This document shows, one piece after another, positions 1 through 64,000 of a DNA stretch of 64,000 bases. The DNA is from Lepisosteus oculatus (taxonomy: Eukaryota; Chordata; Actinopteri; Semionotiformes; Lepisosteidae). Where the stretch lies: contig NC_090711.1 of assembly GCF_040954835.1 (NCBI RefSeq), forward strand, positions 1,743,501 to 1,807,500, given 5' to 3'. Position 1 is the first letter of the stretch. Every line of letters starts with the position of its first letter. The notes under the pieces were generated by a model. It was not told the origin of the DNA. It ran no database searches and saw only the letters and a program-made list of their open reading frames with translations. The translations under genes were made by a program, and so were the position numbers.

Positions 1-1362
1 CTGGAGCTGCCACACACACACAGAGAACCAGCTTGATCCTCAGGACGCGGAGAAGCAGCAGCTCTCTGGAACCGCGGATCTGGAGTTTTCCAGGATCCGG
101 TTATTTTATCATTGTGAAATCATCCACTTACTGCATTACGCCAGCAAAACGATTACTACTAAACACTACACTTCCTGGCTTTTCTAAGCATTTGGCAGGT
201 GCTTTGCATGCTAAAAGAGCAGTTACAGCCACCATGGCAAAGATTTATTCAAACCAACAAGTTTTGTGAAGAGGCAATATACCCAGTGAATTAACAATGT
301 GTGAAAGGAGCATTGAAACCGACAGTATCAGCAATGCAATGAACGCTATTCAGAACAAGTCTACTTCCAGGAAACAGATCCGTTCTGATGCAGCTGAAAA
401 CAAGGTTTAAAATCCAATAAGCATTAAACAGCTAATACACAGAAACTAAGGGGATGTGTATTTAATGCTGATAACAGGAGGCACTTATTTACACAAAGGG
501 TTGTGGGAGCCTGGAACAAGCTACACAGCTGATGTTGAAGCTGATACCTTGGCTGATTTCAATAAACTGCAATTACCTACTTTAAAGTGCGCCCTAAATT
601 GTAAGGCTGTTTTGTAATTAAATGTTAAACATCGGAGCTACAGATTGGTCAATTTCACCAGGTCTGGTGCCCCAGTCAAATCGAGCATCGTCGTGGAAGG
701 CGTCTCTTGTCCAAGGGGGGCACCAAAGTACACTGCTCTCTTCCTGACAAGGGCCCCCCGACACCCCCGGGTGGGGATCTGAGGAAACGGGAGCCAGTTC
801 GAGGAGGAGCGATGAGGGCTGGTGATATCAGCGGAAGGAGTGACCCTACGGCATTCTAACTATGCGCTCCTCCTTGGCTCGGCTCTGACACGCCCCCTCA
901 TGCGAGATAATACTCCGCTGACTAGTTTTTGGCTGGTAATGTTTAGGACCTACATGTCTTAAGCCATCTCATACTAACACTTGTTTAATGCTGTTAACAG
1001 AAGCATATCATCTCTCATAAAACACTGCCTGCTTTTCAAAATGCCCATAATCACTTTGCATTCATGTTTTGATCAGTTTACCAAGCAATTATAGACGTAA
1101 AGGGGCGCATAGTCCCTGATCTACAGTGTCTGCTTCTCGTGTCATTGTGTGTGAAGTGCCTTTTTTTAAAAAAAGCGCAGTCTTCAGGTGCAACATCCAT
1201 GTTTATATTCAGCAGCAACACATTCAAACTAGGTGGTTGTTGTTGTTTTGTGTTCAGGGCTTTGGACATGGTCTGGCTTGAAAGTGCCCGGGTCAGAGAA
1301 GAGCTCTGCAGAAACACGGGTCCTGGGGGTGGACGCGCCTGCTCCCCGACGGCACGAATTAC
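1..1362. other. No gene assigned (left edge, downstream of ANKRD60 exon 2)
   Basis: This stretch should be intron of ANKRD60, which runs leftwards off the window. I looked on the minus strand for its ankyrin-repeat exons and found no convincing ankyrin-like translation behind a splice acceptor. It contains a LINE-type 3' fragment (separate entry) and a GC-rich block at about 660-930 that I cannot assign. A 78-codon plus-strand frame at 33-269 has no recognisable protein signature. Confidence 0.5.
470..592 (+). repeat. Degraded LINE (CR1/L2-type) 3' fragment
   Basis: The stretch reads like the common 3' end of fish non-LTR retrotransposons. That end encodes a phrase of the type 'hRVVGaWNkL...VEADTl..Fn', and here it corresponds to 'acacaaagggttgtgggagc' followed by 'gttgaagctgatacc'. 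The frame is broken, so it is a fossil. Recognition is from memory of the family, not from a search. Confidence 0.55.
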
Positions 1363-3078
1363 CCTCGGAACGTCCCCAGCTGCAGCAGCCCGCACCAGCT
1401 CCGCCCAGCCGCCCTGGCGCCACACCGTCAGGGTGACCGTGCCGCCCGGGACCACGTCGTTGAACCTGAGGGTGGACTCGTCCGGCATGTCGCCTGTCGG
1501 GGGAGGGACAGCCCTTAGTCCGGGTGTGACTCGTGCTGCAGTCGGACCGCGACAGAGCGACAGCACTGTAACTGCGACTGCAGCGGTTTCCTGGAAAAAG
1601 CGATCTTGTCCGGGGTCCTGTGCCTTTGCTCGTGTGCATGGGCTTACAGTCGCCGGCCGTCTTTGGTGCAGACTTGACGGATTTTCACGTTTAGATGTAC
1701 CAAACGCATATCCCCCTCGTGAGGAGTGAAGTGTACTGCGCTCCTACATACACGAGCTGTATTTAAACGGCCAGCCTCGCAGCGCTGCACGGACGGACAT
1801 CAGGAGGCGGATGGACTGAGCCCCAGCGCTCGTCCACACCTGGTGTCCTATCTGTTGCCCGCTTGCGACCTTTGAAGAAACGGAGCGCCGTGGTCGACTG
1901 TCCCGCCCCGTCTCTTATTAGCAAACCATGCTATTTAAATTCTGTTTCCAAACCCACCCCCCCACGCACCGATGACACGTACTGGTGCACTAATCTGTGC
2001 ACTTGTCACGAGCCACAGTGCTTCCTAATTACGTGCTTTTGTCCACGAGAGGCCGGGTGAGGCGGCGAGGAGCGCGCAGGATACGTGAAAACGCATTACA
2101 GTGCATAACATCATCATCATTATATATATATAACTCGTGAAAATCGAGATTAAAGCACTATGAATAACGTAGAGTGACCAGACATCCTCTTTCTCCCGGA
2201 CATGTCCTCTTTTTGAAATCTAAAATATCGGTCCGACCGGGAATTATAAAATTCCAAAAACTGTCAGGGATTTTGTGTTGCTCGTTGCTAAGACTGTGTA
2301 AACAAACATAGGCCGGCGTGTTTTCGTTCGTTCCACGCATTACCGGTAGAAAAGGGGTTTTGTGTGTGTGTTTGTTTGGCTGTTTCTATGGTCATGACAA
2401 ATAATGTTTAACTTGTTTCATTATATTTCAAAATGTTTCGTTAAAACTGATAATTTTTGCAACCAATGAGGACTTCTCCTAAGTTATGATGTCTTCATTT
2501 TTTCCTCAGATGTTTAGACTTTTGTTGTGTTAAAATGTAAAAAATAAATGGTTTTACATTTTTCCTTGTTTGCCATTATGGAAGAGAAATAGCAACCCTG
2601 CAACTGTTTAAAAGTTATCTAAGAAGTTTAATAAAAACTAGAGTTTGAGTTGATTTTAAAGTAATATTCATGGCATGGGTCGAGTGTCGATTATCGCCCC
2701 CCCTCTTTTCAAAAAAACAAAATATGGACAGCCTAGAATAACTGTATTGTAATAGTACATCATCTTTAAAGAGGACCCCATGCATAGGAGAAGTTTTCTC
2801 ATTTGACTTATTCGTGAGACCCTACCTTCGTCCAGGTAGGACAGCCGCTGGAATTCCGTGGGGATTCCTGCCACGAGCTCCAGTGCCGTCTTCAGCTCCT
2901 TGACCCGGGTGCCGGCCCGACACTCCGCCACGCTGTACAGCTCCCCCGTGTCCCGCAGCCGGACCCGCAGGCCGAACGGGCCGCCGGCGTGCGAGTCCTT
3001 GTCCGGCGTCACGACCGCCGCCGCCTTCGCTGCCCGGCGGGAGTCCCGTCTCGGCGCGGGCTGGCTGGGAGCCGCCAT
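1363..3078 (-). CDS. ankrd60: ANKRD60-like ankyrin repeat protein, 5' part (exons 1-2, partial)
   Basis: Minus-strand coding exons lie at 2826-3078 (start codon 3078-3076) and 1363-1493. They join in phase 1 (GAA G | GC GAC) behind a GTAGGG donor and a CAG acceptor and give about 128 residues. A basic/Ala-rich start is followed by a ubiquitin-like fold from about residue 34: FGLRVRLRDTGELYSVAEC, then VKELKTALELVAGIP, then STLRFNDVVPGGTVTLTVW across the exon junction. The last visible residues, GWAELVRAAAAGDVPR, look like the beginning of an ankyrin array. This N-terminal ubiquitin fold before ankyrin repeats is how I know ANKRD60, and its place beside PPP4R1L and RAB22A matches human 20q13. 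The exon 2 end (GTAATT donor) is the least certain boundary. The remaining exons are off the left edge. Its molecular function is not established. Confidence 0.75.
2165..2300. repeat. Possible dispersed repeat ('gaccagacatcctcttt' type)
   Basis: The sequence starts 'gagtgaccagacatcctctt' and continues with 'cccggacatgtcctcttttt'. It resembles a widely dispersed vertebrate element recognisable by its 'GGTGACCAGACGTCC' motif. It lies in intron 1 of ANKRD60. The class is uncertain and no target-site duplication was identified. Confidence 0.35.
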
Positions 3079-3500
3079 GGCCGTGTGCGGTCCCAAAACA
3101 GAGCCAATCCACAAACGCCACTTCGTTATTTGCCCGGCGCTAGCTCCTGCTGCACCTGCAACGCTCGGGGAAGGGGGGGACCGCTGCGGAACCACCCGGT
3201 CCGTGTGGCCTGCTGCCCCGTGTTGTGTTTGGGAACACCAAGGTAACGGGGCTTTCGTGTGGTGCGGTTTTCACCAGCGGCGCTCGGGGCTTCACAGAGG
3301 CCATTCGACTGAGTGTGACGTAACCCCCACAGCGAGTCTTGACCGGGCGCTCTGCCCCGTTGGACCCCGCCGCGGTGCTAATTAACAAAGCAGCTCTTAC
3401 CCCTGCGGCACAGGCGGGGTGTATCAGGTCGTCGTGTCCGAGGCTGAAATTATTTTGTTGTTCGTCCGGCACCGCGCGCAAGAAATGCTGCATTACTTTA
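3079..3500 (-). promoter_or_regulatory. GC-rich 5' flank / promoter region of ANKRD60
   Basis: A CpG-dense stretch lies directly upstream of the ANKRD60 start codon (minus strand) and continues the CpG richness of its first exon. It is a reasonable CpG-island promoter. No TATA box or mapped transcription start is visible. The overlapping frames on both strands are products of the high GC content. Confidence 0.4.
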
Positions 3501-3984
3501 ATTAGACACTTCAGGGGTGGTCCTTTACTGTCCTGTACAGTTGCTTCTCCTAATGAGTTTTAAATTTCACAATTTCTCCTGTGATTTTATTTCTAGCACT
3601 GACACCCCACCCCAGTCTAAACTGGGTCAGTAAGCAGAACTGAACTACCATTCTGCTGTGATGACTACCTGCTACTCCACGGCACAAGAATCAAATAACC
3701 TTTAGATGAAGGTGCAAAACATCTGCTTCTGTGTATCGTGGCTTAAATAGAAATCGGCGTTAGCTTGATGTAATCAAGTCATTACACTGGTTCCCAGAGG
3801 TTATTTTCAAACGAAGTCCGAGACCTGTTTCATAATATAATAACAACAGCTTCCTAACACACCTTCTAAAACTGCGCTGTTGCTTACTCTACACTTTCTA
3901 AACGTTCTTGCTGTCCGTATTGCTCAGCTCAGGAAACAGCTGAAAGCTTCATTAAGTTAAATTCAGAGGGGGTAAAACTAAACA

Positions 3985-5916
3985 AAATATTCCCTTATCA
4001 ACAACAAAATTTATTTCAAACGTGTCTTACTGCTGATTTGCAACTACCTGCATTTCAAATACAGGAATACTTTGCAACAGTATTCCCCAAGATCCTGAAC
4101 AGTCTGAAAGGATTTAATATTTTTCTTTCACAGAGAGAACCAACAATTTAATAATCACTGAATACTAAAAAAACAACTGCAAAACCCTGGAAACTGCAAA
4201 TATACAAAATCTTTGAAATCCATAAACAAGGTACATTAATACAGAGAAAATCTGATTTCATAAAATATTTATAAACATTTCTATCACATTAAAAAAGAGA
4301 GGACGAACAGTGAGGACAGAGAGATGAGATCTCTTGGCTTTACAGTGAGCGTAGTCACGGACAGCAGGGCCATTTTGCGAACCCGGGTTCGACAGTGACA
4401 TCAGCACGCTTGTTTTGAGTCTAATGCCTGCTGACGGAATGACCTGCTGCACATAACAACAAATCCACAACTACAATCTAAAAAAAGAAACGTTTTTGGT
4501 GACTCCATGTCCACATGCTTCCTGCTAGTGCCAGGCTCTGCCTCTCCACTGCAGCTGCTAAGTGCCATTCCTCAGATTCAAAGCAAGATCCAGGGACACC
4601 TGCGACGTTCCGGATCTCTAGGCTCTTGCTGTTCCCTCTCGCTGCCCAGCTGGCCCAGCGGAAAAGCAGGAGGAAGCCAGGCTTGTCCCTGTGCCACTCG
4701 GCTTCCGCAAACAATACTTCCAGTTCGAGTGAAGGTCCTGACCTGCCACCTGCGTGATGGCCTGCACACACCTGAGCGGCTCTTGGCCGTCTCCCGCCTT
4801 CCCATGAGCCCCCTCTCGCAGCCCAAGGGCTTGGGGCGAGATGAGGGCGCCGACCGTTCCTGCCATTGGTCACCTCTAACTGCGCTCCAGCACCCCCCCC
4901 ACAGCAGAACGGGGTGCGTCTCAGCCCAAGATGGGAGTCACTGGTTGGAACACCTACAGGCTTGTCCCCCTGTGAGCTTCTCCTCCGTCCTGTGACACAC
5001 CTGTAATGGGCGAATGTCCTCCCTCCACTGGGGTAGGACCAGCATTCTCCACACAGGAACCCATCGCCATCGCCAGCCCCACCCTCTCTGTGGAACTGAC
5101 TGACCCAGGTCAACAGGTGGACACAGGGCCTTTCTCCCCAACAGAGGGACGGAGGCGGAGCTCTCGCACGACGCGAGGGCCTGGAAATGCGTCTTTGACA
5201 ACAAACAACAAGGGTGTCTTTCTCAAGCCCCGAGAGCGAGCGGAGAGAGAACGATCAGATCTCGGTTCACGGTCAAGGCGAAGTGCAGAAGGAGGGCGCG
5301 TGGGGGCAGTGGTCGTGCGGAGAGACGCGGGCTGCAGTGCTTAACGAACGCATGCTCCTCCGCTGCGGGGGGCTGCAGGGTGGGACTCAGACACAGTCCC
5401 TGGCAGACGAGCTACTGGTGAGAAAATCAGTCCCCCTGAGTGTCGTTTATACCCGTTTTCTCATTTTCCTACTCATACACTACAAAGTGACGTTTAAAAA
5501 AATCCAGCTAAAAAAAAAACACAGTACGTTGAGAGAGCCTGTTGCTGGACCTCCAACAGAGCTGCACGTGTGTCTGTCCGACCTGTGGCTGGACGCTGCA
5601 GCCGAGAGAGAAAGAGAGGTGCGCACACTGTTCATCCCCTGCGGTCAGGAGGCCGGGCTTCCTCTAGCGCGGGCTCACGGGCGGGCCTGCCCCTCTGCCC
5701 CCTTCCCCGTGCTCTGTCTTCGAGCAGGCCGCCCCCCGCGCTAGAGAGGAAGGGGGCAGTCTCGTGGGCCGGCCCACAGGGCGAGGAGACGCAGGAAGAG
5801 GAAGAGGCCGAGGAGTGAGGGGGGCTGGCAGGAGCCAGGAGCCAGGCGCCAGGCGCCAGGGTGGGGCGCTGGTGTGTGCTGCTCCATTCTGCTGGTGACC
5901 GGCCTCGGGGGCGCGC
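3985..5916 (-). other. Probable 3'UTR of PPP4R1L
   Basis: Downstream of the PPP4R1L stop codon (5919-5917) no conserved coding frame appears on either strand. An AATAAA signal on the minus strand (TTTATT at 4010-4015) is followed by a TTGTTGTTG-rich stretch, as expected at a cleavage site near 3990. The frames listed by translation here run antisense to each other and match no protein I know. The UTR end is inference. Confidence 0.45.
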
Positions 5917-8900
5917 CTAGATTAAAGCCGTCGTGTCCGGGGGGCTGCTGCTGGGCTCCAGGCTGGCGAAGAAACGCACGTCCCTGTCGCGGTCTGCCTG
6001 CAGGGACATCACCGTCTCCTCCAGGGCGTCTGCGTAGGGGCTGCGGGGGTCCTTGAAGAACTCTGCCCGGGAGACAGGGAGAGAGCCAAGCACAGCGTCA
6101 AGACGGAGCCCTGCGCCTGTGTTCTCATCAAGCCCGCAGCGCGGCGCACAGCCTCTCAGCACAGCACTGCGCCGCTTGTGTGAAAATCCCAGAAGCACCG
6201 CGTGTCTGAAGTGCCCTCTGACCTTTCTGCAGCACCGTCTGCCGCAGTGCCTTGGCCACCAGCACCCGCACGTTGGCCACGGGGTCCGACGACAGGCCCA
6301 GCAGGCTGGGGAGCAGGTGCTGGGCAAACTGGTCCATTGGGAGGTAGTCGTCCTCGGCGGCCACCTGCGGGGCAGAGAACCAGGCAGAGCGGGTGGGTGA
6401 GGGGCCTGCGTCCCGCGGCGCGGGGGCCGGGGGGGCGACGGCGCGGAGAGAGGGGCCGGCCGCTCACCTGGCAGATGAAAGCGAAGGCCTGGCGCCCCAC
6501 CCACTTGGGGCTGCGGCAGAACCGGGCGACGAGCTCGTCGATGAAGTTCTGGCCCAGGTCGTGGCCCCCACTGGCGTACAGTTTCCGCAGGATCTCCGCC
6601 ACCTGGCCGACACACAGCACCGCGTTCAACACGCCGCCCGCTCGGACTCCGCACTGCCCCTCCTCCCCAGACCCCGGTCCGCCCACCGAGCTCCGCCCTC
6701 GCTTATCTGGACAGGCTGAAGCCTCTCCTTGTCCTTCAGAGAGCAGGATTTAACAAGAGCTGTTCAACCTGAGGACCTGAGGCCCTGAGGGCCAGTAGTC
6801 GGGCCTGTTTAGGGTGCCAAACTCAGTTAAAAGGCAGACTCGGCACTTCTCGTTTATTCTAACTGTGAGCATGAAAAAAAACAATCGAAATCCACACGTA
6901 GGTGACCGTACTTGGTTTTATAAATCTGGTTTGCCATCATTATTGAATTCAACACAGCAAAGTGCCACCTGAAGCAGAGTCCCCAAGGGAGTTAAAGTCT
7001 CCACAGCCTTGTCCTCTGCCTTACCAGCCTGTAGGAGATCCATCGCACTTCGGCCACCTTGTCCGAGCAGAGGGTCAGGGCTATCTGCCGGAGGTAGTCG
7101 TACACATCACCAGCGCTGTACAGCTCCACGATCAGGATCAGCTGCCTGGCAGGAGACAGTCATCAGCACACACTGTACTGACACTGTGTGTTAAAATGAT
7201 GATGCTATAGAAATCTGAGCTCCCACAATTCCTCCCTCCCTTCCCTCTCCCATTGTCCCCTAGGACATCAGCTGTGAAAGTCACCTCCTGGGTACTGATG
7301 AACGTTCACAGCTGATGTCACAACTGTGAAATCACAGTTCTAGATGACCTGAAGATCAGTCATTTTAAAGAGCACAACTTGCTCTGTTTTCAGTTGTCTG
7401 TACTAACAATGGAGTCATTTGAACAACATTTGTGCTGGACAGGGGCATGATACTCTGATGGAGGCATGTAGCAGTTCTCATCGGGGCAGTGGCTGAACAC
7501 TTGGCATGCTCCTATCTGCTCAGACAGGGAGACTCACAGGGGGCGCCACACGCCTTACTGACTGGGTTAAGGCTCACTCGGGGACCTCGCGTCTGATTCT
7601 ACAAAAACGGGTGGAGTTTGGATCCGATTTGAGACGGGGAGTGTGCTCCCCCAGGGTGCTCTTATCTAACTGGACAGTGGGGCGGATCCAGTGTGACTGG
7701 ACATGAGAACACTCACTCGGCCAGCTCGTATCTGAAGCGCCAGTTGCGGCTGTTGTCCGTCACCATGAACTCCTGAAGCTGGTACAAGTACTCCCTGCGC
7801 TTGTCTGCGTGTAGCAGCTGGAACACACAGCAGAAAGCACAGACCTCTCAATACAAAGCAGCCAGACCAAGCCAGTCAACACACATTAAGTTGATACGGG
7901 TCATTTAACAGAAATGTAGAAAATGCGGGCCAGTTTGAATATATTTGGAAAAGCACAATTTGGCACGGGCCGTTCATTCTGAGGTAATTAGCGCAGCCTT
8001 GTGAGCAGAGACCGGCCAAGCTCTCACCTTGAGGAAGTCGTACAGGTGTTTGAGCACGCCGATGCGCACCTCGTCCAGGTCCTTCAGGAAGCCGTTGAAG
8101 ATCGGAACCAGGTCGGCTGCGGTCAGCTGGTCCCCCAGGATCACTGCCAGCTCGTGGATGGAGAACGCCAGGGTCCTCCGTACTTTCCACTGGGGGGAGG
8201 GAGACGGAGAGAAGCCGAGAAGGGAGAAAGGGGAACAATTGAGCACCTCAGGTCAAGCGCCTCGGAGGCCAGCTGGAACCCTGAGCAGACAGAGACCCGC
8301 CTGGCCCAGACGAAGGTGTGCTGACCTGCACGTCTGTGGCCAGGGTCTCGTAGGTGTCCCTGAGGCAGTGCCAGTTCTGCCGGCCCAGTGTGAGCGCCAC
8401 ACCGGGCAGGCTGAAGGCACAGTGCTTGGCGATCTCGGTGTCCACGGTCTGCGCCCGGGCCGGGTCCGTCATGGACAGGTACTGGTCCAGCAGCTGCTGA
8501 GGGATCACGTCCTGGCAGGGGTTGGGGCAGAGGGGGAAGAAAAGACCTGTGGCATCAAGCGGGCACTGTGCCATCCCACAGCAGCGCCGTGCTGGGCGAC
8601 CCTGAGACCCTGCTGCTCCACTGAGACTCGTCCACACACACACCCTCTTCGAGCTGAGGCAACAATTCAGCTGATCGGGAAATATAGTGCCGTTGCCTTT
8701 AAGCAAAATTCCACGACAGCCAAATCACAGTGCTGCAGTGTTCCTGGTTTAATAAGGAAGGAGCTGCAGTTCTGATGTCATAGACCTACAGGGCTCTGGA
8801 TGTACCCTTCCTGTTGACTGCTGGGCGAAGCCTGCCAGACTGTGCAGACAGAGGTGTGTGGACTGACCTGGACTTTGGATTTCTCCTCCTCACAGAGCAG

Positions 8901-11900
8901 GCTGAGACTGGGGTCTCTCTGCATCTCCTCCATGGTCTCTATCAGCTGCGGCGCCCTCTCCTGGCAGAGAGAGGAGAGACAGAACAGAGCCTCAGGACGG
9001 AGAAGACACTGCTCTGAGCTACCCCAGCGGAGTGGGGCGGGCCGTTACAGAGCTGAAATCCACACTCGGATGGAAAATGTGTTTTTTCCTTTGATTGAAT
9101 ACTAAATTATTATTAAATATTAAAATACTACAGCTGAATTGTTTCGTTCTTTTTGGTACAACTATCTTTGGCTCACCCGTGTAACAGGACGTACTTGTTT
9201 CAGGCAAACCGGTGAATGACTGGTTATCTGCTATGAAAAAAGCACCTGTCTAGAAATGGATACATGTTGCAGGACGGCCTAACTCTGCTGCATCTTCCTT
9301 CTAGAACACAAGGGTCATGTCAATGAACACAAAACACGGCTCTGCGGCTCTGCAGAGTGAGCTCACCGTGTCACCACAGCTGACCGGGGAGGCCTGTGGG
9401 CTCGGGGCAGGTTCGATCTGGCTCTGAGCGGGGCTGTGGGCCGGTGCTGGGGCTGGGGCTGGGGCTGGGGCCGGTGCTGGGGCCAGTGCTGGGGCCGGGT
9501 CCGGGTCGATGGCAGGGGCAGCTGGGGGTGGCGACGGGTCAGGTGCTGGCTGCGCGCCCCCTTTGCTGGAGTCCTGACCAGCCTGACCGCCCTCCGCTGC
9601 CTCCTCCTCTGACTGACTCTCCAGCTGGGCTGCCTTCAGGGCGGCCGACAGCACCTCCACCTGGGCTAAAGTGGAGAGGTGAGCACAGGTGAGGAGGGTG
9701 GCTCAAGGCAGCCCTGTGCACAGACACTCATGCACAGACCCTCAGGCACACTCGTGCACAGGCACTTGTGCACAGACCCTCGAGCACACTCGTGCACAGG
9801 CACACGCATGCAGCTGAACATAGCACAAACTTCTACCACTCTTCCTGTCCGCTGCCTGTCTCCCCTCACCTTGCACGTTGGGGTCGTCCAGGTGTGGCTG
9901 CAGGCTGTCCAGCACCTTCTGGATCTGGGTGCTGGTGGCGTGCCCCTGGGGTCCCCAACCAACACCCCCCTGGGGTGTCCCCTCAGTCTGCAGCAGCTCC
10001 AGGTCCTGGCTGATGTCTGGGAGGGGTGGCCTCCAGTAGTTAAAGGAATTAAACGTGTCCTCAAACTCCCCATCTGGCCCCAGAGCAGCGGGGCAGTTGT
10101 GTGGTGAGCTGTTGCACTGGGCCACTGCAGAGGTGGCAGAAGCGGCCGGCGTGTCTGTGCTGCCTGCAGGGGGCAGCGCTGGAGCTGGGGTGGAGGCCGA
10201 GTCCCCAGCTGCCCGGCAGCCTCCTGCCTCACAGCAGCTCCTGTTTCCGTCTTTGCCAACTGTACCCTCCAGGGGGCGCTCACACCTGATGACACAGGAG
10301 GTACTGTAACTGAGCAATCCCGAGAGGACACTGTTAAGCTAAGCGGCTATGTGTCATAACAACAGAGTGGCCAGTAGAGGGTGTTACTGTTAACTATTTT
10401 TGGGACTTTTTTAATGTCCCAGGTGCAGGTTAATCATTTCTGTATTTAACTAGAGCCTGAAAAGAGCTGGGATTTTTGCTCCAGCTCTTTATATCCACCG
10501 GCCTCTGTACCTGTGGACAGGTGTGCCACCAGGGGGCGTGGCAGGTGGGGGGCACCTGGCGACGCCCTGCGGCAATCCGTGCTGGCGGAGCTCCAGCCCC
10601 CCACCGGACAGGCTGGCGAAGGTGGAGATGAAGCGGCCGAGAGACTGGAACGCCGCCTGTCGCACCTGCGGGAGAGAGGAGGGAGACAGCAGTGTGACAG
10701 GCAGCTCCTCCTGAAAGATGGCCTCAGTTACGCCAGCACTGCTCAGCTCCCATCACAATACAGTGTGTGAGCACACAGCGCAGCGCTCCCATCACAACAG
10801 TGTGTGAGCACACAGCGCAGCGCTCCCATCACAACAGTGTGTGAGCACACAGCGCAGCGCTCCCATCACAACAGTGTGTGAGCACACAGCGCAGCGCTCC
10901 CATCACAACAGTGTGTGAGCACACAGCACAGCGCTCCCATCACAACAGTGTGAGAGCACACAGAAACACCGCTCCCATCACAACAGTGTGAGAGCACACA
11001 GAAACACCGCTCCCATCACAACAGTGTGAGAGCACACAGCGCAGCGCTCCCATCACAATACAGTGTGTGGGCACACAGCCACACAGCACAGCGCTCCCAT
11101 CACAACAGTGTGTGAGCACACAGCACAGCGCTCCCATCACAACAGTGTGAGAGCACACAGCACAGCGCTCCCATCACAACAGTGTGAGAGCACACAGCAC
11201 AGCGCTCCCATCACAACAGTGTGAGAGCACACAGCACAGCGCTCCCATCACAACAGTGTGAGAGCACACAGCACAGCGCTCCCATCACAACAGTGTGAGA
11301 GCACACAGCACAGCGCTCCCATCACAACAGTGTGAGAGCACACAGCACAGCGCTCCCATCACAACAGTGTGAGAGCACACAGCACAGCGCTCCCATCACA
11401 ACAGTGTGAGAGCACACAGCACAGCGCTCCCGTCAAGACGCGGCCCATCATGCAGAGTGCTGCACCCCCCCACCCCCCGCTGCTCTCGGCGTCTCACCCA
11501 GCGGGACTGGTCGCTGATGAGGCTGATGAAGAGCGGGGACAGCTGTGTCCGCCGCACCTCGGGCGACGTGGAGCTGGACACCGCCATGAAGCACTCGGCG
11601 CAGGCCTTGCGGATCCCCCACAGGCTGTCCGAGCACAGGTCGAAGAACCGCGGCATCTGGAAACACGCCAGCCACGCACATGAGCGCCTGCACACACAGA
11701 GGCCGTCGCCCCATACCCACACTTGCGCTGCAATATCCACACAGAATATTTAATAACACAAAGCTCTGAGGTATCACCAAGTTTACCTTATTGAGGTTAC
11801 ACCGAATGAACATGAATGAACACGTCATGTTCCTTGTAGTGTCATTTTTGTACTGAGACAGATGATGTGAAATGTATTTAGTAGTACAAAGCTTTGAATG

Positions 11901-14900
11901 AACAGCAATACTGCCAAGTTTTCCTAAGATGACTCCACCCGTTTTGAGTCGAGCCAGCTCAACATGCAGGAACACCTTCGCGCAGGAAATTCAGTTTCAT
12001 CAAACGGAGAATGAAAATCATTTTTAAAAATACCGGCCAACATGCACTTAGCCACTGGGAAGGAAGCACCAACAACAGACAACGTTTTCACCCTGAGCCG
12101 AGTGACCAGCGAGTGACGTCACGGGAGGGTGTCCCACTGCCCCGTGCGTAACGACGCTCCTCCAATCCACACTTGCGCCGCGTCACAGAAGTGCGGACTT
12201 GGAGGAGGGCTTAGGGCGCAGTGCGAGGACTGGGATACGGCCAAAGACACTGCCAGGGCGTTCTACTCACGACGGCCTCGGCCCGCTCGCGACACGAAAC
12301 TCCAGCTCCCCTTCCCCCGTACTCACCAGCAGCTTCTCCGTGGCCTCCTGCCCCACAATGGAGCAGAGCTCCCCAAAATTAGCAGCGCACACCTGTGAGT
12401 CAGCAGAGAACAGCAGTTAAACCCAGCAGGGACCCTAGCCCTGCCCTCTCAGGTCTGATCAGACCAGGTGCGCGGTCACCCAGCCAAGCACACCCCCTAG
12501 TTTACTTGGGGCGCGTGGGGAAAGAAAGGACGATCTATACATAAAACAACAACATTTATGCAATATCTATTTGCCCCTAAATCCCTTTGGTATGGTACAT
12601 AGTAATGGAAACAAGGTACAGCAAGGTACTGCAACCCCATACATAAAAAACTCCTTCAAATTCTTTGTTTCGTGCTATTCCCTCAACTGTCAGACAACGA
12701 GCCTAAAGGAGACGAAGCCATCGACCAGCCATGTGTCGGACGAGCCTGTCCGGGGGACCGGTCCTGCTCTCGATCGCGCCCCCGCGGGCTCCTACCTTGC
12801 GGACCTGGAAGAGCCGCGCGTCGCCGCAGAGCTCGCAGAAGCGGGGCAGCAGGAGGCGCTCCACGGTGTCCGCGCCGAGCACGGCGACGAGCTTGCACAT
12901 GATCTGCACGGCAACAGCGCAGCGTTAGTGGGGCCGGGAGAGGGAGCCCAGGCGCCAGACAGCGGAGCGGTACCGCCGCCCGCCGGGCCCCCGACCGCAG
13001 CCTCTCCCCGAGCCCCCTGGACGGGATGCACAGTTAACCTAGCCGGCACACCTCTGGGAGGCGATAACGTGCAAACTCCACACAGACAGAGCCCCAGACA
13101 GTGCTCTGGGAGGTGCGAGGCAGCAGCACTAAAATGCCAAGCCAACATGCCATCCCATAATTTTAATTACCCACTAACCAGTAAAAGAGGAAAGAATAAA
13201 AAAACATCATATTATTTATGCAACATCTACTTGCCTCTAAACCCCTTTGGTGTGGTGCATGTGAGTCCACTTTTACAAATTAATGGAAATAAGGAACAGC
13301 AAAGACATTTGCTGTGACCCATCATATAAAAAAACACCTTCAGATGCCTGTTTAATGCTATTGCCTTAAGTGCCAGAAAAATTAGCCTAGACAGATGTGA
13401 AGTTAAAATATGGAAAACCTTCCCTATGGGCGTTTTTCTGAGTACAGCTCACTAGACAAGGGGTTTCCTGTCCCGTGTGTCCTCACCGCCACGGCCTCGA
13501 TCTTGTAGTCGTCGTCGCTGCCGGGCGCGGTGAGGTCCAGCAGAACGGGGCACACCCTGCTCTCCACATCGCTCTTGCCGAGGAGCCCCTGCTCCAGCAG
13601 GACCAGCAGCGCCGCCTGGCTCGTCTTGCGCACCTGTGGAGGGCGGGAGGTCTCACTGCTGCTCAGGCAGGCCGACGGGCCCGGCGGGGTCTGTCGCCGG
13701 TGCGCCCCAGGTGTGCCTACCTGGTTGTTGGGGTCGGTGAGGTACCGCACCACGATGGGCACCAGGTACCTGGAGAAGGCCGCGGGGAAGTTGGGCCGGC
13801 TCTCGTGCAGGAACATGGCGATGTTGGGCACCTGCTCCATGAGCTCAGCACGCACCGTGGGTTCTGAGGGCACAGCACAGACACGGGCACCTCACTCCCT
13901 GCCCAACGAGCCACAGCAGTCCTGCCTACTGCAACCAGCCCAATATCTGCCGTGCCAGTTTCTCAGAGCGCAACAGAAAGAGGCTCAGTGGTAAGGAGCT
14001 TTTCAAAATATTTCTGTGACCTGTTAACAGATGATGAGGCTAAAAAAACAACAATTTAATACTTTGCTCAGAAGCCAATTGCAATTACCGGCTTCAGGGA
14101 TTTTTCCTGACCTGCTGTTATTGCTGATTGATGGTTATTATCACACAAACACAGATACAGCAGCTCTGGAATACAAATCTTCTAATTGTTTTAGGTAGTA
14201 ATTTCAGGTAGTATTTGTACTCTTCAGTTCAGAAACACCTAGACAGCTCTGTTTTTATTTTTTGTTCATAACTAAGAATATCAGAATGCAAGACATTAAA
14301 CATATTAATGTAATTTTGTGCCCAGAAAATGAAAAATCCCAAGTTTCTGATTGTTGTAAACAGCAGGCCCAGCCTCTACCTCCATCCTCAGACATCCTGG
14401 CCACTGTTTCCATGACGGTGATGAAGTCGTTCTCATTGTCGCTGAACTCCCGCAGCACGTCCAGCAAGCCACGGGCCACGATCTGCCTGCAAAGCGCAGA
14501 GCACCATGCCATCGATTATACAGCACCCTTCATGGCAGCTGAGGCCGCCAGAGCCGAGTCCCCAGCCCCATGGCACAATCACCAGCCAGCACTCTCCTCG
14601 GTTCGCCAGCACAGTCCTCCCATCCAGAAAAAAATACCAGTGACCCACCAGCAGCTTAATAATGCCACTGAAAGAATCAGAGAGCCTCTTGTTTTTAAAC
14701 AATACTTCTTGTTTTCCAAAAGAAACAATATGACTGGGTCTTTGCAGCCCTAAGTCTGCTGAGGTTGTGACTGCGCAGTGTAATTTTTTTGTACTTCTCA
14801 GCTATTCCACTTAAAACCCAGCGTCCTCCAAAACGCTGCACTTATCAGACAAGGTTTTAGGGGGGAGTTCGGTGTTTTAAATGCAAATCAGACAAACACA

Positions 14901-17900
14901 GTTGCACACCACTGAACAGCTGTAGCTCTGTGGCAGTACAGAGCAGCTGGATAAATAGCAGTGTGTTTTTCCTTAGTAAAATCTGAGACCACATGCCCCC
15001 TGTAAAGGGTTCTGACTGAGATCATGGCAAATGGAAATGCACCCAGGGACAGACCCGTCCTCCCTCCTCACCTGTTGAAGACGTTCTCGCTGAAGGCGTA
15101 CTTCTCCAGGCGGCCCAGTGGCGTGAGGTTGTCCTGCCCTGCATCCAGGAACGCCGTTATCCGGATCCCGTCGCACTCCGAGCCGTAGTCGTCAAACCCA
15201 ACTGGGAACAACACACACACGGAGCACAGAGCATAAACTCGCTGTCCACCGAGCGGCTCCACCGCACTGGGAGCTGTCCTTGCAGTCCTTGCACTGGCTG
15301 TTTCAGGCAGCTCCGTCACACAGCAATGCCCCGTGGGACTGGGGCGAGAACGTCTTTCACTTCCCCAGGGGGCGCTGTTCAGCTCAGGACCCAGAACCTC
15401 TGAAAGCCTTCATACTGTAAAGCAGAACATCTGCCTGCCTTAGCCATCTCTGGCAGCTGCCAAAGGATGAATGATACCAAAGCTGTCAAAGGACAGACCA
15501 GAGACAGATTTGTTTTCTTGTTACTTCCAGCTTCCTGTGCCACAGCAACAGGACAGAAGTGTGCACAGTGTTCGTTACTGCTGCTTGATTAACACGCATC
15601 AAATACAAGATCCCACACACAGACGCATGGTGGGGAGCACTCACTATACTGCCTTCCAGGGCCCCTTGTCGGAGGGTTTCTGTGTGCTGCAGAGAAAGGA
15701 CTCCTTCTGAGTGCTTACTACACCTGTCCCCCTGCCAGGGGTGACCACCAGGAGGAGGGGCACCCACACTGTGTGTGGAGATTAGCAAGGTGACCAGCCT
15801 GGCTCTTAGGCTGCAGCAGAGGAGTTATTTTTATTTCACTCCTTAGTTTTTAAATTAAATACTGACTATTTTCCATCGTGAAAATGCCCTTTTGCATATT
15901 GCCTTTTTTTAAAATTAGTATAGAACGCGTCTTAAATGTTCTCCTGCTCCATAGTCCTAGAGTGATAGCCACTCATGCCTCCCCTGGCTGATTCACCGGC
16001 CTCATGAAAGTCAGTGCCCGGGCCTGACTGGACTCACACCCAGACTCGGGCTGCGAACAGGGTGCAAAGCGTGCCGCCTGGGTCTAGACGTTCTCTTGTA
16101 ACAAGCTGCTCACTGGGAGCTACAGAAAAACACTGCCCAGCAAGAACCGAGGAGAGAAATGAAACGGCTCCTACAAACCAGCACTCCCCGAAACCCTCAG
16201 ATGAAGCAGGATTATACACTGGCGTTGCTTGGGACTAGTCTGGAGATTCCCCTGGCCTCCTATACATTACCCCATCACCTCTGCCTCGGCTGCCCCAGGG
16301 GGAAAGCACGCACAAGGCTGAAGAAACAGGGCCTCTGAGAGAAAGCCCTTACGTCCAGCAGGTAACAACTCCAGGAGGATCGATGCTTTTCAACACTAAA
16401 ATAAACCCAATTCTACTGCCTCACCAACTGGCCTATCACTAGGACCCTAGCCCTCATCCTCCTCAGTCCCTTCGAGAAAGGTTTTTTTAAAAAACGCACT
16501 AACCCAGGCTGCAGAAAGCACCTGCATGTTGCCTTGTTTTGATATGCAATATTAGCAGAGTGACTACTTCCGTCTGTCTGGAGTTGAAAGACCATTGAAC
16601 AACAGCACAAGACTTCCTGTTTGCTCTGAAACACTGTTCAAACATTGTTCTACAGTAAATTAAGTGCATAATACAAATTCCAAAGGCCTTACTTCTCCTG
16701 GTCTGTTTCTATCACCATTTCACTCTCGGCTCTCATTCACAATCAGCTGCTGTAAGCGCTGGTCTGAACCTGGAACAGTTCCTATTAATCGCCATTAATC
16801 CCACCCTGTGGGTTACACTTTTTTATAGTCATATTTTCTTCTTTCCTGCTAATGTAACTTGACAGAAAAAAGCTTAAAAAGGCTCTGGTTAATTTTCAGT
16901 ATCACTAAATTGATTAAGCAAAGAGTTCCTGGGGGTTAAGCTACTTTAGAAAAAATATTTTTTATGTAGTCTAAAATCTCTCTACATGTTTTTTTACCCC
17001 AAATGTTTACCACTGCACACAATGTCCGCTATAAAAGTCCTGCCAGGAATAAAACCTACTGGAATTCAGTAAATACTTCCTTCCAATTGTGGCTCAGCTG
17101 TTATTGTCCACACAAACATTTATTTGCACTGAAAATCATTGCTTGGTTTGAACAACATTAGAAAGCCTGCAAACCTGTTCCATCAGGCAGGTCATTTTGA
17201 TCAAACTGAACACAGGAGCACTGCAGACAGGAGACAGGGATTTGTTTTAACGCAGTGAAATGGAAATATTCAAGAGTGAATACGAAGAAGTCAAATAGAA
17301 AAACTTACAGTCATCCAAGTCATCGTGACCGTCTTCAAAATATAAAGACAGACCTAAAAAACAGCAAACAAACACATCGGTGATGGCAGAACAGTGCACA
17401 TATTGCAGAGGGCAGCTGCGTCAGCGTGAGCAGCCTACAAAAGAACAGGTAAGGGTTGGATTAGTGTGTCGTCTGAAGAAGGCTCCACAGCCGAAACGTG
17501 GCGTTTTTTTTTCTTTACCTTTCAGCACGGAATTAACCGTGACCTGTTCTGGTCTATCTCTGGCTGTCCTGACCACATTTTGCAGGTGCGTTATTGAGAG
17601 TGTGCTGACATGTGGAATTACAGTGCAGTGGCAGTGCTCGCTGTCTGACAGGAAGGCGTTACAGGAGGTGGTCAGGTCAGCCCAGTCCATCACTGCAGTA
17701 CAGCTCCCCTCTCTTGTGGACATTTTTACAACTCCCTGTCTCGGGAAGGCTGGAAGTATCACTAAGGACACCAGTCATCCTGGTTCCTCACTTTTCTCCC
17801 TGGTAAGAGTTATAGGAGCATAAAGGCACAAACTTCCACGTTCAGAGACAGTTTCTTCCCACAAGCTGTCAGATGACTGAACTCTACCCCACCACTGGCT

Positions 17901-19137
17901 TTTCTCTCACACTGCTTGTCTGACTTTTTTTAAGTTGTATGCAATTTAACTTGTTGTTGTTGCTGCTGCTGCTGCTCTGCGTTTACGTTTTTTGGTGATT
18001 CCTTTAATTGGTGCTTTAATATATGACAAATACACTGAACTGAACTTTGCACCCTGTCATGAACAGGGGTGAGCCAATCCGCTTCAACAGCTGCGCAGAT
18101 CTACCCAGCTTATGCTCCGTGTGGGCAGTGTCAGTGACCGCACGGGGGGGGGGCATCTTTCTTTCACATGCCAATTACATTTAGGATGGACAGCTGCTTC
18201 TCCTGAACCCCTCCCCCCCCCCCCCACCCGAATAAAAAAAAAGTCCTCCTTCAAAGAGAAAGGATTGTTACAATTCAGAATTTCAAGACGCCAAGTTCAG
18301 GTTTCGTGCAATGCATTCAGTACACAAAAGGGGAATGCAACTTCCGGCTGCTCTTCGTACCTGGACCCAATCATCACCGGGCAGGAATGTCAGAGATGCA
18401 GGTTTACTGACGCACGGGAGCGGGGTACAGGACACGTTGCAATGTTCAACGGTACACAGAACTGTTAAACCACTCCCATCCTATACGAGGTTTTGAATGC
18501 ATGTTCCATTCAAACTTTGCATTCAAACATTCAAAAAAAAAAACTATCCTACACGGACAAGAGCGAGGACTGGGTGCCGATTGATCGATATGATGGGAGT
18601 TGCTGTGAAAATCAAGCGCTGTCAGGAAAACGGGTCTCATGTTCAATCGGAGGTCAGATTTATTCAGATTTCGGATGGGGCGGGTATCGGCGGCAGATGG
18701 GAAACGACAAAGCCGACGAAATCAAGGGCAGCGAAAGGCTCCCTATTCAAAAGGCACCTCGTCTGAAGCCCAACCAGACGCGAACCGCCAACGAAACCGA
18801 GCCCATTTAAAAATTAACACGTTTAAAAAACACCGATTCCAAGTTAGAACAAGGAATGTACCCATGTCAGATCTGGTACCATGCCCTGTCGTGTCAATAA
18901 TACAGCCAGCGGAGTTAATACTATCGGATTTAAAAATCCAGTTCTTGAAAACACCGACCGTCAATACAGCATTTCCACCTTACTGTTTCACCTCGGAAGA
19001 ATAGGGAAATAACAGGACGAGTCGCTTATAAACACGCTCATAATTTATGAGCATCGGGGACAGGCAAGCGTAAAAACAAAGCAGTTTATCGGTTGCAAAA
19101 GAAAGTTCAGAATAGACAATATTCCCTTACCAGCCAT
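5917..19137 (-). CDS. ppp4r1l: Protein phosphatase 4 regulatory subunit 1-like (PPP4R1L), complete
   Basis: Twenty coding exons on the minus strand, in gene order: 19131-19137, 17309-17353, 15072-15201, 14380-14486, 13721-13863, 13487-13633, 12796-12903, 12327-12392, 11498-11656, 10511-10665, 9870-10285, 9367-9665, 8868-8960, 8326-8511, 8028-8189, 7717-7817, 7025-7145, 6468-6602, 6223-6364, 5917-6062. All introns are GT-AG, all phases agree, and the total is 956 codons including TAG (955 aa; human PPP4R1 is about 950). The N-terminus MAGLSLYFEDGHDD and the HEAT-repeat blocks (TPLGRLEKYAFSENVFNR; PTVRAELMEQVPNIA; WKVRRTLAFSIHELAVILGD; LPMDQFAQHLLPSLL) match PPP4R1 throughout. Residues about 320-620 are a variable acidic/Pro-rich linker. 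PPP4R1 is a HEAT scaffold that binds the PP4 catalytic subunit. Neighbours RAB22A, VAPB and ANKRD60 identify this as the L paralogue, which is annotated as a pseudogene in human but shows no break here. The first exon carries only seven coding bases. Confidence 0.9.
7264..7319. repeat. 15-bp perfect inverted repeat (stem-loop) in PPP4R1L intron
   Basis: GACATCAGCTGTGAA at 7264-7278 is exactly reverse-complementary to 7305-7319, leaving a 26-nt loop. It lies in the intron between coding exons 16 and 17. No gene is known to me here. It could be a terminal inverted repeat remnant or a transcript hairpin. Confidence 0.6.
9427..9498 (-). repeat. In-frame Pro-Ala coding repeat in PPP4R1L exon 12
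   Basis: GGGGCT/GGTGCT-type hexamers on the plus strand encode an alternating Pro-Ala tract (DPAPALAPAPAPAPAP and onward, about residues 551-574) within the disordered linker. I know of no such tract in human PPP4R1. Because the unit is six bases, length changes keep the frame. Confidence 0.75.
9715..9815. repeat. Short degenerate minisatellite in PPP4R1L intron 11
   Basis: Variants of 'cactcgtgcacaggcac' and 'cacagaccctc' recur several times in about 100 bp between coding exons 11 and 12. It is non-coding; the apparent translations through it are artefacts of the repeat. Confidence 0.6.
10740..11436. repeat. 37-bp minisatellite (VNTR), about 19 units, in PPP4R1L intron 9
   Basis: A unit of the form 'cagcgctcccatcacaacag' + 'tgtgagagcacacagca' repeats head to tail. 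The period is 37 bp, measured between starts at 11163 and 11200. I count about 19 occurrences of the 'cccatcac' landmark. The left units carry 'tgtgtgagcacacagcgcag', two or three in the middle carry 'gaaacacc', and the right-hand block is nearly homogeneous. The array sits 75 bp from the acceptor of exon 10 and 62 bp from the donor of exon 9. Confidence 0.95.
12539..12715. repeat. Dispersed repeat, copy 1 (flanks PPP4R1L exon 7)
   Basis: This stretch contains 'tttatgcaatatctatttg', 'cctaaatccctttggtatgg', 'aatggaaacaagg' and 'gctattccctcaactgtcag' in order. The same blocks recur in the same order and orientation at 13199-13392. The family is unknown to me. Confidence 0.7.
13015..13125 (-). 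repeat. Dispersed repeat fragment ('gtgtggagtttgcacgtt' family, antisense)
   Basis: The plus strand reads 'aacgtgcaaactccacacag', the reverse complement of the common fish element containing 'tgtggagtttgcatgttct'. Other copies lie at 35320-35455, 55215-55420 and 62110-62360. It is in the intron between PPP4R1L exons 6 and 7. Confidence 0.5.
13199..13392. repeat. Dispersed repeat, copy 2 (flanks PPP4R1L exon 7)
   Basis: This is a direct-orientation partner of 12539-12715. The blocks 'tttatgcaacatctacttg', 'ctaaacccctttggtgtgg', 'aatggaaataagg' and 'gctattgccttaagtgccag' are clearly homologous. It has roughly 20 extra bases after 'ggtgcatg'. The two copies bracket exon 7 (12796-12903). Confidence 0.7.
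17407..17565 (+). mobile_element. Hammerhead-like/Penelope-type repeat, copy A
   Basis: The left part (from 'ggcagctgcgtcagcgtgag' at 17411) is the inverted counterpart of the family's right-hand tail. The core is CTGAAGA (17473-17479), then GGC...GCC, then GAAAC (from 17493). The right arm carries a C/T-rich run and 'tttcagcacggaattaacc'. It lies in intron 1 of PPP4R1L, on the opposite strand to that gene, and directly precedes a LINE reverse-transcriptase remnant. The right arm diverges after about 17552. Confidence 0.6.
17575..17905 (+). mobile_element. Non-LTR retrotransposon remnant (ORF2 C-terminal region)
   Basis: The translation includes CVIESVLTCGITVQWQCS, then DRKALQEVVRSAQSI, then LPSLVDIFTTPCLGKAGSI. 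A shifted frame continues as TFRDSFFPQAVR. This is the familiar C-terminal segment of fish LINE reverse-transcriptase proteins (IESVL...DRKALQ.VV..AQ.I...SFFPQA). Frame breaks and a premature end show it is dead. It is inserted in intron 1 of PPP4R1L, on the opposite strand. Confidence 0.75.
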
Positions 19138-19632
19138 CTTGAATTGAATTCTGCAAGGCACGGTGTCACCGACACTTCCTGAAACTACTTCCTCGACTGC
19201 TCCTTCCGTCACTTTAAAAAAAAAAACAAACAAAAGCCTGCAATTTGTAGTTGCTATTTTACTTTATTAAATATGCGGTTTTCGGAATTCGAAAACGATC
19301 ACACTGGACGAAAATAATAATGCGCATCGTTGTCTTTTTTTAAATAAAATTCCTCCCCGGTCATGTGACCGGGAGAGGGCTGTCCAAGATGGCGGCTGCT
19401 GCTACAGTCTCAACCAACTCAAAGAAATCATTCGAGATCGAAACAACCGTAAAAGATGCTTTCTAGCTTGGCAACGTAAAGACCTACATTGATTTTTTTT
19501 GTTTTATTTTTAATTTTTTCACCCCCCCCCCAAAAAAAAACGTTTTCAGCTGTGTCCTATTGGGTGGAGTCGGGATTGCAGGTTTCATACCGTTGGAATG
19601 TTGATAAAGTTTTTATTCTTTCCGAGATCGAT
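19131..19632. promoter_or_regulatory. Bidirectional promoter region between PPP4R1L and RAB22A
   Basis: The PPP4R1L start codon (19137, minus) and the RAB22A start codon (19633, plus) face away from each other, about 495 bp apart. Three motifs are visible. AAGATGGCTG overlaps the PPP4R1L ATG on the minus strand (19140-19131). AAGATGGCGGC lies on the plus strand at 19386-19396. A near-palindrome, CCCGGTCATGTGACCGGG (19356-19373), lies in the gap. AAGATGGC is the YY1 consensus typical of TATA-less promoters, and CATGTG is an E-box/M-box. No TATA box is apparent. Confidence 0.65.
19389..19466 (+). CDS. Possible upstream ORF in the RAB22A leader
   Basis: An ATG inside the YY1-type motif opens a 25-codon frame starting MAAAATVSTNSKKSF and ending at TAG 19464-19466, 166 bp before the RAB22A start. 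It would be present in the mRNA only if transcription starts upstream of 19389. YY1 motifs of this kind usually lie at or just after the transcription start, so this is borderline. Its coding status is unproven. Confidence 0.3.
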   Translation: MAAAATVSTNSKKSFEIETTVKDAF

Positions 19633-22600
19633 ATGGCGCTGAGAGAGTTGAAAGTTTGCCTTCTTGGGGTAAGCAATGGATTTTCGGCATCTATTTGTAC
19701 ATCCGTTTGTTTATATGTAATTGACGGGGGAATCTGACACTTACCCTGCATTACCTATGTAGCCGATAACTATCGATACCCTGAACAGACGAGTGTGCCG
19801 TTCTGGCCATCAGATTTGATGTTATCTGAAATCCGGCTATTAACCGTCTATGATCTGAAAGCTGATAAACATGTTAAGGACTGTTAAGGGAGCGCTGATA
19901 AACATTCCGGTTTGCTAGCTTTCGTGGGCATCAAATTAGGTGGTATCCGCAGCTTTTCCACAGTCCATGAGAAACAACGTCTTGATATATTGACACACCT
20001 AAAGAAGGCTCCACAGCCGAAACGTTGTGTCGCTTTTCTTTTCCTTCCAGCTGGGAATAAACCTTTATCTGTATCTCTGCAGCCTGCGCACACTGACGCA
20101 GCTCCCTACCTGGACGTCTTGAAATGTTTACGTTCACAACTAGTTCACAACTCGTTTTTCAGTTTTTAAAGCACGGCGTTGTCATGGGGGCAGGATTCTG
20201 GCTGCTTTACATGGTCAGAGTTCATTATTTCAGTCTGGAGCACTATGGGGGTGAAGGCAATTTCTGGGTCGAGGGCTGGAAGCTCAACTGATTCATTCCA
20301 TTCAGTGGTGTAAGTCTAAACACTGGGGCAAAATGGCACAGACATGATTGTCATACAGTTGTACTTCAACATCTGTGTGTCATTTTGTAGTTGCCATTAG
20401 AGTTACGTGTGAGGCTGTATTGTCTCTATTTTTAACTGGACCTTCCAAAGTGTCAGCATTCGTGTGCAAAAATAATTCTAGGGATGCCAGTCAGTAATTA
20501 GCTGGTGTGCTGTGGAATGCTGAATTTTCCTTTCTTGTTCTCAAGTGTTTTGGCATTTTTAACTTTGCAGTTTTGACTTTGGAGCTGTGAATGTTTGTGA
20601 AGGGTTTCAGAAGCAGTAGGGGATGAAAGGTTATATTTTTCCCTGACTGCTACAGAGTTGCTCGTAGTTTAGCTGCCTCTCTTGGGTGAGTTGTATTTTT
20701 AGCTGGAGCTTCAGGGTGTAGAGAGGAAACTACCCCCCCCCGCCTCTTCTCAGTGCATGTCAGTACAGGAAGTGGTAGAGACGGTGTCTGCTGTCTGGCC
20801 ACCCTCTCAGTGTGGATGGAAAACCTGTAAGACTGTGTTTTTGGACCTCTGCTGAGATATAATTGGTTCAGTTGGAATCCCCCCACACATACACCTCATT
20901 AGGGCTTAATTAGTTGCTAACTGAAGAGCACCAGCAGTACTTGCAGGCACTTCCCTTCCATACAGACCAGGGTTGTCCATTCCTGTTGTAGTGCAGGGCT
21001 GGGGAAAGGAAATCCGTTGTCTCGTTTCTCCTGCCTTCAGCACGAAGTAAACCTTTACCTATTCCTTTGCTGCCTTTCGCAAGCTGATGCAGCTCCCCAC
21101 TCTCATTTCTTCTAACGGCTGATTAATTATTTGATCAAAAACACCTTGCTGTGTCAAAGATCTGCGCTGGACGTCCAGTCTGCATGATGGATGCCCAGCT
21201 TCCGGGGTGGCTCTGTCCCATAATTACTTAATTGAACTAATTGTAGCAAAGGTGGTCCAGTTAGACTGCCCATGAGCTTATTAAGGTTACGATTTCAAGG
21301 AGACTTCAGCCCATCCAGCTTATTTCGTTTTTAATGGCTAATGGATCCTAGGATCTTGCTTGTCAAGCCAGGGTATCATCCTTGACATTCTGCCTCAGCT
21401 CTTTGTGCTGACAAATGAATGGGTTTTAAACACTTCCACTTGCGCCCTCTAGTTCAAGTTGCCCTGTTCGTCCTGGGGAAGTTCACCGGGCTGACTGTGT
21501 CCGTGCCTTCAGGACATCCCCGCATCCCTCCTGGTCCAGGGCAGTGTGGCTGGTGTCCTCGGGTGGAGAACTGCTCTCCTCCCCTCGCGCTGAGTGAGGT
21601 GGGCCGTGGGTGGTGACAGATGGGTGAATCCCCATGTGGTTCCTGCACTGGGGCCTGTGAGTGGGGAGCACACACAGCTTATTTAACACCAGCCTCCTCA
21701 TTTGAGCAGCGCTCTTTGATTTTTGTAGGCGATTAAAAAATCATTCATGCGCGTATTCTTGCGCTCAGACGTTATTTTTCATAACGCTGTACGCGTGCCT
21801 CCCATGTAGACGTTTGAGCAGGGAGCTGCGTCGGCATGCTTTGGCTGTCGGGGAATGTGCGAAGGTAAGTTCCCCGCTGGAGAGTGGACAGAGGAAATGG
21901 CTGTCGGGCGTCTCCAGGTGTGGTCACCCGAAAAGCCAAAACGTTGCGTTTCTTCGTTCTACCTTTCAGCGGGGAATTTACCTTCACCTTTTCCTTTACT
22001 CTGCTGACAGTTTGTTTGTTTCTGTTCCTGCTACAGGACACAGGGGTAGGAAAATCCAGCATTGTTTGGAGGTTTGTGGAGGACAGCTTTGACCCCAACA
22101 TTAACCCGACTATTGGGTAAGTTCTTGACATCTGCTGTGGGACAAATCAACATGGCGCTTTCCAGTTGTTTTTTTTTAAATGCCTTTCTTGTAGTTTAAT
22201 CCCTTGCAATGCTGTTGTGCTGCTTCTTACTTTGAGAAGGTGTCAAAAATGTCCTTGGCATTGCCACTGGAAGCGCAGGAATGCAGCTGTGCCGGCTGAG
22301 CTGCAGGTGTGAGTGGGGAGGGGACGGGCCTGCGGTAAAGGCGCTGTGTGTGCTTTGCAGGGCGTCCTTTATGACGAAGACCGTCCAGTACCAGAACGAG
22401 CTTCACAAATTCCTGATCTGGGACACCGCGGGCCAGGAGAGGGTACGTACTGCATGGGTCCAGGTTTCAGCAGCGCTCCCGGAGCCTGGCTGCAGAGGGC
22501 ACGGTGTTGTGCAACAGCTTTTCATCTTATCTGAGCTCATCTCTGCGCACGCCAGCTTCCTTTCACACTCCGGCTCTCTGTCGGCTGCTAGTCACAGTCT

Positions 22601-25600
22601 CAGTCTCACCCTGCAGGAGCTTTGTGCGCTCGATCAGGAAACAGGTCAAATACACCAAATATGCATTTTGTTTTTGGTTCATGGCATTGAAGCAAAATAA
22701 TAATGATAATAAACTTTATTTAGTATGTCGCCTTTAAAGGTGGCTTCTCAAAGCGCTTTACAGAATGAAAACAGCAACAATAAAAAACAACAACATATAC
22801 ACAGTGAGAGGAGACAGCAGATGGTGGTACTGAATACAGTAGGAGCAGAGGGGTAAAGAACAGAACCAGTTGAGTAAAGACCCTTCTAAAGAAAAAGGTT
22901 TTGAGTCTGGGTTTGAAGGATTTTAAGCAGGGTAACAGGGTGATATCCTGACCAGTTCCACTTGGGTGTTGGAGAGGCTAGGGAGGGCTAAGGCTTAATT
23001 TCTTCCCATATGTCCTGGAAAGTAGAAATATAATTTACACTTGAGAGCTATTTTTTTGCACTTGTGTGACAAATAGATTGTTGTGGATGTAACTTCATTT
23101 TAGGCCACCCGGCTGTTTCTGCACACAGCTAGATTTTATTTACCAAATTTATTGAAACAATTTTGTTAACTGATTCATGTTGTGTTTAACGTATTATGTA
23201 TCGTGTCTTTTTGCCGGTCTGCAAGGTACGTTTCTCTCTAAAGCGAGCCAGAGGCAGATTGGAAGGGCTGGGTTTTATTGCTGTGTTTGAAAGTGGTGTG
23301 TTAGCGCCATCTACCCGTGGCACTGCGCTGCAGCACTGAGAGCTGGGCTCGCAGCTGGAGGCTGAATCTGGGCAAAGATGCAACAAGTGTCACTGGAATA
23401 GGCTGAGAGACGAGAGATGTTTTTGTGAATTCACGGCGAAGCACAAACTGGACCGCACAAGCACAAAGCACGGGAGTCCTTTTAAAAGGAAGGACAGGAG
23501 GCTCCTCCGTACACAAAGGCTTGCAACAAGCTCCGCAGCCACACTGGTGAAGCCGGCGGCCTGTCTGTCCGGAAGTGGCTGGATGAGACCCTGGGATCAA
23601 ACAGCCAGGGTGGGCTGCCAGCCTCTTCTCATTGCTGACCGTGGTCTTATGGAGGGACATGTTTAAAAAGCACTGAGAGAATTTATTTTTATAAAGAGGG
23701 TTGAATCAAAGTTCTGCCTTCTGTTCTACTCATTCTTCTCACCAGTAGTTCTTAAGTATTTATCAACCGCAACATGGTATCAGGTATTTGTGAGCATATA
23801 CAGGAAATAGCCAGGATTGAGGACTTTGTCTAAGAAGGAGGTCCTGGCCTTTTCAAAGCAGTCCGCCATTGTGGCAGCTTGTATACAGGTATACTGCCCA
23901 CACCGCTCAGGAATGAGGAAGAAAAGAACCTGAATAGAGAGAACTAGATTACAAACAGTAAATCTTATTATGTTACAAAAGTGTAGATAATAAATGACTT
24001 GGGAAAAACTCCAGCAGCTTCTGTAATCCCTGGTCTTGTCATCGTCCAGCGCCTGGTCAGTCACTGAGAGGGGCAGTGAGCTGTGGATCAAAGGGAAATA
24101 AAAATAAACTTCTTCAGGAAAGCGCCGGCCGCAGCTGTATGAATCAACAGTTTGTGCTGACTCATCCCTTCTTTGCTAAGCCCGAGTGAAAGGTTTTTCA
24201 GCACCCCCAAGATTTATAACGGTTGGCACTTAAGTACTGCCTTTAAAGTGGGTGTCGGAAATGGTTACTCTGTTCTTGTACTCGCAGCTGGTACCTTTGT
24301 GTCTTAGCCATTCATTTATGTTTTGAAAAATAAAGATGATCGTTCATAGTCAGCCGTCAGAAGACGAGGGTCTCAAAGCGCTGACGTGGTGTTGGGGTGA
24401 GCGAGGACTGAGCCCCGTTCCTGCCCGCCACTGTGTTACCACCCTGTAGCCTGACCTCGTCGGACCTCAGTAGCTGAGCAGGGCTGGGCCCGGTCAGGGA
24501 GACCTCCAAAGGAAAGGTTGGAAAACCAGGTTGCTGCTGTAAGTGGTGGCCGACCAGCAGGTGGCGATCTTCCCCCAGAACCAGAATTTCCAAACCAGTG
24601 CCCCAGAATAGTCTTTTGGAAGAGAGGTTAAACCGTGATCCTAACTACTCGGGTGTTGGAAGATTTCCCTCGCACTCTTGGTAAGAGTAAAGGTGTTATT
24701 TCCAGCATTCTGGCTAAATTTCAGTCCGGTTTTGGATAAACTGGCTTGCTAAAATTTACCTTTTGGTTCAGTTGGTGAAGCAGTTTCTCTTTCCTTGGCC
24801 TCATCTGCTGTTTAATGGGGCTTCCGGCTCAGGAGAGTGGATGAAATGTGGCCCCTCTTATGTGTGCAGCACCTGATGATCCTTTAGGGTGAACAAAACA
24901 TATAAAAGTACAAGAGTGAGAACTACAAACAGAACTGCTTCTGCTGTTGCTACTGTTGTTCAGCCAATTGAAAGCTTTTGTCATAGGTATTCGCTCAGAC
25001 ACGGGCATACAGATCTCCCAGTTGCCCAATGGTCAGCCAACATCAACAACTGCCAGACAAGCACCTTGTCTGTCTCTGGTGGTTTTGAAGGGTTGAGGAG
25101 ATAACAGATCAAGGTGTGTGCGCATCACGATGCATTGCAACCAGGAACCCATGTATCAGATTTCTCGCTGCTAGTTTTTCAGGTCCGTGTCCCAGTTTGT
25201 GAGAACAGGCTTACCATGAGGCTATGGAAATTATGCATTTCACTTCTTTATGATTTACAGTGTTTACAAAGCGCACACTTTCATGCAAAGCCCAAAAAAA
25301 GAAAACAAGGTCATGTTAGTCATTTCAGGCTTGGCTGTGTGTTTTGTTTTTATATTAAAAAAAAGCTGAAAAATCCATTTCGTAATAAAAACCAGACTCC
25401 AGCTGTGAGCGGGGGGCCATGTGTTGTGTAGTGAAAGGAGGATGAGGTATTGAAGACAGGCTGCAGAACTGCTGTGTTCCTCCTGACAGTAGTACGACGG
25501 TTAACATACCACAGAGAGCATTCTCTGCTCGCGCAAGAATGCCTTTCCTTACATAGCAAGCAGCTCTTTTTGATCCAGCCTGCCTAATTCTGTCCTGGGA

Positions 25601-28600
25601 ATCCTGAGGGGAGACCTGCCTGTTGAGACGGGAGGCCCAGGCAGCAAGTGTCCCTAGCTCCCCTGTGATCTGAGCGCGTGCGCGTTCCCCTAGCGCTGCC
25701 TGTCAGGGTCTGTGGCATAGGGGGCGACAAAACGGAGAGGGTGGCACTGCGCGTGCTTTGTGTACAACTAGGAAGTTCGCATTTGTACGAGCAGTATGTG
25801 CACAGTGAAGGTTATTTTTATCTCTCCGAGCCTTCTTCGCCTCCCCGTGTCAGTTTTCATCTCTGTAACGCGAGAGAGAGAGAGGGAAAGGCCGCCTGCG
25901 GAGCACAGGGCCGGTCCCCCCAGCGTGCGCGAAGGAGGCGAGCTCCCGACGAGCTGCGGCCCGCTGTCGCCCCCCACTCTCCCCGCGTCGGCGGAGGCGT
26001 GGAGCCCGCTCTTCCCCGGGAGCCTCTGCCTGGCCGGCGCAGGGTGTTCCTCCCTGGCACGCCGGGGGGAAACTGACACAGCCTCCGCGAAATCTGCTGT
26101 TTCTGCGGGAAAAATGAATCAAGCTTGATTAACGAGGCAGCCAAAAGCGATGCTAGTGCTGGAAGAATCTGGGCTCAGATTTAAAGAAACCAGTCAGTTC
26201 CTGGTAAGGCTGTCGCTGTGCTTGGCAGTGGCTCTTCATTTCATCACTTCAGAATCACTTTCCATCCTTCTGCCATCTTTCCGCTTTTCTCTCTCTTTTT
26301 TTTTTTTTCCACCCTGCAACCCAGAGGACAGGCCGGCCTCTGTGTGTAGCGCTGATCCCACGGAGCTCGGAGAGAGGAAGCCGGGATGGCCGGTCTGTTC
26401 TGCTGGAGTCTCCCCCGCATGGGTGGGATTAATGGAATTGTGCAAGTGCGTCGCCCACCTTGTCTTGCACGTCCAAGTGCTGAACTGGGAGAGAGTCCCA
26501 GTCCCAGTCCTAGTCCTGTCGAACAGGAGAGGCCTCCTGTCTCCGGCCCCTGCTGCATGGCTTCTCCCGTCTTCATGCACGATGAGTTGACCCAGCTGCA
26601 GCAGCTGGGGGAATGAAGAGATCTTTGCATTTGTATGCTGTTGAGACCTGGTGCCTGTCGTCATCAACAACAACAATAGTTTGAAGTAGGTAGGAGATGC
26701 ACTGTGCTAAAGCAAACAAACCAGCAGGGATGAGATTAAAGCTCTGGAGCAACCAGCCACAACCACCCCCCTCACACACAACAGGGGATGGTGCAGAGGG
26801 GGATAAGGAGAAGGAACATTATCTCCCCCTGCCTTGCGCAGTGCGCTGTGTACCATACCTTACAGCGTGTTGGAAGCCCCAATAGACACTCGCTCCGTTT
26901 TCAGAGAAGAACCAGACTCCCGGTACATTCCTGAAATAACAGAAGGTCTTTCATGAGATGCCAGTCTCGTAATTCCGTAATTCATCTGAGCACGCTTTTG
27001 AAAAGGTTGGAAGGTTTTTCTAGCTCGTCGGGGGCCAGATGGTTGTGGTGCAGCTCGTGGGTGTGCGCGGAGAGCCAGCGGGGTGGCAGCAGGGGGAGTC
27101 TGGGGAGACCACACAGGTCTTGCTGCAATCCCTGCCTGGCTGTGTCCCATTGTTGCAAATTAGAGGCTGTGCTCTCTGCAGCCCTGGTTCCCTGGCAGGT
27201 TCCTCTGATGGCTTCCATGTTTCTGTCAACACTTAATAAGCCCAAAGGTTCCTTAGGGGAGCTCTAGTGTTCCTGAGTTCGGCTGAGAGAATTTTTTTTT
27301 TCTGTTTGGGTTTTGCCAAAAACGGTCTCATCGGATCGTGTTCTCTTCCAGGGTTTCATACAACCACAGTGATTGTCAGTCTGTTAGATTAGAGCTGCAA
27401 AGGAACAAGTAATAGGTTTATTCCATGCTGAAAAAAAGAAGAAAGAGAACACAACGTTTCACCTGAAGAAGGCTCCACGGCCGAAACGTTGTGTTCTCTT
27501 TCTTCTTTTTTTCAGCATGGAATAAACCTATTACTTGTTCCTCTGCAGCCTACGCATGCTGACGCAGCTACCCACCCGTTAGATTAGAGGTCCAGCATCA
27601 CAAATCATTAGAAGGTACATGCTAGCTTTAAAAAGTTTAATACTTTCCATCCTGCATCTCCAAAATGATAGTTTTCAAATCGGAATTAAGTGTGCTTCTT
27701 CCGCAAGGCCGCGGCGAAACACGGAATGTAACTTCCTGTTACCTGCCTGCTCCGCACTGGGAGCATCCTGAGTCACCAGGAGGGTGGAGATCTCATCTGG
27801 TCTTGCTACAGGAAGGGCGCACTCCCTCAGTCCAGCGCCTCTGGGGGGCAGAGATCTTGACACGGGACACTGCTCTCTGAATTGTTTTCCATGCTTAGAA
27901 TCATCGAGGCTCGAGGTGTCGTGGATTCCTCTCATGGGTTTATTTGAGTGGAACTGAGGCTGCCTTGCCCATGCATATTTTCAAGCATTTTCATGCAACT
28001 GAGACTGCCTTGATGGGGACTATTTTTAAGTCTCGCGGAGAGGCAGGCCCTTTTAGAAGCCATCAGTTCAAGTTAGCGTCAGAAAACATGAGGGCTTTGT
28101 CTTTTTATTTCGTAATACAGTTGTGGGGGGTGAAATGCTGCTCTAAAAGTGCACTACATTAATTTTTGAGAATGCAGCACTTAACATGTTCCTCTCCAAG
28201 GGAATCTTGCAAGGTGAAAATGTGCATTTTACAGTCGTATACAGGAAAATCTGGGCTGTCCGGTGGAGGTCCGGGAAACACAAATCGAGAGCCCTGCCCC
28301 ACCTCCACTGTGACCTCTGACCTCAGGCGGGGCAGAACGGCACTGAGAGTGCTGACGCGGGGAAACCTTAACTGCTGAAATTGTTTACTTCGTTATCGAA
28401 AGCAGGGGGAGAAAAAAATCATCTTTGAAATGTGCAATTGATTTAGGAGTCTTAAACCTGGCATTCACTTAATTGCGTTGCTATTTTAAAGCCAGCCCAG
28501 CTGAAAGCTTTGGAAAATATTATAGCGAAAAGAGAAAAAAAATCTTCCAAGAACTGGTGTAATTCGGGGCTGTATTTTTACACTCTGGGCATGGACAATT

Positions 28601-31600
28601 ACACACAGGCTAGTTTTTAGTACCGTCTTTAAAGCGACAGAGCAGAATGCTTTTTCACAAACTTGGATCCGAGCTAAATATCTGTAGTTCCATAAATACT
28701 GCATCTCCAAGCAAGTCTGACACTTTGCGCTCCTCTCTGTCGTAATTGGATCCACATGTGAGGCAGGCTGTACCCCAGGCAGTCCCACACTACTTCCACC
28801 AGAGTGCTTGAAAGGTGAAATTTATTACAGGGAAAGAAACGGTAATTGGCATTCTGACCAGAAACAGTGAGCTCCTTGTGGCTTTTAATAGAATTTCTTT
28901 TTCTTAGCTGTGTCCTGCTGCAGCGTTTTGGTTTCAGTTGTTCCCTAATAAAACATCACACCAATCATCACAGTTGAATGCGGTTTTGTGTATTTATTTA
29001 TTTTGGAAGGGGTAGTCGGAGTTGCTCATCAAAAAAGATTCTCCTTGCTTTAAAAATTACTCTTTTTTTTTTTAGCAGATTTGTTTCTGGGCAATCTTTT
29101 TAACTCTTTTTTAAACTAGAGCAATACTTACGGTTTTTATCTGAAAGCATCTGTAATTTAATAAAATGCCCAGTTCACAGCTATAAGAATTCAAGCTGTC
29201 AATGTTGTAAATCTTCTATTAATCTATTATTTTTTTTTATTGGTGCTTTAGTAATATTCTGTAGCCTAGATTTTTAAGAAGCTGTACATTATAAAGTAGT
29301 TTTAAAATGCTGATTTCTTTAGGCTTTTGTAGTATTCACTTTTAATATCCCTCCTGTGATATTTTATCAGTGCTTAATAATGCATTAACCAAGTATTAAT
29401 TTACAGCTCCTTCACCTGAAGTGCTGCCTGGTCCCCTGGCTTATTTCAGGAGAGCCTTCAAGAGAAATGTTATTGCCTCAACTCTCCTCCTTGTGTATCC
29501 TCTGTCTGCTGCTACCTTCACTTTCGGTGCCGGGACTGAGGCTGCAGGAGTCTTATGCACTCAGGAAGAGGCTCCGTCTGGATTCGTTGCTGAATGCAGC
29601 TCAGATGTGCTGAAGGGGGTTGATGCTCATATGTTGGACAGGCGTCTTATTTTTCTTACTGACGGTTTAACACATCCTCTGTCCTTGGCGTCCGGGAGGT
29701 TGTTTTTGTTGGCCCACCTTGCTCATCTGGTTGTCAGCAGCCTGATGGCTGCAGAGCCCCATTGAGACTGGGCCTCACATGCCCTGCTGTGCCTCCGCAT
29801 CCCCAGCACAACTGGGCCGCTTCAGAAATCCCTGGATGCCCCCATGGTCTTAAGCCTCCTTTGCTGAATCTGAAATAAAGGTCTGGGCTGAGTTTCCGAT
29901 GCCTTTTTAGAATGTTGAAGTTTTCCGCGAGATGCGAGGGGAGCTTCCTTGAGCTGTCCGGCACGTGGCGTGACGTCTGGTGTCCGCACCCCTCTTCCTC
30001 ATGGGCGCCGCCCTCTGGCCGCCTCCCGGCGCCGCGGTGTACCGCGTTGCTAATGTCGGCCCTCTCTCTCTTTGTTCCCCCCAGTTCAGAGCCTTGGCGC
30101 CAATGTACTACCGGGGCTCTGCGGCGGCCATCATCGTCTATGACATCACTAAAGAGGTAACGCTTTCGAAGTTCCCCTCAGTCCCAGGTCTTTTTTTTCC
30201 ACGTGTCACGCGTCATGTCATGCACACCTGCAAGTTTTTTATGGCCTTTTTTTCCCCCATTGCCGTCTCTTCGTTTACCCCTGGCCTACCCACCCACTTC
30301 TTCTGCAGCACTGGGCAGAAGGCAAAACAAGGCTCTTTCTGTGTGATTGTTTTTTCGAACACTGAAGCGTGAGATCCCTTAATGTAGTGAAATTCCGCAC
30401 GACCGTCTTGCGTGACGTGCAGGGCCGAGCTTTGTGCGGGCCCGCGTGCCAGCCGGCTGCAGACCCGGCGCTGGGGCGGTGTCCAGCGTCCCTCCCGTGT
30501 GGTGCGAGCGCGCTCTCCGTGGGCGGGGCCGGGTGACCAGACGGCCTCTTCTGTGCCGCAGGAGTCCTTCCAGACGCTGAAGAACTGGGTGAAGGAGCTC
30601 CGGCAGCACGGCCCCCCGAACATCGTGGTGGCCATCGCGGGGAACAAGTGCGACCTCACCGACGCCAGGTAAGGAACCCCCCTCCGTTTCTCTTTCAGGC
30701 TCTTCCTCTCCGCCCCCGAACCACAGCTCCTGACCCCAGCTGGGTTCAGGCGAATACCAAGCACCTTGGGGTATTTCCGGGTCCACTGCTTACTCATTTG
30801 TCTAAATATACTGCTGTTGTCAGGTGCTCAGAAAGTTATTTAGGGTACTTTCTGGCCTCATCCATAGAATAAGCCACAGCTCCTTAAATGCCCTTAATAA
30901 ATTCTGCTTGCTAGGGGCTTCCTTCTAACAGTGGGCTGCAAGCTGGCATATAGTTATTCTCTGATCCCGCTTGGGTGGGGCTGACCTGCTTGAGCCCCAG
31001 GCTGGGCTCCAGCTGGGTCCCTGGCCAGTCCCTCCTCTTCTGGGGTCTCAGTCTGACCTCCTCGTCCCCGGTGTGCCCTCCCATCTCTTCTACTGTCTCC
31101 GAGCTGTTCCGCAGCATCGGGGGTCTGGAGACCCGTGGGTGCCGCGCCTCACCGTGCGTTACCGGGCGCTCAGGGGAGAATAAAGCACTGGGGCTACACT
31201 GTCCCTTTGTGGGCTCCGGAAACAAAAGTGAGGAGTTTGCCGGTTTGCCTTTTCTGTTTCTGATGCATATATTACGCAGAGGTCAGATAGATCAGTAGTT
31301 AGGCTTTTGCGCAGAGTTATTATTGATGAGGTTTAGAATTTCCTTCCTTTTTTTTTCCCCTTTACACCCGCAGCGTGTTGACTGTCGCCGATCGCCCGCC
31401 GTCTCCCTTTGTTCTGCCCTACTCGCCTGTCAGGGTTGCCTTTCTCACAGGCCTGTTTTGGGGGGGCGGGGGGCACGTGGGGCGTAGCGGCTGCCCCCCT
31501 GGGGCGGGCGGGGTCTGCCGTCCACTTGGCTTCGTCAGGCGCTCCAGCTGGGAGCTCGGAGAGGGCGGGAGCAGGCGGGCCCCGGGTTCCGGACGGGGGC

Positions 31601-32840
31601 AGGGGGGCAGGGGTGGGGTGTGGGCAGAGGAGTGGCGGGAAACCGCGGGCCGGTCTTGTCTCTCTCTCTCTGCATCTGTTGTCTTTCACTCTCTCTTCTC
31701 AGAGAAGTCCCAGAAAAGGAAGCCAAGGACTACGCTGACTCCATTCATGCCATCTTTGTGGAAACCAGTGCCAAAAACGCCATTAACATTAACGAGCTCT
31801 TTATAGAGATAAGTAAGTACTGCCTAGGGGGATTAAAACCCATTTTGTTCTCGCCAACCCTGCAAACAAAATCATACTGAAGATGAGGCTCTAGATACTC
31901 GTTTTTATTTATTTATTTCATAATTAATCCCTCTGAGGCCAGCAGCGCCGCAGCTGTGCTAGTGAGATTACACTCCCTGTGCTGTGCGCTGGCAGGCTGT
32001 CAGAGGCAAGCCTACACCCACCCACCCTGTATACGTTACACTGCGAGCTGAGGAACAGATCTGTTACCCTGCTAACGGGCTGCCAGCTGGAGCATCTAGT
32101 TACCCTCACGCTGTTTTTGAAGTGAAACGAAGTGCCTCGTTATCCCAAGAGCTCCCTCTCCTCAGCCTTCGGGGTGCTTGCTTTGACCCAGTACGCTGTG
32201 CCTGTCTTGTGTCATTGCACCCTTGGACTGTCCCTGCCCAGTCTGCCCCCAGTGATTAGTGGGATTCTTCTAATGAATGCTCGCTCTTAGCATTTGGTGC
32301 ACGGCTACGCTCAGCGTGAATCTTCTTCTGATCCACTTTGTTGAGATTTTTGAATCACCAGGCGTGCTCGGTGTCAAGGGGCTTGGCCAAGCCGTGTGCT
32401 ACCTGTCCAGTGTCCTCACCATCCTCCCAGGACCAGCTGGGATGTGCTTCAGAAAGGCCTTGGAGCATCCCTAGGGTGGCGGGGAGCCGGGTGATTCCAG
32501 TGTAGTAGTGCGGAAGGAGAATTCGGGGGAGTGGGGGAGCTTGTATTTCATCTTTCCCCTGTTTGGATGGTTGGGTTCCGGTCTAGAAAAACACAGGCAG
32601 TAAAGACGCTTTTATAGGACAGCAGCCTACTCACCGCTGAAAGGCTTCAGGGAGTCTGCTCTCAGGTTTGGCTTCTTATGTGCTAGTACTTGTTAATGCC
32701 ACTGCCTGTTTGATAATTATCCTTTCTTCCGATCCTCTTCAGGTCAGAGGATCCCTGTGACCGATCCCAGCATGGGGGCAGCCGGGAAAGGCTTTAAACT
32801 TCGGAGGCAGGCGTCGGAGTCTCGCCGCAGTTGCTGCTGA
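19633..32840 (+). CDS. rab22a: Ras-related GTPase Rab-22A, complete
   Basis: Seven coding exons: 19633-19668, 22037-22116, 22361-22442, 30085-30156, 30562-30668, 31703-31812, 32743-32840. Total 585 bp, 194 aa, the same length as human RAB22A, with all introns GT-AG and phases consistent. Visible motifs are P-loop GDTGVGKSS (12-20), switch I around NPTIGASF, WDTAGQER with the catalytic Gln at 64, NKCD (118-121), ETSAK (146-150), and a C-terminal CC for double geranylgeranylation. RAB22A rather than RAB31 is indicated by MALRELKVCLLG, WRFVEDSFDPNINP, the QYQNELHK stretch and the GKGFKLRRQ tail. RAB22A acts on early and recycling endosomes. Intron 3 (7.6 kb) is the largest. The gene starts divergently from PPP4R1L, and three or more repeats of the hammerhead-like family lie in its introns. 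Confidence 0.96.
19986..20113 (+). mobile_element. Hammerhead-like/Penelope-type repeat, copy B, short form with 9-bp TSD
   Basis: ACGTCTTGA occurs at 19977-19985 and again at 20114-20122, exactly bounding a 128-bp insert. The insert contains the core (CTAAAGA at 19999, a G-to-A change; GGC...GCC; GAAAC from 20019), then GTTGTGTC, a C/T-rich run, 'ctgggaataaacc', and the tail 'cgcacactgacgcagctccc'. The left inverted arm seen in copies A, D and E is absent. It lies in RAB22A intron 1, sense strand. Confidence 0.75.
21009..21101 (+). mobile_element. Hammerhead-like/Penelope-type repeat, copy C (3' half only)
   Basis: It begins in a decayed 'gaaatccgttgtctcg' (compare GAAACGTTGTGTCG), followed by a pyrimidine run, 'ttcagcacgaagtaaacc', and the tail 'aagctgatgcagctcccc'. 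It is truncated before the CTGAAGA part and lies in RAB22A intron 1, sense strand. Confidence 0.6.
21820..22010 (+). mobile_element. Hammerhead-like/Penelope-type repeat, copy D (foldback), abutting RAB22A exon 2
   Basis: A left arm ('gggagctgcgtcggcatgct', then 'gaaggtaagttccccgctgg') is inverted relative to the right arm ('tcagcggggaatttaccttc', 'ctgctgacag'). Between them is a decayed core ending in AAAACGTTGCG. The insertion ends 26 bp before the first base of RAB22A exon 2 (22037), so the exon's upstream splice region lies partly in or next to the element. Confidence 0.65.
22695..22990 (+). repeat. Dispersed repeat ('aaactttatttagtatgtcgcc...aaagcgctttaca' type)
   Basis: It starts with an (ATA/AAT)-rich stretch, then 'aataaactttatttagtatg' and 'ctcaaagcgctttacagaat'. 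This is a signature familiar from abundant fish dispersed elements. It lies in RAB22A intron 3. The class is uncertain. Confidence 0.5.
24357..24745 (+). mobile_element. 5S-rRNA-derived SINE (SINE3 type)
   Basis: From about 24436 to 24546 the sequence follows 5S rRNA in order: accaccctg, then a gacctcgtcggacctcag segment (5S: GATCTCGTCTGATCTCG), agctgagcagggctgggccc (5S: AGCTAAGCAGGGTCGGGCC), ggtcaggg, and accaggttgctgctgtaag (5S: ACCAGGTGCTGTAAG). A non-5S tail continues to about 24740 ('gtgttggaagatttccctcg', 'cattctggctaaatttcag'). A body plus unrelated tail marks a SINE, not a 5S gene. It lies in RAB22A intron 3. Confidence 0.75.
25860..26095. promoter_or_regulatory. CpG-rich patch inside RAB22A intron 3
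   Basis: An isolated GC- and CpG-dense segment (for example 'cagcgtgcgcgaaggaggcg', 'ccccgcgtcggcggaggcgt') lies in otherwise AT-rich intron, followed at 26117-26130 by the perfect palindrome AATCAAGCTTGATT. It could be an alternative promoter or enhancer. No exon with recognisable protein homology is attached. Confidence 0.3.
27395..27577 (+). mobile_element. Hammerhead-like/Penelope-type repeat, copy E: 66-bp foldback with exact 12-bp TSD
   Basis: GTTAGATTAGAG at 27383-27394 is repeated exactly at 27578-27589. The 183-bp insert has a 66-bp left arm (27395-27460) that is the reverse complement of 27483-27548 at 65 of 66 positions. The 22-nt centre holds CTGAAGA (27463-27469) and GGC...GGCC leading into GAAAC (27483-). 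A 29-bp unpaired tail 'cctacgcatgctgacgcagc'... follows. The duplication implies insertion as a unit. The near-identity of the arms suggests a recent event. It lies in RAB22A intron 3, sense strand. Confidence 0.9.
28380..28800. other. Candidate conserved non-coding segment in RAB22A intron 3
   Basis: The segment has no repeat signature and little coding potential. It is rich in motifs typical of developmental enhancers (gcaattgattta, cttaattgcgttg, gtaattggatcc). This is an impression from composition; conservation cannot be tested here. Confidence 0.2.
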
Positions 32841-34354
32841 TACAGTGAGGGGCCCTGGGATTCGCCCCCCTGGGGGGAGGGGAGGGGCGGGGAGAGTGTG
32901 TCCGCAGGGCGTGTCCATTGAGAGGTTCCACACTACGCACAGACGAGCCGAGCCTCAGCCAAGCGAGCCCAGGAGGTGAAGAGCACAGAGGGACACAGGA
33001 ACTCCTGTGCGTTTCTGTTTCACTGTAGTCCTGCAGCAGGGAGCCCTTACCTGTTGCTGTCCCACCTACCACTTCACATCTGGAGCCACGAGCAGGATAT
33101 GACAAACAGCAGCCTTCACCCCTGTCTGCCCCCGAGATCTGTCCAGAGTGCTCGCGTGTTCCTGCCCGCACTGGGCCTTCCAGAGACCGAGGAAGCAATG
33201 AGGCCTTCCTGGCCCGTAAAACCGCAAATCTCGTTTTATTGTGCTTATAGAGTTTAAAAAATGGAACTCTAATGTGGACTTTTTTTTCTTCTGCTGTTAC
33301 CATTCAGCTCAGAGAAACTGAAGTCTTGGCAGCAGGAGATGGTCTGGTTTTCGAAGCACTTTTCCTCCATGAGCTGTGCTGCTTTCTTCTGCTGGCTTAA
33401 TTTGAAGAACGCAAGATGACTGTGGATTATTGAACTGTGCCAAAACTCCCTTCCCCTTTTAATTTTCCACCTGTAAATCTTCTGGGTTTCTTTTCCACAA
33501 GAAGCTGTAATTAGGCCTGCATGAATTGCTCCTGCATGCAAGTGTCACGGTATGGCAAAGTACTTTTGGGGAAAAGAGACTAATTTAATGGCTAATTAAA
33601 AAAATCCTCTGACTGACCCGCCCACCTCCCGCCCTCAGAAGCGTGCCGTGCTCTGCAAGGGTGCAGGCAGGAAGCTGGGAGTGGGGGCGTGGCAGTGTAG
33701 CAGCTGAGTGCCCTCATGGTGTAGCAGGCGGCTGACGTGATGTCACTGGGGGCGTGGCTTGCATCACCCGTGGTTACAGCAGAAGAACTTCCCTGGAAAT
33801 ACTGGTTGAGCCATGAGGCAGGGGGTGGACTTCAGCACTGAATTGTGAAGGACTGGAAGATGGAATTCCCACTGAGAAGGGAATTAGTTTATAATTGTGT
33901 ACTGTCAAGGGGAGCCGGGGTGGGGCGGGGAAAAGTTCAAACATGGAAAGGCCGGGGTGTGACCGGATCGTCTGTTTCTTTTGTGTTTTGGTGTGGCCGT
34001 CCAATATTCCCTCTTGTTGTCAGCTTGGTGGCCCGATGGCTCGTGGGCAGGCCGGGTCTCTCCATGTGTTCGGGACAAGAGAGATTTTTTTTAAAAATGG
34101 GAACGGCTAATAAGACTTAACCTCTGTATTTACAACTCCTGTCTGCTGGTCTCCCTGCCCCCAGGACCCGCCTCTTCATGAGGCTCTGCTGGATTAAGTG
34201 ACCGGATTGGGAACAGGCCAATAGGAAGGGCTCACTGCTCCCACCAGTCGGCCTGTCTCTCTCACGCTGTTCCCTGCTCACAATCATGCTCACTCGTGCT
34301 CACTGGGCCACTGGCCTGCCAGGCATGGCGTGTCTCACTGGACTCGATTGCTTT

Positions 34355-34480
34355 CGCCACAGAGTTTATCTCTGAACCTTCACTGAACCAATTTCAACAT
34401 AATTAGCTAGAAGTACCCAAACGAGCTGGGTGTAGACGAGCTGAATGGCCTGCTCTCACTTGCGACCTTTCTGAGCTCCA
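34355..34480 (+). repeat. LINE (CR1/L2-type) 3' tail fragment
   Basis: The segment 'gacgagctgaatggcctgct' + 'ctcacttgcgacctttctga' matches the usual 3' end of fish CR1/L2-like elements ('gggctgaatggcctcctctcgtttgtaa'). It is short and decayed. Confidence 0.5.
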
Positions 34481-35316
34481 ATGAGAACTGATCATGAGAG
34501 GAGCACACCCGCGTCAAGGAGGAACCAGGATTTCAAGCTGACACATGGCTGTTTTAGGTCAGTAGGCACATTTATTCTGCTGTCGCAACAACTGAAAAGG
34601 TTTCCGTACAGTTGGCTGGTGTTTTTGTGTGATGTACTTACAAGGACACTTTGGAAACATCTTGAGTTTGTCTTCTTTTAAGGGAAACCAGAACTGGAAC
34701 TGATGACCGTGGAGCAGCGGTCTGGCTGCCAGAGCCGAGCTCGTAAGGCGGCAGAGGAGACTGGTGGCGGCCATGTGTGCGACACAGGTTCTGTTCCAGC
34801 GGTTGGAATGTTTTCCTCATTTCGGTTTTACTAGTTGGCAAACGAGCCAGGCTTTGGAATTCTGCGAACGGATTACCCGGCTGCGGTCCAGCCAGTCAGC
34901 AGCCAACCCGTTTTACGTTGTGTCAGTCATGCTAATGTTTTTAAAAAGCCTGTTTCAGCTGCGCGGCGTTCGCTGGCAGAGGTCCTCTCTGGCCCCTTGC
35001 GGGGTTTTTTGTTCACCTCAAACAGGAGAAATGCGTTTAGAGGGCTTCTGCTGGTCCCTTAATTGTCCTATAAACCTCTTTCTTATTCTTTTACAGAATA
35101 AGTCAGTTCCCCTCCAGCTCCAAACTGATTTTACGAGCTGGACGGGGATGAAAAGCAAAGTACGGTATCTGGAAAGTAGAAAAGTTTCGGGAAGAATCCA
35201 GCCAGTTTTTCAAATCACCTGCTGCACCCACGCTTTCTCCTGCTGTTAGGAGGTTTCAGAGGCTCCTGCAATATGAATTCCGCCCTTTTTTCTGGTACAC
35301 CTGTGGTTACAAATGA

Positions 35317-35455
35317 CCTGTCCATCCGTCCGTTTTCTAACCTTTTCGTCCAAGTGAGGGCTGCAGGGGAGCCGGAGTCTATCCCAGCAAGCAGCGGCTA
35401 CAAGGCAGGGGACAGCCTGAATGGGACGCCAGTCCTTCGCAGGCTAAAACATTGA
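35317..35455 (+). repeat. Dispersed repeat ('ccgttttctaacc...gggacgccagtcc' family)
   Basis: It contains 'ccgtccgttttctaaccttt', 'agccggagtctatcccagca' and 'aatgggacgccagtccttcg', the standard blocks of a very common fish element. It is in reverse orientation relative to the related pieces at 55215-55420 and 62110-62360. Confidence 0.65.
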
Positions 35456-38400
35456 TGAAAAAATAGTTTTAATACCATACCTTAATTTGTTTTACAGTCA
35501 TACCTATACCTTAACATGCAGCACACTGTTCATATCACTTGAAAGCCTTTTTAAGCAAGTTTCTGAGCCCGCAGGGACGCCTGCCTGTTGCCCCCTCCAG
35601 TTCTGCGTGAATAAATGGAAAGGTGGCTGGATAACAAAAGTTGAAGTTACGCCTGTGAGCTGGTTACTTTTTTTAAACCAGTGGCGTGTCTATCCCAGCT
35701 CTTCCTACAGCTCTTCCTGTAGTGTTCCCTGTATCCAAGTGCCGGAGCTCTTATCCCTAAGGAGATGCCTTTCGCTTTGTTGTTGTTGAGGTGGTTTTCA
35801 TACCTAGGCCAATGGCTGTTTGATGAAGTTTAGCACTGAGCTATTGCACTGTTTTCTTGTGAAACAAGCTTTTGATTATTACAGATTAGGACATGCTAGA
35901 GAATATTAACGGAAAAAGCCCTGCATTTATAACCCTCCATATCTGTGAGAAGCTCTGCAGCAAAACTGGATTTTCATCTTTTCAGCAAAAAAAAAAACCC
36001 ATTCAAAATAAGAAAATACAAGCGCAAGAGCCCTGTAACACAATGATCTTGTTTATGATGCTGTGTGGTGCTTCTTAATTGGTTTTGTAATCACTTAAAT
36101 AGGATAAAAGAAATGTCTTCTGGGCATTTCTCAAGCAAGGTTAGTTTTAAGAGATGTTATTGTTGCTCTGCAGCAAGTGGGGACAGAGGACAGCTTTTAC
36201 TTGGAAAGTGGAAATTAAAGAATTGATCCACAAAAACGCTCACATGTTTTTCAGTGGTGGAGTCATTCTTGCCTTAAATCATGCATCTTTGGTCAACAAT
36301 GCAGTCTGGGAAAGTATGACCTCCATCTGACCTCCACCTTTCAGCTGAGCTGTTTGATCTTTTCTTCTGGCCTACTTTTGCTGAATGGCTTTTATTGTTG
36401 TTGTTGCTCTGTTAATGAGAGCAAAGGGAGAGTAATTGAATATCTATCGATTTTCAATATAATGCGTTTCCTTAGATGCCGAATGCTGTTTGAACGGGAA
36501 ATGTTATCAATTGGATCTGACATAGTAATCAGGTTATTAATTTTAACACTAAAGCAACCCAAACCACCACTGTTTCCACCTGTATACATTTCTCACAGAA
36601 ACTGAAACTGCATTGAAGCGCAGTAGCCATACCTCGTGTGGAGCTGATGTTAGACACTGCTTCAACTTCTTCTTTTTTGTCAATGCAATTTTATTTTATT
36701 TACAGGCAGAAACCAGAAAGGAGCTCATGTTTTGGCTCAGTGGTTCAGACAAGCATGTGTAGGCAGTATGACAGGCCCTTGTGCTCCTGAAGAGAAGTGT
36801 GTGCCTCCAGCCTCTACTGTCTTTTCAGGAAAGAAAACTACCCAGTAGAGTTTCAGATTGTTTAAATGTGTTTTTTATGTGACTTTTTTATTTGCATGTT
36901 GCACACAGATGGACCAACCCATTTTTTAAAGGGACTCTTTAGTGAAGCTGTAAGTCATTTTTAATGTCTGGACATAAGCCACCTATGCTTTTTGAGCGGC
37001 AGTCTGTGGCTTTTGGTTTCGCACTTTGTGATTTTGTGTAAAGCTTTATTTTAAAGTCGTGAGTGTGCAGTGATATCTTGCATTCATGCTTTGCCACCCT
37101 GTAGACCTTTGAGCGCCTCAGCAGTGCAGATTGTTCCTGATGAGGCAGTGTAGAGATGTGTTTTAATGAGCCATGGTGAAGATGAGAGGTCTCCAAAGGT
37201 AATGCAGTTGACTCCAAGCAGGATTCCAAGGAGTGCTGCTTTTTTTTATCAGCAGCACATTAGAGCCACATCTTTAAGACACTGGCTCAACAGCAGGACT
37301 TTGATCCAAACCCAGAGCAAGGTCTGATTTAAGTACAAACTAGTCCAGTGAGAGTCAGTCTTCCCTGTACGGTACATCAGCTTTCAGTCAAAAATGCTTC
37401 TCTGCTTAAATTATTTGTGGATTTCAGACTGGTTATTTATTCAGTCACACCAGGGCACGCACACTGAGGAGCGAAATATTATAATGATTTTAATTGCTCC
37501 ATGAACAGTTATCTTCTTTCGGCTGAGCTTTCTGAAGTGCTACATTTTAAAAATTTAAAGGTGCAAGCAAGAGATTTAATATAGGTGTGGAAAAGAGACA
37601 TTTTTTTTCAGCGGAATACAAATTTGGTGTTATAAATAGGCTTCATTTGTAGTGAAAATGTTACCACTTTAGTTAAAAGGTTTGTTAGTGATTCTGCCTG
37701 ACTGCAGAAAGATGTCCCTTGATATTGCTGTGTTGGAAAGTGCTTTAAAGTCAAAGCCTTCTGTTTTTTAGATACTCGGTTCCTTATTTTTTGGTCCAGT
37801 TGTCTGTGAATCATCGCTTACTTTGTTGGTAAGGTGTAGCAAGTTTGCAGTAAAGCACTGCTGTCTAGTGTGTTCTGCTGGGGCTGTATGGGAATCGTTA
37901 AGCGTTGGGAAGGAGTGGAGAGCTCCTGCCTCAGTGATCACCAGCTTTTAGCCATCGGAACCAACCTGCTTTCAAAAGGCTTCCTTCCGCTACGGATCAA
38001 ACCTTTCATCAGCGTGTTAAAACAGTGCAGTGTGTTGAGGAATGATAAAAGATGCACATCCGAGTCTTCATTCTTTTGGAATTTGAGCCTGGATGTGCCG
38101 TTTTCCGTGTTGCCTTTGGGAAGGGCAAGGCGGCTCTGCATCGGTGAACTGTTGTTCGAGCACTGTGGTACGACAGCGTGTGTGCTTCGCTCATGTTTGC
38201 AGTAGTGATGCTAACAGGTCTGGTGCCTTCATATCGTAGCTGCTGTAGAATATTTAACCGCTTGTATCAGGCGCAGTAACGCATTGGCTTAGCTTCTGTG
38301 CATGAAATGTGATGCTTTTGCTTTGCAATATGTAGTGTTTTTTGTGTGAAGGAGATTGTCAGTCATAAACATAAACAATGTTGAAGAAATCTCTTGAAGT

Positions 38401-39947
38401 TCCTTATCTCGGGCTGGTCCTGAGACAGTGTAGCAATTCCCTTATAATTATATAATGTTTTAATGTAGATACCATGCAAACGTATATATAAATACGTGAA
38501 TACCCTAATACAGTTTTGGAAGGTGAGCTAAGTCATATCATTATTTACCATGAGTTGTTTGCAAAGGCACCACCCAAAAAATACTCCATCTATAATTTGT
38601 CATATTGAGCTTTAATATTTTCATATCGATTGTACAAATAAAAATGCTTGAAATCACTTTACTATGTATTTCTGAATGTGCAAAAGGGAAATGTCAAGCT
38701 GTTTACTAATAAAAACATTTATTAAAGAACACAACGTCTGGTCAGTGGCATCTGTTCCAATGCAAAAAAGTTTCAGATTGGATTTTTTTTCTTTTAGTAC
38801 CCTCTGACCAGATGTCCATGCTTCCCACAAAGTCATCAGATCAAGTTTTTGTTGAAGCCTGTGAAAAGATTAAAATCCGGATTTGGTACAGATGTACAAA
38901 GAGATCTTTACCCAGCAAAACAATGACTGTCAATTACAAACCAGTGCGAACAATCAGTATACCCCACCCCTAATCAACCCACACATACACAGTTTTGATT
39001 TATACCTGTACAAAAACTTGATAAAATCACCATATGAGTCCAAATCCATCGTCGCATTAAAGTTTTTAAATCCCAATCCCAAGAGGTTAGAAGGTATGCA
39101 AGTAATTGATCTGAAAATGTCGATGTTTTATCCTAACTCTTCCACATGACGGCCAGGGGATCTTTCTGCGGAATGTTCCCCCGCTGGGGGAGCTGCGATT
39201 ACTCGCTGGCAGCAGGAGGATAAAGTTACGGTGACATCAGTGAGATTGAGAGCCAGCAGCTTCCATCTCTATATATGTCGTACTGGAGGTATGTGCCTCC
39301 CCGCTCAACGCTGCCCTTTGAATTGTGCTGAGCAGGCCAGAGTCCTGCCGCCCTGACCTTCCACCCCTTCAGACTGGCACCACGCCCACCGGCGGAGCGA
39401 CGCGGACCCTGCGCTACAGCACAGCTGAAACTGACCCCCGTACTTTTCTTTTGCATCGGTAAAACGTGTGCAACGGGAGCTCGTGGGGGAAAAACAAAAC
39501 AAAAACAAAGGAACCCGAAACGGATCGAACCATCTCTGTACTCCCTCAAGATGGGTAAAACACTCCTGAAGCTCATGCAACTTAACACAGGAGCGGCTCA
39601 GGTGCGCTGTTAACACTGTTCTTAACCCTGAAGCTGTACAATGGGCCCCCGATGCAAAATATATATATTTTTTGGTCATTATTTTTTGAATCGGTTATTC
39701 AGTGCTGTAGCCTAGGTGGGGGAAGAGAGAGAGAGAGACACACCTTGCACCCGGGGCCAGTTGGAGCCCCCCCGCCGACTGGGTAATGCAGGGGCCGTGA
39801 CGTCACCGGCAGCCTCTCTCTCACCTCCTTCCTGCTGCATCATCACTGCCGCTAGCAGCTCGAGCCGCGCTCCCCGCAACCGAGCGACCGTTCACCCCCC
39901 TCGCTCCCGGACCGACAGCCCGCCGAACCGCTCCGAACCGCCGGGAC

Positions 39948-52196
<12,249 letters not shown>

Positions 52197-54300
52197 AGAG
52201 GGCATGCCGTATGGATTAACTTCTGGATTGGAGAATTTGATCAGAATGCCATATCACTGGGGTAGAATTGAGTCATTAAACTATGTACAATAAAAATAAA
52301 ACAGAAAACAAAACAGGAAAACCATTATATAATGAAAATGTCTCACAGGTCTTGCCTTTTAACTGTTTCCCTTCTTGGCCTCCTCCCCAACTTGCACAGA
52401 TAGTGATGATAATATGGGGGAATTATAACTTGTACAGTTATAAAGAAATGTATTAAAAAGAAATTCTAATAATGGTAACAATAATAAAAAGAGCAAGGCT
52501 TTTTCTAACACCAGAGAAATAATCTGACTGATTGTAATATTTAGTGGAATTTATGTGAATGTTTTAATCATTGCTTTTTTAAGACTGGGATGTCAGATTT
52601 TGTGACTTTTTGAAAAAGTGAGTGGGACTGTGGTGGGAGGAGTGCTGGGGTTGGCCGTGTCTGTGTAACACCTGCAGGCTAACTCCTTTAAAGGATGGGG
52701 GGAGATAAATGTCCAGATAGACTTCCAATTAGGGGCGTGTGCAGTTTGGTCCTCTGTGATTACGATCAACAGTGTGCAATGCTGCAGAGAGCGTTTCAGT
52801 TTTATTTTTGTTTTTTGCAAGTTCGTGTTCTTCTGCAAGAGGTCTTTTGGAAGAAGCGTTATTGATGGTTTGATATTGTCACAAGAAAGCGAAACCTTTG
52901 TCGTTTTTCAGAAAAGGCTGCAATCGCCGTTTCTTCCAGTGCTTCTCTTCTGGGATATAGTGCAAGTCGGTTTAATTTTTGTATCTCCTCTGTAGTTATT
53001 TTCTGTTTTAGGATTTTGCACTTGAGAGTTAGCTACTTTACAAAGTGTCAGACAGCCGAGCTTCACCGCTGGTAAGCATGATTGGTTAAAAATTAAGAAC
53101 GGTTTTTTAAAGAGTTATGCTCTTTGCAACCTACTTTCGCAAGTTATTTTACATAACAAACATTTAGCATCACTGATTGGAAAGGTTTGGTTTTTGCCTT
53201 GTTTTTGCTTGGTGTGGTTGTCACAGCATTAAAAATAATAGAAGAATGGGAAAAGTTAGTCTTTGTTCTGAGATGCAGCTTTCTGATGTCATTGAGAAAC
53301 CCAATTTACAAAACAACATATGGCTTTGTACCATTTAACTTGGAAGATGCTGTGAACCAAAATCCTCCCAACTTTCCAGGCAGATGAGCACTGAGTTTTT
53401 TTCCTCCTGTATCATATAGCATTGTATATGGGGAATAGGGGTTGAATCGTCCACTTTATGTAGTTTTAAAAAACTGCAGCATCACTTCTGACTCAGTCTG
53501 TTATTCTAATTTATGCTCGTACCTTGTTAATCAGCTACAGTATGAATTGTTCAGGTTTTAATCTAATGTCACAACAGCCATTATTGTATTATAATTAAGA
53601 AACATTTTCATGCACTATGTGTAAATTGGGTTATCCCTACAATATTTTAAATAATATATATAAATATATATATAAATAAACATTATCTAGCCATGGTTAA
53701 GGTCTTGAAATCTTATGGGTAGTTTAGTTTTTGTGTGTGTGTGTGCGTGTGTGTCAAAGACATTTTTGAGCAAAATCATTCACCATGACAAATTTAGAAA
53801 TCTTGAAAGGGACCATTTCTTGTCTATCTAGGTTTAGTTTTTTTTGGGATTTATTTGTTAACAGGATGATGCCTAAAATCCACACTAATTTTTAATGTTT
53901 CATCTCACGGTTGCATACTGTAAAATTATTTAAAAAAAGAGAACTTGCAAAATTGTTTGTTGCTGTGGGGTGGGGGGGAGGTTGGGTGTAGGAAAAACTT
54001 TTTAACCCCACCTGGGCAAAAGGTGAGTGGAGATGCACTTGCTGCTGAAAGGGGTGGCTCTGTGGGCCTGTCCTGACCACCAGGGCTGTAGACACTAAAC
54101 AGACCTGAAATGACACTTCTGACCATCACCATGATGTAATCACAGCAATCAGGCAACTGTTTTCTATGTACATAAATAACAATCTAAGAAGTTAATATTC
54201 GTAGTAAACTAGTCTATGGCGTCAAAACCAACCCTGTTGGACTATGTAGCATCTTAATAAATTAAATAAAGCCCCAAACGTATCTTCTCTTGTGCGGAGT
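52197..54300 (+). other. Probable 3'UTR of VAPB
   Basis: AATAAA signals occur at 52289-52294, 52295-52300, 53675-53680 and 54265-54270. The last is followed by a T/GT-rich stretch ('gttgtttatttttgcctgta', 'gcttgtgtgtc'), the usual downstream element, so a distal cleavage site near 54.29 kb is likely, with the 52.3-kb site giving a short form. A (GT)n microsatellite lies at about 53734-53755 and an AT-rich tract at 53640-53680. Confidence 0.5.
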
Positions 54301-55214
54301 TGTTTATTTTTGCCTGTAAGTGCTTGTGTGTCAAGTTTGTGTTTCAGACGGGCGTGTGGGTGTGCTGTGGCTCGCTCGGTTTCGCCTCCGATGGGCAGGC
54401 CGCAGGTCTGTCCGCGGTCCAGTTCTCCTTCACCCTCTTTTTTTGTTTTGGCGACTTCGCCTCTGTCCCCCTCCTTTCTTTTTGTTGTGGGGTGCTGAGG
54501 GGATGCCAGCGTGTTGGCAGCTGAGAGCTCCTGGCCTGGGGGGCAGTGGGAGGCCACTGAATGAAATTTTCAAGACGGTTCCTCTTTATCTTAAAGACAG
54601 TTACTTGGCCCCGTTAACCACCTTGAAAACTAAGCGTCGCAGTAGAAGAATACTCTTTTTTTTTATGCCAGAAATTAAACCTGCGGTAATCTGAAAGGAA
54701 TGCAGCTGTAGAACAATAACTACCCCTTCACTGTTTGACTTGTTAACCTGGGTTGGATATCTGAAAAATGGTCTTGATTCAATCCTCCAGTAATTTTGTT
54801 CAGTTTCTTTTTAAAACCACCAATTCCCTCTGTAATCTCTCGTCTTTTTAAAAAATATATATATTTTCTCGCTTTGTTTAAAAAGAATCTGGTTTCTGTT
54901 GCGGTCTGCAATAAAGTTTATGGCGGTCTGGTTACGTTTCCGAGATTGAAAACCCACAGCGATGTGACCCTGCTGGTGCAATGCAAGTAACCTGGAGTGG
55001 CTCAGCAGGTCACCAAGGGGTTTCTGGCTCCCTCGGTGAGTTTGTATCTGGCGCATGTAATGTTGGAAAGAGGAAGCCATTCATTTCGGGTCTTCATTCT
55101 CATGCTGGGGGAAATATTTTCTTGCCACTTTGGTGACTGGTAAGTTCTGCGCTTAGGCTACCTCTCCAGGGAGTTGTAGAGAGTCAGCATTATAGAGTGG
55201 AAGACTGTGCTGCT

Positions 55215-55420
55215 GTCCCGTACCTTCTGGGATTGGGTGCGGTTATTTTTGGGTGTCCTCTGTGTGGCGTTTTGATGTTCTCACTGTGGTGTCTGTACGG
55301 GCGTTCTGGTTTTCTCCTCCTGTACGAACTCTCGTGGTCCGGGTTAGTGTGTCCACCCTGTAATGGACCACTGTAGTCCCTTCTGCTCTGTGCACTCACA
55401 GGGAGTCGCCCAAAGCCCTT
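55215..55420 (+). repeat. Dispersed repeat ('tgtggagtttgcatgttctc' family)
   Basis: The blocks 'ctctgtgtggcgttttgatg', 'ttctcactgtggtgtctgta' and 'gttctggttttctcctcctg' are a decayed copy of the common fish element whose consensus reads 'tgtgtggagtttgcatgttctccccgtgt'. No TSD was defined. Confidence 0.5.
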
Positions 55421-57604
55421 TCCAGCAATCGGAGGCATGGCATCAGCCCATATCTCTGTTGCAGAGTTGATCATTCATTTTAAATGGTCGAGCAATATGC
55501 TGCACGGATTGGCGTGATCCTCTTCCACCCAAACTCAAAAGACCATGTAAGCACCACATGGTCAGACACCATGAGTTCAGGGACTGGTGAATTGTCTTTT
55601 GGAAAATCCTCCACGTCGGACTTGCCTTGAGACTTCAGCCACAGTTTGCCCAACTGTCGTGATGCTGTATGGAAGTCAGTGCTCTCTTCTGCTGGTTTTT
55701 TTCCCCAGGAGAGTGGCAGACTTAAAAAATAAATTGAACCACTTCAGGTTACCGTATTGTTGGGAAAACACACCTGGGAATGGCAGCTCTGTAGGAGAAT
55801 GTTTTTGTTTTGCAAAAAAGGGTTTGCTCTTATGAACAACAGTGTATTCCTCAAGCCAGAAAAGCAACATATTACTTATATTTTTATGAGGCAGCTGCAA
55901 CTTTACACATGAAAATTGATGGGGTATTAGCAGCATTTATAAACATTGTCAGTCTAATCTGTTTTTCCCTGTTACAGTGCAGGGTTTTGCCAGTTTTCTA
56001 CTGGAACACAGAGCTGTAACAGGGCGGTCTTGGACCTGAAGTCCGATCTGTCCCTCTTTTACTAGCAGGCAGACACTGAGGCCGCTGCAGGACAGAGAGG
56101 AGAAATCTCCGGTTCCTTCTTGGAAGCAGCTTGGTATGGCGGATAAGCAGAGCTGAATCATTTCCCTCCCATGGAATTAACATGACAAGCCCACTAAGAT
56201 ATTTGAGGTTTGGAAGTTGGAACCTTGGTTTTAGCTTAAATTAAAGTGATTTTTTTTCAGTAAGGAATGCTGTACTGTAAGTCATTTTTAAAATATGGTA
56301 TTTAATCACTTCAGTGTCTCTGGGGCCTCTTTCGTCTTCTCCTTGTTCAAGTAGATGTGTGTATTGTGTCAGGGCTGGGAGTTCATACTCGGAGCTCTGC
56401 TCTACTGTTCTACTGCTCCACAGCGAACGGCACTCTGTATCAAACATCGATGTGCAAGCCGGTTTCTAGAGTCTGATTTGGGGAGATTTATTTCATTTTG
56501 ACAGGGCAGGGTAGGGCAGGTAAAACTGAATAGAACTGTTGTTTCTGCTGTTTTCTTTCCAGCAGGGGGACTGGGCGTGTCCCGTGTCAGCATGCGAGAC
56601 TCACGCCTAATCGAGAACAATCGATACAGGGGGCTCCTGCACACGACTGCGACTGCGGTCATGAGCAGTCCCCTGGTATTCTCCCACAGCTCTAGTGCTG
56701 CCTAGCGAAGCCAGATCGGAGCCTTGCAGTTGGCTCTGGAGAGGGGGGCTGGGGGCCCTGCTGGGCGGGGGGGTTTTACAGTGGAGGTGCAGAGATATCT
56801 TCCCTGCTGGAGAAGGCCATACCCATCTGTCGGAGTTGGACCAGCTCTGGGGCTTAGATTTACGAGGTTTCCACCTCCAGTTCACGAAGGATCCGGGACG
56901 CTCGGTGCTCTGGTACAAAGCCTAGTCCTTTTCGGTTCTTCCCTCCCAAGCCAAGCCCTCATACACTTGCTGTAACCAGAATGATGACCTCATGGTGCTG
57001 CCGGCAGCCGCTGTGGCGAGGCGGGCTGGAGTTAATGCGAACAGGCTGTGTCTGCTGGACGTGCCCAGGGCCTCCTTGCCCTCCTTCTCCCTCTGTTTCT
57101 TCCCTCCTCGGGCTAACCCCTGCATTTATTGCTTCATTATTTCTGCTTTTTGATAAAATAATAAAACCAGTAGGATGAAAGAAAATAACAGTGGGAGTAA
57201 TGATGGCAACCGGAGAGGCTGTGGTTCCAGTTGAAGACTAGCCAAGCCGCCTGCTAGTGTTAGTGCAGCAGTGAGCTGGAGGCTGGGCGGCGCACTCTGT
57301 TTTACCGTGGGATAGAGCGCCTTTCCCAAAAGCAGGGCTGATCGGTACGATCTGGTTTGCTCATTCGGTCACAGCCAGGGGCTGGCTAGTGTAAAGTTAA
57401 AGCTCTTGAACAGCAGCGAATCCCATCTGACCTTTCGAACACCCAAAGCCCATTTAAAAACACGCCCCAGACTGTAACCTGCAAACAGCCGGTGAGGGGG
57501 AACTCAACTGGAGCACAACCCAGAGGAGACCGTGCTCCCTCAGGACCAGGACCTGGGCCGGGCACCGTTGATATAGGAAACCCAAACCCCCAAAAGTTAA
57601 ACTA

Positions 57605-57905
57605 GAGGGGTAAAACTCCAGTCCTGGAGAGCCCTGCCGGTTTCTGGTTCTCTTTCCATCTGAGCCCTTAATTACCTAACTGGACTCCTTATTTGCTCAT
57701 GTGGACAAGCTGAAGCCTGCCCTTGTTCTTGAGAAGCTGGAGCTTTAAAGAGAGCTACGCAAGCTGCTGGACTGGTGCCCCCTGGACTAAAGGCTTGGGA
57801 ACTGCGCTCATGAGGGCCAGCTGAGTCAATAATTGATCCAATTAAATCATTAGGGGCTCAAGGGGCCGAGAAGTCCTGCCTTTCCAGGCCCAGGAGTGAG
57901 GATTG
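57605..57905. repeat. Foldback-like dispersed repeat ('actccagtcctggagagcc')
   Basis: It starts 'aactccagtcctggagagcc' and ends near 'cctttccaggcccaggagtg', giving loosely inverted ends, with 'cttaattacctaactggact' inside. This is a layout known from abundant fish MITE/SINE-like repeats. Confidence 0.5.
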
Positions 57906-60900
57906 CAGATCTCAAGCAGCATCGAGTGGGAAAGAATGTGTGGAAACTGCCTTAGGGTGGATATTATGCAAACTGTTTGGAACTAACAGGGGGACTGGCG
58001 GGAAGTGGTCTGCTCTTGTTGGTGTGCTCTCCCCACTGACCCAGACTGCAGAGGCCACACTGTTCTCCAACTTAGAGAGAGGGTCTCAGAGCACAGCAGG
58101 CTGTGCTGTCCAGGACTTCTCCTGTCTTAAACCCACCGTGCTGGGCCTGGAGGAGGCTGAGATAACCCAGCCCTCCCTGTGAAACCCATTCTGATTGTTT
58201 CAGCTTAGCCCCCATTTCAAGTGAATTGACAACGTCCTTGTTATGTCGCACACAGTGCCCGTTTGGGGTTTACAACGCTGTTGCGCTTTGGGTTTGGGGG
58301 GTTACCGCTTTACAGCACTGGGGTGCCTTGGTGGGCTTCTGCCGTTCTGGTTCAGTTACGAGTCATGCACTGTAAAGAGCGGACGTCTGTGAAATCTGTC
58401 AGCCTCAGTCTGGTTCTCTGTGGTGTAACAGTCCTTCATTAGAGCTCTCCAGTGTGTTTCAGTGGTTAGGCAGTTGGAGACGGCGGAGGCACAGATTCAG
58501 TTAAACAACCGACTGCAAAAGAGCAGACCGGACATACCTCAAAACCTGGATTTGCAACCTATAACTGCTGGTTGTGTTAAAAGTTTTATTTGAATTTGGA
58601 TTTGGGCCCTGGGCTGAGAACAGCAGGTCTCCAGAACCGCGGGAGCTGTAACGAGCCGGTGAACAGGCCAATTCCAATTAAAGCCACCTGCTCGTGATTA
58701 AGACCAATTAAGAGGGAAGCGGGGAAACTTGAAGTGCGATTTGTGGATCGCAGCCTGTGCGCCTGTGTCGGCGGTTAGTGGTCTGCGTGTTCCAGGGGTG
58801 ACTTCCAATCATCCTGGCGAGCTGCACAGGGCAGAGGGAGCAGGAAGCACAGAGCAAGAGAAGGAAGGCCGCCCAGCAGGTGTGTGGCCCTTCAGGACAC
58901 GGGCTGGGGGCAGGGGGTGGATGCACCGATGGTGACTGCCCCTGCCCCTGGCCCTCTCCCCTCAGAGCCCATGAGCCAGCTGTGTGCGCGGTCAGCTTCC
59001 GAGAGCCGAATGAGCTGAACGCGTGTGTCCTCGCGCTCTCCAACGCCATCGCAACGGTCTCAAATAAACACAGTCAGCCATCTGGAAAGGAAACAAAATA
59101 TTTATACAAAACCAAGCTCGCTCGCTGGGTTTTTTAAGTGGAAAACATACTTTTAATATTTTTCATATAAAAAAAAAATCGAAATGAAGAAATGCAAAAG
59201 ACCCGCAAAAAAGCAGTAATATAAACTATGAAAAGATGAATGAAAAAAAATTTGGCAAGCTCTCTACAAATTTAAAGCATTAGCTACTATAACATATCTC
59301 GTTGGGGTTGAAGCCTGTCGCTATTTCTTTTAAGATCTGGATAATAAATAAGTCCATTGCCTGCCAGGTGTGTTGCAACAAGTCCTGGACGGCAACGTGA
59401 GGAGTCGTCACAGAGCTCGGGGAGCTGGACTGCATGGGCAGTGTCCGGCCATCTGCTTGGACGATCTCTGGGCCTGGTCAGTACTGGGTGGGAGAGCTGC
59501 TTGCTGCTGTGTGTGGTGTTGGTGGACCAGTAGGGGACGCTCTTCTTGCTGAACCAGAATGGACCATTACCACAGTAAGGTGGCTGGGGGTCACTGTGCT
59601 GTTGGAGGTTCTGTCCAGCAGATGAAACATTAATGGCCACGTAGCCAGGGCTTCGGTGTGAAGACCCCAGAGCACTGTTCGGGAGAGTTCGGCTGTCAGC
59701 CCCTGGCATTCTGGCTTAATCCCATGCTGGGTTTGCACCATTTGGCCCCCACTTCAGAGGAGGGCTGTGTGTCAGGCTGTGCTGTAGATTCTGAGCTCTG
59801 CACAGGCTCTCCATTCCTCAGATCAGCCTGCACCTCAGTCTCCAACCCCCAGTTTGTGCCGGTTCCACGTTCTGTCCAGTTTAACAGGTATTAAGAAATA
59901 TATAAACCCTTGAAACACTTAAGAGTGACTGCCAAAGATGAGTTAGTTTTTTTTTTTAAAGTCTTCTTTCTATACAAAGATACAAATTTAAGTACTTGGT
60001 TTGTAACTTAATTCTGGCAAAATCATGTGTGAGTCCCATTGTTATACGTGTTTGTCAGGTAGGTTGAAATTGTGATTTAATCTGGCTAAAGATTAGCGCA
60101 GTACACATGAATCCACATGATGTGTGGTGCAGGAAAAGGTGAAAGGATTGCAGTACCCAGCTCTGACCAGCAGGTGTCAATGTAGAGGAGAGAAACAGAA
60201 TATCTTCAAGATTTAAAGCTGCTTGTCAGGATCTCGAACTTATGTAAAATATCCACTGTTGATCAATTTGAATAGGTATGCTCAGTCATTGCTTTGAGTT
60301 TAAATACGAGTGCACTGCTACTGTGACAGCAAGAAAGCCAACAGTGTCTCTCAACTTAGGTAGATTGGCTGTCTGGTTAAATAATTAATAAAATATCTGG
60401 AAACCTCTGCCAAAAAAACTCAAAACATGATTTTGAATTTTTTCTATACAGGAATCAGCACCTCCGAGTAACATTTAATGGAGATAAAATGTGTAAAGTA
60501 GTTATTAATTACAATGTATGTTATTATTAATATTTAAAGGATTTTGTTTGGTAAGAACTGCCCTCCCTTCTTCATCCACCCCCCCGCCCCTTCCCCCACC
60601 CAGTGAGTTAAAACTAGCACTGCCATGGCCTTCCCCAACACCAACAGCCTTCATTTCCAGCTCTCTCCCTTCTTCCCAGCTCGTAAGTACAACAGTGTCA
60701 CAGTCGGGCACTTCACAAAGCCTGAGTGCCTTGCCATCTTGAAATGGCCGGGACTGTCCATGTTTTCCAAACTCAAACCCTCTCCGGCTGATTCCAAGCC
60801 CCTGCAACAGCACTCAGCTTGGGATGAGACCGTTATGGTGACATCACTCCTAAGGACTCCCAATAGCTTAACAGTGTCCCTTGTCGGGAGACTGGCCCTT

Positions 60901-61197
60901 TGGCATAGTGGTTTTCACCATTGGTGGGGCTTCACTTGGGACTGGTAGATACCAGGAAAAGGCATAGAATCCGAGGGGAGGGGAGATGTACACACCTCTT
61001 CACATAATATCATTGTGTTTGTGTGTTTGATCTGTGTTTGAAGATTTAAACTGTATATGAAAAGTCATGAAAGGAACTTAGGAGTATGGGTTTGGATGGC
61101 TTGGTCCTGATACAGAGGAATCTCCCACGTCTCCAAAAACAGTATCTCTACCCCTGAATTTTCTCACAGCTCCTTCGACAGAGGGAGTCCCCGGGGG

Positions 61198-63769
<2,572 letters not shown>

Positions 63770-64000
63770 CTGAAAGTGCACAGACAGGCGGCTGAGCAGG
63801 TGGAGGAGCCCGACGCTTCCCACGAGGAAACCCTGCGGGCGCTCCCAGCTCCGGTCACAGAGGGTGCCCTGGATCACGGGCTGGCTCATTTCAATCTTCC
63901 AGTTAGGTGCTTTTAGCCCTTGAAAATGTGAATGGCGTCTGTGCACTTTGTATCTGTTTCTGTCAATGTGACCAACTGGGCTTCTACAAAAGCACATAAC

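Follow-up and report, generated by a model that had tools for sequence, protein, structure and literature searches.

The 183-bp fold-back described here raises two questions: what kind of element it represents, and how an insertion comes to have two nearly complementary arms with a tail on one side only. It lies in a 64,000-nt stretch of the Lepisosteus oculatus genome (NC_090711.1, positions 1,743,501 to 1,807,500, forward strand), which was analysed as a whole and is called the window below. An earlier interpretation made from the letters alone (the sequence-only reading) had taken it for a non-autonomous Penelope-like insertion around a hammerhead-like core.

Anatomy of the insertion in the window

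The insertion of 183 bp is placed between two exact copies of a 12-bp target-site duplication (TSD), GTTAGATTAGAG, which had no other occurrence on the plus strand of the window, the strand searched. The left arm and positions 27483–27548 are reverse-complementary at 65 of 66 positions, the sole mismatch being A/G at 27400, and in a separate repeat search the inverted repeat came out at 67 nt with 99% matching. The arms are separated by a 22-nt spacer, ACCTGAAGAAGGCTCCACGGCC, and the TSD, insert, arms and spacer of the sequence-only reading were thus all confirmed in place. The predicted fold energy of −121.4 kcal/mol compares with a mean of −42.8 for shuffled sequences (n = 200; z = −18.3), none of the 200 being as good. 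The last 29 bp of the insertion, on which the sequence-only reading was silent, have no partner in the left arm; they form a tail on one side, and no other part of the insertion is as informative. Positions in all copies are given on an R scale counted back from 27577 (R 0), on which the tail extends from R −28 to 0, the CTGAAGA box begins at R −114 and the left arm has its outer start near R −29 (Table 1).

Table 1. Features of the fold-back insertion, in window positions
Feature	Position	Strand	Basis
TSD, left copy, 12 bp	27383..27394	.	Repeat search and direct sequence check
Left (inverted) arm: putative cDNA from site 1, tailless, to R −94	27395..27460	-	Arm and end mapping
Right (direct) arm: putative cDNA from site 2 (27577) to about R −116	27461..27577	+	End mapping
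Spacer, 22 nt: part of the right arm unmatched by the left arm	27461..27482	+	Sequence check
One-sided tail, 29 bp, bounded by the two putative start sites of reverse transcription	27549..27577	+	Copy comparison; sequence continues into the stop-free L167 frame
Hammerhead-like boxes CTGAAGA, A, GGC(TCCACG)GCC, GAAACGTT; ribozyme status unsupported	27463..27490	+	Sequence, Rfam, fold, alignment
TSD, right copy, 12 bp	27578..27589	.	Repeat search and direct sequence check

Older fragments of the same pLTR, 81–88% identical, are present in the window at 17410–17538 (in both orientations), 19994–20110, 21821–21847 and 47579–47651. The window also contains a tandem array of 18.3 copies of a 37-bp unit at 10746–11435.

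A coding Penelope-like element as the probable source

Using the right arm with its tail as a query against the 1.2-Gb assembly (813 contigs), 40 places with 96–100% identity were obtained, these being the best 40 of 925 candidates. The 20 loci that were read diverge upstream of the common end, where a longer body, a truncation or an inverted arm with another inner junction was found. One long body (L068) carries a 242-aa frame that terminates just before the pLTR and shows a weak match to PF01541 (GIY-YIG; E 0.0088, 16.8 bits, below the curated cut-off of 22.6). In a search with the L068 protein, the best 150 of 7451 first-look candidates all matched with 96–100% identity; 149 of these 150 EN matches were without a stop codon inside the match, and the open frames around them reach up to 1027 aa. 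Among the same best 150 of 7451, same-strand EN matches of tandem copies were 3036–3038 bp apart at five places.

Analysis of the 2.1 kb read between two tandem copies (L167) revealed that the pLTR and tail continue in frame into a stop-free frame, the 221-aa core of which matched RVT_1 (E 1.2e-5, 25.5 bits, under the curated cut-off of 29.6); the whole 711-aa frame gave no match when searched against Pfam. The motifs FTMDITSLYT, GVAMGTRMGPSYAN and YIDD, at 501, 563 and 601 of this frame, are presumably of the type of Penelope-like elements (PLEs). RT and EN were read in separate copies, L167 stopping where the EN match of a 1027-aa open frame starts. NCBIfam gave only weak RT matches for the L167 core, far below cut-off, and none for the EN part, and searches of PDB returned either no match or three weak unrelated ones. 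At window positions 27498–27515, within the pLTR, CTTTCTTCTTTTTTTCAG looks like a 3′ splice site, and the L167 frame is open through it.

The PLE traits present comprise an RT domain, tandem and partial-tandem pLTR copies, an inverted 5′ pLTR with an optional 30–40-bp tail and a short TSD. Given the RVT_1 and GIY-YIG matches together with this pLTR anatomy, the element is in our judgement an EN-containing PLE, and the insertion in the window represents a short terminal piece (pLTR and 29-bp tail) of this abundant, GIY-YIG-bearing element. Both the element and its anatomy are of an already-known kind. The proposal of a Penelope-like insertion with a TSD was hence borne out, and an RT/EN-encoding relative with identical ends exists in the genome (L068, L167 and the best 150 EN matches). 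The notion of a separate non-autonomous fold-back element was not upheld, a short insertion from the terminus of a coding PLE taking its place: inner junctions vary between copies, which rules out an inherited, fixed fold-back family and indicates that the fold-back was made on insertion.

At L069:6760–8253 (minus strand), an inverted N-terminal part of what appears to be the same PLE frame adjoins a direct pLTR copy, and this inverted part is without a pLTR end of its own in the stretch read.

Hammerhead-like boxes

The CTGAAGA and GAAA boxes are present in most copies. Both caveats attached to the hammerhead proposal proved real: an extra A stands between CTGAAGA and the GGC/GCC stem, where in the hammerhead core stem II follows CUGANGA directly, and stem I of the window copy is limited to CAC/GTG. 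Covariance scanning with Rfam, including matches up to E 10, found no hammerhead model in window positions 26000–29000, in seven direct-copy loci or in a 241-nt stretch, and a further Rfam scan gave nothing at gathering score. Rfam matches to miRNA, snoRNA and sRNA families, most of them on hairpins, fell below gathering scores and were dropped. When stem II was aligned by eye across nine rows, no two-sided compensatory change was seen; G-U and broken pairs occurred, and GAAA was lost in three of the nine. In a 49-nt piece of a direct copy, stems I and II form the minimum-energy fold, yet this fold is no better than that of shuffled sequences (z = +0.53). Together with the lack of ends piled at the predicted cleavage site (see below), these results leave the hammerhead ribozyme unsupported. 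According to PMC11167929, the hammerhead of the PLE of Anolis carolinensis, Poseidon_Ac (PAc), cleaves only when protein is added, so that ribozyme activity may exist here as well, although no hammerhead is recognised in the present element.

Outer ends and target sites of fold-back copies

The outer ends of copies were mapped against a reference built from one genomic pLTR. A total of 125 loci was entered and 124 were classified, L105 being without a seed. After repeats were collapsed, 102 insertions remained, consisting of 72 fold-back rows, 28 single-arm copies, a class into which any fold-back with a second arm of less than 14 nt would also fall, and two odd ones (L058 and L110) whose second arm is an internal piece of 15–17 nt and which belong to neither class. 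As L094 is the same place as L040, the fold-back rows correspond to 71 places.

In each of the 72 fold-back rows, a tailed end at R −2 to +8 (site 2) was paired with a tailless end at R −25 to −46 (site 1). The same mixed type was found in L132, with ends at R 0 and −35, and in L134, with ends at R 0 and −24 as read by the script, the TSD overlapping the latter end. Thus, 73 of 73 independent mapped fold-backs have one site-2 and one site-1 end, the latter at R −24 to −46. A TSD of at least 8 nt was present around 61 of the 72 fold-backs, as against 1 of 72 when flanks were swapped between copies; the TSDs are A/T-rich and mostly 13–14 nt long, overlap into the element included.

All samples consist of best-scoring matches rather than random copies, and two of the locus sets came from queries containing the tail, which could hardly reveal copies tailless at both ends. 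A first tail-blind set was obtained with a query ending before the tail, and its 40 loci gave 35 independent insertions, 21 fold-backs and 14 single-arm copies. All 21 fold-backs were again mixed, four of them (L074, L089, L090 and L125) depending on a second arm of 15–24 nt and two (L125 and L127) having no clear TSD. The single-arm copies started at site 1 in 9 of 14 cases and at site 2 in the other 5. Since independent starts would make at most half of the fold-backs mixed, the chance of 21 out of 21 is, by arithmetic, at most about 5e-7.

For a second tail-blind test, 16 minus-then-plus pairs lying within 4 kb were picked by eye from the 150 EN matches and only their outer ends were read; in one case, at 47.26 Mb on C1, the outer tandem copy supplied the right end. 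Of these long head-to-head pairs, 15 of 16 were mixed, with TSD candidates of 10–15 nt. The exception, L159/L160, has two tail ends and no TSD. Its flanks share a word of only 6 nt and its outward flanks are identical in mirror image, which suggests that one end was duplicated in inverted orientation.

These end combinations suggest that, in every two-armed insertion, copying begins at two fixed points on the element RNA, each used once and each serving one side of the cut. No statement of such a rule was found in the literature searched; it may stand in Cervera and de la Pena 2014, Craig 2021 or Arkhipova 2006.

Inner junctions and relatedness of the arms

Within a copy, the two arms have different inner ends, and many different positions occur among them. 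The query used for the inner ends extends only to R −65 and gave 40 full matches, of which 11 places on C283, C82, C76 and C74 with a like match pattern, one of them read (L134), were counted as a single insertion. Of the resulting 30 insertions 29 were placed, namely 25 already in the set together with L130, L132, L133 and L134, and L131 was left unplaced by the script. Tail-arm inner ends fell at R −106 to −122 in 16 of the 29 and at −89 in one, and none lay at −87/−86, the predicted hammerhead cleavage site, so that cleavage at this position was rejected as the origin of the inner ends. From the pile-up near R −118 we infer the 5′ end of the RNA. ACACC stands at the inner edge of many junctions, and many junctions are near-perfect palindromes.

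In four fold-backs (L074, L089, L090 and L125), the tail arm falls short of site 1, stopping at R −10 to −16; these few cases fit a second cDNA blocked by an earlier site-1 cDNA. Left arms that stop early (L006, L007, L008, L018, L024, L028, L030 and others) show TGT or a longer complement of the putative RNA 5′ end followed by CACCTG, as though the cDNA had skipped a stretch.

At the C/T family variant at R −81, the two arms agree in 56 of 58 rows (9 T/T, 47 C/C and 2 mixed; L040 and L094, one place, count here as two rows), and none of 20000 shuffles reached 9 T/T. Other non-consensus bases common to both arms numbered seven, where 500 shuffles gave 0.65 on average and never more than 4, and 92 arm differences were private to one arm, as expected from later mutation. 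Divergence between the arms within copies (94/4216 sites, 2.2%) is close to that between copies (2.8%), and this measure taken alone is therefore of little help on the origin of the arms. The shared variants at R −81 and the seven other positions disfavour arms from two different RNAs, and a single RNA molecule or a single source locus is the probable origin of both arms. The arms of the window copy differ at R −34, a variable position, which may reflect a later mutation or a second source.

Proposed integration mechanism and alternatives

In the mechanism that we propose, the enzyme of the element would make a staggered cut in the target (12 bp in the window), and the 3′ end of each target strand would prime its own cDNA on the sense RNA of the element. 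One cDNA would start at the internal site 1 (27395), while the other would use site 2 (27577), which lies about 29 nt 3′ of site 1; the two cDNAs would run toward the RNA 5′ end and be joined there, giving a fold-back tailed on one side. The order of these events we infer to be the site-1 cDNA first, which would leave only site 2 free on that RNA. In twin priming of LINE-1, two target-primed cDNAs are likewise joined into an inversion, and the second primer binds the RNA at an upstream position, which keeps the arms from overlapping. Here, by contrast, both arms span one common stretch and begin at two fixed sites close to each other. We consider it very likely that the window carries a short PLE insertion in which both target strands primed and each start site was used once, as in other two-armed insertions.

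Two fixed outer ends, taken together with the two start sites observed in vitro (available sections of PMC11167929), argue that both target strands prime cDNA and against self-priming, in which a target-primed cDNA would fold back at its 3′ end and copy itself into the second arm. The many near-palindromic junctions speak for self-priming, as do the source variants common to both arms; a common source locus would likewise account for the agreement at R −81. A self-copied arm should read back through the tail into the flank, yet the tailless arm stops at site 1, which is where 9 of the 14 tail-blind single-arm copies begin; the TSD around 61 of 72 fold-backs and the many, differing inner ends of the arms within copies are further points against such copying, and we regard it as improbable.

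A non-autonomous hammerhead element multiplying as a 183-bp fold-back unit would account for the CTGAAGA and GAAA boxes in most copies and for the similar length of many fold-backs, but no hammerhead was matched in Rfam, direct and long copies share the same end, and the junctions differing between copies largely refute it, making this origin very improbable. Inverted duplication of an end seems to have occurred at L159/L160; as a general explanation, a chance inverted duplication or DNA-repair product unrelated to retrotransposition has a probability close to nil, being already refuted by TSDs and identical outer ends recurring at many unrelated loci.

In a wider form of the two-strand priming proposed here, PLE integration would be a paired reaction in which both target ends must prime different fixed sites on one RNA, each once and site 1 first; fold-backs would then be the normal two-ended product rather than accidents, and the tail the mark of the second initiation. 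To this form we give an even chance.

Relation to known Penelope-like elements

According to the available sections of PMC11167929, the PAc enzyme cuts and extends both target strands in vitro, and two adjacent internal start sites bound the tail. As in PAc, the present tail is bounded by two internal putative RT start sites in an AC-rich stretch, tandem copies with pLTRs occur and targets are AT-rich; PAc has RT and GIY-YIG in one frame, which were here read in different copies. The PAc frame begins inside the hammerhead, unlike that of L167, whose first ATG lies beyond the tail. No difference in start site between top and bottom strand was seen in vitro, which counts against the one-start-each rule, and the sections available draw no link between the two start sites and the opposite ends of a single insertion.

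Head-to-head inverted pLTRs with a TSD are likewise known from Penelope families in the rotifer Adineta vaga (PMC3846280). The inverted 5′ pLTR of Pen2a is shorter by 37 bp, and a tail of 31 bp is described there as optional for one inverted pLTR. The consulted part of that report explains inverted pLTRs by self-priming on an antisense template and gives no count of end combinations; a curation guide for transposable elements (PMC8969392) describes PLEs, in the part consulted, with neither mechanism nor end pairing.

For the integration of PLEs, whose copies are often inverted with a one-sided tail, self-priming has been proposed in PMC3846280, and PMC11167929 leaves the later steps to be validated, as far as the available sections go. 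With at least 150 near-identical coding copies and many recent fold-backs, the present genome displays in vivo how the ends of a single event are paired, something not given by the in vitro counts in the available part of PMC11167929. The present copies would join the two reports, as seen in those sections, implying that the ends of a single insertion correspond to the two start sites, with each target strand using one of them. Such a one-start-each rule speaks against self-priming, and the published purified PLE system would allow a direct test of it.

Fold-backs in repeated genomic units

One fold-back insertion on C48 and C158 (L084–L088) and another on C76, C82, C74 and C283 recur, many of the places being about 5.9–6.7 kb apart. 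Both seem to travel with repeated genomic units, whose arrays they could date. At L070 (C26:10880000–10889000), the 666-bp fold-back L052 lies within a tandem array that repeats about every 510 bp.
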